Assembly (NCBI RefSeq): GCF_007747215.1
Contig: NZ_CP036273.1
Coordinates: 5,564,322 to 5,628,321 of the forward strand
DNA from: Urbifossiella limnaea
GTDB lineage: Bacteria; Planctomycetota; Planctomycetia; Gemmatales; Gemmataceae
Length of the DNA: 64,000 bases
Direction: 5' to 3'
Shown piece after piece: positions 1 through 64,000 of the stretch (position 1 is the stretch's first letter; every line of letters begins with the position of its first letter). Below the pieces are notes generated by a model. The model saw only the letters and a program-made list of their open reading frames with translations, was not told where the DNA came from and made no database searches. The position numbers were made by a program, and so were the translations under genes.

Positions 1-228
1 CTTCGTGCACAGCAGCACGGTCGAGCGCGGCTGCGGCGCCCACTCGGCGAACGGCACGAACTCCGCGGCCAGCGGCGGGCGGTCGTCCACGCGGACGCCG
101 TCGCGGCGGCCGGCGGCGACCTTCGCGGGGTTCGCTTCCACGAATCGCACGGCCGTACCGCCGGCCCGCAGGGCGTAGCCGACGGCGCACCCGATGCCGC
201 CCGCGCCGACGATGGTCACCGGTTCCAT
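1..228 (-). CDS. Partial NAD(P)-binding reductase, ketopantoate reductase-like N-terminus
   Basis: Only the first 76 codons are inside the window; the gene runs off the left edge. The protein opens with MEPVTIVGAGGIGCAVGYAL, a beta strand followed by a GxGxxG dinucleotide-binding loop (residues 8-13). The spacing and the Gly-Gly-Ile-Gly form are typical of the ApbA/PanE (2-dehydropantoate 2-reductase) family, whose enzymes reduce a keto acid with NADPH. An acidic residue at the end of strand 2 (FVEANPAK) would favour NAD over NADP. The catalytic domain is not visible, so the substrate cannot be assigned; other 6-phosphogluconate-dehydrogenase-fold enzymes remain possible. It diverges from the HAD-like gene that follows. 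Confidence 0.6.
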   Translation of the reverse strand, partial: MEPVTIVGAGGIGCAVGYALRAGGTAVRFVEANPAKVAAGRRDGVRVDDRPPLAAEFVPFAEWAPQPRSTVLLCTK

Positions 229-343
229 GCCCGCAGGCTACCCCGCGGCGCCGCGGCGGGTCAATCGCGACGCTTGAATCGCCCCGCCGGTCCGGGTACG
301 GTACAGGTCGGCCGCACCCGCCGCGCCGCCTCTCGGGACACTC

Positions 344-1291
344 ATGCCGATCTCGCTCGACCAGTACATCGAGGACCTCGACGGGCGGAAAGACCTCCCC
401 TGGCCGGTCGCCCCGAAACTCGACCCGCCCAAGGCCAAGCCGCACATCACCCGGCTGCCGGTGAAGGCCGTCCTGTGGACGGTCTACGGCACGCTCGTCG
501 CCGTCCCGCACGGCGAGCTGGTGTACGAGCCGCCGCCCGGCCCGCTCGGCGACTTCGTCTTCGAGAACGCCCTGGAGAAGACGATCAAGGAGTTCAAGAT
601 GTGGAACTCCATGAGCCGCAAGCCGGGGAAGCCGTCCGAGTACATGGCGTCGCTCCACAAGAACGCCCTCGCCACGCTCCGCCTCACGCACGGCGGCGAG
701 GCGCCCGCCGAGAAGGTGTGGGAGGACATCGTCCGCAAGCTGCAGCAGAAGGAGTACACCTACGACGCCGGGCTGTACGGCAGCGTCGAGGAGTACTGCC
801 GCAAGATCGCCTACTTCTTCCACGCCAGCCTGCAAGGGGCCGGCGCCTACCCCGGGGCCGCCGACGCACTGCGGATGGTGGCTGAGGCCGGCCGCGCACA
901 AGGGCTCCTGGACAACGGCCAGAGTTTCACCTTCGGCCAGCTGCGGCGCTGTCTACGCAAGGACGACCCCGGCTACGAGCCGAACCTGTTCGTGCGGCCG
1001 GAACTGCGCATTTTGTCAGCCGAGGTGAAGGCGCGGAAGCCGGCCGACGGCATCTGGAAGGCCGCGACGGCGGCGCTGGCGGCGAAGGGAATTCGGCCCG
1101 CGGAGACGCTGCACGTGGGGTCGAGCCTGCCGCGCGACATCGGGCCGGCGAAGAAGCACGGGTTCCGGACGGCCCTGTTCGCCGGCGACAAGAACTCGCT
1201 CGTCGCTGGCGGCGACCAACTCAAAGACCCGGCCCTTCGGCCGGACGTGCTGTTGACCGAGTTGACGCAGGTGATAGAAGTATTCGCCTGA
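344..1291 (+). CDS. HAD-superfamily-like protein lacking the nucleophilic Asp
   Basis: This 315-residue protein has HAD-fold signatures. A hydrophobic strand ends in WTVYGTLV (about residues 45-52), a conserved Lys lies in KARKPADGIW, and a late motif reads HVGSSLPRDIG. In active HAD phosphatases the first motif is DxYGT; here the aspartate position holds Thr. The usual Gly-Asp of motif IV is Gly-Ser, while the distal Asp is kept. Phosphoaspartate chemistry therefore looks unlikely, and the protein may bind a ligand or have another role. A cap-like helical insert occupies roughly residues 70-190. The start ATG at 344 is the first before the conserved region. It is followed closely by the fabZ-like and trmB genes on the same strand and may be cotranscribed with them. 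Confidence 0.75.
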   Translation: MPISLDQYIEDLDGRKDLPWPVAPKLDPPKAKPHITRLPVKAVLWTVYGTLVAVPHGELVYEPPPGPLGDFVFENALEKTIKEFKMWNSMSRKPGKPSEYMASLHKNALATLRLTHGGEAPAEKVWEDIVRKLQQKEYTYDAGLYGSVEEYCRKIAYFFHASLQGAGAYPGAADALRMVAEAGRAQGLLDNGQSFTFGQLRRCLRKDDPGYEPNLFVRPELRILSAEVKARKPADGIWKAATAALAAKGIRPAETLHVGSSLPRDIGPAKKHGFRTALFAGDKNSLVAGGDQLKDPALRPDVLLTELTQVIEVFA

Positions 1292-1318
1292 GTCCAGCGG
1301 CCCGCCGGGAGGGGGCGC

Positions 1319-1822
1319 ATGAGCGCCGACGAGTTCGACGTTACCAGCCTCGACCTGTCGCACCCGATCGCCGGGATCGACGACATCCGAGCGGTCAACC
1401 CGCACCGGTTCGAGTTCGAGATGATATCGGCCGTGGTCCTGATCGACCGCGGCCGGCACCTCGTCGTAGGGTACAAGGATTTTGGCCCGAACGAGTTCTG
1501 GGCGCGCGGCCACATGCCCGGTTACCCGCTCCTGCCGGGCGTCCTGATGGTCGAGGCCGCGGCGCAGCTGTGCTGCTACTACACCGTCACGCAGCTGGTC
1601 AGCGCGCCGGGCTCACTGATGGGCCTCGGCGGCATCGAGGACACGAAGTTCCACCGCCCCGTCCGCCCCGGCGACCGACTGGTGCTCGTGGGCTGCGGGC
1701 TGAAGGTCCACCGCCGGCTGACGCGGTTCCGCGTGATCGGGTACGTGGGGGCCGAGAAGGCGTTCGAGACGACCGTGGTCGGCGTGCCGATCGGCAAGCG
1801 GGAGGAGCTCACGGGTGCGTAA
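1319..1822 (+). CDS. FabZ/FabA-like 3-hydroxyacyl-ACP dehydratase
   Basis: A 167-residue hot-dog-fold protein. The motif around GHMPGYPLLPGVLMVEAAAQ matches the FabZ active-site helix, with the catalytic His at residue 65 and Glu at residue 79. FabZ enzymes remove water from 3-hydroxyacyl-ACP in fatty acid elongation. Planctomycetes carry several FabZ-like paralogues, some linked to other lipid or polyketide pathways, so the exact substrate is uncertain. The start at 1319 is preceded by a strong purine-rich site (GGGAGGGGG). Its 3' end overlaps the GTG start of trmB by 8 bases, which suggests translational coupling. Length is normal for a single-domain FabZ. Confidence 0.85.
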   Translation: MSADEFDVTSLDLSHPIAGIDDIRAVNPHRFEFEMISAVVLIDRGRHLVVGYKDFGPNEFWARGHMPGYPLLPGVLMVEAAAQLCCYYTVTQLVSAPGSLMGLGGIEDTKFHRPVRPGDRLVLVGCGLKVHRRLTRFRVIGYVGAEKAFETTVVGVPIGKREELTGA

Positions 1823-2528
1823 GCCGCGGCGGTTGACCCCCGACGAGCTCGCACCGTTCGAGTGGCACCCGCCGCGCCGCTTCGGCCGCTGGGGCGTCGG
1901 CGAAGTGCGGTTAGAAGACGCGGTTCCGACTCCGCTCGCCGCACTCGACTGGCCCGCCCTGTTCGGCAACCCGAACCCCGTCGAGGTCGAGGTCGGCATG
2001 GGGAAGGGGCTGTTCCTCCTCACCCAGGCGACGGCCCGGCCCGCGGTCAACTTCTTCGGCATCGAAGTCGTCCGCAAGTACCAGCAGTTCGCCACCACCC
2101 GCTTCGCCGTCCGCCGGCTGCCGAACGTCAAGACAGCCTACGCCGACGCCAAGGCGCTGTTCCGCGACGTCATCGCGCCCGGCAGCGTGTCGGCAGTTCA
2201 CGTCCTGTTCCCTGACCCCTGGTGGAAGGCGCGGCACAAGAAGCGGCGCGTCTTCACCCCCGAGTTCGCCGCCGACATCGCGCGGGCGTTGCCGGTCGGC
2301 GGGGCGCTGCACGTGGCGTCGGACGTGGCTGAGTACTTCGGCGTGATGACCGGCATCCTGCGGGCGATGCCGGCGTTCCGCGAGCTGGCCGCCGAGACGA
2401 CCGACGGCGGCGGGTTCGAGACGAACTTCGAGCGGAAGGCGCGGGCACAGGGCACCCCCGTCGGCCGGGCGCGGTACGAGCGGACCGCCGAGGCGGTGAC
2501 GGTGGCACCGGACCCGGCCACCGGTTGA
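1815..2528 (+). CDS. trmB: tRNA (guanine-N7-)-methyltransferase
   Basis: A 237-residue class I SAM-dependent methyltransferase that forms 7-methylguanosine at position 46 of tRNA. The SAM loop reads VEVGMGKGLFLL (near residue 60). The family signature VLFPDPWWKARHKKRR lies near residue 133, and both match TrmB closely. The start is GTG at 1815, inside the last codons of the dehydratase gene. An N-terminal extension of about 45 residues precedes the core and is common in this family. The assignment rests on the FPDPWxKxxHxKRR signature and is firm. Confidence 0.93.
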   Translation: MRKPRRLTPDELAPFEWHPPRRFGRWGVGEVRLEDAVPTPLAALDWPALFGNPNPVEVEVGMGKGLFLLTQATARPAVNFFGIEVVRKYQQFATTRFAVRRLPNVKTAYADAKALFRDVIAPGSVSAVHVLFPDPWWKARHKKRRVFTPEFAADIARALPVGGALHVASDVAEYFGVMTGILRAMPAFRELAAETTDGGGFETNFERKARAQGTPVGRARYERTAEAVTVAPDPATG

Positions 2529-2563
2529 GGGCCCGGAACGCACCCACTTACCCCCGGTCACCC

Positions 2564-3360
2564 ATGACCCGCACGCTTCTCGCCGCGGTTCTAGCCGCCG
2601 CCCTCGGCGGCCCACCACCCGCAGTCGAGTCGGTCAAGGGCGTCATCCGGGCGGTGGCCGCCGAAAAGAATCAACTGGTGGTGACGACCACGGAGGACGA
2701 CGGCCCCGCTGACCGCACGGTCACCGTGGGCGGCGCCACGCGGGTACGGTTCGGGGCAACAACCGTCGCCGTCGGCGACCTGCAGCCGGGCATGGGGGTG
2801 GTGCTGTCGTACCAGGGGAACAGCACCGACCTGCGGGAGGTGAAGGCCGGGTGGCCGCACCGCGAGGTCGTGTTCAAGGCCGCCGACCCGGCGACGAAGT
2901 CGTTCAGCGTCGAAACCGGCGGCGACGAGGGCGGCCTCGAGTCCGTGCTGACGCTCGCCCCCGCCGCCAAGGTGACGGTAGACGAGCTCCCCGCCGGCCT
3001 CGCCGACGTGCCCCCCGGCAAGAAGGTGCGGCTGGAGCTGACCATCGACAAGAAGGGCGTACTCGGCGTGGAGGCCGAGGGCCCCGCGGACACGCTCCCG
3101 GGCCTGTTGAAGCGCTACGACGTAACGACGACAGCCTGCTGGTGGAGGTGCGGGCGGCCGGCTTCCGCGAGGACCGCGTGGTGACGGTCTCGTTCCCGCT
3201 GACGACGCCGGCAAGGGTGCGGCACGCCGGCCGCGACGTGGCGCCGACCGACCTGAAGGAGCGGATGCCGGTGCGACTGACGTTCACCCCGGACCGCCGC
3301 GCCGTGTCGGGCGTGCTGACCGCCGACCCGCTGCCGGTGGAAGTGAACGACGACGACTGA
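2564..3360 (+). pseudogene. Secreted protein of unknown function, frameshifted
   Basis: The reading frame starts at ATG 2564 with a signal peptide (MTRTLLAAVLAAALGG) and continues as a soluble beta-rich protein to about 3125. There it runs into an unlikely Trp/Cys-rich tail ending at 3184. The frame one register over resumes with equally plausible sequence (SLLVEVRAAGFREDRVVTV) and ends at 3360 in an acidic tail. The two halves join if one base is added near 3115-3130, next to GACGTAACGACGACAG, which would give a protein of about 265 residues. A longer start at 2525 overlaps trmB but only adds residues before the signal peptide. The family is not recognised; repeated short beta motifs hint at OB/SH3-like modules. 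Either a recent mutation or a sequencing error would explain the break. Confidence 0.65.
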
Positions 3361-3366
3361 GCCGGC

Positions 3367-3445
3367 AGGCGAGCGGCCCGCGTGAGCGGGCTGTTGATGC
3401 GCCGCACGCGCGGATCAACAGCCCGCTCACGCGGGCCGCTCGCCT
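3367..3445. repeat. Long inverted repeat, family A
   Basis: Two perfectly complementary 32-base arms (3367-3398 and 3414-3445) flank a 15-base loop. The arm begins aggcgagcggcccgcgtgag. Related arms occur at 11005-11083, which has the same 79-base total length, and at 14415-14483. It lies between the broken secreted protein and moxR and could act as a terminator, but the family resemblance argues for a dispersed element. Confidence 0.9.
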
Positions 3446-3541
3446 CGCTCATTCTTCCGCCCGAGCCGTTGCATCCGCCGCCGGCGCGGTTACCATAACA
3501 CCTTGCCCTCCCCGCCCCGCTTCCCTTCCGCGAGCCGGCCC

Positions 3542-4555
3542 ATGAGCACGCCCACCGACGCCAACGACGTGCAGATGATCGAGAAGCTGCGGACGGCCCA
3601 CGGGCGGCTGCGAAAAGAGATCGGCAAGGTCATCATCGGCCAGGAGCAGGTGGTCGATCAGCTGCTGATGGCCATCTTCTGCCGGTCGCACGCGCTGCTC
3701 ATGGGCGTGCCGGGCCTCGCCAAGACGCTCATGGTGAGCACCCTGGCCCAGGCGCTCGACATGAGCTTCAAGCGCATCCAGTTCACGCCGGACCTGATGC
3801 CGTCGGACATCACCGGCAGCGAAGTCATCCAGGACGACCCGGTCACCCGCGAGCGGATGTTCAAGTTCCTCCCCGGGCCGCTGTTCGCCAACATCGTGCT
3901 GGCCGACGAAATCAACCGCACCCCGCCGAAGACGCAGGCGGCGCTCCTGGAGGCGATGCAGGAGCGGAAGGCGAGCATCGGCGGCGTGGACCACCCGATG
4001 CGGAACCCGTTCTTCGTGCTCGCCACCCAGAACCCGATCGAACAGGAAGGCACCTACCCGCTCCCCGAGGCGCAGCTCGACCGCTTCCTGTTCCTCATCA
4101 AGGTGGACTACCCGACCGACGAGGAAGAGGAGCAGATCATGCGGATCGGCACCTCCGACACGAAGATCAGCGTGTCGTCGGTGTTGAGCGGCGAGGACAT
4201 CCTCGGGCTGCAGCAGATCGTGCGGCGGGTGCCGGTGTCGGACAAGGTGTTCCACTTCGCCAAGCGGATCACGCGGCTGAGCCGGCCGGGCACGCCGGAG
4301 GCCGCCGACTTCGTGAGCAAGTGGCTGACGTGGGGCGCCGGCCCGCGGGCGAGCATGAACCTGATCCTGGCGGCGAAGGCGCACGCGCTCTTGCGCGGCA
4401 GCAACCACGTGGCCGGCGACGACGTGGTGGCGGTGGCGCTGCCGATCCTGCGGCACCGGCTGATTCTGAACTTCGCGGCGCAGAGCGAGGGCGTGACGAT
4501 CGACGACGTGATCCGCCAGCTGATCAAGGCCGCCGCGCGGGCGGTGGCGGCGTAA
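3542..4555 (+). CDS. MoxR-family AAA+ ATPase
   Basis: A 337-residue AAA+ protein of the MoxR type. Walker A is GVPGLAKT (residues 55-62) and Walker B is VLADEINR (about 119-126), followed by the usual TPPKTQAALLEAMQE and ATQNPIEQEGTYPLPEAQLD stretches. MoxR ATPases act as chaperones that fit cofactors or assemble complexes together with von Willebrand A proteins. It heads a cluster with a DUF58 protein and two VWA membrane proteins, the standard partners. A start at 3503 is possible, but ATG 3542 begins the conserved part. Confidence 0.92.
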   Translation: MSTPTDANDVQMIEKLRTAHGRLRKEIGKVIIGQEQVVDQLLMAIFCRSHALLMGVPGLAKTLMVSTLAQALDMSFKRIQFTPDLMPSDITGSEVIQDDPVTRERMFKFLPGPLFANIVLADEINRTPPKTQAALLEAMQERKASIGGVDHPMRNPFFVLATQNPIEQEGTYPLPEAQLDRFLFLIKVDYPTDEEEEQIMRIGTSDTKISVSSVLSGEDILGLQQIVRRVPVSDKVFHFAKRITRLSRPGTPEAADFVSKWLTWGAGPRASMNLILAAKAHALLRGSNHVAGDDVVAVALPILRHRLILNFAAQSEGVTIDDVIRQLIKAAARAVAA

Positions 4556-4568
4556 CCGAACCAAGAAC

Positions 4569-4684
4569 ATTGGCCACAAAAAGGCACGAAAAGACACAAA
4601 AAGGAAGACCGAGCAAAACCTGAATTCGGCTCGGTCTTGGCTTCCTCTTCTTTTTGTGTCTTTTCGTGCCTTTTTGTGGCCAAT
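4569..4684. repeat. AT-richer inverted repeat between moxR and DUF58 gene
   Basis: Perfect 35-base arms at 4569-4603 and 4650-4684 (attggccacaaaaaggcacg and onward). An inner stem (gaagaccgagc at 4604-4614 against 4629-4639) surrounds a short loop. Base composition is far lower in GC than the flanking genes. The element interrupts an otherwise operon-like order. Confidence 0.9.
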
Positions 4685-4711
4685 CCGTCTACTTCTTTCA
4701 GGCCGCGTGCG

Positions 4712-5602
4712 ATGCCGACGTACCTCAAACCCGACGTCCTCGCCCGGGCCGAGTCGCTCGGCCTGGCGGCCCGACAGGTCGTCGAGGGGTTGCGCGTCGG
4801 CGACCACAAGAGCCCGTACAAGGGGTTCTCCGTCGAGTTCGTCCAGCACCGCCTGTACGTCCCCGGCGACGACATCCGCCACATCGACTGGAAGAGCTAC
4901 GGCCGGTCCGAGCGGTACACGATCAAGCAGTACGAGCAGGAGACGAACTACATCGCCCACGTGCTCGTGGACAACAGCAACTCCATGCGATACGGCGCCG
5001 GCGACACGAACAAGCTCGAGTACGCCAAGCTCCTGGCCGCGTCCCTGAGCTACCTGATCCTCCGGCAGCGGGACAGCGTGTCGCTGCGGGTGTTCAACGC
5101 CGGCTGGGCCGCGGAACTGCCCGTGAGCAGCCAACTCGGCCACATCCACGCGATCACGCACACCCTCGAAGAGACGCAGCCGCGCGACCGCACCCGCATC
5201 GGCCCGCTGCTGGACGAAGTCGCCGACCGCATCGGCCGCCGCGGGCTGGTGTTCGTCATCACCGACGCCCTGGACGACGTGGACGCGACGCTCGCGGGGT
5301 TGCGGCACCTCCGCTTCCGCGGCCACGAGGTGATGCTGTTCCACGTGTTGCACCTCGACGAGGTGGAGTTCCCACTCGACGGCAACATCCGCTTCATCGG
5401 CCTGGAGGGCTTCGAGGAGCTGATGACGCGGCCGCACCTGCTGCGGCCGGCGTACCTGCGGGTGGTGGGGAACTACCTCGACCGGATGCAGCGCGGGTGC
5501 GACGGGAGCGGCGTCGATTACGTGCGCCTGATGACGAGCCGGCCGCTGGTGGCGGCGCTCGGCGAGTACCTGGTGCGCCGCCTCCAGACGGGGCGGCGAT
5601 GA
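4712..5602 (+). CDS. DUF58 domain protein
   Basis: A 296-residue protein of the DUF58 family, which accompanies MoxR ATPases. The hallmark GDDIRHIDWKSYGRS sits at residues 52-66. A VWA-like metal site DNSNS follows at residues 87-91 (VLVDNSNSMRYG), and the C-terminal half fits a VWA fold. No signal peptide is visible, so it is probably cytoplasmic. The ATG at 4712 lies just past the inverted repeat. An upstream in-frame start at 4637 would translate the repeat itself and is unlikely. Its stop overlaps the next gene (ATGA). Confidence 0.9.
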   Translation: MPTYLKPDVLARAESLGLAARQVVEGLRVGDHKSPYKGFSVEFVQHRLYVPGDDIRHIDWKSYGRSERYTIKQYEQETNYIAHVLVDNSNSMRYGAGDTNKLEYAKLLAASLSYLILRQRDSVSLRVFNAGWAAELPVSSQLGHIHAITHTLEETQPRDRTRIGPLLDEVADRIGRRGLVFVITDALDDVDATLAGLRHLRFRGHEVMLFHVLHLDEVEFPLDGNIRFIGLEGFEELMTRPHLLRPAYLRVVGNYLDRMQRGCDGSGVDYVRLMTSRPLVAALGEYLVRRLQTGRR

Positions 5603-6060
5603 CCCGAAGCCGCCTGCGGCGTGGCCTGCTGGTGGCGCTGCCGCTCCTCGCGCTGCTCGGCGCCGCCGGCTGTTTCCTGTTCCTGCACGGGCCGTCCGAC
5701 GACCTGGGCCGGATGCAGGGCGACTGGGTGCTGAAGGGCGCCGACGGCCGCGACCGGGTGGTGGTGCGGATCGCGGGCGACCGCTGGACGTACCACGTCG
5801 GCGACGAGGAGCGCGGCCGCAGCCGGATCACGCTGAACCCGGCGGCGCGGGAGATTGACCTGACGGCGCTGGAAGCCGACGGCCGGCCGCGGACGTTCAC
5901 CCGCGGGGCGGTCGGCGTGGAGATGAAGGAGGTCGGCGTGTACGACCTGCGCGGCGACGAGTTCCGGATCGCCAAGACGCCGGAGTGGCACGGCGGCGCC
6001 CGTCCGAAGTCACTGGACGACGCCGAGACGCCCGCCCTGACCCTGGTGCGTTTGAAGTAG
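5599..6060 (+). CDS. Small exported TIGR03067-like protein
   Basis: A 153-residue protein with a basic N-terminus and a hydrophobic segment ending in ALLGAAGC, a lipobox-like motif, so it is probably a lipoprotein. The mature part (DDLGRMQGDWVLKGADGRD ... ITLNPAAREIDLTALE) resembles the TIGR03067 domain, which is almost confined to planctomycetes and has no known activity. The ATG at 5599 overlaps the DUF58 stop codon. It is an unusual member for a MoxR cluster and could be an envelope partner of the VWA proteins. Confidence 0.75.
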   Translation: MTRSRLRRGLLVALPLLALLGAAGCFLFLHGPSDDLGRMQGDWVLKGADGRDRVVVRIAGDRWTYHVGDEERGRSRITLNPAAREIDLTALEADGRPRTFTRGAVGVEMKEVGVYDLRGDEFRIAKTPEWHGGARPKSLDDAETPALTLVRLK

Positions 6061-6079
6061 AGACGGTCCGCTGCGGGTG

Positions 6080-6133
6080 CGGGGCCGGCTTCCAGCCGGC
6101 CGTGTCGGCTCTGGCCGGCTGGAGGCCGGCTCC
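6080..6133. repeat. Inverted repeat with GGCCGGC arms
   Basis: The arm ggggccggcttccagccggc (from 6081) is itself near-palindromic and pairs with 6113-6133 with two mismatches. A related element with arms cgtggggccgg... lies at 50552-50610. It occupies much of the gap between the TIGR03067-like gene and the first VWA gene. The rest of the gap (6134-6292) shows no gene. Confidence 0.75.
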
Positions 6134-6292
6134 GACGAATCCACCGACCCGGAAACGACTTCCGGCGAGTGCAGCGGCCGCCGATCGCCGTGATGATCTT
6201 TTGTGTTTTGCACTCATTGCGTGACTCGAAGGGGTGGGGGGTCGGCCGCACACAATGATCGCCACCAGACTGTTGCCCGTAGGATGCCCGCG

Positions 6293-8515
6293 ATGACGTT
6301 CCTGAGTCCGTGGATGCTCGCCGGCGCGGCCGCGGTCGGAATCCCGATCGCGCTCCACTTCTTCTACAAGGCCCGCTACCAGCGGCTGCCGTGGGCCGCC
6401 ATGGACTTCCTCAAGGAAGCCATCGAGCAGACCAGCCGCCGACTCAAGTTCCAGGAGTGGATCCTCCTCGCGCTCCGCTGCCTCGTCATCCTGCTGCTGG
6501 CGCTCGCGCTCGCCCGCCCCGGTCTCGACGCCGCCGGCGCCGGCGGCCGTGGTGAAGCGGTGGACGCGGTGCTCGTGTTCGACACGTCCTTCAGCATGGG
6601 CGCCGACGACGGCGACGGCAAAACGCGGCTCGACCGGGCGAAGGAGGCGGCGCTCGGCGTCATCGAGTCGCTGCCGCCGAAGTCCACGGTGCAGGTAATT
6701 CTCTGCGGCGACCGGGCCGAGAACATCGGCCCGAAGTCGCGGTCGAACCTCGATCAGGCCCGGCAACTCATCCCGACGCTTCAGACCACGGGACTGTCGA
6801 GCGACTTCCTGCCGGGGTTCGCCGCGGCCCACACGGCCGCCGAGAGCGGCACGGCGCCGGTGCGCGAGGTGTACCTGTTCAGCGACCTGCAGAAACTCGG
6901 CTTCGAGCGGCAGCAGGGCGCCCTCCGCGACAAGTGCGACGAGTTGCGGGGGAAGTCGAACCTCGTGTTCGTCCGCTGCGGCAGCGAGGGCCGCAAGGTG
7001 AGCAACGTCGCCGTCACCGACGTGACCGCCGTCGGCACGATCCCGCACACCAAGTCGCGCGTGCCGTTCGTGGTGAGCGTCAAGAACACCGGCGCGGAGG
7101 TGGCGAAGGGGATCAAGGTGGGTCTGGAGCTGGCCGGAAAGCAGGTGCAGGACGTGGTGCAGGTGGACGGCATCGAGCCGGGGCAAGTCGTGCCCGTCAC
7201 GCTCACCGGCAACCTGGAGGACGCCGGGCCGCAGGTGCTGACGGTGCGCGTCAGCGGCGACCGGCTGCCGGGCGACAACCGCTTCGACCGCGTGATTCTG
7301 GTCCGCGAGGCGATCCGCGTGCTGCTCGTGGACGGCAACCCGAACCGCGAGATGCCGGTGGAGTCGGCGTCGCACTTCGTGCGGACGGCGCTCACGCCGG
7401 TGGCGCAGGACCGCACCGAGGACTACTTCGTCCGCCCGGCGGTCGCGGCGGCGAGCGAGGTCGGCCCCGGTATGCTGGCGAACTTCGACATCGTGTACCT
7501 GCTGAACGCCCCCGCCGCGACGCCCGCCGACCCGCGCGCCGGCCTCCCCGCCGACTTCGTGGCGCGTCTCCGCGAGTTCGTCGCGTCCGGCGGCGGCCTT
7601 GTCATCGGCGGCGGCGACCAGGCGATACCCACCGACTACAACCGCGTGCTGGGCTCGGGCGGCGCCGGGCTCCTGCCGTTCGACCTAAGCGGCGAGCCGG
7701 CGAACGCCACCGAGACGGCGCCGTTCGTGCCGGCGCCGGAGTCGGTGGAGGTGCCGTCGTTCCTGGCGGCGTTCAAGGAGCGGCCGTTCAGCGACGCCCT
7801 CCGCGGCGTCACCATCACGAAGCTGCACCCGCTGGCGACCGACGGCCCCGGCGCGGCCGGCGGCCGCGTGCTGGTCCGCACCGGCGACGGCAAGCCGTTT
7901 ATCACCTCGCGGGTGGTCGGCGAGGGCGAGGTGGTGTTCGTCGCCACCTCGCTCGACGAGCGGTGGACGAATTTTCCCGGCCGGGCGTCGGACGCCTTCG
8001 TGCCGTTCACGCAGTACACGCTGGCGCACCTGACGGCCCGCAAGGTGCCCGGCGGGACGCGCACGGCCGGGGAGCCGCTGGTTTGGCACCCGCCGGAGGC
8101 CGACGGCCTGTTCGACCTGGTGAAGCCGCCGCGCGACGGCGAGAAGGACGGCCGCCGCGTGCGGCTCGACAAGGCGCGGGCGGGTGCCGGCGGCAAGGCG
8201 ACACTGACCGCGACCGACACAGCCGATTCCGGTCTGTACCGGATCGTGGCCGAGGGTCGGCCGGACAGCACGGGGCCGGTGTTCGCGGTGAACCCGGACC
8301 TGCGCGACTCGGCGAACCTGGACGTGGCTTCCGTCGCCGATCTGACGAAGATGTTGGGCTTCGAGCCGGCGGTGATCCAGGCCGGGGCCGGCACCGAGGC
8401 GGCGGTGACGCAACAGCGCGCCCGACGCGAGTGGACGGAGTACGTGCTGCTGCTACTGCTTCTGGCGGCGGTCGGCGAGTCGGCGTGGGCGTGGCTGTGC
8501 GGCCGGGCGTGGTGA
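6293..8515 (+). CDS. BatA-type N-terminus and von Willebrand A membrane protein
   Basis: A 740-residue membrane protein. An N-terminal segment (FLSPWMLAGAAAVGIPIALH) and a second hydrophobic helix near residue 60 form the BatA/aerotolerance N-terminal module. A VWA domain with the metal-site motif DTSFSMG follows near residue 100. The middle region has immunoglobulin-like stretches and a class I glutamine amidotransferase-like segment (about 350-480). A final transmembrane helix lies near the C-terminus (YVLLLLLLAAVGESAWAWL). The ATG at 6293 was chosen because AGG lies at proper spacing; 6284 is an alternative. Such proteins expose a large periplasmic domain and work with MoxR and DUF58 proteins. 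Confidence 0.87.
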   Translation: MTFLSPWMLAGAAAVGIPIALHFFYKARYQRLPWAAMDFLKEAIEQTSRRLKFQEWILLALRCLVILLLALALARPGLDAAGAGGRGEAVDAVLVFDTSFSMGADDGDGKTRLDRAKEAALGVIESLPPKSTVQVILCGDRAENIGPKSRSNLDQARQLIPTLQTTGLSSDFLPGFAAAHTAAESGTAPVREVYLFSDLQKLGFERQQGALRDKCDELRGKSNLVFVRCGSEGRKVSNVAVTDVTAVGTIPHTKSRVPFVVSVKNTGAEVAKGIKVGLELAGKQVQDVVQVDGIEPGQVVPVTLTGNLEDAGPQVLTVRVSGDRLPGDNRFDRVILVREAIRVLLVDGNPNREMPVESASHFVRTALTPVAQDRTEDYFVRPAVAAASEVGPGMLANFDIVYLLNAPAATPADPRAGLPADFVARLREFVASGGGLVIGGGDQAIPTDYNRVLGSGGAGLLPFDLSGEPANATETAPFVPAPESVEVPSFLAAFKERPFSDALRGVTITKLHPLATDGPGAAGGRVLVRTGDGKPFITSRVVGEGEVVFVATSLDERWTNFPGRASDAFVPFTQYTLAHLTARKVPGGTRTAGEPLVWHPPEADGLFDLVKPPRDGEKDGRRVRLDKARAGAGGKATLTATDTADSGLYRIVAEGRPDSTGPVFAVNPDLRDSANLDVASVADLTKMLGFEPAVIQAGAGTEAAVTQQRARREWTEYVLLLLLLAAVGESAWAWLCGRAW

Positions 8516-8569
8516 CGGCACAGCCGCCCGCCGACTGCGGATCGGATTCCTTTGGCCGATTGGGTTCCC

Positions 8570-10996
8570 ATGACGACCCCGTTGTTCGCCGAACTGTCGT
8601 TCCGGGGCTGGTTCCCGTGGTGGCTCGCCGCCCTGCTCGGGCTCGCCGCCGCCGGGTGGGTCGTCGTTCTGTACTTCCGGGAGGGCGGCCGCGTCGGTCT
8701 GCCGGCCAAGACGTTCCTGGCCATCATCCGCGTCGCCACCGTCGCCGCCATCGCGTTCCTGCTGCTCCGGCCTGTGTTCGTGAAGGAGTCGAAGGGCGAC
8801 CGCCGCCGGCCCGTGGCCGTGCTCGTGGACGTGTCGCAGAGCATGGACCGCGACGACCCGCGGCCGAACACTGCCGACCAGTGGCGCGCCGCCATCGCCT
8901 TCGACCTCATCCCCGCCGACAAGGGCATCCCCAGCGACCTGAACGCCACCCCGCTCGCCGCGACCGACAAGCTACCGGACCGGCCGAAGCGGCTCGAGGT
9001 GGCGCGGGCGGCGCTCACGCACCCGAAGCTCAAGCTGTTCGACAAGCTGCGCGACGCCGCCGGCCCGCTGGAGATCGCCACGTTCGGCAGCCGCCGCACC
9101 GGCCGCGAGACTGGCGACCTGACGTGGCTCAAGACCGCTACCGCCACCGAGCCCTCGACCGCGCTCGCCGACGCCGTCAACGAGCTGGTCGGCCGCGACG
9201 AGAACGACCTCCCCACTGCGGTGTTCGTCGTCACCGACGGCCGCGAGAACGCCAGCCGGGTCGGCCTCGACGACCTGGCCCGCGAGTGCGCCCGACTGAA
9301 GGTGCCGCTGCACGTGTACGGCGTCGGCAGTTCGGCGTTCGGCCAGCTCCGGCTGCGCGACGTGGCTGTGCCCGACTCGGTGTTCGTTGACGATCTGGTG
9401 TCGATCCCGGTCCGCTACCGGGTAGCGGGCGTGACCGACGGCAAGGCCGAGATCGTGATTAGCTACGGCGGCAACGAGGTGGCCAAGAAGGTGATCGACC
9501 CCGTGCAGACCGGCGACGACCTGCGCGAGACGCTGAGCTTCATCCCCACCAAGCAGGACGCGATGGCCCCGAAGCAGGAGCTGACCGTTACCGTGAAGGT
9601 GACGAGCGGCCAGGGCGCCGCGGCCGAAGTGCTGACGGACGAAATCCTCAAGCCCGTCCGGGTCGTGGACCGCAAGCTCAAGGTGTTGGTGGTCGATTCG
9701 GTACCGCGGTTCGACTTCAAGTTCCTGCAGCGGGCGCTGCTCCGCGACCGGCGCGTGGAAGCCGAGTTCCACCTGACCGACGCCGACCGCAGCGCCCTGA
9801 AGTCGGGCGTCCCGTGGGTGCCGGAGTTCGCCAAGGGCCGCGAGGCGTTCCGCAAGGAACTGTTCGCCTACGACCTCGTCGTGCTCGGCGACGTGCCCGG
9901 GACGTTCTTCAACCAGGAGCAGCAGGAGGTGGTGAAGGAGTTCGTGTCGGAGGGCGGCGGGCTCATCCAGATCGCCGGCCGCTGGAACGCCCCCGCGGGC
10001 TGGGCCAAGGGGCCAATCGCGGACGTGCTGCCGGTCGAGTTCGACCCGGTGCGTTTCCCCATCGAGAGCGTGCAACGGCCGAGCGGTTTCCGGCCGGTGG
10101 TCGCGCCCGGTGCCGTACGCGCGCCGCTGCTGAGCCTCGAAGACGACCCGCTCGACAACGCCAAGACGTGGCGGACGCTGCCGGAGATTTTCTGGGCCTA
10201 CCCGGTGAAGCGGCTGCGGCCGGCGTGCGAGGTGTTCCTGCAGCACCCGACCCTCCGCACCGAGGACGACAAGCCGATGCCGCTCCTGGCCGGGCACTAC
10301 TTCGGCAAGGGGTACGTGCTGTTCCTCGGGTTCGACGAGACGTGGCGGTGGCGGTTCAACGAGGCCGACCGGTTCTTCGGCCGGTTCTGGAGCCAGGCGG
10401 TGTACGCGGCCGGGGTGCCACGCACGGTCGGCACCAAGCTGACGCAGCTGTCGCTGGACACGACCGAGCCGGTCCGCGGCAAGGCGGGTCAGGTGTACGC
10501 CCGGCTGTTCACAAAGGACTTCGCCCCGGTCACGGCCGACGAGGTTGAGGCCCGGCTGGTGAAGGTGGCGGCCGACCCGAACGACGCGGCCGCGGACGTG
10601 CCGGTGAAGCTGTCGGCGGTGCGCGGCCCCGGCGGGGCGCCGACCGGCGAGTACGTGGCGACGCTGCCGTTCAACACCGAGGGCCGCTTCCAGTTGAAGG
10701 TGGACCCGGGCAACGGCGCCCCGGCGAACCTGGACTACCGGGTGGGCCTGCCGCCGGACGACGAGCGCGCCCCGGGCGGGATGGCGGAGGGCGAGATGCG
10801 CAAACTCGCGGAGGCGAGCGGCGGCCGGTTCTACCGCGAGGAAGACCTGGCAACGCTGGCCGAGCAGGTGAAGCCGCAGACGGTGCCGTTCACGACGCGG
10901 ACCGAGTACGTGATGTGGAACAAGTGGGCACTCATGCTGGTTGTCGGTCTGCTAACGCTGGAGTGGGTGGCGCGGAAGTTCAACGGGCTGAGTTGA
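8570..10996 (+). CDS. Large von Willebrand A membrane protein
   Basis: An 808-residue protein with two N-terminal transmembrane helices (about residues 12-32 and 45-65), a VWA metal site DVSQSMD near residue 90, and a long extracytoplasmic part. A glutamine amidotransferase-like region contains VVLGDVPGTFF. A last membrane helix near the end reads ALMLVVGLLTLEWV. It parallels the preceding gene in layout and probably arose by duplication with divergence. The start at 8570 is the first ATG; a non-ATG start at 8552 is possible. It is part of the MoxR cluster. Confidence 0.87.
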   Translation: MTTPLFAELSFRGWFPWWLAALLGLAAAGWVVVLYFREGGRVGLPAKTFLAIIRVATVAAIAFLLLRPVFVKESKGDRRRPVAVLVDVSQSMDRDDPRPNTADQWRAAIAFDLIPADKGIPSDLNATPLAATDKLPDRPKRLEVARAALTHPKLKLFDKLRDAAGPLEIATFGSRRTGRETGDLTWLKTATATEPSTALADAVNELVGRDENDLPTAVFVVTDGRENASRVGLDDLARECARLKVPLHVYGVGSSAFGQLRLRDVAVPDSVFVDDLVSIPVRYRVAGVTDGKAEIVISYGGNEVAKKVIDPVQTGDDLRETLSFIPTKQDAMAPKQELTVTVKVTSGQGAAAEVLTDEILKPVRVVDRKLKVLVVDSVPRFDFKFLQRALLRDRRVEAEFHLTDADRSALKSGVPWVPEFAKGREAFRKELFAYDLVVLGDVPGTFFNQEQQEVVKEFVSEGGGLIQIAGRWNAPAGWAKGPIADVLPVEFDPVRFPIESVQRPSGFRPVVAPGAVRAPLLSLEDDPLDNAKTWRTLPEIFWAYPVKRLRPACEVFLQHPTLRTEDDKPMPLLAGHYFGKGYVLFLGFDETWRWRFNEADRFFGRFWSQAVYAAGVPRTVGTKLTQLSLDTTEPVRGKAGQVYARLFTKDFAPVTADEVEARLVKVAADPNDAAADVPVKLSAVRGPGGAPTGEYVATLPFNTEGRFQLKVDPGNGAPANLDYRVGLPPDDERAPGGMAEGEMRKLAEASGGRFYREEDLATLAEQVKPQTVPFTTRTEYVMWNKWALMLVVGLLTLEWVARKFNGLS

Positions 10997-11004
10997 CGAG
11001 TCGT

Positions 11005-11083
11005 GGCGAGCGACCCACGTCAGTGGGCTGTTTCATGGCGCGAGTCCTCGGCAGGCACAGCCCACTGACGTGGGCCGCTGGCC
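11005..11083. repeat. Long inverted repeat, family A
   Basis: Arms at 11005-11030 and 11058-11083 pair with two mismatches. The arm (ggcgagcgacccacgtcagt) is clearly related to the elements at 3367 and 14415. It lies in the short gap between the second VWA gene and the next membrane protein gene, so it sits inside the apparent operon. Confidence 0.85.
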
Positions 11084-11102
11084 GAGAGGGTGAGAACCGC
11101 TG

Positions 11103-13163
11103 ATGAACCTGTTGCTCCGACAGCTCCGCCACTGGCGGTTCCGCGAACGGCTGGTCCGCCTGGCCCTCGGCGCCGGCGGCCTCGTCGGCGTCGCCCTCGC
11201 CGTCCTCGGCGCGGCCTGCTTCGCCGACTGGCTCTACGACCGCTTCGCCGACGTACCCTTCGCGCTGCGCCTGCTCGTCACCGGCGGCCAGATCGCGCTC
11301 GCGGCCGGGCTCGCCTACTTCCTCGTGCTCCGCCCGTGGGTCGCCGCGCCGCCCGTGGACGACCTCGCGCTCCGCGCCGAGAAGGCCATCCCCGAGTTCG
11401 ACCACCGCCTCGTCACCGCGCTACAACTGAACCGCGCCGGGGCGAAGACGGCGGGCATGTCCGCGGTGCTGATCGCCGAGGTCACTCGCGAAGCCGGCGA
11501 GATGGCCGCGCGCCACCGGCTCACGAAGCTCATCGACTACCGCCCCGCCGGGTGGGGGCTCGCCGCCGCCGCCCCCGCCGTCCTCGGGTGGGGGCTGTTC
11601 GCCGCGATCAACCCCACCCTCGCCGGCATCCTGCTCCAGCGGCAGATGCTCGCCGGCGCCGACATCCCGCGCTCGGTGCAACTCGAAAACGTCACCCCGG
11701 ACGTGTGGCCGAGTGGCGCCGAAGTCGTGCTCCGCTACCGCGTCACCGGCGAGTGGACTGAGGACGCGACGGGCAGCGCCTTCGTCCGCCCCGAGGACAA
11801 CCCCGAAGACACCTACCGCCTCGCCCACGAGAGCACGAACCCCGACGGCTCGGCGGTGTTCGCGGCGAAGCTGCCGCCGTCGTCGGTGGACTTCACGTTC
11901 CGTGCCCGCCTTCGCGACGGCCGCACGCGTACCCCCGGTACCGTGAAGTTCGAGCCGCCGCCGCAGGTCAAGGACATCGAGGCGTGGCTGCTGCTGCCGA
12001 CGTACCTCGGCACCCGGACCGCCAGCGTGGACGGCAAGGACGTGCCGCTGCCGTTCGAGCGCTACCAGCCGAAGGGCGAGGTGACCGCGGCCCTGCCGCT
12101 GTCCGGCATCCGCGTCGAGGCGACGTTCACCAAGCAGGTGGTCAAGGCGGTGCTGACGCCGGTCCTCCGCGGGAGCGGCAACAAGGAGGTGGACGGCACG
12201 CCGCTCACACCCGACGAGCTTTCGCCCGACGGGCTCCTGGCCGGGTGGACGTTCCCGGCGAGCGAGAAGCTCATCGGATACCGCATCGACCTGACCGACA
12301 CCCGCGGCTTCGCGAGCCCCGCGCCGGCGCGGCGCGGCGTGCGGATGCTGCCGGACGAACCGCCGGCGGTGGCCTTTCAGAAGGAATCGACGCGGAACCC
12401 GGACCCGGCGCAGTTCGACGGCAAGGGCGACCCGCGGCTGTACGAGTGGGACAGCATGCCGGTAGCGTTCCGCCCGACGGCCGGCGGCGACGGCGAGACC
12501 GGCCCGATGCAGATCATCTACTCGGCCCGCTCCGAGCTCGGCGTCGGCCGGGTCAACCTGGCGTACCGGGTGGTGCCGAAGGGGCTCGACCCGGCGACGC
12601 TCCCGGCGGCGACGCGCGACATCAACCACCCGCGGCAGGACCCGGCGGGGGCGGTGTTCACCCGGCTGCCGCTCAAGGCGGTGACGGCCGACCTGCGGAA
12701 GGTCGGCCGGTGGGTGCCTGAGCTGGGGCTGTTCGAGAAGTCGTTCGCCGGCCTCGACCGCTTCGCCCGGCCGAAGGTGCAGGTGGAGTTCTACGCGGTG
12801 GCGGCGGCGAACCCGGCGACGGAGCCAGGCGGGCTGGACGCCGGCGGGCGGTACAACTTCCAGACCGACGGCCTGCGGAAGCGCCGCGCCGACGGCACTC
12901 CGGGCCGCCTGGAAGTGGGCGACACCATCGAGGTGTACATGGAGGTGTTCGACCGCTACTCGGAGTGGCTCGTCGCCCGCGGCGGCAACGCACGCCCCGC
13001 CGGCTACACCCGCGAGGCGCGCCGCAAGACGATCGTGACCGAGGAGGACGCGTACCTCCTTACCCGCCAGCGTGACGAGGCGCAGCGGAAGTTGCAAGAC
13101 AAGCTGAACGACCTGGCCAACGACCAGCGGAACGTCTTCCAGCCGCCGCGGCCGAAGAACTGA
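11103..13163 (+). CDS. Large membrane-anchored protein, DUF4175-like layout
   Basis: A 686-residue protein. Two transmembrane helices lie in the first 85 residues and a third hydrophobic stretch near 140-165 (GWGLAAAAPAVLGWGLFAAI). A long extracytoplasmic region of beta-rich modules follows, then a charged C-terminal helix (DEAQRKLQDKLNDLANDQRN). The arrangement resembles DUF4175-type proteins that close MoxR/VWA clusters, but I cannot confirm the family by motif. It ends the plus-strand cluster and is likely a structural partner of the two VWA proteins. Confidence 0.75.
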   Translation: MNLLLRQLRHWRFRERLVRLALGAGGLVGVALAVLGAACFADWLYDRFADVPFALRLLVTGGQIALAAGLAYFLVLRPWVAAPPVDDLALRAEKAIPEFDHRLVTALQLNRAGAKTAGMSAVLIAEVTREAGEMAARHRLTKLIDYRPAGWGLAAAAPAVLGWGLFAAINPTLAGILLQRQMLAGADIPRSVQLENVTPDVWPSGAEVVLRYRVTGEWTEDATGSAFVRPEDNPEDTYRLAHESTNPDGSAVFAAKLPPSSVDFTFRARLRDGRTRTPGTVKFEPPPQVKDIEAWLLLPTYLGTRTASVDGKDVPLPFERYQPKGEVTAALPLSGIRVEATFTKQVVKAVLTPVLRGSGNKEVDGTPLTPDELSPDGLLAGWTFPASEKLIGYRIDLTDTRGFASPAPARRGVRMLPDEPPAVAFQKESTRNPDPAQFDGKGDPRLYEWDSMPVAFRPTAGGDGETGPMQIIYSARSELGVGRVNLAYRVVPKGLDPATLPAATRDINHPRQDPAGAVFTRLPLKAVTADLRKVGRWVPELGLFEKSFAGLDRFARPKVQVEFYAVAAANPATEPGGLDAGGRYNFQTDGLRKRRADGTPGRLEVGDTIEVYMEVFDRYSEWLVARGGNARPAGYTREARRKTIVTEEDAYLLTRQRDEAQRKLQDKLNDLANDQRNVFQPPRPKN

Positions 13164-13339
13164 CGCCGGTTATCGACTTCGATCTCCGACCGGCCGGCGG
13201 AATGATTCTGCGGCGGGAGGGGGGTCGGGTTCCGGAAACATGTCACCGACTCATAAAAAAGTTGGTTCGTACCAGCCGCAAATCCGGTGATTGGCGCAGG
13301 CCGCGGCCCGTAAACGGGTTGCGACACCTCTCCGGCAGG

Positions 13340-16291
13340 TCACCCGTCGGCCGCGGCGGCCAGCACCTCCAGCGGGTGCCAGGCGCGGCGGCCCGTCAGG
13401 TCGCGGACCTGGTGGCGGCACGAAGTGCCGGTCGCCACCACCGTCGCCCCCGGGTCCGCGTTCAGCGCCGGCAGTAGCGCCAGGTTCGCCACCGCCACGC
13501 TCACGTCGTAGTGCTCCCGCTCGTAGCCGAACGCCCCCGCCATGCCGCAGCAGCCGGCGTCGAGCACGGTCACGTCCTGGTGCGGCACCAGCTTCAGCGC
13601 CGCCGCCGTGCCCGCGGTGCCGACCAGCGCCTTCTGGTGGCAGTGGCCGTGGAACAGCACCTTCCCCGGCTCGGCCGCGAGTGACACCCCGCTGTCACGC
13701 AGCCGCGGCGCCAGCCACGCCTCGGCGAGGTGCGCCGCCGCCGCGACGCGCTTCGCCGCCGCGCCGGGAACCAACTCCGGCCACTCGTCGACGAGCGTGA
13801 GCAGGCAACTCGGCTCGAGGCCGAGCACGGGCACGCCGGCCGCCGCGTACCGGTCCAGCTTTGCAACCCCTTGCTGGGCAAGCCGGCGGGCGTCACCGAG
13901 GAACCCCTTCGAGATCATGGCCCGGCCGCAGCACACGCCCGCCAGCTCGACGGCGAACCCGGCGCGTTCCAGCAGCCCGACCGCGGCACGGCCGATGTCG
14001 GGTTCCTGGAAGGTGGTGAAGCAGTCGTCGAGCAGCACGACGCGGTTCGGCCCGGCCGAATGACGGCGGACGGAGGACGACGGACGCCGTGCGAACCACG
14101 CGCGGAAGTGCTCGCGGTGCAGTTCGGGCAGGCTTCGGCGGCGGTCGATGCCGGCGAGGTTTTCGAGCGCCCCCCGCACCCACCGCTGGCGCGCCAGCCA
14201 GTTGCCGACGCCGGCGAAGCGGGCCGCGAGCGGACTTAGTTGGTGGACGCGCTTCACCAGCCGGTGCCCGAGCGGCCGTACCCGGCGGGCGTAGTAGGCG
14301 TGCAGGAACTCGGCCTTCAGCTTCGCCACGTCCACGTTGCTCGGGCACTCGCTCTTGCACGCCTTGCACGACAGGCACAGGTCCATCACAGGGGCGACCC
14401 AGCGCTGCGACAGCGGCGAGCGGCCGGCGTGAGCCGGCCGTTGCGTCGCGCCGGGAACAGCCGGCTCACGCCGGCCGCTCGCCAGCGTGTCACCCTCCAT
14501 AGCGTGCCGCACCGCGTTCGCCCGGCCGCGCGTCGTGTCGCGCTCGTCGCGCGTCACCCGGTAGCTCGGGCACATCGCCCCGCCCTGCGTCTTGCGGCAC
14601 ACGCCCACGCCGTTGCACAGCTCCACGCTGCGGAAGAACCCGCCCTGCGCCTCGTAGTCGAACACCGTCGGCAACTCCGGCAGCGGCCGGCCGGGCGGGT
14701 GGCGGAAGCCTTCGTCCATCGCCGGGCCGTCCACCACCTTGCCGGGGTTCAGCACGTTGCCGGGGTCGAACCCCCGCTTCACCCGGCGGAACGCCTCGTA
14801 CACCACCGGGCCGAACATCGCCCGGTTCCACTCGCTCCGCACCATGCCGTCGCCGTGCTCGCCGCTCAGGCTGCCGCCGAACTCCAGCGTCAGCGCCACG
14901 ACGTCGGCCATGATGGCGCGCATCGTCCGCACGTCGGCCGGGTCGTGGAGGTTCAGCACCGGGCGGATGTGGAGGCACCCCACAGACGCGTGGCCGTAGA
15001 AGCAGCCGTCTGTCCCGTGGCGGTGCAGCACGTCGCGGAACCGGGCGGTGAACTCCGGCAGCCGCTCCGGGGCGACGGCGCAGTCCTCGACGAACGTCAC
15101 CGGCTTGCGGTCGCCGACGGTGCCGAACAGCAGCGGCAGCGCGGCGCTGCGGAGGTTCCAGAGGGGGTCGCGCGTCGCCGGGTCGAGCGCCGGCACGGCC
15201 GCGGTCAGGCCCGGGACGCCCTTCAACCGGCGCGCCAGCTCGTGGACGCGGTGCGCCACCTCGGCCGCGTCGTCGCCGCTGAATTCGACCATGAACAGCG
15301 CCTCGGGCCGGCCGCGGACCGCCGCCATCGTGTCCTTCAGGCCGCGCTGCTTGGCCGCGAGTTCGATGAGCATCCGGTCCATCAGCTCGACGGCGGACGG
15401 GCCGAGTTCGAGACACGCGGCCAGCGTGTCGAGTGCCGCGGCGAGGGTGGCGAACTGCGGCACGAGGAGGCCGCGGTGTTTGGGCCGCGGCAGCAGGTTC
15501 AGCTCGGCGCCGGCGGTGACGGCAAGCGTGCCCTCGGAGCCGACGAGCAACGGGACGAGCGAGGGCGGGGCGTCGCACTGCGAGAGCAGGTTGTACCCGC
15601 TCACCTTCCGCTGGATGCGCGGCGTGCGGGCGGCGATCTCGGCGGCGTGGTCGCGGACCACGGCGGCGGTGGCGCGGTAGGCGTCGCCCTCGCGGGTCCG
15701 CAACTCCAGCTTCCGCTCGTACTCGTGGGCGGACAGCGGGCCGAACGTGCCCACCGTTCCGTCGGACAGAACCGCCGTCAGCGACCGGACGTGGTCGACC
15801 GTGCGGCCGTTGACGACGGACCGCGAGCCGGCGGAATTGTTGCCGATCATGCCGCCGAGCGTGGCCCGACTGGCAGTCGCCACGTCCGGGCCGAACACCA
15901 GCCCGAACGGCGCCACGGCGCGGTTCAGTTGGTCCAGCACCACGCCCGGCTGAACCGTCACCCGCCGGCCGACTGCGTCCACCTCGCCGACGCAGTTCAG
16001 GTACTTCGAGCAATCCAACACGACGCCCGGACCGATGGCCTGCCCCGACAGGCTCGTGCCGGCGCCGCGGGCCGTGATCGGCACGCCGAGTTCGGCCGCG
16101 ATCTGCACCGTCACCGCCAGGTCGTCCACGGTCCGCGGCACGACGACGCCGAGCGGCTGAACCTGGTAGTGGCTGGCGTCGGTGCTGTAGAGGCGGCGCG
16201 AGGTGTCGTCGAACCGCACCTCGCCGGCGACGTGCCGGCGCAGGTAGCGGACCAGTGACTCGCACCGGACGGCGTGGAAGTCGGAATCCAT
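13340..16291 (-). CDS. FAD-linked oxidase fused to Fe-S/CCG reductase, with inserted palindrome
   Basis: A 983-residue fusion of a GlcD-like FAD-binding oxidase with a GlcF-like Fe-S protein. It probably oxidises a 2-hydroxy acid such as D-lactate and passes electrons to the quinone pool. The FAD region has ITARGAGTSLSGQAIGPGVV (about residues 75-95) and GGMIGNNSAGSRS. The FAD-oxidase C-terminal domain includes a His-rich CFYGHASVGCLHIRP stretch. Near residue 637 a 4Fe-4S motif reads CLSCKACKSECP. Two CCG motifs follow (GVCCGRAMISKG, GCCGMAGAFGYE). Residues about 603-625 are encoded by a palindromic element at 14415-14483 and separate ANAVRHAMEG from the cluster motif; relatives have a much shorter link here. 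The start at 16291 begins conserved sequence. An upstream start at 16354 would translate a simple repeat. Confidence 0.9.
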   Translation of the reverse strand: MDSDFHAVRCESLVRYLRRHVAGEVRFDDTSRRLYSTDASHYQVQPLGVVVPRTVDDLAVTVQIAAELGVPITARGAGTSLSGQAIGPGVVLDCSKYLNCVGEVDAVGRRVTVQPGVVLDQLNRAVAPFGLVFGPDVATASRATLGGMIGNNSAGSRSVVNGRTVDHVRSLTAVLSDGTVGTFGPLSAHEYERKLELRTREGDAYRATAAVVRDHAAEIAARTPRIQRKVSGYNLLSQCDAPPSLVPLLVGSEGTLAVTAGAELNLLPRPKHRGLLVPQFATLAAALDTLAACLELGPSAVELMDRMLIELAAKQRGLKDTMAAVRGRPEALFMVEFSGDDAAEVAHRVHELARRLKGVPGLTAAVPALDPATRDPLWNLRSAALPLLFGTVGDRKPVTFVEDCAVAPERLPEFTARFRDVLHRHGTDGCFYGHASVGCLHIRPVLNLHDPADVRTMRAIMADVVALTLEFGGSLSGEHGDGMVRSEWNRAMFGPVVYEAFRRVKRGFDPGNVLNPGKVVDGPAMDEGFRHPPGRPLPELPTVFDYEAQGGFFRSVELCNGVGVCRKTQGGAMCPSYRVTRDERDTTRGRANAVRHAMEGDTLASGRREPAVPGATQRPAHAGRSPLSQRWVAPVMDLCLSCKACKSECPSNVDVAKLKAEFLHAYYARRVRPLGHRLVKRVHQLSPLAARFAGVGNWLARQRWVRGALENLAGIDRRRSLPELHREHFRAWFARRPSSSVRRHSAGPNRVVLLDDCFTTFQEPDIGRAAVGLLERAGFAVELAGVCCGRAMISKGFLGDARRLAQQGVAKLDRYAAAGVPVLGLEPSCLLTLVDEWPELVPGAAAKRVAAAAHLAEAWLAPRLRDSGVSLAAEPGKVLFHGHCHQKALVGTAGTAAALKLVPHQDVTVLDAGCCGMAGAFGYEREHYDVSVAVANLALLPALNADPGATVVATGTSCRHQVRDLTGRRAWHPLEVLAAAADG
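14415..14483. repeat. Palindromic element inside a coding sequence, family A
   Basis: Perfect 24-base arms at 14415-14438 and 14460-14483 around a 21-base loop, total 69 bases, a multiple of three. The arm ggcgagcggccggcgtgagc matches the intergenic elements at 3367 and 11005 with few changes. It lies wholly within the FAD/Fe-S oxidase gene and is read in frame as 23 extra residues rich in Arg, Pro and Ala. Confidence 0.92.
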
Positions 16292-16308
16292 GCGGGGTGG
16301 TATAGCCC

Positions 16309-16376
16309 GAATGACGAATGACGAATGACGAATGACCGAGACCGCCGTCGTCATTCGTCATTCGTCATTCGTCATT
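16309..16376. repeat. Short tandem repeats facing each other
   Basis: Four copies of the 7-base unit atgacga at about 16309-16336 face the reverse complement (cattcgt units) at 16350-16376. This gives a potential 27-base stem with a 13-base loop. It lies between the start of the oxidase gene and the end of the small Cys-rich gene. Confidence 0.85.
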
Positions 16377-16590
16377 TCCCGGCGGCGGCCGCCAGAAGGA
16401 CTGCGGCGTACCGGTTACAGCCGCAGTGCCCGCTCACCTGGAGGGAGAAGTGCGTCAGTTCGGCGTGCATACACAGGCCGACGGTCGCGTCCTCCTCGCG
16501 GGCGCCGTCGTGCTCGGCGTCCCAGAACCGACAGCTCTTGCACAGCCCGCGGTCGTCACCGTGATCGTCGATACGGCTGAACTCGCTCAT
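16372..16590 (-). CDS. Small Cys-rich protein, possible metal site
   Basis: A 72-residue protein with a CxxC pair (GLCKSCRFWD), then VGLCMHAELTHF and SGHCGCNRY near the C-terminus. Five cysteines with nearby His residues suggest a small zinc or iron site. Coding appears real: the Cys and aromatic residues are ordered as in a compact domain and codon use matches the neighbours. The last codons overlap the edge of the tandem repeat. I do not recognise a named family. It lies between the oxidase and scpA, all on the minus strand. Confidence 0.6.
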   Translation of the reverse strand: MSEFSRIDDHGDDRGLCKSCRFWDAEHDGAREEDATVGLCMHAELTHFSLQVSGHCGCNRYAAVLLAAAAGK

Positions 16591-16716
16591 CGGACGCCCT
16601 CGATTGGGAGCCGCCGGGTGGCGGCCAGGGTCGGAAGTGAAGCAACGCCCGTGCCCGAGCGCTACGGGGCCGCTACCGGTACGCTAACACCGCGGCGGTC
16701 GGCCCGAAAGCGAAAT

Positions 16717-17502
16717 TTATTCCGCGACGTCGAGCGGCGCGGCTACGGCCACGAGCCAGATGTCGCCGGCGGGGTCGGGCTGGTCGAGGCCGAGGCCGTG
16801 GTGGCGGATCAACTCGAGCACCGCCAGGAAGATGCCGATCAGCCGGGCCTTGTGGTGCGGGGGGGTGAACACGTCGCGGAACCGTACCCGGCCTTCGGCT
16901 GCCACGCGCTCGCGGATTTGCGCCTCGTAAACGTGCTGCGGCGTGTCGTCCACGGCGACCGTGGCCCCGGCCGCCTGGGTCTCGCGGACGAGGCGGGCGA
17001 ACGCGCTCACCAAGTCCCACAGCTCGACCGGCTTCACGACCGGCCCGGCGGCGGGCGCCGCGTCCGGCGACTCGTGCCGCGGCACCCGCGCGCACTGGGC
17101 GCCGGCGAGTTCCTCGAGCGCGCCCGCGGCCTCCTTGAAACGGCGGTACTCGATCAGCTGCTTGACGAGCTCGGCCCGCGGGTCGGGCTTGTCGGAGTCG
17201 GCCGGGTCCGCGGCGTCGGCCGGCAGCAAGGCGCGACTCTTGATCTCCATGAGCGTGGCGGCCATGACGAGGAAGTCGCCGGCGACCTCCAGGTCGAGGT
17301 CGCGCATCACGCGGAGGTAGTCGAGGAACTGGTCGGCGACGGCGGCGACGGGGATGTCGAGGACGTCCACCTCGCTCCGCCTGACGAGGTAGAGGAGAAG
17401 GTCGAGCGGGCCGTGGAAGGCGTCGAGGGCGACGGTGTACGGCACCGGGAGGAATCCTTCCTGCGGAACCGGGGCGGGTGCGCCCTCCGGACTTATCGGC
17501 AC
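16717..17502 (-). CDS. scpA: Segregation and condensation protein A
   Basis: A 261-residue kleisin that bridges SMC heads in chromosome condensation. The signature FHGPLDLLLYLVRRSEVDVL is at residues 30-49, followed by AVADQFLDYLRVMRDLDLEV and MAATLMEIKSRALLP, both standard for ScpA. The C-terminal winged-helix part is present. The Pro/Gly-rich N-terminus before residue 22 may be an annotation extension. No scpB partner lies next to it here. Confidence 0.9.
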   Translation of the reverse strand: MPISPEGAPAPVPQEGFLPVPYTVALDAFHGPLDLLLYLVRRSEVDVLDIPVAAVADQFLDYLRVMRDLDLEVAGDFLVMAATLMEIKSRALLPADAADPADSDKPDPRAELVKQLIEYRRFKEAAGALEELAGAQCARVPRHESPDAAPAAGPVVKPVELWDLVSAFARLVRETQAAGATVAVDDTPQHVYEAQIRERVAAEGRVRFRDVFTPPHHKARLIGIFLAVLELIRHHGLGLDQPDPAGDIWLVAVAAPLDVAE

Positions 17503-17554
17503 TCCGCGGCGTGTCGCTTGTGCGGTTCCCTTGGACTGAGTCGGGCCGTGAAGC

Positions 17555-17623
17555 GCGTTAAGGCCGGGGCGTCAGCCCCGTCGGGAGTCAAGCCCCGACG
17601 GGGCTGGCGCCCCGGCCTAACGC
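17555..17623. repeat. Inverted repeat upstream of scpA
   Basis: Arms at 17555-17585 and 17594-17623 (gcgttaaggccggggcgtca and its complement) pair with few mismatches across an 8-base loop. It lies between scpA and the gene at 17655, both on the minus strand. Confidence 0.85.
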
Positions 17624-17654
17624 GTCGTCTGAAATCGTCGGACCCCGTCCGCCG

Positions 17655-18731
17655 TCACAGCAGGAGGGCGCGGTTGCGGCGCATGCGGTCGTGGTTGGTC
17701 CGCTCGCGGTCCTCGTCGCCGAGCTGCTTGTACACCTCGGTCAGCCGGGCCAGCGCCTTCGCCACCTCGTCGCGGTCCTGGTTGTACACCACCTCCACCC
17801 AGAGCAGTGCCCACATCGCCTCGCGCGGCTTCTTCCCCGCCAGGTACAGCTCGCCGAGCATCGCCTGCCCGGTCGCCCGAACCGCCGCGTCCTTCGTCTT
17901 GCCGATCTCCGCCTCGAGCGGGGCGATCCCGTCCAGCGGGTTGCCGGCGGCCGCCTTCGCCGCCACCGAGATCAGGTTGAGCCGGTCCTTCGGGGCGCCG
18001 GCGGCGGCGCTCTTCTTCGCCTCGTCGGCCTTCGCCGCGGCCTCGGTGTAGCGGCCGGAGCGCATGAGCGAGTCGGCCTCCTGGTACGCCGCCTCGGTCC
18101 GCAGGTCGGGCGTCGCCTCCGGCGCCTTCGCCTGCTTGGCCCACAGCCGGGCCGCGACCTCAGCCTTGCCGAGCTCGTGGTTCAGCCGGGCCGCCATCCG
18201 CGTCGCGTACCACGCCTCCCACCCGCCGGGGTAGAGCGCGAGGTAGTCGTTCAGCAGCGTCAGCCCGGCCTCGGCCTTGTCCTTCCAGCCGCTGTCGACG
18301 GCGGTGTCGTCGGCGGCGCGGGTGCTGGCCACGGCGTGCCGGAAGGCGAGCCACTTCTTGAGCCGCTCGGGGGCGCCGCCCTTGTACTTCTCGCGGAGCA
18401 CGTCGTACGCCGCGCGGGCCTTGTCCCAGTCGCGGGCCAGCTCGTGCTTCACCGGCTCCTGCGCCTGCTCGCGGGTGATCTCCTTCATGTCCACCGGGTA
18501 CGTGCGGACGACGTCGGCGATGGTCACCGTGGCCGACACCTTCCCCGTGTTGATGATTTTGAGGGCGCCGCCGTCCAGCTTCAGCTCGGCGTCCTCCTCC
18601 TTGACGGCGGCGCCTTTCTTGGGAACGTAGAAGACCCGGTCCTGCGGCCCCGGCGGCTGGCCGAGCGCGACCCCGACGAACGCCCCGGCGAACAGCGCCA
18701 GGGCCAGCGGCCCGCGGGCCAATCGAAACAT
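17655..18731 (-). CDS. Exported tetratricopeptide-like protein
   Basis: A 358-residue protein with a clear signal peptide (LALALFAGAFVGVALGQPPG) and a mostly helical mature part. Alternating A/L-rich helices such as AEVAARLWAKQAK, TEAAYQEADSLMRSGRYTEA and AKALARLTEVYKQLGDEDRE look like degenerate TPR repeats. A short beta-rich domain precedes them. No catalytic motif is seen. It neighbours another, much larger exported helical-repeat protein on the same strand and may act with it in an envelope complex. The specific function is unknown. Confidence 0.75.
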   Translation of the reverse strand: MFRLARGPLALALFAGAFVGVALGQPPGPQDRVFYVPKKGAAVKEEDAELKLDGGALKIINTGKVSATVTIADVVRTYPVDMKEITREQAQEPVKHELARDWDKARAAYDVLREKYKGGAPERLKKWLAFRHAVASTRAADDTAVDSGWKDKAEAGLTLLNDYLALYPGGWEAWYATRMAARLNHELGKAEVAARLWAKQAKAPEATPDLRTEAAYQEADSLMRSGRYTEAAAKADEAKKSAAAGAPKDRLNLISVAAKAAAGNPLDGIAPLEAEIGKTKDAAVRATGQAMLGELYLAGKKPREAMWALLWVEVVYNQDRDEVAKALARLTEVYKQLGDEDRERTNHDRMRRNRALLL

Positions 18732-18780
18732 GTGTTTACCTTTGGGGAGAAGGTTCTGGTGGTTAGTGTCGCATGAACGG

Positions 18781-18844
18781 GTGAAGGGGTGAAGGGGTGA
18801 AGGGGTGACACCAGGTTGTCAGTCTCACCCCTTCACCCCTTCAT
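18781..18844. repeat. Tandem GTGAAGGG repeats facing complement
   Basis: Three tandem copies of gtgaagggg-type units (18781-18808) face tcaccccttcaccccttcat (18825-18844). This forms an imperfect hairpin in the gap between two minus-strand genes. Confidence 0.8.
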
Positions 18845-18846
18845 CT

Positions 18847-21800
18847 TCAATTCTCGGTCGCCTGGAGGAACAGCTTGCCGCCGGCCGCCTCGTACTTCTG
18901 CCGCAGCGGGGGCACCTCGGACAGGAGCTCGTGGTAGCGGTTCTTCACCTCGGCGTACATGTTCGGCCCCTCCTTCGCCTCCAGGTCCACGAACAGCTTG
19001 GCGATGCGGCCCATCGTGTCGTCGAGCTTCGGGTTCCCGGCCAGCAGTTGCATGTTCGCCTTGAGGATGCAGCGGTTGGAGTCGAAGTAGGCGTCGTAGA
19101 AGGCGTTCTTGTTCTTCTGGATCTGGGCGTTGTCCAGCTCGCCGGCCATGTTCTTCGGCGGCGGGGCGGTCAGCCGGTTGCGGGCGATCGCCTGCAACTC
19201 GTTCCACCCCTTCACGGCCGTGCCCCAGTGCTTGTTCGCCTCCTTGGCGTCCTTCGTCTCCGCGCCGCGGGCCTCGGACAAATAGCACGCCTCCTTGCGG
19301 AAGTCGAGCGAGGTGTACGCCCAGCCTTGTTTCTCCTTCGTGCCGATCGCCTCGGCGAGCAGCTTCTCGGCGGGGTCGAACTTCTTCGCCATCCGCTGCG
19401 CCCGCGCGGTGTCGAGCGCGGCCCGGCGGAACTGCGCGGCGGCGACGCGGGCGGCGTCGTCGGCCGGCGGCGCGCCGAGGGTCGCCGGGCGGGGAATCTT
19501 CGCCAGCGTCTCCACGGCCTTGTCGTACTCGCCGACCACGACCAGCGCCTGCCCGAGGAACAGCATCATCGGCGTCGGCAGGTTCGGCTCGGCGGAGATG
19601 CGCTCGACCAGCTTGCCGAACGCCCCGGACAGCGCCTGCGCCTCCGGCGCCTTGCCGGCCTTCCGCAGCGCCTCGATCCGGCCGCTCATCTCGGTGGTCA
19701 GTTGCTCCAGCGTCCGCTGGTTCGTCTCGGCGCTGCCGCCGAACTTCTTGAGCAGCTCGAACAGCTGGATGCCGTTGTCGGCCTGCCCCTGCTGGACGCG
19801 GGTCTTGAGGCCGAGCACGAGCAGGTCGCGGCGGAGCTTGTCCACGCCGTCGGCCAGCTTCGTCACCTTCACCTTCTGGGCCTTGTCCGGGTCCTTGTTC
19901 GCCTTCTCCTCGTCCGGGTCGATCGCCGCCACCACCTTTACCTGCTCGGCGAGCGGCCCCTTCTCGTTCATCTCGGTGAGCATCTTGCCGGCGGCGCCGA
20001 ACACCTCCTCGTACTTGCCCGCGGCGAACAGGTCGGTCCCCTCCAGGAACACGGCCCGGGTGCGCGAGTCCTCGGTGGTCAGGAACGCCTCCCACCCGTC
20101 GAGGTTCGGCCCCTTGTCGCCGGCCATCAGCGACTTGTAGGTGCCGATGAGCTTGGCCGCCTCCTCGGCCGTGCGCGCCGCCCGGGTGTAGCCCACCTCG
20201 TTCTTCTCGGCCTCGGGGTCGATCCGCTTCTGGAGCAGGTACAGGAACGCCAGCCGGGCGCGCACGGACACGAACGTGCGGGCGTCGTCCTCGTTCGCGG
20301 TCGCCGGCGGGGGCGACAGCTTTTCCAGGTCGGCGACGGTGCGGCGGAACACGTCGGTGCGGCGGGCGTCCGGGAGCGGCGAGTCCTTCAGCGGGGCGAG
20401 CAGCTGCGTGGCGACGGCGCCCTGGAACAGGCGGACGTAGGACAGCCGCTCGTACCCCTGGCGGACCTTCAGCGAGGCGTCGTAGGCCTCGACCGGCTTC
20501 CCCTCCTCGTACAGGAGGGCGGCCAGCATGTGGCGGGCGTTGTCGGTGGCAGTCTCGGTGGGGAACCGCTCGTCGACGTAGCGGGCGAGCTTGATGGCCC
20601 GGTCGCGGTCGGCCTGGCGCGCCGCCGCGGCGGGCTCGGCCTCGGTGATCCGGATCGACCCGGCGGCGTTGATGTACGCCCGGACGCCCAGTGCCCCGCC
20701 GGCCGACGACTTTCCGCCGGTGCCGCGGACCTGGCGGGCGAGGTACTCGCCGAGGATCGCCGCGCGCCCGGCCTGGTCGGTCTCGGTGTAGAAGTAGATG
20801 AGGCGGAGCAGCACCTCGTTCACGTCGGCCGGGTTGTCCTTCTCGGTGGCGATCTCGCGGGCGTGCTCGAGCAGGCCGACGATCTTGTTCCGCCGCTCCT
20901 TCAGCGCCGCCTCGCCGACCGGCGGGTCGGCCCGCTCCTGGTCCTGCAACTTGGCCATCTGGATGAGGGACGCCATCTGCGCCTCCTCGAACGTCTTGTA
21001 CGCCGTCGGCGGCAGCTCGGCCTCGCCGAGCAGCCGGCGGACGACGTAGAACCGGCGCTTCTGGGCGCGGAACGTGAACTCGTTGTCGGACTGGGCGATG
21101 ACGCGGTACAGCTTCTCGGCCTCGCGGTACGCCGGCAGGGCGGTGGACGGCGTCGGCGGCACGGCCTTCGACCCCTTCGGCACCGGCACCTTGGCCACGA
21201 TCTGGTCGGCCTCGCGCTGGCGGACGGTCGCCAGGTACCAGCGCACGGCCACGGCCTCGCCGGCGGCCTTGCGGTTGGCCCCGTACTGGCTCAGCCAGGC
21301 GCGGGCGTCCTTCTCCACGGCCTTGTCGTCGCCCTCGATCACCTTGTGGCGGATGAGGAAGAACTTGGCCAGCCGCTTGCCGTCGTCGGAGTCGCCGCCG
21401 GCGGCCTTGAGCACGTCCTGGAACTGGGCCTCAGACACCTTGTTGTTGTCCTTCTGGAACTCGCACTCGGCCATCCACGCCTTGGCGACCCAGCCGATGC
21501 GGCCGGGCACCCCGGCGCCGGCGGCCAGCTCCTTGAACTCGTTCCGCGCCTGGTCGATCGTCTTCGACCGCTCCTTCTTCTCGTCGGCGGTGGCGGCGAT
21601 GTACGTGTCGCCGAGGTACATCTGGTTCACCGCGCTGGCGAGCTCGGCATCCACCTTCGACAGGATCAGCGCCCGGCGGGTGTTGGTGTCGACGTTGCCG
21701 GCGAGCTGGGCGCCGATCTTGTCGGCGGCGGACTTGAACTGCTTGGCCGCGCCGAGGAACAGCGGCCGGGAGGCGGCGGCTTCGGCCTTCTGCCTGGCTA

Positions 21801-22404
21801 GTTCCTCGTCGTGCCCCTTCTCGTTCTCCGGCGGCACGTCGATGCGGCGGGCCTTCGCCAGCTGCGCCTTCGCTTCGAGCGAGGTGAGCCGGGCCAGCGC
21901 CAGGTACGCCTCGGCGGCGCGGGGGTGGCCGGGGGTGTTGCGGAGGAACGTGGCGAACCCGTCCTTCGCCTCGCCGACGAGCCCGAGGCGCGTCGCCTCG
22001 TCGGGCTCGTCGTCGGCGGCTTCGAGGAGGCAGCGGGCGCGCTCCAGCGGCAGCTCGGCCTTCACCGCCGCCGGCGTGTCCTTCTTGGCTTCGAGCTCGG
22101 CGATCAGCTCGACGGCCAGTTCGGACTGCCCTTCCTGACGGAGGCCGCGGACGAGTTCGAGCGGGCTGGGCGGTCCGTCGATGGCCGGCGGCTCGGGCTC
22201 CGGCGGCTCCGGCGGCTTGGGCTGAGCCTTCGGTTCCGGCGGCTTCGGCTGCGGCTTCGGCTCGACTTTCGGCGGCTGCTTGGGGTCGACCTTCGCCTTC
22301 GTCTTGGGATCGGTCTTCTGCTGGGCGGTGGTGGTGCCGACGGGGTCGTAGGCGACGCACGCCATGCCGAGGGCGAAGACGAGCCAGACGGCGGGACGGG
22401 GCAT
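18847..22404 (-). CDS. Very large exported helical-repeat protein
   Basis: An 1185-residue protein with an N-terminal signal sequence (AVWLVFALGMACVAYD). A Pro/Lys/Glu-rich linker (about residues 30-80, with repeated EPKPQPKPPEP units) leads into more than 1000 residues of helical repeats resembling TPR. Examples are SELAVELIAELEAKKDTPAA and KYEEVFGAAGKMLTEMNE. Repeats of this size usually form scaffolds for protein complexes. No enzyme motif is visible. Two starts near the N-terminus are possible; 22404 precedes the signal peptide directly. The gene dominates its region and sits in line with the exported protein at 17655. Confidence 0.8.
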   Translation of the reverse strand: MPRPAVWLVFALGMACVAYDPVGTTTAQQKTDPKTKAKVDPKQPPKVEPKPQPKPPEPKAQPKPPEPPEPEPPAIDGPPSPLELVRGLRQEGQSELAVELIAELEAKKDTPAAVKAELPLERARCLLEAADDEPDEATRLGLVGEAKDGFATFLRNTPGHPRAAEAYLALARLTSLEAKAQLAKARRIDVPPENEKGHDEELARQKAEAAASRPLFLGAAKQFKSAADKIGAQLAGNVDTNTRRALILSKVDAELASAVNQMYLGDTYIAATADEKKERSKTIDQARNEFKELAAGAGVPGRIGWVAKAWMAECEFQKDNNKVSEAQFQDVLKAAGGDSDDGKRLAKFFLIRHKVIEGDDKAVEKDARAWLSQYGANRKAAGEAVAVRWYLATVRQREADQIVAKVPVPKGSKAVPPTPSTALPAYREAEKLYRVIAQSDNEFTFRAQKRRFYVVRRLLGEAELPPTAYKTFEEAQMASLIQMAKLQDQERADPPVGEAALKERRNKIVGLLEHAREIATEKDNPADVNEVLLRLIYFYTETDQAGRAAILGEYLARQVRGTGGKSSAGGALGVRAYINAAGSIRITEAEPAAAARQADRDRAIKLARYVDERFPTETATDNARHMLAALLYEEGKPVEAYDASLKVRQGYERLSYVRLFQGAVATQLLAPLKDSPLPDARRTDVFRRTVADLEKLSPPPATANEDDARTFVSVRARLAFLYLLQKRIDPEAEKNEVGYTRAARTAEEAAKLIGTYKSLMAGDKGPNLDGWEAFLTTEDSRTRAVFLEGTDLFAAGKYEEVFGAAGKMLTEMNEKGPLAEQVKVVAAIDPDEEKANKDPDKAQKVKVTKLADGVDKLRRDLLVLGLKTRVQQGQADNGIQLFELLKKFGGSAETNQRTLEQLTTEMSGRIEALRKAGKAPEAQALSGAFGKLVERISAEPNLPTPMMLFLGQALVVVGEYDKAVETLAKIPRPATLGAPPADDAARVAAAQFRRAALDTARAQRMAKKFDPAEKLLAEAIGTKEKQGWAYTSLDFRKEACYLSEARGAETKDAKEANKHWGTAVKGWNELQAIARNRLTAPPPKNMAGELDNAQIQKNKNAFYDAYFDSNRCILKANMQLLAGNPKLDDTMGRIAKLFVDLEAKEGPNMYAEVKNRYHELLSEVPPLRQKYEAAGGKLFLQATEN

Positions 22405-22501
22405 GGCGGCGGCTCCGGGTGGCCGGGCGGGACACCGGGTGAGACGGGCGGCGGGCGCGGTTGGTTCCGTGATGTGAATTCTTACCGGCCGGGCGGCGGC
22501 G

Positions 22502-23530
22502 TCAAGGGGCGACGGCCATCACCACGACATCTTCGGCGCCGGGCGTCGCCGCGAGAACGTGCGTGGCGACCGCCTCCACGTCCGCGCCGTGTCGCCGGGC
22601 CGCGGCGAGTAGCGCGTCGCCGCCAGCGGTGGACACGAGCAGGCGGCCGCCGCGGCGCGTCAGCGCCGGGTACGACGCTTCGGCCGTGCCGAGGAACGGG
22701 CCGGGCGCCGACCACGCCGCCGGTTCACCGCCCGACGGCAGCCACACCGGAGCCGTCAGGCCTGCCCGCGCCACCGTAATCGACTCGTGATCCGCGACGC
22801 CGGCCAGGAGCGCCACCAGCGGCGGGTCGTCGAGGCCGAGCGCGAGCAGGTCGCGGTTGACGCGCTCGAGCGCCGCGGCGGGGTCGGGCTCGGCGCCGGG
22901 CGGGAACGCCGCCCGCAGCGCCAGTAGACCGAGCAGGCTTCCCACGGTGCCGCCGCGGCCGGGCACGTCGCCGACGAGGAAGGCGATGCGGCCGTCGGGC
23001 AGGCGGCGGGCGTCGTGGAAGCCGGCGCGGCCGCGGCGGCACACGGTAACGCCGCCGGGGAGCTCGTTCGGCAGCGCGGCCTGATGAGCGCGGCGGGCCA
23101 GTTCGCGCTCGGCGTCGAGGCGGGCGAACGCCTGTCGGAGTTGGTCGCCGAGCAGCCGGGCTTCCGCGGCACGCGTGCCGACGCGCGCCGACGCGGCCCG
23201 GGTTCGCGCCAGCGAGCGGAGTTGCGCCGCGAGGTGCGGCGGCTCCACGGGCATCATCAGGCACACGTCGGCGCCGGCGTCGAGGCCGACGGGGACGGCT
23301 TCGGGCCGGGTGACGAGCCAGACGACGGGGACGAATTCGTCGGCGAGTTCGGCACGCCAGCGGCGGGTCTGCGCCGCCGCGGCGGGGACGGGCTCGGCGA
23401 CCACGACGGCGACGGCGACGGCGGCGAAGTCGACGGGCGGCGTACTACCGAGGGCGTGCGCGACGACATCGAACCCGGCCGCGGGGAGGGCGGCGGTCGG
23501 GTCGGCGGCGCTCAGCAGGACGGTCGGCAT
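22502..23530 (-). CDS. Receiver-like and SpoIIE/PP2C-like regulatory protein
   Basis: A 342-residue protein. The first 120 residues look like a response-regulator receiver (PVVWLVTRPEAVPVGLDAGADVCLMMPVEP), but the acidic pocket is poorly kept. A coiled linker (about 120-160) leads to a SpoIIE-type PPM phosphatase domain with VGDVPGRGGTVGSLLGLLAL and a late EDVVVMAV. Active PPM enzymes have GDVxGHG and DD; here one position of each is altered. It may be a weak phosphatase or a non-catalytic partner in a sigma/anti-sigma switch. It diverges from the bifunctional-nuclease gene. Confidence 0.75.
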   Translation of the reverse strand: MPTVLLSAADPTAALPAAGFDVVAHALGSTPPVDFAAVAVAVVVAEPVPAAAAQTRRWRAELADEFVPVVWLVTRPEAVPVGLDAGADVCLMMPVEPPHLAAQLRSLARTRAASARVGTRAAEARLLGDQLRQAFARLDAERELARRAHQAALPNELPGGVTVCRRGRAGFHDARRLPDGRIAFLVGDVPGRGGTVGSLLGLLALRAAFPPGAEPDPAAALERVNRDLLALGLDDPPLVALLAGVADHESITVARAGLTAPVWLPSGGEPAAWSAPGPFLGTAEASYPALTRRGGRLLVSTAGGDALLAAARRHGADVEAVATHVLAATPGAEDVVVMAVAP

Positions 23531-23641
23531 GGGATGGTTCGGCCGGGGTACTCGAAACGGCGCGGCCGGGTGGGTAAACTTCTACCCGACGGCCGCGCCG
23601 GCCGGAAGCCCGACCGCCCTCACAACGACCGCGAGCATCCC

Positions 23642-24043
23642 GTGCCCGTGCAGATGGAGCTCCGCCGGATCATCATCAGCGAGGTCGAAGACCACCAGGT
23701 CATCGTCCTCCGCGAGGTGGACGGGGAGCGGAGTTTCCCGATCGTCATCGGCATCTTCGAGGCCACGAGCATCGACCGCCGCGTCCGCAAGATGGAGTCG
23801 CCGCGGCCGCTGACGCACGACCTCGTCGTGGCCGCCGTGGAGCAGCTCGGCGCGGAGATTCAGGACATCGTCATCAGCGAGTTGAAGGACCACACGTACT
23901 ACGCAAAGCTGCGGGTGCGGCAGGAGGGCGAGCTGGTGGAGATCGACTGCCGGCCGAGCGACGCCATCGCGCTGGCGGTGACGGCGAAGGTGCCCATCTA
24001 CGTGAACGAGGACGTGCTCGGCGAAGCTCTCGATGAGGACTGA
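23642..24043 (+). CDS. Bifunctional nuclease (DUF151) family protein
   Basis: A 133-residue protein of the BFN/DUF151 family. The core MELRRIIISEVEDHQVIVLR, SFPIVIGIFEATSIDRR, RPLTHDLVVAAVEQLGAE and CRPSDAIALAVTAKVPIYV matches the family throughout. Members have been described as nucleases in plants, but the bacterial role is unsettled. I chose the GTG at 23642 because VPVQMEL is a common N-terminus; an internal ATG at 23654 is the alternative. It stands alone on the plus strand and is followed by an imperfect hairpin at 24056-24107. Confidence 0.88.
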   Translation: MPVQMELRRIIISEVEDHQVIVLREVDGERSFPIVIGIFEATSIDRRVRKMESPRPLTHDLVVAAVEQLGAEIQDIVISELKDHTYYAKLRVRQEGELVEIDCRPSDAIALAVTAKVPIYVNEDVLGEALDED

Positions 24044-24055
24044 CGAACCCCCGGA

Positions 24056-24107
24056 GCCCGAAAATCGAACCCGGGCCGGTGCCCGGGCCTCGGATTTGGG
24101 GCTTTCG
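24056..24107. terminator. Imperfect hairpin between convergent genes
   Basis: Arms around agcccgaaaatcgaacccgg and its imperfect complement (ending ggggct) enclose a cccgggc core. It lies between two convergent genes, with its right edge at the stop of the HEAT protein gene. It could terminate both transcripts, though no T-run follows. Confidence 0.5.
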
Positions 24108-24109
24108 GC

Positions 24110-24796
24110 TTACTTCCGCGCCAGGGGCGGCTCTTCCGTCAGGTCCAGCCGGACCGGCGGTGCCGTCGTTAAGATGATCCGCGGGCCGGTCGGCGCGGGC
24201 GCCGGCAGCTCGGGCCGGACCGGCGGCCGGTACGACGACACGGCCGTCGGCGTCGGCACGCGCGGCAATTCGACCCGGACCGCCACGACCGTCGGAACCT
24301 GCGCCACCGGCGGCCGCGGCGCGGCGCGGGCGACCACCGGCGGCTCCGCGGTTTGGCCCAGGAAGCCGTCCGCCCCGCGGGAACTCCGGTAGCCGAGCAG
24401 GTGGTACTCCCACAGCGCCTGCTTCGCCAGGTCGCGGACGACCGGGGCCGGGTCCGTCTCCGCGGCCGCCTCCAGAGCCGACCCGGCCAGCGGGAACACC
24501 GTGCGGTAGCTGCTGAGCACGTCCGCGGCGTCGGCCCGCACGTGCGCCGCGGGGTCGCGCTGGAGCGTCGCAACCAGGGCCGGAATCACGTCCGCCTGCG
24601 CCCGCGGGTCGGCGTCGCGCAGCTCGGCGACGGCCGCGCGGCGGCGCTTCTCGTCGGGATCGGTTCTCAGGGTCGTGACGAGCGTGCGGACCTGCGCGTC
24701 GGACTTGCCCTTCGCCTTCGACCAGAACGGGTTGGCGTCGGCCCGCGGCGCGAGGGCGACGAGCAGTACAAAGGCGGCCAGACGGGTGACGGTCAC
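24110..24796 (-). CDS. Exported HEAT-repeat protein
   Basis: A 228-residue protein with a signal peptide ([16 protein letters not shown]). Two or three HEAT-like repeats follow ([49 protein letters not shown]), then a Pro/Val-rich tail of about 90 residues that is likely disordered. HEAT repeats mediate protein contacts. No enzymatic motif is visible. Convergent with the gene at 23642. Confidence 0.8.
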
Positions 24797-25120
24797 GGTG
24801 GTGCTCCTGCGGCGCGGCGTTCCTCCTCATGGCATCGGACGGCGGGGCGGTTGTCAGCGGCACTTCGGCCGCGAAGCGGCCGGAGCGCCGGCGGCGCGGC
24901 GGCGCACGCGGCACATCGGGCGCGTTCGGCGCGGCGACCGCATCCGGGCCGGCCCCGTCAGGGGTCGGCGCATTCGCACCGTCACCCGCTCCGACCCCTG
25001 ACGGGGGCGGCTCGGATGCACCGATCTTCTCGAAATCTTTCCCCGGCCCGCGCTTACACCCCCGGCGCGGGCCGCTATACTGGTAACTCCGTTTGTGCGC
25101 CTCCCGACCCGGGTACGACC
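24797..25120. other. Intergenic region with inverted repeat and promoter
   Basis: A 324-base gap between divergent genes. It holds an inverted repeat (24941-24968 against 24991-25018, two mismatches, with a perfect core ccccgtcaggggtcgg at 24953-24968) and, nearer ilvB, a promoter-like pair. No open frame in it looks coding; the longest are Arg/Ala-rich shadows. Confidence 0.75.
25053..25081 (+). promoter_or_regulatory. Putative sigma70-type promoter for ilvB
   Basis: A -10-like TATACT at 25076-25081 lies 17 bases downstream of CTTACA (25053-25058), which matches four of six consensus -35 bases. The start codon follows about 40 bases later. This is a pattern match only. Confidence 0.45.
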
Positions 25121-26884
25121 ATGGCCGCTCCCTCGCAACCCCCCGCCGGCACCCCCATGACCGGGGCCGACATCCTCGTCGAGAGCCTCATCCGCCACGG
25201 CGTCGAGGTCGTGTTCGCCTACCCGGGTGGCGCCTCCATGCCCATCCACCAGTCGCTCACGAAGGTGGAAGACCGCCTGCGCACCATCCTGCCGCGGCAC
25301 GAGCAGGGCGGCGGGTTCATGGCCCACGGCTACGCCCGCACCACCGGCAAGGCCGGCGTCTGCTTCAGCACCAGCGGACCCGGCGCCACCAACTTCGTCA
25401 CCTGCATCGCCGACGCCAAGATGGACTCGGTGCCGCTGGTCTTCATCACCGGACAAGTGTCCACGACCGTGCTCGGCAACGACGCGTTCCAGGAAACGCC
25501 GATGGTGGAGATCTGCCGCGGCATCACCAAGCACCACTACCTGCTCACCCGGGTTGAGGACGTGGCGCGCGTGGTGAAGGAGGCGTTCCACATCGCCACC
25601 ACCGGCCGGCCCGGCCCCGTGCTCATCGACATCTGCAAGGACGTGCAGGTGAAGAGCACGGTGCCCGACTGGGACGGCCCGATGGACCTGCCGGGCTACC
25701 GCCCGTTCCGCAAGCCGACCCGCGCCGAGCTCGAACCGATTGTCGCGGCCATCCGCGCCAGCAAGCGGCCGTTCATCTACGCCGGCGGCGGCATCACCCA
25801 CGCCGGGGCGTCGGCCGAGCTGCGGGAACTCGCCGAGCTCACCGGCATCCCCGTCGGCCTGACGGTCCACGGCCTCGGCAACTTCCCGGCCGACCACTAC
25901 CTGTGCCTGCAGATGCTCGGCATGCACGGCACCGTGTACAGCAACTACGCCATCAACGACGCCGACCTGCTCATCGCCCTGGGCGTGCGGTTCGACGACC
26001 GCGTCACCGGCAAGCTGACCGAGTTCGTCAAGCACGGCAAGATCGTCCACGTGGACATCGACCGCAGCGAGATCCACAAGAACAAGTTCGCCCACGTCCC
26101 GGTCCACGGCGACGTGAAGGCGGCGCTCGCCACGCTCAACGGGATGCTGAAGGAGGACGCGAACGCGGACCTCGTGGCCGGCGGCCGCTACCCGGACTGG
26201 TGGCGGCAGATCGACGCCTGGCGGGAGGCCGACCCGATGCGCTGCCCGGAGCGGCCGGACGCCATCATCCCCCAACACGCCATCCGCCGGCTGTGGGAAA
26301 TCCTCCGCGACCGCGGCCAGCTCGACAAGACGATCATCACCACCGGCGTCGGCCAGCACCAGATGTGGGCGGCGCAGTTCTTCGGGTTCAACCAGCCACG
26401 GAAGTGGATCACCAGCGGCGGCCTCGGCACGATGGGCTTCGGCCTGCCGGCGGCGCTCGGGTGCAAGGTGGCCCACCCCGACAACCTCGTCATCGACATC
26501 GACGGCGACGGCAGCTTCCTGATGAACGTGCAGGAGTTGGCGACGGCATTCGCCGAGAAGATTCCGGCGAAGGTGCTGCTGCTGAACAACCAGCACCTCG
26601 GCATGGTGATGCAGTGGGAGGACCGGTTCTTCGGCAGCAACCGCGGCCACACCTACCTCGGGGCCGGCGACGACCAGCCGCCGTACCCGGACTTCTGCAC
26701 GATCGCCAAGGGCTTCGGCGTGGCGACGCGGAGCGTGATCGACAAGGCCGACCTGGACGCGGCGCTGATCGAGATGATCGAGAGCGAGGGGCCGTTCCTG
26801 CTGAACGTCCACGTGCCGCACCAGGAGCACGTGCTGCCGATGATCCCGGCGGGGATGACGGTCCACGACATCATCAAGACGTAG
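25121..26884 (+). CDS. ilvB: Acetolactate synthase large subunit
   Basis: A 587-residue thiamine-diphosphate enzyme that condenses two pyruvates, or pyruvate and 2-oxobutyrate, in branched-chain amino acid synthesis. The catalytic Glu is at residue 61 ([15 protein letters not shown]). The central domain has FDDRVTGK. The cofactor motif is GDGSF (from residue 462), followed by [17 protein letters not shown], all typical of anabolic IlvB. Length is standard. No ilvN regulatory subunit follows; the next gene is unrelated. A perfect rho-independent terminator stands just downstream. The start at 25121 precedes a short variable N-terminus. Confidence 0.93.
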
Positions 26885-26912
26885 CGTGTGGGTGGGAGTG
26901 CGGGTGGGAGTG

Positions 26913-26943
26913 AAAGCCCGGGGACGGCCGTCCCCGGGCTTTT
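26913..26943 (+). terminator. Rho-independent terminator after ilvB
   Basis: A perfect 15-base palindrome (aaagcccggggacgg against its complement, 26913-26942) ends in a T-run, 28 bases past the ilvB stop. Confidence 0.88.
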
Positions 26944-26960
26944 CGCGTGAGGAGGGACGC

Positions 26961-27797
26961 ATGGCCCGTAAGTCTCGCGGCACCCGCGCCGCGATCCGCC
27001 GTCTGGAGCGGAAGGCGTACCGCGCCAACGGCTGGCTCATCGCCTCGCTCTCCTTCCTCGTCGTCGGCCCGCTGATGGCCTGCGGCGGCGTCAACGTCTT
27101 CGGCTCCGACGGCCCCGGCATCTGCTGCTGTTTCGTCGGCATCTTCAGCCCGTTCGTGGCGCTCGGCGGCCTGCTCCTGATGGGCGGCGACCGCGCCCGC
27201 TGGAACCGCGCCCTCGGCTTCGCCCGCGCGGGCGACGACCTCGGCCTCGACTACACCGAAGAACCGGGCCGCAGCGCCGCCGCGTTCCTCCGCGGCTGCG
27301 CGACGATCGGCGACGCCGAGCACGAGCTGCGCCGCAACCGCCTGGAAGGGAGCTACCGCGGCCGCCGGGTCCGCGTCATGGACTACCGCAGCGGCTACGG
27401 CGGGTCGAACGTCGTGGCCCGCACGACGATCGTGTGGGACGGCGAGGCGCGGGGAGTGCCTCGGCTGGCGCTGTACCCGCGCGGCTGGCGCCAGAAGTTG
27501 GCCGACGCCGTGGGCGCCGGCGGCGGGTCGATCCGCCTCGCTGGCGAGCGCGAGTTCAACGACGCCTACGTGCTCCAGGGCACGGACGCCGACGCCGTCG
27601 CCGCGTGCTTCACGGACGAGCTGATCGGGGTGTGTCTGGAGGAGCGGTCGCTGGTGGTGGAGGCGCTGGACGGGTCGCTGCTGGTGTACTGGGACGGCGA
27701 GGAGTTCCCGCCCGCGGACCTGCCCGACCGGCTGGCGACGGCTCTGCGCGTGCTGAAGTTGCTGGCCCCGCATGCGGAGCCCGACGCGGGCAGCTGA
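26961..27797 (+). CDS. Membrane protein of unknown function
   Basis: A 278-residue protein with a basic N-terminus (ARKSRGTRAAIRRLERKAYR) and two transmembrane helices (about residues 24-45 and 52-75). A cytoplasmic or periplasmic alpha/beta domain follows with no motif I recognise (GRRVRVMDYRSGYGGSNVVAR, RTTIVWDGEARG). Codon use fits its neighbours. It follows the ilvB terminator and so likely has its own promoter. Confidence 0.7.
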   Translation: MARKSRGTRAAIRRLERKAYRANGWLIASLSFLVVGPLMACGGVNVFGSDGPGICCCFVGIFSPFVALGGLLLMGGDRARWNRALGFARAGDDLGLDYTEEPGRSAAAFLRGCATIGDAEHELRRNRLEGSYRGRRVRVMDYRSGYGGSNVVARTTIVWDGEARGVPRLALYPRGWRQKLADAVGAGGGSIRLAGEREFNDAYVLQGTDADAVAACFTDELIGVCLEERSLVVEALDGSLLVYWDGEEFPPADLPDRLATALRVLKLLAPHAEPDAGS

Positions 27798-27824
27798 GGC
27801 CGTACCGCCGTGCGCCGAACGGCC

Positions 27825-29336
27825 TCAGCCGCCGCGGATCGCCCACCGCGCGAGGTACGCTTCCACCTCGGCCATGGTGCTCTGCCGGCCGGCGAAGCCG
27901 ACGTGCCCGTCCGGCCGCACGAGGTAGATCGCGTCCCGCGCGACGCCCACGCGCCGGCACGCCGCCGACCACGCGAACCGCTCCACCCGCAACCCCGCCC
28001 GTGACGCCACGTCGCGCAGGGCCACTCCCACGTCGCCGTAAACGTGCAGTTGCCACTCGCGGTTCGCCAGCGGCGCGAAGTTGTCGGGCTCACCGAGCCA
28101 CGGCAGCCGGTCGCCGGCGCGGACTCGGCCGGCACCGCCGGCGCTCAGCGGGCTCGGGCGGTACTCGATCCGCGTCTGCGAGATGAGGCGGAACATCTGC
28201 CGCCGCAGCGCCGGCACCTGGACCGCCAGTGGCAGCACGCGCGGCATCACCACCCGCCGCATCAGCCAGCCGCGGACGCCGCCGCCGACCAGGAACCCGA
28301 ACGCCCGGTCGGTCGTGTCCACGAGTACCCGCGCGAAGCGGATCCGCTCCGCCTCGTAGCTGTCGAGCACGTCCGGGGCTGCGGTCCCGCGCAGCGCCGC
28401 GGCCAGCTTCCACGCCAGGTTGACGGCGTCGCCGATGCCGGTGTTCATCCCCTGCCCGCCGGCCGGGCTGTGGACGTGGCCGGCGTCGCCGGCGAGGAAC
28501 GCCCGGCCGACGCGGAACCGCTCCGCGACGCGGTGGTGGACGTGGTACGTCGAGAACCAGTTCACCAAGGTCGTGCGGAGGCCGAGCAACTGCTCGGCGA
28601 TGGGCCGCACGTCGTCGAACGTCAGGTCGGTGCGCTCCGCGAGCTCGGCGGGAAGGATGCCGATGAGGCGGACCATGCCGTCGCGGCGGACCGGGAAGCC
28701 GAGACAAAACGTGTCGCGGCCGAGGCTGGCGTTCACGAACGCGCCCGGCGACCAGCCCTCGCCGGCCACGTCGGCGACGTAGAAGCGGCTGTCGTACTTC
28801 GCGCCCGGGAAGCCGACGCCGAGCGCGCGGCGGACGGCGCTGTGTGAGCCGTCGCAGCCGCAGAGGTAGGCGTGCTCGGATTCCGACTCGGTGCCGCCGG
28901 CACGGAGGCGGGCGAACACGCGGCCGGGTGTCTGGCGCACGCCGACGAGTTCGGTATTCCACTCGACCGCGACGCCGGCGTCGCCGAGCAGACGGAGGAG
29001 GTAGCGCTCGTGGTCGTCCTGCGGGTAGCTGAGGACGAAGGGGAACGGGCTGATGCCGGCGCCGATGTCGCCGAGGGAGAACCGGGCGACGAGGCGGCCG
29101 CGGTCCCAGAAGCGGCCGCCGGACATGAGGAGGCCGCCGGCCACGACCCCGTCGGCGACGCCGAGTTGCCGGTAGAACTCGAGCACGCGGGCCTGCACGG
29201 CCATCGCACGGGAGGCGAGCCCGGGGCCGGGCGCCTTGTCCACGACGCGGGGGCGTACGCCGGCGCGGGCGAGCCAGAGTGCGAGGACGAGCCCGGTGGG
29301 GCCGGCGCCGGCGACGAACACCTCGGGGCCGGTCAT
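27825..29336 (-). CDS. FAD-dependent aromatic-type monooxygenase
   Basis: A 503-residue flavoprotein of the PheA/TfdB/UbiH class, which hydroxylates aromatic or polyketide substrates using NAD(P)H and oxygen. The FAD site is VFVAGAGPTGLVLALWLARA at the N-terminus. The second FAD motif FLAGDAGHVHSPAGGQGMN is near residue 280, with GIGDAVNLAWKLAAALRG after it. A thioredoxin-like C-terminal domain is present (about 400-503). The start ATG at 29336 overlaps the stop of the upstream gene (ATGA), so the two are probably coupled. Substrate unknown. Confidence 0.88.
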   Translation of the reverse strand: MTGPEVFVAGAGPTGLVLALWLARAGVRPRVVDKAPGPGLASRAMAVQARVLEFYRQLGVADGVVAGGLLMSGGRFWDRGRLVARFSLGDIGAGISPFPFVLSYPQDDHERYLLRLLGDAGVAVEWNTELVGVRQTPGRVFARLRAGGTESESEHAYLCGCDGSHSAVRRALGVGFPGAKYDSRFYVADVAGEGWSPGAFVNASLGRDTFCLGFPVRRDGMVRLIGILPAELAERTDLTFDDVRPIAEQLLGLRTTLVNWFSTYHVHHRVAERFRVGRAFLAGDAGHVHSPAGGQGMNTGIGDAVNLAWKLAAALRGTAAPDVLDSYEAERIRFARVLVDTTDRAFGFLVGGGVRGWLMRRVVMPRVLPLAVQVPALRRQMFRLISQTRIEYRPSPLSAGGAGRVRAGDRLPWLGEPDNFAPLANREWQLHVYGDVGVALRDVASRAGLRVERFAWSAACRRVGVARDAIYLVRPDGHVGFAGRQSTMAEVEAYLARWAIRGG

Positions 29337-30121
29337 TGCAGGTCGACGTCGAACGTGCTCGCCCCGGCCGGGGCGACGAACGTCAGCCCGGACGTGTCGG
29401 CGGCCGCGTACCGGGCCGGCAGCACCGCCTTGCCGTTGGCCGTCGCGGTGACCGTAACCGCGTACCGGCCGGCCACGAGGGTCGCCCGGTAGGTCGCGTC
29501 GGCGCCGGTCTTGGCCGTCACCGCGGGCACCCCGACCATGCGGTCGAGCGTCGTAAACGTCAGCGTTGCGTCGGCCACCGGCTGCCCCTTGTACGTCACC
29601 TTCCCCTTCACCTCGGGGCCGCCGGCCGCGCCCTTCTTCACCTCGGGCACCGTAGTCTTCTTCGGCTCGGGGGTGGTGGTCTTCTTCGGCTCCGGTTCCG
29701 TCGTCTTCTTGGGCTCCGGCGTCACCGTCTTCTTCGGCTCCGGGGTCACCGTCTTCTTCGGCTCCGGGACGACGGCGCCTTTCACCGGCTCCTTCAGGTC
29801 GGAGCGGACCTTCTCGATGGCCTCGTGCAGCAGGAACGCCTTCTTCGCCGCGTCCGACTCCCTGGCGGCGGCGGCGAGGCCGTCGTCGATGGCGGCCTGG
29901 GTGGCGGGGCGGTGGGCCAGCAGCGGGCGGGAGGTGCGGAGGGCGCCTTCGTACAGACGGAACGCCCCGGCGTAGTCCTTCCCCTGGTTGTACAGGTCGG
30001 CCCCGGAGTTGTGGACGCCGGCCAGCGAGTCGCGCAGCGCCTTGTCGAAGACCGGGTCGGCGGCCCCGGCCGCGCCGGCGACGAGGGCCGCGAGAGCTGC
30101 GGCGAGGAACAGGCGGGACAT
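29333..30121 (-). CDS. Exported protein with PEPKKT repeats and carboxypeptidase-regulatory-like domain
   Basis: A 262-residue protein with a signal peptide (LFLAAALAALVAGAAGA). A helical N-terminal region is followed by about six 8-residue repeats of the form PEPKKTVT (about residues 117-160) and a C-terminal beta domain (KVTYKGQPVADATLTFTT) of the carboxypeptidase-regulatory type. The repeat is likely an extended, positively charged spacer. It shares four bases with the monooxygenase gene downstream. Confidence 0.78.
   Translation of the reverse strand: MSRLFLAAALAALVAGAAGAADPVFDKALRDSLAGVHNSGADLYNQGKDYAGAFRLYEGALRTSRPLLAHRPATQAAIDDGLAAAARESDAAKKAFLLHEAIEKVRSDLKEPVKGAVVPEPKKTVTPEPKKTVTPEPKKTTEPEPKKTTTPEPKKTTVPEVKKGAAGGPEVKGKVTYKGQPVADATLTFTTLDRMVGVPAVTAKTGADATYRATLVAGRYAVTVTATANGKAVLPARYAAADTSGLTFVAPAGASTFDVDLQ
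29640..29770. repeat. 24-base tandem coding repeat
   Basis: Five to six imperfect copies of a 24-base unit (gtcttcttcggctccggggt) encode the PEPKKT(V/T) repeats of the protein above. Such arrays change copy number by slippage. Confidence 0.8.
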
Positions 30122-30246
30122 GGTTCGGACTCCGACGGGAGTGGGTTCGGTAGGTCGCGGGCATCATACGCCGGCCGCCCGGTCGCGGCAGTGGCGGTTA
30201 CCACCCCCGCCGGCGACAATGCCCCCGTCCCCTCCCGGAGTTTCCC

Positions 30247-30927
30247 ATGCGCACGTTCCTGGCGGTCGCCTTCACGTCCGCCCTGGCCACCCTCGCCGCC
30301 GGCCAGCCCGCCGCCCCCGTGCCGCTGTTCAACGGCAAAGACCTGACCGGCTGGAAGGCGTTCGGCCGGCTCGTGAAGGACGGCCCAACCACGCCGATCG
30401 ACGCGAAAGACACCTGGAGCGTGACGGACGGCGTGCTGCGGTGTACGGGGAAGCCGACGGGCTACCTCGCCACCGAGGCCGAGTACGGCGACTACGAGCT
30501 GACACTGAGGTGGCGCTACCCGGCGGGCCTGAAGGGCGGCAACAGCGGCGTGCTGCTCCACGTGCAGAAGGCGGACGTGGTGTGGCCGGTGAGCGTGGAG
30601 GCGCAACTGCGGGCCGGCCGCGCCGGCGACATCTGGCTGCAAACGGCCGCCGAGGTGAAGCTGACCGTGGACCCGGCCCGCCGCGACGCCGACGACAAGA
30701 CGAAGCGGCACGTCTGGCGCAGCCCGAAGGACGAGGTCGTGGAGCGGCCGGCGGGCGAGTGGAACGACTACCGCATCGCGTGCCGCGGAGGGTCGGTCGA
30801 GCTGGCGGTGAACGGCCGCGTCGTGAACGGCGGCACCGACTGCAACCTGACGCGCGGCCGCATCGCTCTCCAGTCCGAGGGAACGGACGTGGAATTCAAG
30901 GACATTACGATCCGGCCGCTGAAGTAA
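30247..30927 (+). CDS. Exported DUF1080 (3-keto-disaccharide hydrolase-like) protein
   Basis: A 226-residue protein with a signal peptide (VAFTSALATLAAGQPAA) and the DUF1080 fold. LFNGKDLTGWKAFG opens the domain, followed by EAEYGDYELTLRWRYPAGLK and GNSGVLLHVQ, and it ends with GRIALQSEGTDVEFKDITIR. Some DUF1080 members cleave 3-keto-glycosides; others have unknown substrates. The family is heavily expanded in planctomycetes. Its last 23 bases overlap the end of miaA on the opposite strand. Confidence 0.9.
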   Translation: MRTFLAVAFTSALATLAAGQPAAPVPLFNGKDLTGWKAFGRLVKDGPTTPIDAKDTWSVTDGVLRCTGKPTGYLATEAEYGDYELTLRWRYPAGLKGGNSGVLLHVQKADVVWPVSVEAQLRAGRAGDIWLQTAAEVKLTVDPARRDADDKTKRHVWRSPKDEVVERPAGEWNDYRIACRGGSVELAVNGRVVNGGTDCNLTRGRIALQSEGTDVEFKDITIRPLK

Positions 30928-31858
30928 CGGCACCCCACGCCCGCAGCGCCTGCTCGGCCGCGTCGGGCGCGTCTGCCGGGACGCCGACAAGCGTCGGCAG
31001 GTGGCGGAACCACGTCAGCTGCCGCTTGGCGAACTGCCGGGTGCGGGTGCGGATCTGGTCCGCGGTGGCGTCCAGGTCTGCGCCCGGCGTGTCGAGGTAG
31101 TCCCACAGTTCGCGGTAGCCGAGCGCCTGCGCCGCCTCGCGGCTGATCGGCCGCTCGCGCAGCCGCCGGGCCTCGTCCAGCCAGCCGGCGTCGAGCATCG
31201 CCCCGACGCGGCGGTTGATCCGGTCGTACAGCATCTCGCGCGGCAGCTCCAACACCACACCGGGGATCGCGGCCGGCGGCGGGGCGGATTCGCCAGCAAA
31301 AGCAGCCGTGTCCCAGCCCTGCTGCCACGCCGAGATCGGCTTGCCGGTCAGCTCGAAGACTTCGAGCGCCCGCACCACGCGGCGTACGTCGTTGGGGTGG
31401 AGCCGCGCCGCCGTCTTCGCGTCGGCCGCCGCCAGCCGGGCGTGCAGCGCCTCCTTCCCGACGCGCTCGGCCTCCGCTTCGAGCCGCTGCCGCAACTCGG
31501 GATCGCCGGGCGGGCCGTCGAACAGGCCGTGGAGCAGCGCCTTGAGGTAGAACGGCGTGCCGCCGACGAACAGCGGCCGCTTCCCGCGCGCGGCCAGCTC
31601 GCGGCTCACCGCGGCGGCGCGGCCCAGCCACCACGCCACGGTGCCGCTCTCGGACGGGTCGAGTTCGTCGACGAGGTGGTGCGGTACGGCGGCGCGCTCG
31701 GCCGCGGTCGGCTTCGCGGTGCCGACGTCCATGCCGCGGTAGACGGTCATCGAGTCCGTCGCCACGACCTCGGCCCCGAGCCGCGGCGCGACGGCGAGCG
31801 CGAGCGCCGTCTTGCCGCACGCGGTGGGGCCGGTCAGGATCAGGGCGTTCGGGAACAT
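30905..31858 (-). CDS. miaA: tRNA dimethylallyltransferase
   Basis: A 317-residue enzyme that transfers a dimethylallyl group to A37 of tRNAs reading UNN codons. The P-loop GPTACGKTAL begins at residue 10. ATDSMTVYRGMDVGTAKPT and HHLVDELDP match the tRNA-binding and catalytic regions, with FVGGTPFYLKALLHGLFDGP after them. The start ATG at 31858 is the only one in front of the P-loop. The C-terminus overlaps the DUF1080 gene tail to tail. Confidence 0.93.
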   Translation of the reverse strand: MFPNALILTGPTACGKTALALAVAPRLGAEVVATDSMTVYRGMDVGTAKPTAAERAAVPHHLVDELDPSESGTVAWWLGRAAAVSRELAARGKRPLFVGGTPFYLKALLHGLFDGPPGDPELRQRLEAEAERVGKEALHARLAAADAKTAARLHPNDVRRVVRALEVFELTGKPISAWQQGWDTAAFAGESAPPPAAIPGVVLELPREMLYDRINRRVGAMLDAGWLDEARRLRERPISREAAQALGYRELWDYLDTPGADLDATADQIRTRTRQFAKRQLTWFRHLPTLVGVPADAPDAAEQALRAWGAVTSAAGS

Positions 31859-31881
31859 GGCAGGATTGTAGCGCTCCGCCG

Positions 31882-33528
31882 TCACTCGCGCGCCAGGTCG
31901 TAGATGAGGAACGTGTGCGTCCGGCCGACCGGCTCGCGCGCCAGCACCCACTCGGAAGCAACGCGCGTGGACGGTGTGATGCAGCGGTTGCCGTACAGCG
32001 ACGTGACCGACACTGCCAACAGCCCGCGGCCGGCGACCCCGGGCAGCTGGTCGCCGCGGGTCAGCTTGGCGTGGCTGACGGGGACGTGGCGGAACGGCGG
32101 GTACAGGATGTCGGGGTCGGTGCCGTAGTACCACACGGCCAGCGGCCGGCCGCCGCCTTGGGCCGCGTACCACGCCTTCAACTCAGGCAGGCCCTGGCCC
32201 CAGTCGAAATTCGAGTCGTGCAAGTGCGTGTAGCCGAGCGCCGGGTCGCCCCACAGGCGGTTGAAGTAGCCGAGGCCGTGCGGCCACGCCGACAGCGAGA
32301 CGCCGGCCGTGACGGCAACGAGCCCACAGCCGACCCACCGGAGTACCCCGCGACTCGCGGCAGCTGCGGCGCACACGTAGGCCACGGCCATCAGCGTGAA
32401 CATGAACCGCACGCCGATCTGCACGCGGCAGTTGAGGCTGAACAGCAGCAGCAGCAGGGCGAACCACCCGGCCGGCGTGTTCCACGCCCGCGGCCGCACG
32501 GCCAGCGTCAGCAGCACGAGCAGCAGCGCCGGCAGGGGCGTCTTCATTGCCAGGGCCAGCGGGAAGTACCTGAGCGTGGCGCGGTCGTGCCACTCGCCAA
32601 GGAGGTACGTGCCGTGCCCGCGGAAGTTGTGCTTCACCTGCTGGACCATCGCCTCACCGGCGTTCGGAAAGACGCGCAGGTGTGTGCTCACGGGCACGAG
32701 CACGTCCTTGACCGGCCCGTCGGGCAGCCCCGCGGCCCAGGTGACGAACGTCGGCTCGACCACCCAGTCGGACCCGGTGTAGACGAACACCAGGGTGAAG
32801 CCGACGAGCAGTGACACCGCGATGTCCTTGCGCAACCCGTGGCAGGCGTGCCAGACGTGGGCCGCTCGGCCGATCCAGCCCGTTCCCGGTGTCGGCGTGA
32901 GCGCCCCGGCCTTCGCCAGGTGCCACAGGCCGATCACCACGAGCGCCTGCACGCCGAACACCATGCCGCTGGCCTTGGCCAGCGTCGCCAGCCCGAAGCA
33001 CACGCCGGGCACGAATACGCGCGGCCACCAGCCGCGGCCGGCGCCTTGGTGGGCGTGGTACACCAGCGCCAGCATCATCGCCACGATGGGGATGTCGGTG
33101 GTCGCCAGCGCCGCGTGGCCGAGGAGGTTCGGGTCGAAGCCGACGAGGCCGACGGCGATGCGGCCGCCCCACACGCCGCCCCAGGTCCGGCCGAGCCGCA
33201 TCGCGTACAGGAGCAGTAGCCACCAGAACGGCAGGTTCGCGGCCCGCGCCGCGGGGAGGATCACGTCCATCTCGCGGTAGACGTGGAACGGCTCGCCGCG
33301 GCCGCGCTCCCACAGGTAGAGCGGTAGCGTCTGTGCGTCGACGGCGAGTGGCAGGGTGCCGGCCGACATAAGAGGTTTGTTGCTGCCGGTGCGCCAGGCG
33401 TTGAGCCCCGAGGCAAGGTAGAACGGCTCGTCGAACGTGGCACCGAGCTCGGCCGCGGCCGTGACGCACCACGCCGACGAGTACACGCCGACGAGCAAGA
33501 GCCACAGCGCGTCCGGCCACCGCTTCAT
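31882..33528 (-). CDS. Multi-pass membrane protein, glycosyltransferase 39-like
   Basis: A 548-residue protein with about 10-12 transmembrane helices. The N-terminal loop after the first helix contains ELGATFDEPFYLASGLNAWR, the acidic loop typical of GT39/ArnT-type glycosyltransferases that use lipid-linked sugars. A large C-terminal periplasmic domain ends the protein. The donor and acceptor are not known. The start at 33528 precedes the first helix. It follows miaA's start with a 23-base gap on the same strand. Confidence 0.8.
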   Translation of the reverse strand: MKRWPDALWLLLVGVYSSAWCVTAAAELGATFDEPFYLASGLNAWRTGSNKPLMSAGTLPLAVDAQTLPLYLWERGRGEPFHVYREMDVILPAARAANLPFWWLLLLYAMRLGRTWGGVWGGRIAVGLVGFDPNLLGHAALATTDIPIVAMMLALVYHAHQGAGRGWWPRVFVPGVCFGLATLAKASGMVFGVQALVVIGLWHLAKAGALTPTPGTGWIGRAAHVWHACHGLRKDIAVSLLVGFTLVFVYTGSDWVVEPTFVTWAAGLPDGPVKDVLVPVSTHLRVFPNAGEAMVQQVKHNFRGHGTYLLGEWHDRATLRYFPLALAMKTPLPALLLVLLTLAVRPRAWNTPAGWFALLLLLFSLNCRVQIGVRFMFTLMAVAYVCAAAAASRGVLRWVGCGLVAVTAGVSLSAWPHGLGYFNRLWGDPALGYTHLHDSNFDWGQGLPELKAWYAAQGGGRPLAVWYYGTDPDILYPPFRHVPVSHAKLTRGDQLPGVAGRGLLAVSVTSLYGNRCITPSTRVASEWVLAREPVGRTHTFLIYDLARE

Positions 33529-33640
33529 GCCGCACCTCGCCCGGGGGGATAGCGAGGCGGGGTGGGTTCTGCAAGCCGGGCTACGGCGCGACGGAAATAC
33601 AAGTTGGGGCGAAATACACGGACCAGGCGCTCTCGAACCC

Positions 33641-33718
33641 GGCGAGCCGGGGGCATCAGCCCCCGGATTCGTGGGGCGCGTGTCACGAGAATCCGAGGGC
33701 TCACGCCCCCGGCTCGCT
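33641..33718. repeat. Inverted repeat overlapping a gene end
   Basis: Arms at 33641-33673 and 33684-33718 (ggcgagccgggggcatcagc and onward) pair with a few mismatches. The right arm supplies the stop codon and last residues (PSEPGA) of the gene at 33701. Confidence 0.8.
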
Positions 33719-34195
33719 GGGTGGTGTCGCGGAGCCGAGCCAGAACTGTTCGAGTTCGATGAGCGAACAGCCTTCGCCAAGAGCAACATTGCGGCAGGCA
33801 GTGATGATCTGCAGGTACGCAGGGTAGTCCGTGATCCCGTTGATCGGACCATTCAGTTGGAGCAATCTCGCCAATACTTCCGGGCTGACTTTTCGCTTGG
33901 GGCTGGCGGCTAACTCGCTAAGCCCCGACCACAGACCGCCGTCGATGGGCGGATGGAGTACGTCCCGGAGTCCGGGCCGGCCGAGGTCGCCGACATACGC
34001 TGCCGTCTTGAGGTAGACGTTCAACATCTTGACGGCCCACCCGACTACGAGCCGATTGCTTCGGTTACATAACGCGCTCGTGCTGTCCCTGTGCCAGTCG
34101 TCAAACTCAGTGGGAGTGATCGGCGTTCCAGGCAGTAAAACCGTGCCGAATACGACGTTGTCAAGAAGCGGATAGACCTCGATTCGTGACTTCAC
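33701..34195 (-). CDS. Protein of unknown function, 5' end cut off by IS insertion
   Basis: A 164-residue reading frame with no recognised family; GC is lower than in the flanking genes, suggesting transfer. The first available start is a GTG at 34195 with a poor ribosome site. The frame stays open past it to 34241, the exact left edge of the IS3 element (YYARWTALSALKRSP). On the other side of the element an AGGAG and GTG with 12 good codons remain (35476-35513). The natural gene therefore probably began there. Joining the parts after removing the element and one target copy leaves a one-base mismatch in frame. The C-terminus is built from the repeat at 33641-33718. Confidence 0.6.
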   Translation of the reverse strand: MKSRIEVYPLLDNVVFGTVLLPGTPITPTEFDDWHRDSTSALCNRSNRLVVGWAVKMLNVYLKTAAYVGDLGRPGLRDVLHPPIDGGLWSGLSELAASPKRKVSPEVLARLLQLNGPINGITDYPAYLQIITACRNVALGEGCSLIELEQFWLGSATPPSEPGA

Positions 34196-34303
34196 CGGAG
34201 ATCGCTTGAGGGCGGACAGTGCCGTCCACCGTGCGTAGTATAGTGGACCCCGAAAACTGGACCGCCGGTTAAGCTACACCGGCGAGCCAGGAAAGGGGAA
34301 CCG

Positions 34304-34591
34304 ATGGCGGGCAAGCGGAAGAGCCACTCGGCGGCGTTCAAGGCTCAGGTCGCCCTGGCGGCGGTCAAGGGTGACAAGACCATCAACGAACTGGCGTCCC
34401 ACTACGGCGTCCACCCGACGTTGATCCACGGGTGGAAGAAGCAACTCCTGGCCGGGGTCGAGGCCGTGTTCGCCTCGGGAGCCAAGACCACCGGACCCCC
34501 GGAGGACAAGACGGCCGAGCTGTTCGAGCAGATCGGGCGACTCAAGGTCGAACTCGACTGGGTGAAAAAAAAATCTGCCCCCCTCGGCTGA
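34304..34591 (+). CDS. IS3-family transposase OrfA
   Basis: A 95-residue DNA-binding subunit with a helix-turn-helix: SAAFKAQVALAAVKGDKTIN, then ELASHYGVHPTLIHGWKKQL (residues 25-45). A leucine-zipper-like helix follows (ELFEQIGRLKVELDWVKKK). It ends just after a run of nine A (34565-34573). OrfB is in the +1 (or -2) frame relative to it. Confidence 0.9.
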   Translation: MAGKRKSHSAAFKAQVALAAVKGDKTINELASHYGVHPTLIHGWKKQLLAGVEAVFASGAKTTGPPEDKTAELFEQIGRLKVELDWVKKKSAPLG

Positions 34592-34604
34592 CGCCCGGCG
34601 GGCG

Positions 34605-35423
34605 TTGATCGACGAGGATCACCCCGAGCTGAGCATCCGCCGGCAGTGCGAGTTGGTCGGTCTGAACCGCTCGACCCGGTACTACGAGCCGACCCCGGAG
34701 ACGCCCGAGAACCTGGAGTTGATGCGGCTCATCGACCAGGAGTACACGGCCCACCCGTTCTTCGGGAGCCGAAAGATCACGCAGTGGCTCATCGGCCGGG
34801 GCCACGAGGTGAACCGCAAGCGGGTGCGGCGGCTGATGCGGGTGATGGGGCTGGAGGCCATCTACCCCAAGCCGAAACTGTCGCTGGCAGGCCGTGGGCA
34901 CAAGGTCTACCCGTACCTGCTGAGGGGCGTGGCGGTCGAGCGGGTCAACCAGGTGTGGAGTGCCGACATCACCTACGTGCCGCTGCCGGGTGGGTTCATG
35001 TACCTGGCGGCGACGATCGACTGGTTCAGCCGGTACGTGGTCGCCTGGCGGCTGTCCAACACGCTCGACGGGGCGTTCTGCCAGGAGATGCTGGAGGAGG
35101 CGTTGGGCCGGGGCAGACCGGAGGTGTTCAACACGGACCAGGGGGTGCAGTTCACGGCCGGTGCGTGGACCGGGCGGCTGGAGCGGGCCGGGGTGGCGGT
35201 GAGCATGGACGGTCGGGGGCGGTGCCTGGACAACGTGCTCGTCGAGCGGCTGTGGCGGAGCGTGAAGTACGAGGACGTGTACCTGAAGGGGTACGAGCGG
35301 GTGCCGGAGTTGGAGGGCGGGCTGCGGGCGTACTTCGGGTTCTACAACACCGAGCGGCGGCACCAGTCCCTGGACTACCGCACCCCGGCCGAGGTGTACG
35401 GCGTCGGGGCCAAGACGGCCTGA
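34605..35423 (+). CDS. IS3-family transposase OrfB (DDE integrase)
   Basis: A 272-residue integrase. HTH_21-type SIRRQCELVGLNRSTRYYEP leads into the catalytic core with Asp in VWSADITYVPL, Asp in FNTDQGVQFT and Glu in NVLVERLWRSVKYEDVYLKG. All three DDE residues are present. The frame is open from 34566, so translation is expected to enter it by frameshifting from orfA rather than from a start codon of its own; TTG 34605 is only a nominal start. Confidence 0.9.
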   Translation: MIDEDHPELSIRRQCELVGLNRSTRYYEPTPETPENLELMRLIDQEYTAHPFFGSRKITQWLIGRGHEVNRKRVRRLMRVMGLEAIYPKPKLSLAGRGHKVYPYLLRGVAVERVNQVWSADITYVPLPGGFMYLAATIDWFSRYVVAWRLSNTLDGAFCQEMLEEALGRGRPEVFNTDQGVQFTAGAWTGRLERAGVAVSMDGRGRCLDNVLVERLWRSVKYEDVYLKGYERVPELEGGLRAYFGFYNTERRHQSLDYRTPAEVYGVGAKTA

Positions 35424-35475
35424 CGAAACAGTAGCGAAGGATCGCCACTTTTTGGTCTAGACAATGGGGTCCACT

Positions 35476-35513
35476 GTATAGTCGTGGATGATCTTCTGTC
35501 GCGGATCAGTCAC
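35476..35513 (-). pseudogene. Severed 5' end of the interrupted gene
   Basis: A GTG at 35513 follows a strong AGGAG (35521-35525 on the opposite strand) with 7-base spacing. It opens VTDPRQKIIHDY, ending at the IS edge. This looks like the true start of the gene whose remainder is at 33701-34241. Confidence 0.5.
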
Positions 35514-35533
35514 GTCACGACTCCTGCGAATGG

Positions 35534-35693
35534 TTTCGTAGCTCGGGTCGAGTCTTCGAGACCCGACGCGGGGTGCGGTTGACGAAAGGTGTTGACCGGG
35601 AAGGAAACCCCCGCGCGGGGTCGTCTCGTGTTCGGACCGGGTAGTCTTTCGCGCCTCGCGTCGGGTCTCGAAGCCTCGACCCGACCTACGAAA
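35534..35693. repeat. Inverted repeat, family B
   Basis: 37-base arms at 35534-35570 and 35657-35693 (tttcgtagctcgggtcgagt and onward) pair with two mismatches around an 86-base centre. The element at 43518-43624 shares the arm start tttcgtaggtcgggt and ttcgagacc. It fills nearly all of the gap between the IS and the cupin gene. Confidence 0.9.
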
Positions 35694-35699
35694 AGCCCG

Positions 35700-36188
35700 C
35701 TACCCCCGCGGCGTCAGCCGGGCGATCTCCTCCGCAAACGCCGGCCACTTCGCCGTCAGCTCGGCCCGGGTCGCGCCGCGGTAGTCGGCGTAGTCGAAGC
35801 CGGGGGCCACGGTGCAGCCCAACAGCGCGAAGCCGTCGGCGCCGACGAGCCGCGTACCCTGCCACACGCCGCCGGGCACCACCAACTGCGGCACCTCGCC
35901 GGCCGCCAAGTCGCTTCCGAGAACCACCTCGCGGCCGCTGCCGTCGGGCCACAGTTGCAGCATCCGCACCGGCGACCCGAAGTAGAAGTGGAACACCTCC
36001 TCGCCCGGCAGGACGTGCAGCTCCGACACATGGCCCGGCTTCAACAGGTAGTAGATCGCCGTCGATACGGCGCGGGTGCCGCCGTGCGCGGACATCATTG
36101 TCGCGCTGCGGTACGTCTCGCGGAAGTAGCCGCCCTCGACCGGGTGTGGCTGCAACTCCAGCACGCGGATCACGTCGGCGGCGGTCAC
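35700..36188 (-). CDS. Cupin, DUF985 family
   Basis: A 162-residue cupin: PVEGGYFRETYRS, STAIYYLLKPGHVSELHVLP and EVFHFYFGSPVRML form the two barrel motifs, followed by QLVVPGGVWQGTRL. The DUF985 family includes plant and bacterial single-domain cupins of unknown substrate. The GTG start at 36188 overlaps the stop of the upstream methyltransferase gene (GTGA), so the two are coupled. Confidence 0.85.
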   Translation of the reverse strand: MTAADVIRVLELQPHPVEGGYFRETYRSATMMSAHGGTRAVSTAIYYLLKPGHVSELHVLPGEEVFHFYFGSPVRMLQLWPDGSGREVVLGSDLAAGEVPQLVVPGGVWQGTRLVGADGFALLGCTVAPGFDYADYRGATRAELTAKWPAFAEEIARLTPRG

Positions 36189-37231
36189 GATCGCCCCCCC
36201 GGGCGCTCGGCCAGGATCACGGAGTAGCCGCGGTTTTCGATCACCGAGCAGTCGCCGAACGTCTCGAAGATCATCGGCACCACCGCCTCCGGCATCTTCG
36301 TCACGATGTGGTAGCGGCCGCCCGGCGTCAGCAGGTCGCGGGCGCCCTCCACGAACAGGCGCGCGATCTCGGCCTTGGCGTAGTACGGCGGGTTCGCCAG
36401 GATCACGTCGAACTTGTCCGTTTCGAGCCCCTGCAACCGCGTCGCCGCAACGAACGTCGCGTTCGTGACGCCGTTCGCCGCGGCGTTCAGCTTCGCCAGC
36501 TGGATCGCGCGGAGGTTGCTGTCGATGAACGTGACGCGGCCGGTCGGCCCAATCTTCCCCGCGGCCAGGCAGCCCACCGAACCCGCGCCACAGCCGAGGT
36601 CGAGCACGGCGTCGCCGGGGCGGATGTCGGCGACCTCCAGCATGGCCCGCGAGCCGTTGTCGAACCGGCCGTAGCTGAACGTGCCGGGGCGGCTGACGAA
36701 CTCCAGGCCGGTGCCGTCCGGCATCTTGGCGTGGTACTTCACCTCGTGCCGGCGGCGGTCCGGCACGTCGTCCGTCTTCGTGCTCCAGAACGCCATTCCG
36801 TTCGGCCCCGCGGGGCTCTCGCCGCACTTGCCGAAGACCTTCTTGTGCCACTTGGCGAACTGGTTGTCGCGCTCGTACTCGGACAGCGAGATGAGGAGGC
36901 CGCCCGGCGCCAGGACGTGGTAGGCCTGCTCGATCGTGTCGATCTTCAGCTCGCGGTCGCCGAAAGCCGCGGCCGGGTAGACCACGGTGCCGAACCGCTG
37001 CTCCAGGTCCCACAGGTCGGGGCCGCTCACGACCTCGGCGGCCGCGCCCTGCTCGTCGAGGCACTCGCGGACGCGGCCGGCCTGGTGCAGGTCCATCTGG
37101 AAGCAAACGGTGTCGGGGCGGTTGATTCGCCTGGCGATGGAGGCGACGGCCCACGGCGGCCCGAGGGCGATACACGCCGGCGGGCGGACGCGGTCTTCGA
37201 CCACGCGGAACAGGTCGGCGGCGTGCTTCAT
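36185..37231 (-). CDS. RsmC-like class I SAM methyltransferase
   Basis: A 348-residue methyltransferase with an N-terminal non-catalytic half and a C-terminal SAM-binding half: VLDLGCGAGSVGCLAA near residue 215 and the acceptor motif NPPYYAKAE near 280. NPPY in this position is typical of enzymes methylating exocyclic amines of guanine in rRNA, such as RsmC (16S m2G1207). The duplicated layout fits RsmC. The exact RNA target cannot be read from sequence. Confidence 0.83.
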   Translation of the reverse strand: MKHAADLFRVVEDRVRPPACIALGPPWAVASIARRINRPDTVCFQMDLHQAGRVRECLDEQGAAAEVVSGPDLWDLEQRFGTVVYPAAAFGDRELKIDTIEQAYHVLAPGGLLISLSEYERDNQFAKWHKKVFGKCGESPAGPNGMAFWSTKTDDVPDRRRHEVKYHAKMPDGTGLEFVSRPGTFSYGRFDNGSRAMLEVADIRPGDAVLDLGCGAGSVGCLAAGKIGPTGRVTFIDSNLRAIQLAKLNAAANGVTNATFVAATRLQGLETDKFDVILANPPYYAKAEIARLFVEGARDLLTPGGRYHIVTKMPEAVVPMIFETFGDCSVIENRGYSVILAERPGGRS

Positions 37232-37290
37232 GGGGGGATTGTACGACGACCGCGGGCGAGCCGACCGCCGTCAGGCGGCGGGTGTCGCGG

Positions 37291-38154
37291 TCAGTCGTCG
37301 TCCTCGTCGTCGTCGTCCTCGTCGTCGTCCGACTCCTCCTCGTCCTCGGGGCCGCCCTCGGTCTCGGCGAAGCCCTCCTTCACCTTCGCGTCTTGCAGCA
37401 TCACCACGCCGTAGATGCCGACCAGCAGCGGGATGGCCATCACCGCCCCGGCGGTCGCGAAGGCGTAGTTGCCGAGGTCCGACATCTGGCTGGCGCCGAA
37501 GCAGATGAAGGCGCCCCACAGGAACACCATGAAGCCGAGGAACATCGTCAGGATCGAGTCGTCGAACTCCTCGTCGCCGACCGGGGCGTCGCTGAACACC
37601 AGCGGCCACATGCCGATCACGAAGAACACCAGCCCCGCCGCCGCGGCGATCAGCCCGGCCCCGGTCATCAGGTTGGCCGGCATCACCATCAGCCCGACGG
37701 CCGGCCCCTTGGCGCTCTTCTTGTACTTGTCCTGCACCTCGCCGAACTTCACCTTGGCCTGCTCGGCCTTCATCTTCTCCTCGTCCGTCTCCTGCGCCAC
37801 GCCGTACCCGCGCTTGATGGACTCGGCGTCCTCGTCGTCGTCCTCGTCCACCTTCGGCTTGGCCGACGCCGGGGCCGGGGGCGGCGGCTTGGCGCCGTCG
37901 TCCTTCGGCCTCGCGGGCTTCTTCTTCGGGTCGTCGCTGAACTTGAACCCGCCGGCGTCCGGCTTCTTCTTCTTGCCGCCGTCGTCGTCCTTGAAGTTGA
38001 ACGTGCCGGCGCCGGCCGTCGGGGCCGGCTCGTCCGCGGCGACCGGGACGAACCCCTGCTCGCACTTCGGGCACTTCACCCGCCGCCCGGCCGGGACCGC
38101 GGCGGGCGTCTTGATCGCCGCGTCGCAGTGCGGGCAGGTGTACGTGACGGCCAT
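37291..38154 (-). CDS. Zinc-ribbon membrane protein with acidic tail
   Basis: A 287-residue protein. An N-terminal zinc ribbon (CPHC ... CPKC, residues 6-30) is followed by a Lys/Asp-rich linker of about 120 residues. Four transmembrane helices occupy about 145-270, and a tail of nearly pure Asp/Glu closes the chain. The function is unknown. The start at 38154 places MAVTYTCPHC first; an upstream start at 38196 adds 14 unlikely residues. The acidic tail may bind cations or basic partners. Confidence 0.75.
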   Translation of the reverse strand: MAVTYTCPHCDAAIKTPAAVPAGRRVKCPKCEQGFVPVAADEPAPTAGAGTFNFKDDDGGKKKKPDAGGFKFSDDPKKKPARPKDDGAKPPPPAPASAKPKVDEDDDEDAESIKRGYGVAQETDEEKMKAEQAKVKFGEVQDKYKKSAKGPAVGLMVMPANLMTGAGLIAAAAGLVFFVIGMWPLVFSDAPVGDEEFDDSILTMFLGFMVFLWGAFICFGASQMSDLGNYAFATAGAVMAIPLLVGIYGVVMLQDAKVKEGFAETEGGPEDEEESDDDEDDDDEDDD

Positions 38155-38209
38155 CTCAGGCTCCCGGGACGTGCGGACCGAGCGGTCCGGCTTCATCCTA
38201 GCGAACGAC

Positions 38210-38232
38210 GCCCACCCGGTGCAACGGGTGGG
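38210..38232. repeat. Short palindrome, family C
   Basis: The near-palindrome gcccacccggtgcaacgggt and onward matches the element at 61969-61994. It lies between two minus-strand genes and may end transcription of the upstream one. Confidence 0.75.
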
Positions 38233-38241
38233 CCGTTCCGG

Positions 38242-39360
38242 CTAACTGCCCACCCAGTCCGGCTTCTCCCACGCGCTCAGGACGCACGGCTGGCCCAGCA
38301 GCCGCACCTTCAGCTGCCGCGTCATCGCCCACCGGCGCGACCGCAGCGGCGGCTGGAGCGAGTCGAACTCCGACACCAGCAGCACCGCCCGGCCGCCCGG
38401 CTTCAGCACCCGGTCCCACTCCCGCGCCGCCGCGGCGTACAGCGGGCCGATCTCCTCCGGCGACCCCAGTTGCACGCCGAACGGCGGGTTCGACACCACC
38501 CGATCGACACTCGCACTGGCCAGCGGCAGCGCCGTCGCGTCCCAGCGGAACAGCGACGCCTTGCCGACCTGATCCAGGTTCTGCGACGTGACGAACATCG
38601 CGTTCGGGTCGATGTCGCCGCCGACCACGCGGACCGGGTCGCCGCGGCGGCTGCGGGCCACGTCCAGCGCCTCGGCCAGGATCGTGCCCGCGCCGCACAT
38701 CGGGTCGAGCACCGTCATGCCGGGGCCGACGCCGGCCAGCCGCACCATCGCCGCCGCGGCCGTCGGCCGCAGCGACGCCAGCACGTGGTCGAGCTTGTAC
38801 GTGCGGTGCCGCATCGTGCGGTCGGACAGCCGCACGCCGCAGGTGGCGACCTTGCCGCGGATCGTCAGCCAGATCTCGAGCCAGGCGTTCTCGTCGGTCC
38901 GCTGCCAGCCGGCGGGAATCACACCCGCGAGCCCCTCGGCGAACGCCTCGCGGGCGTCCGTCCGGCGGTAGCCGTGCTCGCCCTGCATCTGCACGATGAT
39001 GTTGAACGTCGGCCGGCCCTTCGTCTTCGGCCGCAGCGAGTGGTGCAGCTTGAACAGCCGCGGCCAGTCGGGCTTGCGGGCCGTCCACGTGCGGATCAGG
39101 TTCAGGTCGTCGGCGGTGAAGGCGAGGCTGTCCGAGCCCCACGCCAGGAGGTACACGTCCTCGGTGGTGCGGAGCTTCAGCAGGTCGGGCGTCACGTCCT
39201 TGACGCGGAAGACGACGAGGCCGCGGGTCGTCTTCTTGACCTCGCCGCCGAGGTCGCGGTTGATCTCGTCCGCCGCGACGGCTTCGAGGCCGGCGTGGGT
39301 CATGGCGTAGAGCGGCGGCAGCGGCGCGGCGTCGGACTCGGGGCGGCCTTTGCGGGACAT
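38242..39360 (-). CDS. THUMP-domain RNA methyltransferase
   Basis: A 372-residue protein: an N-terminal THUMP region (about 15-165, beginning YAMTHAGLEAVAADEI) and a SAM methyltransferase domain with TVLDPMCGAGTILAEALD near residue 215 and NPPFGVQLG near 290. The pattern DPxCGxGT plus NPPxG is that of RlmL/Trm14-type guanine-N2 methyltransferases for rRNA or tRNA. Which RNA is methylated is not evident. Confidence 0.9.
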   Translation of the reverse strand: MSRKGRPESDAAPLPPLYAMTHAGLEAVAADEINRDLGGEVKKTTRGLVVFRVKDVTPDLLKLRTTEDVYLLAWGSDSLAFTADDLNLIRTWTARKPDWPRLFKLHHSLRPKTKGRPTFNIIVQMQGEHGYRRTDAREAFAEGLAGVIPAGWQRTDENAWLEIWLTIRGKVATCGVRLSDRTMRHRTYKLDHVLASLRPTAAAAMVRLAGVGPGMTVLDPMCGAGTILAEALDVARSRRGDPVRVVGGDIDPNAMFVTSQNLDQVGKASLFRWDATALPLASASVDRVVSNPPFGVQLGSPEEIGPLYAAAAREWDRVLKPGGRAVLLVSEFDSLQPPLRSRRWAMTRQLKVRLLGQPCVLSAWEKPDWVGS

Positions 39361-39589
39361 CGGGACCGTCGTGGGGTGCGGGCGGGGTCGGAAGTGATTC
39401 TACGGATTCGGGATAGCACCACGCCACGGCGTCGGTCGCACGCTCGTTGCCGGGACGAACGGTATTGTGTGTACGGCTCCCCCCTGGGGGGTCGCGGCAC
39501 GCATTGAGTCAATGTCACAAATTAATGTTGGATCGACGCCGCGCCCCTTCGGCTAGCCGCGCCGCGACCGGCGGGCGTATCATACCGCC

Positions 39590-39913
39590 ATGTTTCGCGC
39601 CCCCGCCGCGATCGCCGTGCGCTTGCTCGCGGGCCTTCTCACGCTCGCCGTCCTGCTCACCGCGTCGCCGCTGCCGCTCATTCAGTCCGCCGTCGCCGCA
39701 GCGCCCGTCGGCGAGGAGGCCGACGCGGACGTGGAAACGCTGTCGTCGGCGTGCCCGCGCCGGGCGGCCGGCGCCGGCGGCCCGCCGTTCGCGGCTTCAC
39801 CTCCGACACACGTTTACGCGAACCGGCTCGCGTCCGGCTCGGTCCGCTCGGCCGCCCGCGCCGCGGCCGGCTCGCCCGGCCGCGGCGCGCTCCGTCCGCA
39901 CCCGCGCTGCTAG
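39590..39913 (+). CDS. Small exported protein of unknown function
   Basis: A 107-residue frame with a good signal peptide (VRLLAGLLTLAVLLTASP) and a short Ala/Arg-rich mature part ending in Cys. The tail could be disordered or spurious in this GC-rich setting. It lies just upstream of the CNNM gene. No family is recognised; about even odds that it is real. Confidence 0.5.
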   Translation: MFRAPAAIAVRLLAGLLTLAVLLTASPLPLIQSAVAAAPVGEEADADVETLSSACPRRAAGAGGPPFAASPPTHVYANRLASGSVRSAARAAAGSPGRGALRPHPRC

Positions 39914-39994
39914 ACCCGCACGCTCCCCCCACCGGCCGACGGCTCGCACGTGCGCCGCACGCGCCGCCGGCCGCCCCACCCCCGGGAGAGTGTC

Positions 39995-41125
39995 ATGGTT
40001 CTTTTCGCCGCCGACGCGGCGGGCGCGCACTGGGCCTGGTCCGCCGCCGGCCTCGCCGCCGTGCCGGCCCTCGTCGCCCTGAACGGGTTCTTCGTCGCCG
40101 CCGAGTTCGCCCTCGTCGCCGTCCGCCGGACGCGCGTCGAGGAGCTGGCGACCCAGGGGAAACCCGGCGCCGCCGCGGCCCGCGACGCCGTCGCGCACCT
40201 GGACCGCACCATCGCCGCGACGCAGCTCGGGATCACGCTGGCGAGCATCGCCCTCGGCTGGGTCGGCGAGCCGACGCTGGCCCGCCTCGTCACGCCCGCC
40301 GCGGAAGCGCTGCTGCCGGCCGGCGGCGCCGTGGTCGCCGCCCACGCGGCGGCGGTGGCGCTGGCGTTCGCGCTCATCACGTTCCTGCACGTCGTGTTCG
40401 GCGAACTCATCCCGAAGACGCTCGCCCTCCGCTCGCCGGAGGGCACGTCGCTGCGGGTGGCCGCGCCGCTGAACCTGTTCGTCCGGCTGACGCGGCCGGC
40501 TATCGCGCTGCTGAACGGGACCGGGAACCTCGTGCTCCGGGCGATCGGGTGCGGGCCGGCGGGGTCCGAGTCGAACGCGCACTCCGTGGACGAGTTGTCG
40601 CAGCTGGTCGGCGAGACGGAGGGGGCCGGGGCGCTGACCGCGCGGCAGGCGGAACTGGTGCGGAAGGTGTTCACCCTGGCCGGCCGGCGGGTCCGCGACT
40701 GCATGGTGCCGCGCGAGAAGGTGGCGGCGCTGGCGCTGGGGACGCCGCCGGAGCGGGTGCTCGACCAGGTCCGGGCCGGGGCGCACACGCGGATGCCGGT
40801 GTACGACGGCGACCTGGACCGCGTCGTGGGCGTGGTGAACACGAAGGACCTGTTCCACCTGTTCAGCCTGCGCGGGCTGGTGTCGCTGGAGGACGCGCTG
40901 TACCCGCCGCAGTTCGTCGGCCCGGACGACGGGGTGGCCGACGCGCTGGACCTGTTCCGCCGGGCGCGGCGGCCGCTGGCCGTGGTCCGCGACGCGGCCG
41001 GCCGGGTGCTGGGGCTGATTACGCTGGAGGACGTGCTGGAACAGATCGTCGGCCCGATCGAGGACGAGCACGACCGCCGCCGCTGGCCGCTGCCGGCGCT
41101 GGCCGTGTCCGGGGGGCGGGCGTAA
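39995..41125 (+). CDS. CNNM/CorC-type integral membrane protein with CBS pair
   Basis: A 376-residue protein: a DUF21/CNNM membrane domain of three to four helices (about residues 10-165), where NGFFVAAEFALVAVRRTRVE and ATQLGITLASIALGWVGEPT are the family hallmarks. A CBS pair follows (about 205-360), ending LITLEDVLEQIVGPIEDEHD. These proteins are implicated in magnesium or cobalt efflux or in envelope stress. The C-terminal CorC_HlyC domain is absent or minimal. The ATG at 39995 has a GGGAG site. It is followed on the same strand by the SulP fusion. Confidence 0.88.
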   Translation: MVLFAADAAGAHWAWSAAGLAAVPALVALNGFFVAAEFALVAVRRTRVEELATQGKPGAAAARDAVAHLDRTIAATQLGITLASIALGWVGEPTLARLVTPAAEALLPAGGAVVAAHAAAVALAFALITFLHVVFGELIPKTLALRSPEGTSLRVAAPLNLFVRLTRPAIALLNGTGNLVLRAIGCGPAGSESNAHSVDELSQLVGETEGAGALTARQAELVRKVFTLAGRRVRDCMVPREKVAALALGTPPERVLDQVRAGAHTRMPVYDGDLDRVVGVVNTKDLFHLFSLRGLVSLEDALYPPQFVGPDDGVADALDLFRRARRPLAVVRDAAGRVLGLITLEDVLEQIVGPIEDEHDRRRWPLPALAVSGGRA

Positions 41126-41244
41126 TGCCGCGTTTCATCGTGTGGGGTTCGCTCCCACGGTGTGAACCACCGGCCACGCACGCCCCCCAGGCCACGCCGA
41201 GAACCGACCAACCACCCGAATCCAACCCGACCAGGACTCACCGC

Positions 41245-43503
41245 ATGCCCCATACGAACGAGCCGCTCTCCGCGACCCTGCCGCGCGACCTCACCGCCGG
41301 GCTGGTCGTCTTCCTCGTCGCCCTGCCGCTGTGCCTCGGCGTCGCCCTCGCGTCGGGGGCGCCGCTGCTGGCCGGCGTGATCGCCGGCATCGTCGGCGGC
41401 CTGCTCGTCGGCGTCCTCAGCGGGTCGCACACCAGCGTCGCCGGCCCGGCCGCCGGGCTCACCGCCGTCGTCCTGGCCCAGATCGCCAGCCTCGGCTCGT
41501 TCAACACCTTCCTCCTGGCCGTCGTCGTCGGCGGGTTCATCCAGATCGCGCTCGGCCTGCTCCGCGCCGGGTTCGTCGCCGCGTTCGTGCCCAACGCCGT
41601 CATCAAGGGGCTCCTCGCGGCGATCGGCGTCATCCTCATCCTGAAGCAACTACCGCACGTCGTCGGCCACGACCCCGACCCCGAAGGCGACATGTCGTTC
41701 GAGCAGCCGGACCACGAGAACACGTTCACCGAGCTGGCGAAGACGCTCGGCGACATCCACCCCGGGGCCGCCGCCGTCGGGATCCTGTCGGTGCTGCTGC
41801 TGGTGGTGTGGGACCGCACGAAGGCGCTGAAGAAGTCGCCGGTGCCGGCGCCGCTGATCGTGGTGCTGCTCGGCGTCGGGCTCGCGGAACTGTTCCGCGG
41901 CATGGGCGGCGTGTGGCTCATCGAGCCGTCGCACCTCGTGCAGGTGCCGGTGGCCGAGACGCTGGCCGGCGTGTTGAACTTCGTCCAGCTGCCGGACTTC
42001 AACCAGTGGCGGAACCCGGCGGTGTACACGGCGGCGTTCACCCTCGCGGCGGTGGCGTCGCTGGAAACGCTGCTGAACCTGGAAGCCGTGGACAAGCTCG
42101 ACCCGCGGCGGCGCAACTCGCCGCCGAGCCGCGAGCTGTTCGCGCAGGGCGTCGGCAACGTCGCGTCGGGCCTGATCGGCGGGCTGCCGGTCACGTCGGT
42201 CATCGTCCGCAGCTCGGTCAACATCAACGCCGGCGCCCGCACGCGGCTCGCCGCGATCTTTCACGGCGTGCTCCTTCTGGGGAGCGTGGCGCTGCTGCCG
42301 GCGGCGCTGAACCGCATCCCGCTGGCGTGCCTGGCGGCCATCCTGCTCGTGACCGGCGTGAAGCTCGCCAGCCCGGCGCTGGCCCGCCAGATGTGGGCGG
42401 CCGGCAAGTACCAGTTCGCCCCGTTCATCATCACCGTGCTGGCCATCGTGTTCACCGACCTGCTCATCGGCGTGGTGATCGGGCTCGTCGTCAGCACCAG
42501 CTTCATCCTGTGGAGCAACATGCGCCGGCCGGTGCGGCGGTTCCAGGAAAAGCACCTCGGCGGCGAGGTGGTGCGGATCGAGCTGGCCAACCAGGTGAGC
42601 TTCCTGAACCGCGCCGCGCTGGCCCGCGTGCTGGACGAGGTGCCGCGCGGCGGCCGCGTGCTGCTGGACGCCACGCAAACGGACTACATCGACCCGGACG
42701 TGCTGGAGCTGCTCCGCGAGTTCGACGACAGCACCGGCCCGGCCCGCGGCGTGGAGGTGAGCCTGGTCGGCTTCCGCAGCAAGTACCAGCTCGACGACCG
42801 CATCCAGTTCGTGGACCACTCGACCCGCGACCTCCAGGAGAAGCTGGCGCCGGAGCAGGTGCTGCAAATCCTGGCCGACGGGAACGAGCGGTTCCGCACC
42901 GGCCGGCGGCTGACGCGCGACCTCGGCCGGCAGATCGGGGCGACGGCGGCCGGCCAGCACCCGCTGGCGGCCGTGCTCAGCTGCATCGACTCGCGGACGC
43001 CGGCCGAGCTGATCTTCGACCTGGGCGTGGGCGACGTGTTCAGCGTGCGGCTGGCGGGGAACGTGACGAGCCGGAAGGCGATCGGCAGCATCGAGTACGC
43101 CTGCGCGGTGGCGGGGGCGAAGCTGGTGGTGGTGATCGGCCACACCCGCTGCGGCGCGGTGGGGGCGGCGGTGGACCTGGCGGCGGCGGGCCAGACGGCG
43201 CGGGAGGCGACCGGCTGCGAGCACATCGACGACGTGGTGGACGACGTGCAGCGGTCGGTGGACCGGGCCGAGTGCCAGGCCGCGACGCGGCTGGCGCCGG
43301 CGGAGAAGCAGGCGTTCGTGGACGGCGTGGCGCGGCGGAACGTGGCCCGCGCCGTGGCCGAGCTGGTGGAGCAGAGCGGGACGCTGGCCCGGCTGGTGCG
43401 CGACGGCCGGATCTTGGTGGTGGGCGGCATGTACGACGTGGCGACCGGCGCGATCGAGTTCCTGCCGACGGACAAGGCGGCGGTGGCGAGCCGAGCCCCG
43501 TAA
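41245..43503 (+). CDS. SulP transporter-STAS-beta-carbonic anhydrase fusion
   Basis: A 752-residue fusion. SulP membrane domain: about 12 helices in residues 10-420, with LPLCLGVALASGAPLLAGVI and NINAGARTRLAA. A STAS domain follows (about 430-530; VLLDATQTDYIDPDVLELL). The C-terminal beta-carbonic anhydrase has the zinc ligands Cys580 (CIDSR), His633 and Cys636 (GHTRCGAV) and Asp582, so it looks active. The likely role is bicarbonate or sulfate uptake tied to CO2 hydration at the membrane. Related SulP-CA fusions are known in other bacteria. It is flanked downstream by an inverted repeat and a convergent antiporter. Confidence 0.92.
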   Translation: MPHTNEPLSATLPRDLTAGLVVFLVALPLCLGVALASGAPLLAGVIAGIVGGLLVGVLSGSHTSVAGPAAGLTAVVLAQIASLGSFNTFLLAVVVGGFIQIALGLLRAGFVAAFVPNAVIKGLLAAIGVILILKQLPHVVGHDPDPEGDMSFEQPDHENTFTELAKTLGDIHPGAAAVGILSVLLLVVWDRTKALKKSPVPAPLIVVLLGVGLAELFRGMGGVWLIEPSHLVQVPVAETLAGVLNFVQLPDFNQWRNPAVYTAAFTLAAVASLETLLNLEAVDKLDPRRRNSPPSRELFAQGVGNVASGLIGGLPVTSVIVRSSVNINAGARTRLAAIFHGVLLLGSVALLPAALNRIPLACLAAILLVTGVKLASPALARQMWAAGKYQFAPFIITVLAIVFTDLLIGVVIGLVVSTSFILWSNMRRPVRRFQEKHLGGEVVRIELANQVSFLNRAALARVLDEVPRGGRVLLDATQTDYIDPDVLELLREFDDSTGPARGVEVSLVGFRSKYQLDDRIQFVDHSTRDLQEKLAPEQVLQILADGNERFRTGRRLTRDLGRQIGATAAGQHPLAAVLSCIDSRTPAELIFDLGVGDVFSVRLAGNVTSRKAIGSIEYACAVAGAKLVVVIGHTRCGAVGAAVDLAAAGQTAREATGCEHIDDVVDDVQRSVDRAECQAATRLAPAEKQAFVDGVARRNVARAVAELVEQSGTLARLVRDGRILVVGGMYDVATGAIEFLPTDKAAVASRAP

Positions 43504-43517
43504 GGGCCCGGGTGGGT

Positions 43518-43624
43518 TTTCGTAGGTCGGGTGTTCGAGACCTGACAGCGGCACCGATCAGAGCGGACGACCGCGGGAAGTCGTTCGCGCCGCGTGTCAG
43601 GTCTCGAACACCCGACCTACGAAA
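43518..43624. repeat. Inverted repeat, family B
   Basis: Perfect 30-base arms at 43518-43547 and 43595-43624 (tttcgtaggtcgggtgttcg and onward). The arm resembles that at 35534. It lies between two convergent genes and may act as a terminator for both. Confidence 0.92.
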
Positions 43625-43630
43625 CCACCG

Positions 43631-46231
43631 TCACCCACCCGCGAGTACGTCGCCCACGTCCGCCACGGTCGCCGCCGCACGCAGCTTCTCGCGGCTGCCC
43701 GCGTCGCCGGCCACCCGCGCCACGCTGCCCAGCAGCAGCACCTGCAGGTTCGGCTGCTCCGCCGGCGTCACCAGCAGGAAGATCAGGTGGACCGCCGCGG
43801 CCTCGGCGCCGCCGAACGTCACGCCCGCGGCGGAGCGGCCGAACACCACCACCGGCGCCCGCAGCCCCGGGCACCGCGCGTGCGGCACCGCCACACCCAG
43901 CCCCAGGTTCGTCGGCAGGTCGCGCTCCCGCTCGATCGCCAGCTCCGCCGCCGACACCCCCGCCGGCACCGCCCCCGCGGGGATCGCCGCGGCCAGCTCG
44001 CCGATCGCCCCCTCGGCCGTCGTCGCGCTCAGGTCCAGTAGCGCCTCGTTGGTCACGAGCAGGTCGCGGAGCACCACCTTCGGGTGCCGCGGGTACTCGT
44101 CCTCGAACCGGCCGACCACCTGCTCCAGCACGTCCTCGATGGTGACGATGCCCACCGGCGTGTCGCCGTCGCGGACGACGCACACCGTCGCCCCCTCTCG
44201 CTGGAAGAACTGCAGCGTCGATTCCACGTCGTCGTCGGGGCCGACGGCGGTCAGCGGGCGGACCAGCGTCGTCCACGCGGTGCCGTCGCTCGGCAGGCCG
44301 ATCAAATCCTTCGCCAGGAGGTAGCCGACGGGGCGCCCGGTCGCGGCCTCGACCACCGGCCAGCGCGAGAAGCGGTTCTCGCGCACCTGCCGCCGCACGT
44401 CGTCCGGCCCGGCCGCGTCCGACAGCCGGCGGACCCGCGTCCACGGCACCATGATGTTCCGCACCGGCTGCGACCGCAGGCCCGTCACGTTCTCCAGGAT
44501 GAGCCGGGCCCGGATGTCGCGGACGGCGTGCTCGATCCGCTCGCGGCCGGCGCCGGTGTCGGCGAGCACGAGCCGGGCCAACGCCACCGCGGCCTCGGCC
44601 TCCTCGAAGATGGCCGCCGTCGCGCCGACGTGCTCCAGCTCGCCGCGCTCGCGGAGGTAGTGGGCGCGCACGAGAATCTTCAGCGTCGCGTTCAGGCTCC
44701 GTCCGGTGGCCACGATCGCCGCCCGGGTCGCGGCCTGCGGCAGCGTCAGCACCAGGTACGCCGCGCCGCCGACGCCGGCGCTCTCCAGGATCGCGGCCTG
44801 CGACGCGTCGCCGTATACGGCCGTGCGCCCCTCGCGGCGGATCTCGTCCACCGTGTCCATGTTCAGGTCGATGACCACGGTGTCGAGGCCGGCGTCGCGG
44901 AGCAGCCGGTCCACGGTGCGGCCGACGGGGCCGTAGCCGACGACGACGGCGCGGCGGCGCCCCGCGGCGGGCGGCGCCACCTCGGCGTTCGCGCCCTGCA
45001 CACGCCGCTCGGCGCGGGCGGTCAGCAGCGCCCACAGCCGCGGCTGCCGCTTCAGCCAGCGCTCGATCGCGGGGATGCTGCGGAACAGGAGCGGGTTCAG
45101 CGTGATCGACAGGATGGCGCCGCCGACGAGGACGTTGTGCCCGTCGTCGGTCATGAGGCCGGCCTTGCGGGCGGTCTCGGACAGGATGAACGAGAACTCG
45201 CCGATCTGCGCCAGGCCGATGGCCACGACGAGCGCGGTGCGGACGGAGTGCCCCAGGCCGAGAACCAGCACCAGCGCCACCACCGGCTTCACCACCAGGA
45301 TGACGGCCATGACAGCGAGCATCATGAGCGGCTGGCGGACGAGGAAGGCGGGGTCGAACAGCATGCCGACGGACACGAAAAACAGGACGGCGAAGGCGTC
45401 GCGCAGCGGCAGGGCGTCGGCCGCGGCCTGATGGCTGACCGGCGACAGGGCGACCATCATGCCGGCGAGGAACGCCCCGAGCGCCATCGACGCCCCGAAC
45501 AGGGAGTACGCGCCGGCCGCGATCGCCACCGAGAACACCATTACCGTCAGCGTGAACAGCTCCCGCGACCGCAGCCGGGCGACCTTCGTCAGCGCCCACG
45601 GCACCACCCGCGCCCCGGCCACGGCCACGACGGCGATCAGCGCGGACAGCTTCGCCAGCGCGACGCCGACGGCCAGGACGGGGTGGACCGGCTCGGCGGC
45701 CTCGGCGGCCGGGTGCTCGCCGAACACGGGGATCATCACGAGCACGACGACGGTGATCACGTCCTCGACGAGCAGCCAGCCGACGGCGACGTGGCCGGCG
45801 GGCGAGGCGAGCGCGTCGGCGTCCATCAGCACGCGCATGAGCACGACGGTGCTGGCGACGGCGACGGCCATGCCGATGACGGCGCCGGTCCGCGGCGGGA
45901 CGCCGAACGCGGCGAACACGGCGACGCACACGGCGGTGGCGGCGAGGCTCTGCACCACCGCCCCGGGGATGGCCACCCACTTGACGGCGAGCAGGTCGGC
46001 GAGGTGGAAGTGGAGGCCGACGCCGAACATCAGCAGGATGACGCCGACCTCGGCGAGCTGGTGGGCGATGTGGACGTCGCCCTGGATGCCGGGCGTGTGC
46101 GGGCCGATGGCGACGCCGGCCAGCAGGTAGCCGACGATCGGCGACAGCCGCAGCCGCTGGGTGACGAGGCCGAGCACCCACGCGGCGGTGAACGCGACGG
46201 CGATGGTGGAGATGAGCGGGAACTCGTGCAT
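43631..46231 (-). CDS. Cation:proton antiporter fused to TrkA-N, CBS pair and PTS-EIIA-like domain
   Basis: An 866-residue fusion. The CPA2 (KefB/KefC-like) membrane domain spans about residues 1-385. A TrkA-N nucleotide-binding domain follows (GYGPVGRTVDRLL near residue 430). A CorC-type CBS pair (about 590-710) ends in VTIEDVLEQVVGRFEDEYPR, very like the CNNM gene at 39995. The last 140 residues resemble PTS EIIA-2 (PtsN) with the active-site His near residue 782 (VAVPHARCPG). A strong ribosome site (GGAAGGAG) supports ATG 46231; 46306 is less likely. The transporter may respond to NAD, adenine nucleotides and phosphotransfer at once. Confidence 0.88.
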   Translation of the reverse strand: MHEFPLISTIAVAFTAAWVLGLVTQRLRLSPIVGYLLAGVAIGPHTPGIQGDVHIAHQLAEVGVILLMFGVGLHFHLADLLAVKWVAIPGAVVQSLAATAVCVAVFAAFGVPPRTGAVIGMAVAVASTVVLMRVLMDADALASPAGHVAVGWLLVEDVITVVVLVMIPVFGEHPAAEAAEPVHPVLAVGVALAKLSALIAVVAVAGARVVPWALTKVARLRSRELFTLTVMVFSVAIAAGAYSLFGASMALGAFLAGMMVALSPVSHQAAADALPLRDAFAVLFFVSVGMLFDPAFLVRQPLMMLAVMAVILVVKPVVALVLVLGLGHSVRTALVVAIGLAQIGEFSFILSETARKAGLMTDDGHNVLVGGAILSITLNPLLFRSIPAIERWLKRQPRLWALLTARAERRVQGANAEVAPPAAGRRRAVVVGYGPVGRTVDRLLRDAGLDTVVIDLNMDTVDEIRREGRTAVYGDASQAAILESAGVGGAAYLVLTLPQAATRAAIVATGRSLNATLKILVRAHYLRERGELEHVGATAAIFEEAEAAVALARLVLADTGAGRERIEHAVRDIRARLILENVTGLRSQPVRNIMVPWTRVRRLSDAAGPDDVRRQVRENRFSRWPVVEAATGRPVGYLLAKDLIGLPSDGTAWTTLVRPLTAVGPDDDVESTLQFFQREGATVCVVRDGDTPVGIVTIEDVLEQVVGRFEDEYPRHPKVVLRDLLVTNEALLDLSATTAEGAIGELAAAIPAGAVPAGVSAAELAIERERDLPTNLGLGVAVPHARCPGLRAPVVVFGRSAAGVTFGGAEAAAVHLIFLLVTPAEQPNLQVLLLGSVARVAGDAGSREKLRAAATVADVGDVLAGG

Positions 46232-46318
46232 CCGTGCTCCTTCCCGGCCGCGGTCACTGCGCCGGGCCACCCGGATAGAGATGCGGCCGGGCGGCGGGTT
46301 CGTCACCCCTTGAAAACG

Positions 46319-46350
46319 CGCGCGGCGGGGTCATCCGACCCCGCCGCGCG
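46319..46350. terminator. Strong GC hairpin
   Basis: Perfect 14-base arms (cgcgcggcggggtc against its complement) around a 4-base loop, between the DUF1501 side and the antiporter start. It has no T-run. It could end the transcript from the DUF1501 side. Confidence 0.6.
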
Positions 46351-46370
46351 CCACACCCGGGACCGGGCGG

Positions 46371-46493
46371 CTACTGGATCGTCAGCACCACCCGGTCGTC
46401 GGGGCCGAGGACTTCGATCGTCCGGACGGTCGGCCGGGCCACGGGCCGGACGCATCGACGCGCAGGACAGCCACGACGTGATGGCTTGAGCAC
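46371..46493 (-). CDS. Possible 40-residue protein
   Basis: A GTG at 46493 opens 40 codons, ending VRTIEVLGPDDRVVLTIQ. The C-terminal half reads like a real beta hairpin rather than a shadow. It starts ten bases past the DUF1501 stop on the same strand, with no clear ribosome site. It might be a small protein or the remnant of a larger one. Low confidence. Confidence 0.3.
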   Translation of the reverse strand: MLKPSRRGCPARRCVRPVARPTVRTIEVLGPDDRVVLTIQ

Positions 46494-46503
46494 ACCTGCG
46501 GGT

Positions 46504-47961
46504 TTACGCCAGCACCCCCCGCACGACGTGACCGTGCACGTCGGTCAACCGGTAAGCGCGACCCTGGAAGCGGAACGTCAGCTTCTCGTGGTCGATGCCC
46601 AGCAGGTGGAGAATCGTGGCCTGCAAGTCGTGGACGTGGACCGGGTTCTCGGCGGGGCCGAAGCCGAAGTCGTCGGAGCTGCCGTAGGTCGTGCCGGCCT
46701 TCACGCCGCCGCCGGCCATCCAGATCGAGAACACGTACGGGTGGTGGTCGCGGCCCCACGTCTTCACCTCGGCGATCGGCCCCTGCAGGAACGGCGTGCG
46801 GCCGAACTCGCCGCCCCAGATCACGAGCGTGTCGTCGAGCAACCCCAGGCGCTTCAGGTCGCGGACGAGCGCGGCGCTCGGGCCGTCCGTGTCCTCGCAC
46901 TGAATCTTCAGCTGCGTGTTGAGGTTGCGGTGCTGGTCCCAGCCGGCGTGGAACAGCTGCACGAAGCGGGTGCCGCGCTCGATCAGCCGGCGGGCCATCA
47001 GGCAGTTGTACGCGAAGCTCCCCTGCCGCCGCACGTCCGGGCCGTACGTCTCCAGCACCTTCAGCGGCTCCTTGCTGAAGTCGGTCAGCTCGGGCACGCT
47101 GCTCTGCATCCGGTACGCCATCTCGTACTGGGCGATGCGGGTGGCGATCTCGGGGTCGCCGAACTCGCGGAGGCCCAGCTCGTTCATCCGGGCCAGGTCG
47201 TCGAGCACGGCCCGGCGGCTCTCGCGGCTCATGCCGTCGGGGTTCGACAGGTACAGCACCGGGTCGCCGCTGCCGCGGAACTTGACGCCCTGGAACCGCG
47301 TCGGCAGGAAGCCGCTCCCCCAGTAGAAGTCGTAGAAGATCTGGCCGCAGCTCGCCTCCTTGTCGCGACTCGTCATCACCACGAAGCCGGGCAGGTCTTC
47401 GGACTCGCTGCCGAGGCCGTACGTGAGCCAGCTCCCCATGCTCGGGCGGCCGGGCATCTCGTTGCCGGTCATGAAGAACGTGATCGCCGGGGCGTGGTTC
47501 ACCTGCGTCGTGTGCATCGACTTGATGAAGCACACGTCGTCGGCGATGGCCGCGGTGTGCCGCATGAAGTCGGACACCCACGCGCCGCTCTTGCCGTGGC
47601 GGGCGAACTTCGTGATCTCGGGGAGGCACGGCCGGGCGGCCTGGCCGCTGGTCATCGTGCTGAAGCGGGCGCCGCCGACCACGGAGTCGGGAATCTGCTG
47701 CCCCTTGCGGCGGGTCAGCTCGGGCTTGTAGTCGAACAGGTCCACGTGCGTGGGCGCGCCGTTCTGGAACAGGTAGATGACGCGCTTCGCCTTTGGCGCG
47801 AAGTGCGGCAGCGTCGGCAGCCCGCCGACGCGCTGGCCCGGGGCGGCGGCGGCGTCTTTCCCGATCAGCGAGGACAGCGCGGCGGCGCCGATGCCGACGG
47901 CGGAGCGGCCGAAGAAGTGGCGGCGCGACAGGTGGAGGGCGCGTTCGGCGGCCGGGTGCAT
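46504..47961 (-). CDS. DUF1501 family protein
   Basis: A 485-residue protein of the DUF1501 (sulfatase-like fold) family, typical of planctomycetes. The N-terminus has a twin-arginine motif (LSRRHFFGRSAVGIGAAAL), so it is probably exported folded. VIYLFQNGAPTHVDLFDYKP opens the domain, with MTGNEMPGRPSMGSWLTYGL and IWGGEFGRTPFLQG near the middle and end. Such proteins are nearly always encoded next to a DUF1549/DUF1553 protein, as here. The biochemical role is not established. Confidence 0.9.
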   Translation of the reverse strand: MHPAAERALHLSRRHFFGRSAVGIGAAALSSLIGKDAAAAPGQRVGGLPTLPHFAPKAKRVIYLFQNGAPTHVDLFDYKPELTRRKGQQIPDSVVGGARFSTMTSGQAARPCLPEITKFARHGKSGAWVSDFMRHTAAIADDVCFIKSMHTTQVNHAPAITFFMTGNEMPGRPSMGSWLTYGLGSESEDLPGFVVMTSRDKEASCGQIFYDFYWGSGFLPTRFQGVKFRGSGDPVLYLSNPDGMSRESRRAVLDDLARMNELGLREFGDPEIATRIAQYEMAYRMQSSVPELTDFSKEPLKVLETYGPDVRRQGSFAYNCLMARRLIERGTRFVQLFHAGWDQHRNLNTQLKIQCEDTDGPSAALVRDLKRLGLLDDTLVIWGGEFGRTPFLQGPIAEVKTWGRDHHPYVFSIWMAGGGVKAGTTYGSSDDFGFGPAENPVHVHDLQATILHLLGIDHEKLTFRFQGRAYRLTDVHGHVVRGVLA

Positions 47962-47984
47962 GTCGAGGTTCCGATGCTCGGGGC

Positions 47985-48036
47985 TTCGCCGCTTGCGGCT
48001 TAGCGGCGTGGACGCCGCTAAGCCGCAAGCGGCGAA
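47985..48036. repeat. Perfect inverted repeat between DUF1549/1553 and DUF1501 genes
   Basis: 25-base arms at 47985-48009 and 48012-48036 (ttcgccgcttgcggcttagc and onward) with a 2-base centre. It sits in the 86-base gap of an otherwise standard two-gene operon. Confidence 0.92.
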
Positions 48037-48047
48037 ACCAGGGTGGC

Positions 48048-50510
48048 TCACTGCTTCGTCAGTGTTTCGTCGAGGTTCAGGATCAGCGTGCAGACCGCCG
48101 TCAGCGCCGCGTGCTCGACCACGTCCAGGTCGGTGCGCCGCGGCATCTCGCCGACGCTCAGCAGCCGCGACGCCGCGGCCCGGTCGGCGGAGTAGAGCCG
48201 CCGCTGCCGGTCGAGCGCACCGCGGAGAATCCCCACCTCCGCGTCCGCCGGCACGCGCCCGACCGCGTGGCGGAACGCGGCGCGCAGTCGATCCGCATCG
48301 TCCTTCCCGCCCTCGATCATCGCCCGCTGCGCCAGCACCCGCGCGGCCTCGACGAAGGTCGTGTCGTTGAGCGTGGTGAGGGCGTGGAGCGGCGTGTTGG
48401 TCGTGGTCGTCTTGACGGCGCACGTCTGGCGGTTGGCGGTGTCGAAGAACATCGTCGGCCCCACGATCCGCCGCCAGAACACGTACAGGCTGCGGCGGTA
48501 CAGCGCCGCGCCGGTGTCCTGCTGGTAGCGCTTGAAGCCGAAGGTGGCTTCCTCCCAGATGCCCGGCGGCTGGTACGTCCGCACCGGGGTGCCGCCGACG
48601 GTCGGCGTCATGATCCCGGCCGCGAACAGCGCCTGATCGCGGAGCATCCAGGAGGGCAGCCGGTGCCGCGGGCCGCGCGCCAGCAGCCGGTTCTCGGGGT
48701 CGCGCTCCCGCGCCTCCGCCGTCACCTTCGACGACTGCCGGTACGTCTGGCTCGTCACGATCAGGCGCACCAACTTCTTCACGTCCCAGCCGCCGTCGCG
48801 GAACTCGACGGCGAGCCAGTCGAGGAGTTCGGGGTGGCTCGGCCGCTCGCCCTGCACGCCGAAGTCGTCGGCGGTCTTGACGAGGCCGGTGCCGAAGAAC
48901 GTCTGCCAGTAGCGGTTCACGGTCACGCGCGCGGTCAGCGGGTTGTCCTTCGCCACGACCCAGTTCGCCAGCGCCAGCCGGTTCACCGGTGCGTCCTTGG
49001 GCAGCGCCGGTAGCGACTCCGGCACGCCGGGCTGGACCTTGTCCTCGTGCTTGTCGTAGGTGCCGCGGGTGAGGATGAACGTGTCGCGGGGCTTGGGCAT
49101 GTCGCCCATCACCATCACCTTCGGGATCGCCCCGGCGGCCGCGTCGCGCTCGCCCTTGCGCTTGCGAAATTCCTTCAGTTGCGCCACGTACGCCGGCTCG
49201 GACTTCTCGTAGTGCTTGGCGAGTTCGTCCTGGTTCGCGTCGGTGCGGCCGTTCGGCCCCTTCCGCAGCGCCGACTCGATCACCGCCGGCAGCTTCGACT
49301 CGTACTTGCCGTCCTTCGTCGTCACCGCGGCGTCGTCGCGGAACCTCTTCTCGACCGGGGTCAGCTTCCCGACGACCTCGTCGAGTGACTTCTGCGCCGC
49401 CTTCAGCCGCGTTTCCATGTCGGGCGTGCTGAAGTCGATGACGGGCGGCGTCTGGCCGTTGCCGCCGCCGCCGTTCACCGGCGTCTGGTTGAAGTACGCG
49501 AACAGCCGGTAGTAGTCGCGGCGGCTGATCGGGTCGAACTTGTGGTCGTGGCACCGCGAGCACGTCAGCGTCAGGCCCAGCCAGATGGTGCCGAGCGTCT
49601 CCGTCTGGTCGAACACGTACTCGATGCGGTTCTCCTCCGGGATGCGGCCGCCCTCGCCGTTGATCATGTGGTTGCGGTTGAAGCCGGTCGCCAGGATTTG
49701 CTCGCGGGTGGCGTTGGGCATCAGGTCGCCGGCCAGCTGCCACACCGTGAAGCGGTCGTACGGCATGTTGTCGTTGAAGGCCCGCACCACCCAGTCGCGC
49801 CACGGCCACATGGTCCGCTCGTTGTCGCCCTGGTAGCCGTTGCTGTCGGCGTAGCGGGCGGCGTCGAGCCAGTCCCAGGCCATCCGCTCGCCGTACCGCG
49901 GCGACGCCAGCAGCCGATCGACCACCTTCTCGAAGGCGTCGGGGGCCGGGTCGGCGGCGAACGCATCGACCTCGGCCGGGGTGGGCGGCAGGCCGGTCAG
50001 GTCGAGCGTGACGCGGCGGATGAGTTGCTCCTTCGTCGCGGCCGGCGCCGGCGTCAGCTTCTCCTTCCGCAAGCGGGCCTGCACGAACGCGTCGATCGGG
50101 TTGCCGTTCCCCGGCACCGGCGGCCGCGTCGGCGGCTCGAACGCCCAGTGCCGACCCCAGGGAGCGCCCTGGTCGATCCAGCGCTTCAGCACGTCCTTTT
50201 GCTGCGGCGTCAGTTGCTTGACGTTCTTCGCCGGCGGCATCACCTCGGTCGGGTCCGCGGACGTGATCCGCTTGTAGAGCTCGCTGTCGGCGCTCTTGCC
50301 GGGCACGATGCTGCCGCTGGCGTGGGCGTCGTCCTTGGTGTCGAGCCGCAGGTCGCCCTTGCGGGCCTTCGCGTCGGGGCCGTGGCAGGCGAAGCAGTTG
50401 TCGGACAGGATCGGCAGCACGTCGCGGGCGAAGTCAACTTTCGGGGGTGCGTCCGCGAGCGCGGTGCCGGGGGCGAGGGCGAACAGCAGTAGGGAGAGGC
50501 GGAGCGGCAT
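48048..50510 (-). CDS. DUF1549/DUF1553 protein with N-terminal cytochrome c-like domain
   Basis: An 820-residue exported protein. Signal peptide LSLLLFALAPGTALADA. A planctomycete cytochrome (PSCyt1-type) domain carries the heme motif CFACH (residues 39-43). DUF1549 then covers about 140-345, with LIRRVTLDLTGLPPTPAEVD and a second CxxCH-like motif CSRCH. DUF1553 fills the C-terminal part. The two heme-type motifs suggest electron transfer in the periplasm. It is paired with the DUF1501 gene downstream. The start at 50510 opens the signal peptide. Confidence 0.92.
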   Translation of the reverse strand: MPLRLSLLLFALAPGTALADAPPKVDFARDVLPILSDNCFACHGPDAKARKGDLRLDTKDDAHASGSIVPGKSADSELYKRITSADPTEVMPPAKNVKQLTPQQKDVLKRWIDQGAPWGRHWAFEPPTRPPVPGNGNPIDAFVQARLRKEKLTPAPAATKEQLIRRVTLDLTGLPPTPAEVDAFAADPAPDAFEKVVDRLLASPRYGERMAWDWLDAARYADSNGYQGDNERTMWPWRDWVVRAFNDNMPYDRFTVWQLAGDLMPNATREQILATGFNRNHMINGEGGRIPEENRIEYVFDQTETLGTIWLGLTLTCSRCHDHKFDPISRRDYYRLFAYFNQTPVNGGGGNGQTPPVIDFSTPDMETRLKAAQKSLDEVVGKLTPVEKRFRDDAAVTTKDGKYESKLPAVIESALRKGPNGRTDANQDELAKHYEKSEPAYVAQLKEFRKRKGERDAAAGAIPKVMVMGDMPKPRDTFILTRGTYDKHEDKVQPGVPESLPALPKDAPVNRLALANWVVAKDNPLTARVTVNRYWQTFFGTGLVKTADDFGVQGERPSHPELLDWLAVEFRDGGWDVKKLVRLIVTSQTYRQSSKVTAEARERDPENRLLARGPRHRLPSWMLRDQALFAAGIMTPTVGGTPVRTYQPPGIWEEATFGFKRYQQDTGAALYRRSLYVFWRRIVGPTMFFDTANRQTCAVKTTTTNTPLHALTTLNDTTFVEAARVLAQRAMIEGGKDDADRLRAAFRHAVGRVPADAEVGILRGALDRQRRLYSADRAAASRLLSVGEMPRRTDLDVVEHAALTAVCTLILNLDETLTKQ

Positions 50511-50551
50511 GGCGCGGAGCCCGGCGGGTGGGTATTTGTCAGGATAACCGA

Positions 50552-50610
50552 CGTGGGGCCGGATTCCAACCGGCCGGTTCGGGCACCGCCGGTTCGAAAC
50601 CGGCCCCACG
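50552..50610. repeat. Inverted repeat between divergent genes
   Basis: Arms at 50552-50573 and 50589-50610 (cgtggggccggattccaacc and onward) pair with two mismatches. It lies in the 254-base gap between the DUF1549 gene and the chemosensory operon. The rest of the gap shows no gene. Confidence 0.85.
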
Positions 50611-50764
50611 CCGCGGGAAGGTACAACGAGTGTCCGGGTCGTAGCGGTCGCGCCGAAGCCGGCGGGCGGCGAGTCTGCGCGGGCTGGGGAATCCGGGCTG
50701 GTTCGGCCGGCCGGCGCGGGTAGGATCGAATCTGCCACCCTCCCGGCTCCCGCGGGCACGCATC

Positions 50765-52426
50765 ATGTTCCGGCTGCGCGACTGGTCCCTCCCGGCCAAA
50801 CTGTACGCCCTGGTCGTCGGCTACTCCGTGCTCGTGGCCGGCGTGCTCGTGTTCGCCGGCTACCTGATGCGCACGTACCGCGTGCACGGGCCGGTGTACG
50901 AGGAGATCGCGTCCGACTACCGCCTGCTCAACGACATGGACCCGCCGATGATGAGCATCGGCGCCGCGTACCTCATGCTGTCCGAGCTGGACTCGTTCGG
51001 CAGCGACGCGGCCGAGATCCGCGACAACACCCAGAAGTTCCGCGACTACGAGGCCAAGTACAACGAGCGGCGGGCGTACTGGCTGGCCCCCGGCCGGCTC
51101 CCCGAGGGCGAGATCCGCCGCGGGCTCGAAGGGGCGGTCCACACACCCGCCGCCGACGTGTTTCGGATCGCCAACGAGGAGTACCTGCCGCTCATCGGCA
51201 AGGGCCCGGAGGCGACGAAGAAGGCCAACGAGATTCTGAACACCCGCATCCGCCCGAAGTTCTACGAGCACCGCCGGGCGTCCGTCGCCGTGGTCGAGAA
51301 GATCCGGGCCGAGACCGAATCGGACGAGCTGAGGGCTTATGGGGACTCGAACTTTTGGGCGTCGACCCTGGCCTGGGTCAGCGTCGCGCTGGTCGTCGTC
51401 ATGGGCCTGACGGGCTGGTGGGTGGCGACGTCGCTCATCCGCACCGCCCGCGAGCTGCGCAACCGCGTCCGCGAGATGGCCAGCGGCAGCGGCGACCTGC
51501 ACACCCGGCTCGTCGTCCCCGGGGCCGACGAGATGGGCCAGCTCGCCGAGGGGATCAACGGCGTGATGGGCCGCGTGCAGGCGATCGTGGCCAAGGTCCG
51601 CGAGTCGAGCCTGCAACTCCTCACCGTCGCCTCGCAGATCGCCGCGACGGCCCGCCGGCAGGAGCAGACGGTGCAGGACTTGAGCGCCTCGACGGTCCAG
51701 GTGGCCGCGAGCGTCCGCGAGATCTCGGCGACGAGCCAGGACCTGTCCGGCACGATGAACGAGGTGAACGAGTCGGCCGGGCACGCCGCCGACCTGGCGA
51801 CCCGCGGCCGCGACAACACCAACCACATGGCCGGCGAGATCCGGAACCTCCTGGAATCGACGGTGTCGGTGTCGTCGAAGCTCGGCATGATCCGCGAGAA
51901 GGCCGACCGCATCAACGCCGTGGTGACGACGATCACGAAGGTGGCCGACCAGACGAACCTGCTGTCGATCAACGCCGCGATCGAGGCCGAGAAGGCGGGC
52001 GAGTACGGCCGCGGCTTCCTGGTCGTGGCGCGGGAGATCCGCCGCCTCGCGGACCAGACCGCGGTGGCCACGCTGGACATCGAGACGATGGTGCGCCAGA
52101 TGCAGGACGCGGTTTCCGCCGGCGTGATGCAGATGGACAAGTTCGCCGACGAGGTGCGCAGCGGCGTCGGGCAGGTGACCACGATCAACCAGATGACGTA
52201 CGAGATCATCACCGAGGTGACGGGGCTGAGCGACCGGTTCCAGCTGGTGACCGAGGGGATGAAGAACCAGGCGGCCGGGGCGCAGCAGATCAACGACGCC
52301 ATGGGGCAGATCGCCGAGAGCACGAAGCGGAACGCGCAGTCGGTGCAGGAGTTCGAGCGCGCGACGGAGCACCTGCGGGCGTCGGTCGAGGGGCTGAACC
52401 AGGAAATCGTGCAGTTCAAGATTTGA
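50765..52426 (+). CDS. Methyl-accepting chemotaxis protein, WspA-like
   Basis: A 553-residue receptor: a membrane helix near residues 12-35, a periplasmic sensor region, a second helix near 197-217 (WASTLAWVSVALVVVMGLTG), HAMP, and a signalling domain. The hairpin tip reads NLLSINAAIEAEKAGEYGRG with REIRRLADQTAVATLDIETM, the form found in WspA receptors rather than in motility MCPs. It opens a five-gene operon of wspABCDE type. Confidence 0.88.
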   Translation: MFRLRDWSLPAKLYALVVGYSVLVAGVLVFAGYLMRTYRVHGPVYEEIASDYRLLNDMDPPMMSIGAAYLMLSELDSFGSDAAEIRDNTQKFRDYEAKYNERRAYWLAPGRLPEGEIRRGLEGAVHTPAADVFRIANEEYLPLIGKGPEATKKANEILNTRIRPKFYEHRRASVAVVEKIRAETESDELRAYGDSNFWASTLAWVSVALVVVMGLTGWWVATSLIRTARELRNRVREMASGSGDLHTRLVVPGADEMGQLAEGINGVMGRVQAIVAKVRESSLQLLTVASQIAATARRQEQTVQDLSASTVQVAASVREISATSQDLSGTMNEVNESAGHAADLATRGRDNTNHMAGEIRNLLESTVSVSSKLGMIREKADRINAVVTTITKVADQTNLLSINAAIEAEKAGEYGRGFLVVAREIRRLADQTAVATLDIETMVRQMQDAVSAGVMQMDKFADEVRSGVGQVTTINQMTYEIITEVTGLSDRFQLVTEGMKNQAAGAQQINDAMGQIAESTKRNAQSVQEFERATEHLRASVEGLNQEIVQFKI

Positions 52427-52432
52427 GTGCCC

Positions 52433-52864
52433 ATGCTCGCGCTGACGTTCCAGGTCGGCACGGACCGGGTGGCGGTCGACGTCCGCCGCGTGCGGGAGGT
52501 CGTGCCCCGGGTGCGGGTGACGCCCGCGACCGGCGGCCCGGCGTGGCTGGCGGGCGTGTTCGTGTATCGCGGCCGGGTCGTGCCCGTGGTAGACTTGTAC
52601 CGACTGGTCGGGGCCGGGGAGTGCCCGCCGCACCTGAGCAGCCGGGTGATCCTCGTGCCCCGGCCGGACGCGCCGGACGACTTGGTCGGCCTCCTCGCCA
52701 CGCAGGTGGCCGACGTCCGCGACCTGCCCGCCCTCCCGCCCGCGGCCGCCGGCGGCCCGCTCCTCGGCCCGCCGGTCGCGGACGGGGCCGGCGTCCTCCG
52801 CCTGCTCGACCCCGACCGCCTCCTCGCGCACCTGGAACCGCCCCGCCCAGGAACCGGGCCATGA
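52433..52864 (+). CDS. CheW-like adaptor, WspB-like
   Basis: A 143-residue CheW domain: ALTFQVGTDRVAVDVRRVRE, GVFVYRGRVVPVVDLYRLVG, then a variable C-terminus. CheW proteins link receptors to the CheA kinase. A GTG at 52427 is an alternative start. Its stop overlaps the start of the next gene (ATGA at 52861). Confidence 0.85.
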   Translation: MLALTFQVGTDRVAVDVRRVREVVPRVRVTPATGGPAWLAGVFVYRGRVVPVVDLYRLVGAGECPPHLSSRVILVPRPDAPDDLVGLLATQVADVRDLPALPPAAAGGPLLGPPVADGAGVLRLLDPDRLLAHLEPPRPGTGP

Positions 52865-54045
52865 CCCTCCCCCCCGTCGAACAGCTGGTCCGGGCCCGCA
52901 TCGGCCTCGACCCCCTGTCGCTCGGCGCCGCCACCTTCCCGCGCGTGGTCGCCGCCCGGATGAGCGCGCGGCGCGTGGGATCGACCGCCGACTACGCCGG
53001 GGTGTTGGCCGCCGACCCGACCGAGTGGGCGGCGCTGGTCGAAGAGTTGGTGGTGTCGGAAGGCTGGTTCTTCCGCGGGGGTGCGGCCTACTTCCGCGAG
53101 CTGGCAAAGTGGCTGCGCGAGCGCGCCGCCGGCCGCACCCCGCGGGTGCTGAGCGTGCCGTGCGGCTGCGGCGAGGAGCCGTACTCGCTGGCCCTGGCGC
53201 TGGACGACGAGGGCGTGCCGGGGCTGGCGACGATCGACGCCGTGGACCTCAGCCCGGCGAGCGTCCGCCGGGCGGAGGCGGCCCGCTACCCGGCGTTCGC
53301 CTTCCGCGAGGCCGGGGCCGACCCGCGGCCGCAGCACTTCCGCGAAGTGGGGGCGAACCGCTGGGAACTCGACCCCCGCGTTCGCGCCGCCGTGCGGCTC
53401 CGCGTCGGCAACCTCGTGGCCGCCGACTTCCTGGCCGCGGAAGCGCCGTTCGACCTGATCCTGTGTCGCAACCTGTTCATTTACCTCACGGACGAGGCGC
53501 GCGGCCGGGCCGTCGTCAACCTGCACCGCCTCCTCGCCCCCGGCGGCCGGCTGTGCCTGACACCCGCCGAGGCCGACCGCCTTCCGCCGGGCCTGTTCAC
53601 AGCCGAGGGGTCCGCCGGGCTCGCCACGTTCGTCCGCACCGAAGAGGCGAGGCCGAAGCCGGCGGCAAAGTCGGGGGCAATACCCCGACCCGCGGCGAGC
53701 GCCGACGCGCCCGTGGTACCGGCCGCGCGTCTCGACCCGCCGGCGAGCACGACCGCGGCCCGCGAGCTTGCCGACGCCGGCAACCTGGACGCCGCCCGCG
53801 CCGCCTGCGAGCGCGCCGTTCGCGCCGGGCCGTCGGCCGAGTGGTACAGCTTGCTCGGCGTGATCGACCTGGCCGCGGGCCGCGCCGGCGACGCCGAGTC
53901 GTCGTTCCGCCGCGCCCTGTACCTCGACCCCGACCACCGCGAGGCGCTGACGCACCTCGCGATGCTGTGCGACCGCCGCGGCGACGCCGGGCCCGCGTCG
54001 GGCTTGCGCCGCCGGCTGGCCCGGCTCCCGGAGGCGACCGCGTGA
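52861..54045 (+). CDS. CheR-type receptor methyltransferase with TPR domain, WspC-like
   Basis: A 394-residue protein. The CheR domain has FPRVVAARMSARRVGSTADY, VLSVPCGCGEEPYSLALAL (SAM site) and FDLILCRNLFIYLTDEARGR. A Pro/Ala linker leads to two TPR repeats (about 295-380), as in WspC. It methylates receptor glutamates to tune signalling. No CheB methylesterase lies in the cluster. ATGA overlap upstream and GTGA overlap downstream. Confidence 0.9.
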   Translation: MTLPPVEQLVRARIGLDPLSLGAATFPRVVAARMSARRVGSTADYAGVLAADPTEWAALVEELVVSEGWFFRGGAAYFRELAKWLRERAAGRTPRVLSVPCGCGEEPYSLALALDDEGVPGLATIDAVDLSPASVRRAEAARYPAFAFREAGADPRPQHFREVGANRWELDPRVRAAVRLRVGNLVAADFLAAEAPFDLILCRNLFIYLTDEARGRAVVNLHRLLAPGGRLCLTPAEADRLPPGLFTAEGSAGLATFVRTEEARPKPAAKSGAIPRPAASADAPVVPAARLDPPASTTAARELADAGNLDAARAACERAVRAGPSAEWYSLLGVIDLAAGRAGDAESSFRRALYLDPDHREALTHLAMLCDRRGDAGPASGLRRRLARLPEATA

Positions 54046-54707
54046 CCGACCTCCCCGTGATCGCCGCGAACCCGTGCTGGCAGGCCGTGGGCGTCTGGGG
54101 CGACCGGACGTGCCCCGAACTGAAGCAGCACACCCACTGCCACAACTGCCCGGTGTTCGCCGCCGCCGGCCGCCGCTTCCTCGACGCCCCCTCCCCCGCC
54201 GGCTACCTCGACGAGTGGACGGCCCGCCTCGCGGAGCCGGTGCGGCGCACGGCCGACGGCGTGTTCGGGGCGCTGGTGTTCCGCCTCGGCGAGGAGTGGC
54301 TGGCCCTGCCGGTCGGGGTGCTGGTGGAGGTGACGCACCCGCGGTGGCCGCACCGCATCCCGCACCGCGGCGGGTTGCTGGCGGGGCTGGTGAACGTCCG
54401 CGGCGAGTTGCACCTGTGCGTCCGCCTCGACCTGCTGCTGGGGATCGAGCGGCCGGCGGAGCCGGCGAAGTCGACGGCCCGGCCGCGGATGGTGGTGATG
54501 CGTCGGGACACCGACCGGTGGGCGTTCGCGGCCGACGACGTGGACCTGGTCCGCCGGGTGGCGACGGCCGACCTGGTGACCGCCCCGCCGACGCTGGCCC
54601 GCGCCGCGGCCCGCGTGACACGCGGCGTCGTCCACCGCGACGGCCGGGCGATCGGCCTGCTGGACGAGACGCGGCTGTTCGAGGCGCTGCGGGAGCGCGT
54701 CCGATGA
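54042..54707 (+). CDS. CheW-like adaptor with N-terminal Cys cluster, WspD-like
   Basis: A 221-residue protein. The first 40 residues carry four cysteines (CX11CX8CX2C, residues 12-36; WGDRTCPELKQHTHCHNCPV), as in WspD of pseudomonads. A CheW domain follows (FGALVFRLGEEWLALPVGVL, GGLLAGLVNVRGELHLCVRL). The Cys cluster could hold zinc or an iron-sulfur centre. Starts at GTG 54042 inside the cheR stop. Confidence 0.88.
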   Translation: MTDLPVIAANPCWQAVGVWGDRTCPELKQHTHCHNCPVFAAAGRRFLDAPSPAGYLDEWTARLAEPVRRTADGVFGALVFRLGEEWLALPVGVLVEVTHPRWPHRIPHRGGLLAGLVNVRGELHLCVRLDLLLGIERPAEPAKSTARPRMVVMRRDTDRWAFAADDVDLVRRVATADLVTAPPTLARAAARVTRGVVHRDGRAIGLLDETRLFEALRERVR

Positions 54708-57475
54708 CCGGCATCGACCCGTCGCTGTTCGAGCTCTTCCGCGACGAGGTGCGCGCCCACGCGGACGCGCTCTCGACCGGCCTCCTCGCGCTGGAGAACG
54801 ACGCCGCCAACCCCCAGCGGATCGAGCCGCTGATGCGCGCCGCCCACTCGCTGAAGGGGGCCGCGCGGATCGTCGGCGTCGAGCCGGCGGTCCGCCTCGC
54901 GCACGTGATGGAGGACGCGTTCGTGGCCGCGCAGGCGGGCCGGGCGACCATCACGCCCGCCGACGTGGACCGCTTCCTGAAAGCGGCAGACGTGCTGGCC
55001 GGCCTCGGGGCGTTGGCCGACGCCGGCGGCCTCCACGCCTGGGCCGCGGCGAACGAACCCGCGATCGACCGGCTGGCGCCGGAACTCGAGCAGTTCAGCC
55101 GCGGCGTGGCGACCGCGCCGCCTCCCGCGCCGGTGGTGGAAGTCGCGCCGAGGCCGACGCCGACGCCGACCGTGGTCGTGGGGCCGCTCCCCGAGCCGCC
55201 GGCGCTTCGGCCAGTGGCCATCCCCATCGACCCGCTCCCGGTCGGCCCCGACGACGGCTTGCTCGGCCTGTTCCGGGAGGAGTTGCGGTCCCACCTGTTG
55301 GTCGTGGCCGCGGGCGTCGCGGCCCTGAAGGCGGGGCAGTTGCCGCCGCGCGACGACGCCGCCGAGAGCCTGCGCCAGATCCGGGGCGCCGCGCGCGTCA
55401 TGAAGTGCGCTCCCGTCGCGTCAGCCGCCGCAGCCGTGGGCGGGTTCTGGGCCGCCCTCCGCGACGCGAAGGCGCCGCCGGACCCGGCCGCGCTCAGCTG
55501 GCTCCGCTACGCCGTGGACGCGCTCGCCAGCCTGATCGACACCGACGCCGACACGTTCCAGGAACGGCTGACGGCCGTCGGCGACGGCCTCGAACAACTG
55601 GCCGGCGTCTTCCCGCAGGCCGTGCCGGCGGTCGCCCCGGCGCCGAAGAAAGCGCCGGCTGACGCCGGCGGCTCGCCTCCTCCTCCTCCTCCTCCGCCGC
55701 CGCCCGAGCCCGCCGCCGCCAAGCCGGCGCCGACCGCCGGCGAGGCCGTGGTCCGCGTCACCGCTCAGAGCCTCAGCCGGCTCATGGGGCTGGCCGGCGA
55801 GTCGCTCGTGCAGGCCCGCTGGCTGCACCTTTTCTCCGGCGCCCTCGGCAAGCTCAAGAAGCAGCACGAAGCCCTCACCGGCCTCCTCGACGAGGCCTAC
55901 CAGGCGGCCGCCACCGGCCGGCCGGTCGAACACGTCGCCACGCTCATCGCCGACACCCGCCAGCAGGTCGCGACCTGCCGGATGGAACTGGCGACGCAGG
56001 CCGGCGACTTCGACGACCACGCCGGCCGGGCCGAGGACCTGAACAGCCGGCTCTACCGCGAGGTCATCGCCAGCCGGATGCGACCGTTCGCCGACGGCGT
56101 TCACGGTCTGGCCCGCACCGTCCGCGACCTCGCCCGCTCGCTCGGCAAGCAGGCCCGCCTCGACGTGACCGGTGAATCCACCGACGTGGACCGCGACGTG
56201 CTCGAAAAGCTCGAAGCGCCGCTCGGCCACCTCATCCGCAACGCCGTCGACCACGGCATCGACCCGCCCGCAGACCGCCTCGCCGCCGGCAAGCCGGAGG
56301 TCGGCACGATCCGCGTCGAAGCCCGCCACCGGGCCGGGATGCTGCTCGTCACCGTCGCCGACGACGGCCGCGGCGTGAACCTCGACCGGCTGCGGGCCAA
56401 GGTCGTCGAGCGCGGCCTCTCCACGGCCGAACTGGTCCGCCAGATGACGGAGCCGGAGCTGCTCGAATTCCTGTTCCTACCCGGCTTCTCGACCGCCACC
56501 GGCGTGACCGAGGTGTCCGGCCGCGGCGTCGGGCTCGACGTGGTGCTCGACTCCGTGCGGAAGGTCGGCGGCAGCGTCCGCATCACCACGAAGGCCGGAA
56601 CCGGCACGACGTTTCACCTGCAACTGCCGATCACGCTCTCGGTCATCCGCGCGGTCGTGGTGGACGTCGGCGGCGAGCCCTACGCCTTCCCGCACAACCG
56701 CATCGACCGCCTCCTGCGGGTGCCACGGGCCGACGTGCGGTCCCTCGAGCACCGGCAGTTCGTCGCCGTGGACGGGCAGAACATCGGCCTCGTCGTCGCG
56801 GCGCAGCTACTGGACGTGCCGGCGGCGAGTGCCGCGACCGGCGAGTTGCCGGTGGTGCTGCTGAGCGACGCGACAGGGAGTTACGGGCTGGTGGTGGACC
56901 GCTTCCGCGGCGAGCAGGACCTGGTGGTGCGGCCGCTCGACCCGCGGCTCGGCAAGGTGCCGAACCTGAGCGCCGCGGCCGTGCTCGACGACGGCGAGCC
57001 GGTGCTGATCGTGGACGTGGAAGACCTGGTGCGGGCGATGGACCAGTTCATCCAGTCCGGGTCGCTGCGGCGGTGCGAGAGCCGCGACGCGGGGCCGGCC
57101 CGGAAGAAGCGAATCCTGGTGGTGGACGACTCCATCACCGTCCGCGAGGTGGAGCGGCAGTTGCTGACGCAGCACGGGTACGACGTGACCGTCGCCGTGG
57201 ACGGCATGGACGGCTGGAACCAGGTCCGGGCGGCGAACTTCGACCTGCTGGTGTCCGACGTGGACATGCCGCGGATGACCGGGATTCAGCTGGTGCGGGC
57301 GGTTCGCGCCGAGGACCGGCTGAAGAACCTGCCGGTGATCATCGTGTCGTACAAGGAGCGCGAGGAGGACAAGATGCTCGGCCTGGAGGTCGGGGCGAAC
57401 TGCTACCTGACCAAGAGCAGTTTCCACGACAACCGCTTCATCCGCGCGGTCGAGGACTTGTTGGGGGTGGACTGA
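54704..57475 (+). CDS. CheA-type hybrid histidine kinase with receiver, WspE-like
   Basis: A 923-residue kinase. The Hpt domain near the N-terminus has the phosphorylated His in MRAAHSLKGAARIVG (about residue 45), and a second Hpt-like region covers about 185-290. A Pro-rich spacer (around 320-335), the dimer/catalytic core (HLIRNAVDHGIDPPADRLAA, DDGRGVNLD, SGRGVGLDVVLDSVRKVGG), a CheW-like domain and a C-terminal receiver (RILVVDDSITVREVERQLL; Asp in LLVSDVDMP) complete it. The layout is that of WspE. The next gene is convergent, so no wspF or wspR follows. Confidence 0.92.
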   Translation: MTGIDPSLFELFRDEVRAHADALSTGLLALENDAANPQRIEPLMRAAHSLKGAARIVGVEPAVRLAHVMEDAFVAAQAGRATITPADVDRFLKAADVLAGLGALADAGGLHAWAAANEPAIDRLAPELEQFSRGVATAPPPAPVVEVAPRPTPTPTVVVGPLPEPPALRPVAIPIDPLPVGPDDGLLGLFREELRSHLLVVAAGVAALKAGQLPPRDDAAESLRQIRGAARVMKCAPVASAAAAVGGFWAALRDAKAPPDPAALSWLRYAVDALASLIDTDADTFQERLTAVGDGLEQLAGVFPQAVPAVAPAPKKAPADAGGSPPPPPPPPPPEPAAAKPAPTAGEAVVRVTAQSLSRLMGLAGESLVQARWLHLFSGALGKLKKQHEALTGLLDEAYQAAATGRPVEHVATLIADTRQQVATCRMELATQAGDFDDHAGRAEDLNSRLYREVIASRMRPFADGVHGLARTVRDLARSLGKQARLDVTGESTDVDRDVLEKLEAPLGHLIRNAVDHGIDPPADRLAAGKPEVGTIRVEARHRAGMLLVTVADDGRGVNLDRLRAKVVERGLSTAELVRQMTEPELLEFLFLPGFSTATGVTEVSGRGVGLDVVLDSVRKVGGSVRITTKAGTGTTFHLQLPITLSVIRAVVVDVGGEPYAFPHNRIDRLLRVPRADVRSLEHRQFVAVDGQNIGLVVAAQLLDVPAASAATGELPVVLLSDATGSYGLVVDRFRGEQDLVVRPLDPRLGKVPNLSAAAVLDDGEPVLIVDVEDLVRAMDQFIQSGSLRRCESRDAGPARKKRILVVDDSITVREVERQLLTQHGYDVTVAVDGMDGWNQVRAANFDLLVSDVDMPRMTGIQLVRAVRAEDRLKNLPVIIVSYKEREEDKMLGLEVGANCYLTKSSFHDNRFIRAVEDLLGVD

Positions 57476-57481
57476 GCGGCC

Positions 57482-58714
57482 CTACCGGGGCTCGGTCACG
57501 AACCGCGTCCCCGCCCGGGGCATGGTCTGCTCGCCCGGGTCCGCACCCACCGGCAGGTCGCGCCAGCCGGGGGCCGCGCCGGGGCGGCGACCCTCCTCCA
57601 CGCCGGCCTGGTAGAACCGGCGCTGCGACTCGTTGCTCACGCCGAGCGGCCCGGCCCCGTCCACCGGCACGTCCTGCGGGAGCGCCGTCGAGCGGAAGAG
57701 GACCCCCGTTTCCAGGCAGTTCAGGTAGACGCGGAACAGCTCGTCGCGCGACTTCCCGTACCGCACGGAAGCGAACGACGCGCTCACGAGCGGGAAGACG
57801 CGCCGCGGCACGCACGACGGCTCGGCGTAGACCTTCCCGTTGTTGAGCACGTACAACACCGACCCGGCGGGCGCCACCGACCCCGGGAGGCCGTTGGCGC
57901 GGTTCAGTTCCTCCACCATGACCCGGCGAAAGATCACCTCGTCGCTCGCCGCCCCGTCCACGTGCAACTCGTCGTAGCAGTGCCCGTCCACCTCCACCGG
58001 GATGCGCACCGGCGGGAACGCGAGCGGGACCGACGCCGACGCCGTCAGGACCGTGCGGTAGAGTTCCAGCGCCTCGGGTGTGCCGCGGGTGGCGATCGCC
58101 CCCATGTCCCAGATGACGAGCTTGCGGCGGTCCACGTCGGTGGTCCCCACGTACAGCCGGCGGCCGGCGGCGTGAGCCGCGGCGACCTCGGCCACCACCT
58201 CGGTGGTGATGTACTTGTCGATCCGCTGGCGGAACCGGCGGTTGTTGAAGAGCGACGGCGCGAACAGGTGCGCGGGCGGAATGCGGTGGCCGAGAAGGTC
58301 TTTCCGCTCGACGCCGACCATCGCCTCGTAGAGCGGCGCGTCGTACCGCGGGCCGAGGAACGCGAACGTCGCGATGAGCGCGCCGGAGCTGATGCCGGTG
58401 ACGGCGTCGAACTCGGGGCGGGTGCCGCTCTCCGTCCAGCCGGTGAGGACGCCGACCCCGAAGGCCGAGTAGAAGCCGCCGCCGGACAGGGCCAGGAAGT
58501 TGTACGGCCGGGCCGGCGGGGCGGCGGGCGTGGTGCGGCGCTGGAACTCGGCCTCGACCTCGCGCAGGCGCGACGGTCCGACCGAAGCGCGGGCCTCGGC
58601 GCCGCCCGAGACGTCGACGTATTTCCGCTCGGCGAGTTCGGCCGGAACGCAGTGGCGGCGGTTGCACCCGGGGGCGATCAGGGTGACGGTCAGGACGACC
58701 AGGACGGTTCGCAT
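57482..58714 (-). CDS. Patatin-like phospholipase, likely lipoprotein
   Basis: A 410-residue protein. The N-terminus ends in LIAPGC (Cys17), a lipobox-like site. The patatin domain has the oxyanion loop LSGGGFYSAFGVGVLTGW, nucleophile Ser109 in GISSG, and the catalytic Asp in HVDGAASDE. It should hydrolyse lipid acyl esters at the inner or outer membrane. ATG 58714 has a GGAG site; an upstream start at 58747 is less supported. Convergent with the chemosensory operon. Confidence 0.9.
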   Translation of the reverse strand: MRTVLVVLTVTLIAPGCNRRHCVPAELAERKYVDVSGGAEARASVGPSRLREVEAEFQRRTTPAAPPARPYNFLALSGGGFYSAFGVGVLTGWTESGTRPEFDAVTGISSGALIATFAFLGPRYDAPLYEAMVGVERKDLLGHRIPPAHLFAPSLFNNRRFRQRIDKYITTEVVAEVAAAHAAGRRLYVGTTDVDRRKLVIWDMGAIATRGTPEALELYRTVLTASASVPLAFPPVRIPVEVDGHCYDELHVDGAASDEVIFRRVMVEELNRANGLPGSVAPAGSVLYVLNNGKVYAEPSCVPRRVFPLVSASFASVRYGKSRDELFRVYLNCLETGVLFRSTALPQDVPVDGAGPLGVSNESQRRFYQAGVEEGRRPGAAPGWRDLPVGADPGEQTMPRAGTRFVTEPR

Positions 58715-58876
58715 CAATGCTCCGACGAGGGCCCGGACGACCGACACGACCCGCTTCTCTTATCGGACCGTAACGACCCGCGGCATCAGTGTGCTGGCCA
58801 CTTCCCACTCTGGCACGCCGGTTGCCCCATCCCCCCCGGGCGAGACGCCGCACCGGCGGGTGCCCGGGGGGAGCGA

Positions 58877-59221
58877 ATGACCAACACAGCAACGAACCCG
58901 GACACAGAGGAACCGGTTCAGAGCCGTGAGCTACCGGATTTAAGGGCGTATGCCGAGCAGTTATTGGCTGCAGGCACCCAGGACTTGTACCGCGTGCTGC
59001 TCGGCACCGTGGACCGCGTCGCCCTCGCCGCCGTGCTGCGGCACGTCGGGGGCAACCAGGTACGGGCGAGCGAGGTATTGGGCATTTCGCGCACAACGCT
59101 GCGCGGGAAACTGCGTGCTGCCGGCCTCTCCGCCGACGGGCGGCGGAAATCCACCGCCGGCCACAACGGGACGCCTGTCTCGCGGGAAGTCGTGGGGAGA
59201 GACGAGCCGACGTCGTTGTGA
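58877..59221 (+). CDS. Fis-type helix-turn-helix regulator
   Basis: A 114-residue protein consisting mainly of a Fis/NtrC-type DNA-binding domain: LAAVLRHVGGNQVRASEVLG then ISRTTLRGKLRAAGL (about residues 50-85). It has no AAA+ or receiver part. The tail is polar. It may regulate by DNA bending or work as an enhancer-binding fragment. A strong GGGGGGAG ribosome site precedes ATG 58877. Confidence 0.85.
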   Translation: MTNTATNPDTEEPVQSRELPDLRAYAEQLLAAGTQDLYRVLLGTVDRVALAAVLRHVGGNQVRASEVLGISRTTLRGKLRAAGLSADGRRKSTAGHNGTPVSREVVGRDEPTSL

Positions 59222-59232
59222 CGCCAGCGGGA

Positions 59233-59670
59233 TTAATGTGGGTGCGTGTGGTCGTGCCCGTGACCGACGGCACGGGCGATGACCAGTTGGGCTTGATGAA
59301 TCCCCTTCAAGCCGCTCAGTTCGGCGGCGAGCTCCTGCAAGTCCGGCGCGGGGCCGCGGAGGACGATGACCTCCAGGCACAAATCATGGTCGAGGTGGAC
59401 GTGCATGCTCGACACCACCCGGTCGGCGCGGGCGTGTTGTAGTTCCAGCATCTTGTCCGTGAGCCGCGCCTTGTGGTGGTCGTAGACCAGGGTCAGGCTG
59501 GCCGCCACGTCGGCGGCGTCGGCCTGCCACGCGGCCGCGGTCAACTTCTCGCGCAGCAGCTGGCGGATGGCCTCGCTCCGGGTGGCGAGCCGGCCGTCGG
59601 CGCAGTAACGATCGAATTTGTCGAGCAAGTCCTTTTCGAGCGACACCGAAAACCGCACGAGTTCGGACAC
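59233..59670 (-). CDS. nikR: Nickel-responsive regulator
   Basis: A 145-residue ribbon-helix-helix repressor with an ACT-like nickel domain. The RHH part is RFSVSLEKDLLDKFDRYCAD. Nickel ligands match E. coli NikR spacing: a first His (QHARAD), then His, His and Cys in MHVHLDHDLC at +11, +13 and +19. A His-rich tail (HGHDHTHPH) may add metal binding. Starts with GTG 59670 behind GGGGG. No nickel transporter or urease gene is in the window. Confidence 0.92.
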   Translation of the reverse strand: MSELVRFSVSLEKDLLDKFDRYCADGRLATRSEAIRQLLREKLTAAAWQADAADVAASLTLVYDHHKARLTDKMLELQHARADRVVSSMHVHLDHDLCLEVIVLRGPAPDLQELAAELSGLKGIHQAQLVIARAVGHGHDHTHPH

Positions 59671-59672
59671 GC

Positions 59673-60224
59673 TTACCCCCCGGCTTGGGCGCTGGTCGCC
59701 TCCGCGTGGGCGGCCGGCAGCGGCTCGCCGGTGCGGCGGGCGACCATGCGGTGAATGTACGCCATCTCGGCGAGCGTCGAGCGGGTGGCGAGGCGGGCGT
59801 CGCGGATGAGCAGCCCGCCGGCGACGAGCATGGTACACGCCCCGAGCAGGCCCAGCGCCACCGGCGCCCACGCGAACGAGCCGCGGGCCACGGCCGATAG
59901 CCCGATCGCCAGGCTGGAGCCGACCAGCAGAGCGATCGCCGAGTACAGGCAGATGACGGCCCCCTGCAGCCACTTGATGCGGGCCGACTGCTGGGCGATC
60001 TGGTCGGCGATGTGTGCCCGCCGGTCCTGGGCGTCCTCGTCGGCCGGGTTCCAGGGCGGCAGGCTCTCCGCTTGTTTGAGCAGGTCGCGGACGCGGTCGA
60101 CGATGCGGCCGAGGCGGTTCGAGGTGGACAGCGTGAGGGTGCCGCAGGCGGAGATAAGCACGGCCGGGGTGATCATCCCGCCGAGGACGTCGGCGGCGGT
60201 CGCCGGCTCGAACAGCACGGGCAT
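59673..60224 (-). CDS. DUF2721 membrane protein
   Basis: A 183-residue protein with three hydrophobic segments (one near residue 15, two near 90-140) and the DUF2721 pattern (MITPAVLISACGTLTLSTSN, RLGRIVDRVRDL). The function is unknown. It ends two bases before the nikR start on the same strand, so the pair is probably an operon; a link to nickel is possible. Confidence 0.85.
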   Translation of the reverse strand: MPVLFEPATAADVLGGMITPAVLISACGTLTLSTSNRLGRIVDRVRDLLKQAESLPPWNPADEDAQDRRAHIADQIAQQSARIKWLQGAVICLYSAIALLVGSSLAIGLSAVARGSFAWAPVALGLLGACTMLVAGGLLIRDARLATRSTLAEMAYIHRMVARRTGEPLPAAHAEATSAQAGG

Positions 60225-60361
60225 CGCGGGCTCCGGGGCGAGTGGGTGTTCTACACCCGCGGGACGAATCCGGACGAGCCGACCCGTTCCGGCTCACGAC
60301 GTGCATTACCGGCGGGACCGGACCGCGGCACTCCCGCCGCGGCCGCCCCAGGAGAAGGACC

Positions 60362-60550
60362 GTGGCCGACACCATCAAGGGGAAGATCGAGGACGCGGGC
60401 GAGGCCGCGAAGAACGCCGCGAAGAACGCCGGCGAGGCGGTCAAGGACGGGGCCGAGAAGCTGGGCGACAAGGCGGCCGACGCCGCCCACGCCACCGGCC
60501 AGGCGGCCAAGGACGCCGGCCAGAAGCTGAAGGACAAGAGCGGGGCGTGA
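60362..60550 (+). CDS. Small LEA/CsbD-like protein
   Basis: A 62-residue highly charged, Ala/Lys-rich protein (VADTIKGKIEDAGEAAKNAA and onward) with an 11-residue-like periodicity, as in late-embryogenesis-abundant and CsbD-type stress proteins. Probably an amphipathic or disordered helix protecting proteins in desiccation. The GTG start at 60362 has a very strong AGGAGAAGG site. A terminator follows. Confidence 0.75.
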   Translation: MADTIKGKIEDAGEAAKNAAKNAGEAVKDGAEKLGDKAADAAHATGQAAKDAGQKLKDKSGA

Positions 60551-60560
60551 CCCTGACGCG

Positions 60561-60592
60561 AAGCCCGGGGGCAGTCGTCCCCGGGCTTTTTC
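60561..60592. terminator. Rho-independent terminator
   Basis: Arms aagcccgggg (60561-60570) and ccccgggctt (60579-60588) with a T-run. It lies between the LEA-like gene and the convergent sulfatase and likely serves the former. Confidence 0.85.
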
Positions 60593-60597
60593 GTGCG

Positions 60598-61944
60598 CTA
60601 GCCCTTCTGCTTCCCACCGCCCCAGAGCGGGGCCACGTTCCGCGTGTTCCACGTGTCCCACAGCGCTTGCAGTTGCTTCGCCTTCTCCGGCTCCCGCGTC
60701 ATCAGGTCGGTACTCTCGCCGACGTCGGTGGCGAGGTTGTACAGCCGCGGCCCGGTCACGCCGCCCTTGCCCCCGTCGGCCGCGGTGTCGTACCGGACGA
60801 GCTTGTAGTCGCCCTGCCGCACCGCCATCTGCTGCCCGAACCGCCAGTACAGCGCCTCGTGGGGCGGCCGCAGCGTCGGCCCCGACAGGTACGGGATCAG
60901 GTTCACGCCTTCGACGTTCCACTCGGGTTTCACCTCGACGCCCGCCGCCGACAGCGCCGTGGGGAGGATGTCGAGCTGGATGACGGGCCGGTCGTCGGTC
61001 CGCCCCGCGGGGAGTCGTCCCGGCCAGGCCACGAAGTACGGCACCCGCACGCCGCCCTCCAGCGTCGTCCGCTTGGAGCCGCGCAGGGGGGTGTTCGCCG
61101 AGCCGTTGGTCGTCGTCCCCGCCATCGTCGGCCCGCCGTTGTCGCTGACGAAGAACACGAGCGTGTTCTCCTCCAACTTCAGCTCCCGCAGCTTCGCCCG
61201 CACGGCGCCGACGGCGTCGTCCATCGACGCCATCATGGCCGCGTAGGTGCGTCGCGTCTGGTTCGGGATCGAGCCGAACTGCCGGAGGCCGGCGTCGGTG
61301 GCCTGCATCGGCGTGTGGACGGCGTTGAACGCCAGGTACAGGAAGAACGGCCGCGCCCGGTGCTTCTCGACGAACGCCACCGCCTCGCGGCGGAAGGCGT
61401 CGGTGAGGTACTCCTTCTCGTCCACGGGCGTGGTGCCGCGGAGGACCGTGTCGGCCTTCCCCTTCCCCGGCTGGTACGGGTGGGCGCCGCCGAGGAAGCC
61501 GAAGAACTCGTCGAACCCCCGCCGCTGGGGGTGCCGGGCGGGGGCGTTGCCGAGGTGCCATTTGCCGACGAGCCCGGTGACGTAGCCCGCGGCACGGAGG
61601 CGGTCGGCGAGCGTCGTCTCCGTCAGCGGCAGGCCCACGTCGGGGCCGGCGGCGGGGTTGAACTCGTGGCCGAACCGCGTCTGGTAGCGGCCGGTCAGCA
61701 GCCCGGCGCGGGTCGGCGAGCAGTACGGGCCGGACACGTAGCCGCTCGTGAACCGCGTGCCGGCGCGCGCCAGCGCGTCGAGGTGCGGCGTCGGGATGTC
61801 GCGGCAGCCGTGGACGCCGACGTCGGCGTACCCCATGTCGTCGCCGACGACGAGGAGGATGTTCGGCTTCGGCGGGTCGGCGGCCCGGGCGGGGGAGCCG
61901 AGCGCGAAACCAAGCAGAATCGCCAGGATCGTGACGCGGTTCAC
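60598..61944 (-). CDS. Exported Cys-type sulfatase
   Basis: A 448-residue sulfatase with a signal peptide (ILAILLGFALGSPARA). The modified Cys75 lies in YCSPTRAGLLTGR (C-x-P-x-R), metal-binding Asp35-Asp36 in LVVGDDMGYADVG, and further site residues in GKWHLGNAP and SDNGGPT. It removes sulfate esters, probably from sulfated polysaccharides. A formylglycine-generating enzyme is needed but not seen in the window. Confidence 0.93.
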   Translation of the reverse strand: MNRVTILAILLGFALGSPARAADPPKPNILLVVGDDMGYADVGVHGCRDIPTPHLDALARAGTRFTSGYVSGPYCSPTRAGLLTGRYQTRFGHEFNPAAGPDVGLPLTETTLADRLRAAGYVTGLVGKWHLGNAPARHPQRRGFDEFFGFLGGAHPYQPGKGKADTVLRGTTPVDEKEYLTDAFRREAVAFVEKHRARPFFLYLAFNAVHTPMQATDAGLRQFGSIPNQTRRTYAAMMASMDDAVGAVRAKLRELKLEENTLVFFVSDNGGPTMAGTTTNGSANTPLRGSKRTTLEGGVRVPYFVAWPGRLPAGRTDDRPVIQLDILPTALSAAGVEVKPEWNVEGVNLIPYLSGPTLRPPHEALYWRFGQQMAVRQGDYKLVRYDTAADGGKGGVTGPRLYNLATDVGESTDLMTREPEKAKQLQALWDTWNTRNVAPLWGGGKQKG

Positions 61945-61968
61945 CGCGGACCTCTTGAGAGGGGTGAG

Positions 61969-61994
61969 AGCCCACCCGTTGCAACGGGTGGGCT
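61969..61994. repeat. Short palindrome, family C
   Basis: The palindrome agcccacccgttgcaacggg and onward (26 bases) lies between the two sulfatase genes and matches 38210-38232. Confidence 0.85.
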
Positions 61995-62002
61995 TGGGCC
62001 GG

Positions 62003-63388
62003 CTACTGTTTTCCCTTCTTCGGCGCCCCGGCCCCGTTGGGGCTGAGCCGCCGCCACCAGTCCGGCCCCTCGCGCTCCACCGCCGTGTTGTGCTCGCGCA
62101 GCGCCGCCGTCATCGCCGCCAGCCGGTCGCGCTCGGTGCCGCTGCGGTCGGTCGCCTCGTTCGGATCGTCGCGGAGGTTGTACAGCTCGACCTTCGACAG
62201 GTCGCGGGCAGCGACGATCTTCCAGTCGCCCTGCCGGAGCGCCATGTGGAGGTTGTTCGGGGCCATGTCGAGCCGCCAGTAGAGCGGCTGGGCGCGGGTC
62301 ACGGCCGTGGCGCGGCCGGCGAGCACCGGGAACACGTCGGCCCCGTCGACGACGCGGTCGGCCGGCGGCCGCACGCCGGCCAGGTTGAGGACGGTCGGGA
62401 ACAGGTCGGAGCCGACGACCGGCACGTCCGAGGTCCGACCCGCGGGGATGCGGCCCGGGAAGCGCGCGATGCCCGGCACGCGGATGCCGCCCTCGTACAT
62501 GCTCCGCTTGCGGCCGCGGAGGCCGCCGGTCGAGCCGCGGGTGCGGCCCCTCGTGCCGTCGCCCTCCGGGCCGTTGTCGGCGGTGAAGATCACGAGTGTG
62601 CTGTCGGCGAGTTTCTCGTCCTTCAGCGCCGCCATGAGCCGGCCGAAGGCGTGGTCCAACTGCGTCACGTTGCCGTGGTGCTGCCGCACGTCGGCGTCGG
62701 CGATGCCGGCGTAGGGCGCCTGGAACTGCGGGTCGCTCTCGATCGGCAGGTGCGGCTCGTGCGTCCACACAGCCAGGAAGAACGGCTTCGCCTTGTCCCG
62801 GTGCTGCCGCAACCAGGTCACGGCTTCGCCGACCACGAGCGGGGCCGAGTACCCCTCCAGCGGGCCGACCGCCTTGCCGTTGCGGACGAAGTTCGTGGGG
62901 TTCTTGTGGCTGGGGGCGGCGTTGTTCTGCGTGCCGAGCCAGTACGCGTAGCCGTGGTCGTTCGGCTGGGGCTGGGCCGGGTCGTTGAACTTGCCGTTGA
63001 GGTGCCACTTGCCGGCGTGCGCGGTGTCGTACCCGGCCGCCCGCAGGAGCCGCGGCAGGGTGATCTCGCTCGTGCGGAGGTGGACCTCGCTCCCCTCCTG
63101 AAGCCACGTGTACACGCCGTTGCGGTACGGCGTGCGGCCGGTCAGGATCGCCGACCGCGACGGCGAACAGACCGCCGACGCGGAGTAGCACTGGGTCAGC
63201 CGCACGCCCTCCCGGGCGAACGCGTCGAGGTGCGGCGTGCGGATGGCGGGGTGGCCGTAGCAGCCGAGGTCGCCCCAGCCGAGGTCGTCGGCGAGGAACA
63301 CGACGACGTTCGGCCGCGCCGCCGGCTCCTGGGAGCGGGCGGTGCCGGCGGACGCCACGACAAGGACAAGGCAGACAAGACGCGGCAT
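62003..63388 (-). CDS. Exported Cys-type sulfatase
   Basis: A 461-residue sulfatase with a signal peptide (LVCLVLVVASAGTARS). Cys74 sits in VCSPSRSAILTGR, metal Asp34-Asp35 in VFLADDLGWGDLG, and GKWHLNGKF and TADNGPEGDG complete the site. It is close to the preceding gene in layout, suggesting a duplicated pair with different substrates. Confidence 0.93.
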   Translation of the reverse strand: MPRLVCLVLVVASAGTARSQEPAARPNVVVFLADDLGWGDLGCYGHPAIRTPHLDAFAREGVRLTQCYSASAVCSPSRSAILTGRTPYRNGVYTWLQEGSEVHLRTSEITLPRLLRAAGYDTAHAGKWHLNGKFNDPAQPQPNDHGYAYWLGTQNNAAPSHKNPTNFVRNGKAVGPLEGYSAPLVVGEAVTWLRQHRDKAKPFFLAVWTHEPHLPIESDPQFQAPYAGIADADVRQHHGNVTQLDHAFGRLMAALKDEKLADSTLVIFTADNGPEGDGTRGRTRGSTGGLRGRKRSMYEGGIRVPGIARFPGRIPAGRTSDVPVVGSDLFPTVLNLAGVRPPADRVVDGADVFPVLAGRATAVTRAQPLYWRLDMAPNNLHMALRQGDWKIVAARDLSKVELYNLRDDPNEATDRSGTERDRLAAMTAALREHNTAVEREGPDWWRRLSPNGAGAPKKGKQ

Positions 63389-63462
63389 GACACGCGGGCC
63401 TCGGCGGAGAGGGGCCGGGCCGCATTGTCGCCGGCAGCTGGGCCGGCGTCAAACGTCGATTG

Positions 63463-63681
63463 TCACGCCGCGATGCGGAGCGGGCCGACGACCCGCGCGG
63501 GCTGCTGTTGCTGGGTCAGACTGGCGATCTCGCGGCGGGCGTGCTTCAGCACCAGGGCCACCGGCGAATCCGCTTCCAGCCGGCCGATCAGAGCGGCCAG
63601 CTCCTCGGTCGCCCAGCGGGCCTCGGACACGTCGATGGCGGGGGATTGCGGCGCGAACGCGGACGGATTCGTCACGATCAT
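63463..63681 (-). CDS. Small protein of unknown function
   Basis: A 72-residue protein (MIVTNPSAFAPQSPAIDVSE and onward) with a helical middle (RWATEELAALIGRLEADSPV, ALVLKHARREIASL). The GGAGG 8 bases before ATG 63681 supports this start; an ATG at 63696 is possible. No family recognised. Confidence 0.6.
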   Translation of the reverse strand: MIVTNPSAFAPQSPAIDVSEARWATEELAALIGRLEADSPVALVLKHARREIASLTQQQQPARVVGPLRIAA

Positions 63682-63696
63682 GACCACGACCTCCAT

Positions 63697-64000
63697 GTCG
63701 GGGTGGGACGGACGCGGCATCATCTCAGCAGACCGCCGGCCGCACAACCCCACTTTTTGGTCGCCCGCATGTTCGCCCCGCGCCGGCACTTGCGGCGCGA
63801 CTTGAGCGAAACCGCGGCGCCGGGCCGGCGGGCGGGCCGAATGTGCGGGTCGGTGGGCCGGGTGGGGTGGTGCCGGCGGGAGCGGCGCGGGCGGCAGGTT
63901 CGGGCCGGGGAAGCGGGATCGGCGGTTCGGTTCGGGAGGGCGGCGGGCTGATAAGAACGGCGTCGGAATCCGCGCACGTTCTCGTGACAAGGAGGTTCGC
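63697..64000. other. Unassigned end of window
   Basis: No convincing gene: the open frames here are Pro/Arg-rich shadows. A strong AAGGAGG at 63989-63995 on the plus strand suggests a gene starting just past the window edge. Confidence 0.6.

Follow-up and report, generated by a model that had tools for sequence, protein, structure and literature searches.

The window analysed here, a stretch of 64,000 nucleotides of the Urbifossiella limnaea genome, carries on its minus strand the gene of an FAD/Fe-S oxidase that includes a palindromic element. The features discussed below are:

13340-16291, minus strand: host gene, with FAD_binding_4, FAD-oxidase_C, 4Fe-4S dicluster (Fer4_8) and CCG domains (Pfam)
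14415-14483, no strand: palindromic element of 69 bp, a REPIN-like inverted doublet, minus-strand reading (L)ASGRREPAVPGATQRPAHAGRS(P)
14415-14438, plus strand: unit 1, with the head GGCGAGC and the inner hairpin GCCGGC-GTGA-GCCGGC
14460-14483, minus strand: unit 2, an inverted copy of unit 1
3368-3444, no strand: sibling element of 77 bp, outside genes
11005-11083, no strand: sibling element of 79 bp, outside genes, with the inner hairpin CCCAC-GTCA-GTGGG
33637-33722, no strand: related palindrome with a GGCGAGC head (GGCGAGCCGGGGGCATCAGCCCCCGG), without genic flag

The first-pass annotation of this DNA had described a 69-base palindrome with perfect 24-base arms in frame in an FAD/Fe-S oxidase gene, and the arms, the open frame and the Pfam domains all confirm it. 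The two arms, 14415-14438 and 14460-14483, pair without a mismatch along 24 nt, and if one mismatch is allowed they extend to 28 nt around a loop of 13 nt. The inverted-repeat score of the insert region is 25, compared to at most 14 among 200 shuffles. RNA of the coding (minus) strand from 14400 to 14498 is predicted to fold with -80.9 kcal/mol (z -8.2 against 200 shuffles). The open frame of the minus-strand ORF covers 13340-16354, with a likely ATG at 16289-16291, and the element is in frame.

Reading from 16288, the element corresponds to residues 602-625, whose end codons are shared with the flanks, and the next motif is C638xxCxxC. Since Pfam assigns residues 555-652 of this reading to the Fer4_8 dicluster domain, the element is situated inside that domain, between its two Cys motifs. 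The position that had been claimed, before a CxxCxxC motif, holds; that exactly 23 codons were added is not provable, because the linker itself varies. The span of query residues 592-638 measures 45-52 residues in the six members of the genus, and outside the genus it measures 24-34 residues in 20 of 24 orthologues and 40-59 in the other four (G010, G011, G021 and G028). The 23 residues are absent from every orthologue sequence printed for the linker comparison. An AlphaFold2 model of the oxidase (30 sequences) has a mean pLDDT of 87.2, and values below 50 are confined to two segments, residues 601-621, which is the longer one and represents the insert, and residues 742-745. The latter segment is another linker, in which sister species carry palindromes. 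From the open frame, the conserved flanks and the low-confidence loop of the model we infer that the insert is actually translated, probably as a floppy linker, which would give the dicluster domain an additional flexible loop between its two cluster motifs.

This genome, labelled G000, was searched as a single contig of 7.8 Mb. The one-arm pattern, with up to three mismatches, has 100 forward and 107 reverse matches in the whole genome, compared to 29 forward and 16 reverse matches for a reversed-pattern control. When only the window is considered, a 17-nt arm pattern with up to three mismatches gives 10 matches (shuffle mean 4.4; 2 of 100 shuffles reach 10), an excess that is less striking than the genome-wide one. 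A covariance model built from 24 copies yielded 138 strand matches, corresponding to 70 distinct places. Because 150 of 25,714 candidates were scored, this is a lower bound, and the family has at least 70 copies. The intergenic siblings pointed out in the annotation proved to be genuine members, at 3368-3444 and 11005-11083. No match to the element was found in a plasmid collection.

The whole element is about 81 bp long and consists of two REP-type units in inverted orientation, joined by a variable spacer; either unit contains a small hairpin. The inner hairpin of each arm reads CCxxC-GTGA-GxxGG, and its stems covary (CGC/GCG, GGC/GCC and GAC/GTC) according to the alignment and pair counts of the 24 copies. 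Whereas 67 of the 70 copies measure 77-83 bp, the copy in the oxidase gene is shortened to 69 bp. Copies with two unlike arms (at 225289 and 117476) and apparent half copies that have a single arm (L006, L026 and L035) point to the unit as the building block. A second subtype starts with GGCGAACGGCCGGCGTCAGCCGGCTGGTC and is mostly 82 bp long. Target-site duplications at the 70 copies are no longer than those of shuffled flanks; Y1 enzymes are expected to leave none.

We then read the flanks of all 70 copies, three in the window and 67 elsewhere in the genome, and assigned coding frames from open frames and from codon-usage statistics derived from 145 genes, independently of any annotation. Of 14 copies first flagged as in frame, six were dropped after reading: those at 544639 and 3339211 lie between stop codons, and those at 745648, 2971263, 5256395 and 6297560 precede the likely start. 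Seven copies whose flanks have the same phase were re-read as well; six are situated between genes, and at 301683 the gene ends at the TGA of the element. A palindrome census flagged seven rows as genic, two of which were judged convincing. The eight copies retained inside genes are listed by genome position, with names read from the sequence unless stated otherwise:

117476: DcuC-type transporter (Pfam run on its product)
147640: ArnT-like transferase
3711168: UvrA (83 nt according to the model, not a multiple of three)
5085862: second transferase
5578736: the oxidase (Pfam run on its product)
5673833: histidine kinase
5967879: DUF1549/1553-type protein
6164743: RNase R

All eight are in the same codon phase (phase 2: nnG GCG AGC ...), and the peptide, which is hydrophilic (like ASGPRERAVP...QPADAGRSP), is recognisably alike across the eight genes (for example KASGPRERAVPEHASGAPEQPADAGRSP). 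Their length is divisible by three in seven of eight cases, compared to 29 of the 62 copies outside genes. When the latter are read on both strands (124 readings), the element is open and keeps the frame in 3, 56 and 43 readings for phases 0, 1 and 2, respectively. Thus, an open frame alone does not explain why all eight in-gene copies are in phase 2, since the other copies are also open in phase 1; by our own arithmetic, the chance of such an outcome is approximately 0.001. Peptides of the two phases differ in mean GRAVY, which is -1.20 (hydrophilic) in phase 2 and -0.22 (nearly neutral) in phase 1. The arm search and the reading of frames therefore substantiate the claim of a coding-compatible palindrome family, with at least 70 copies of which eight are in genes and in one phase.

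Comparable readings were made in related genomes. Among 55 classified copies in G001 there is one clear in-gene copy, of 75 bp and in phase 2 (LASGRRQPVGGVPTASDQPADAGRSP), and length is divisible by three in 4 of the 53 copies outside genes; three copies near contig ends were left unclassified, and a second flagged in-gene copy (L355) looks spurious and was left uncounted. None of 16 copies in G023, one of them near an end, is in a gene. For related subtypes in sister species, position places five elements in phase 2, and the peptide does so for a sixth, in the RNase R gene of G004. Two G004 elements of another subtype, in the ArnT-like gene and in the third oxidase linker, are in phase 1.

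The copies outside genes are found mainly behind gene ends. Seventeen of these 62 copies are flanked by genes called convergent, and no copy has genes called divergent on its two sides; for 22 of the 62, at least one side lacks a gene call. Genes are directed towards the element on 75 sides in total. Of these sides, 56 have a stop codon ahead of the element (median distance 8 nt; 51 of the 56 within 15 nt), 11 have a gene that terminates at the TGA in the arm (with the tail GERPA*, in one case SERPA*), seven have a stop codon that includes the element's first base, and one is read through the element. Random placement, judged in the same way on 1,906 sides, gives a median of 27 nt and 31% within 15 nt. 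Other palindromes of the genome behave similarly (25 sides, median 8 nt, 19 of the 25 within 15 nt), and two more sides are read into them.

Y1 (HUH) transposase genes are present in all six genomes of the genus, with 35 matches, 30 of which were fetched and examined. Seven of these 30, distributed over five of the six genus members, adjoin palindromes of the kind described here, and they belong to one group; the group was defined by eye, without a tree, from an alignment of eight proteins that all conserve HxH, Y and Q. Palindromes are situated on both sides of L046 in G000 (GGCGAGCCGGGAGCGTGAGCGACCGG), L270 in G002 and L271 in G004, and on one side of L256 in G001 (GGCGAACGGCCGGCGTGAGCCGGCTGGTCGTTGGT, B subtype), L268 in G004, and L264 and L272 in G005. 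In G002, G004 and G005 the flanking palindrome is identical or nearly identical to the one inside genes of that species. None of the transposase genes found in this genome adjoins the exact A subtype; the genome's own RAYT, L046, is flanked by a sister subtype. The three Y1 transposases of this genome were at first thought to be unrelated, as the best match, L045, has a one-sided palindrome of another kind; L046 reversed this assessment. No palindrome-flanked Y1 gene was seen in G003, where 7 of 11 Y1 matches were examined. We infer that the Y1 enzyme of this group moves the elements.

The same linkers are occupied by other palindromes in sister species. In the oxidase, they are found at the linker of the insert in G001, G002 and G004, and a weak one in G005; two more oxidase linkers, near residues 238 and 735, have been hit within the genus. 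For the eight genes in G001-G005 (35 of 40 gene-by-genome pairs, as four had no good match and the fragmentary histidine kinase of G001, L244, was dropped), the homologous linker contains a palindrome in 13 of 35 orthologues. Six of the 13 are related GGCGAGC subtypes and seven have another sequence; some of the shared cases, such as UvrA in G002 and G005, may go back to one inherited insertion. This amounts to 13 palindromes in 4,341 nt of linkers versus nine in the remaining 78,975 nt of these ORFs (odds ratio 26, p 7e-12, in a test that treats nucleotides as independent). Of the nine, three are in a second UvrA linker (G002, G004 and G005) and four in the two other oxidase linkers. None of the sisters examined has a palindrome in the second transferase (0 of 3) or in the histidine kinase (0 of 4).

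Oxidases of named relatives, of which 24 of 80 fetched loci were examined, contain palindromes in eight cases and none in 16, the latter including all of L289-L296, none of which is labelled Gemmataceae. All 15 palindromes fall in the three linkers, and L275 and L278 have them in all three. Four of the eight palindrome-bearing loci appear to be G001-G004 again, since their arms are identical. Long linkers without a scored palindrome are seen in L276, L281 and L297, with peptides of the type RNAE...HSALRTPHSAL; judging by sequence, they look like decayed inverted arrays. At the site of the insertion in the DUF1549/1553-type gene, G001 has a decayed in-frame remnant of the present family, a single case read by eye, and the G004 sequence, also read by eye, appears to join two different units. 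Since related species have other hairpins at the same spots, mobile hairpins look like a recurrent way of adding linkers to proteins.

The family extends beyond this species. A covariance model termed R1, run on 41 genomes, detects it in 13, all of which belong to the same order. There are at least 113 matches each in G000 and G001, 109 in G023, 25 in G004 and 21 in G005, and none in G002 or G003, under filters stricter than those used for the 70-copy count. These counts miss sister subtypes, since G002 carries related palindromes and yet gives no R1 match.

In our view it is very probable that we are dealing with a miniature mobile element, REPIN-like and of RAYT-type Y1 origin, that is tolerated in frame in linkers and behind stop codons. 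It would probably have been copied into the gene as single-stranded DNA by a RAYT-like Y1 (HUH) transposase. Copies would persist where they do little harm, most of them directly behind stop codons, and some would themselves supply the stop via the TGA in the arm. In-gene copies would persist if their length keeps the frame and their phase yields a hydrophilic, unstructured peptide. A fixed copy might then decay in frame into an ordinary linker, as the one remnant read by eye suggests, and in sister species other palindromes have struck the same tolerant linkers. Any function is probably incidental: copies in tolerant loops would act as neutral linkers, and copies at gene ends as stops that come ready-made. 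The stem may also serve as a translational pause.

Several alternatives have to be weighed. Short inverted repeats are abundant in high-GC coding DNA, and the insert could be ordinary coding sequence whose palindromic form arose by chance. This is refuted by its inverted-repeat score, well above that of every shuffle, and by the occurrence of the same palindrome at least 70 times, mostly outside genes. The assumption that the element remains untranslated, through ribosome bypass or removal from the mRNA, has a parallel in the mitochondrial genes of the yeast Magnusiomyces, where palindromes are transcribed but bypassed (PMC6649704). However, a bypassed element could do without an open frame and without a fixed phase, whereas all eight in-gene copies are open in phase 2 and seven of them, but fewer than half of the copies outside genes, have a length divisible by three, which makes it very improbable. 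It is quite improbable, too, that the element is of the Rickettsia type (RPE), or a MITE moved by a DDE transposase, and has no relation to RAYTs. RPEs are indeed in-frame coding palindromes of similar size (PMC2229807), but target-site duplications as left by DDE transposons do not exceed those of shuffled flanks, and palindromes of this kind flank one Y1 group in five of six genus members. For the latter reason, the comparison with Rickettsia elements made in the annotation stands as regards an in-frame coding palindrome, but a RAYT-associated REP doublet (REPIN) fits better than an RPE.

Selection for the in-gene hairpins, with the 28-bp mRNA stem serving as a translational pause between domains or cluster motifs, so that every species retains some palindrome there while its sequence turns over, is unlikely. 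It would account for the different palindromes in the same linker of sister species and for the high stability of the stem (-80.9 kcal/mol), and ribosome stalling has been reported for REPs located no more than 15 nt from a stop codon (PMC12306157). However, the linker lacks a scored palindrome in 22 of 35 sister orthologues, and the oxidase linker is short in 20 of 24 orthologues from outside the genus; a hairpin is therefore dispensable. Moreover, a decayed in-frame remnant exists, and tolerance combined with frequent insertion is the cheaper account of linker re-use. We are similarly doubtful that the in-gene palindromes of the genus are functionally interchangeable, a hairpin being favoured at certain linkers (oxidase, UvrA and RNase R) as a pause site and linker generator. 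Unrelated mobile palindromes, such as RAYT-type REPINs and inverted heptamer arrays, would then replace one another, with structure and place conserved but not sequence.

The family resembles several known systems. With REPINs (PMC3116915, PMC6006769) it shares the inverted short palindromic units with a spacer, the large number of dispersed copies, the presence of such palindromes on the flanks of a Y1 gene, and placement behind gene ends. Specifically, two inverted, individually palindromic units form one hairpin; the copies are dispersed, numerous and mostly extragenic (at least 70, 62 of them outside genes); they are found near gene 3' ends and avoid divergent intergenic regions; and such palindromes flank a Y1/HUH transposase gene (the B subtype at L256, related subtypes elsewhere). 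Unlike the GTAG tetranucleotide of REPINs, the head is GGCGAGC, and the in-gene share is 8 of 70 copies, compared to 14 of 1,067 16-mers that overlap genes in P. fluorescens SBW25 (PMC3116915, PMC6006769). GTAG-less structures have been reported for TnpAY1 class 3 and subclass 2.6 (PMC6006769), and as the head here likewise lacks GTAG, we call the element REPIN-like, a variant. Class 3 is found mainly in Planctomycetes, Acidobacteria and Proteobacteria, with flanking GTAG-less structures that are sometimes high-copy, a CnGA foot and a Y----Q motif (PMC6006769). That spacing is seen here only in L046, L271 and L047, the other aligned Y1 proteins having one residue fewer. Structure, placement, the lack of target-site duplications and the transposase flanks all fit REPINs that are moved by RAYTs and have a new head motif.

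Intragenic GTAG/CGTC REP dimers encoding 20-30 residues have been described, including in uvrA of O. terrae and Thioalkalivibrio (PMC3733652). The present family differs from them in head motif and lineage, in the one fixed phase of its main family, and in that other palindromes re-use the same linkers across sister species. The placement behind gene ends agrees with REPs, since most conv-REPs are no more than 20 bp away from both ORF ends, and stop codons can be provided by the ends of REPs (PMC3733652). Like Rickettsia palindromic elements (PMC2229807, PMC3733652), the element is an in-frame palindrome in protein genes that is probably read as an extra peptide, here in 8 of 70 copies, all open and in one phase. 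The RPEs of R. conorii are classed with CGTC repeats, which have no known dedicated transposase (PMC3733652), whereas an association with Y1 genes is seen here; protein-coding palindromes are thereby tied to a concrete transposase group in another lineage. The literature searched, which was covered in part, contained no report of a REP or palindromic element in Gemmata, and the sections of the Gemmata genome paper (PMC4672568) consulted use "palindromic" for CRISPR only. Our results suggest that conserved enzymes, for example UvrA and RNase R, have repeatedly received linkers and stop codons from mobile hairpins. These results also offer a testable case of a 28-bp mRNA stem for ribosomes to read through. 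Coding palindromes (PMC2229807) and intragenic REPs, including in-frame REPs inside tnpA-REP genes (PMC6006769), were already known; the head motif, the link to a transposase and the re-used linkers appear to be new.

The genome of Urbifossiella limnaea is crowded with hairpin elements, since a census of the window plus 15 spaced stretches of the same genome (360 kb) recovered 41 strong palindromes, which, when grouped by eye, sort into roughly ten families. Long palindromes of other sequence are found at three sites:

window 4569-4684
window 43518-43624
window 47985-48036

Moreover, a second class of palindromes, distinct from the GGCGAGC family, has arms built of 7-nt units in tandem. The unit varies by locus (GAATGAC, GAATGCG, GAACGCG, GGGGAGT and others), and these palindromes, like the 69-bp element, occur in frame within genes. 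Among the loci seen, Y1 transposase genes are not flanked by them. Members of the class are:

window 16310-16376, heptamer-arm palindrome
L161:4171-4259, heptamer-arm palindrome
L164:4874-4976, heptamer-arm palindrome
L163:10247-10344, heptamer-arm palindrome
oxidase linkers of the sister genomes G001-G004, heptamer-arm palindromes

The upstream ATG of the oxidase ORF, at 16354, falls within the first of these. The likely start of this minus-strand ORF is not that codon but the ATG at 16289-16291. The oxidase also has a match (87% identity over query residues 3-598) in L288, a contig whose record assigns it to the cyanobacterium Amazonocrinis and which is probably a contaminant derived from a relative of the genus Urbifossiella.

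A further Y1 transposase gene, near 986,500 of the U. limnaea genome (L047), carries a palindrome on each side:

L047 1361-1433 and 1906-1978, 73-nt palindrome GTTAGGCCGGGGCGCAAGCCCCGGCGG, flanking the Y1 gene on both sides

Similar copies are present elsewhere in the same genome, and the sequence differs from that of the GGCGAGC-type flanking palindromes.
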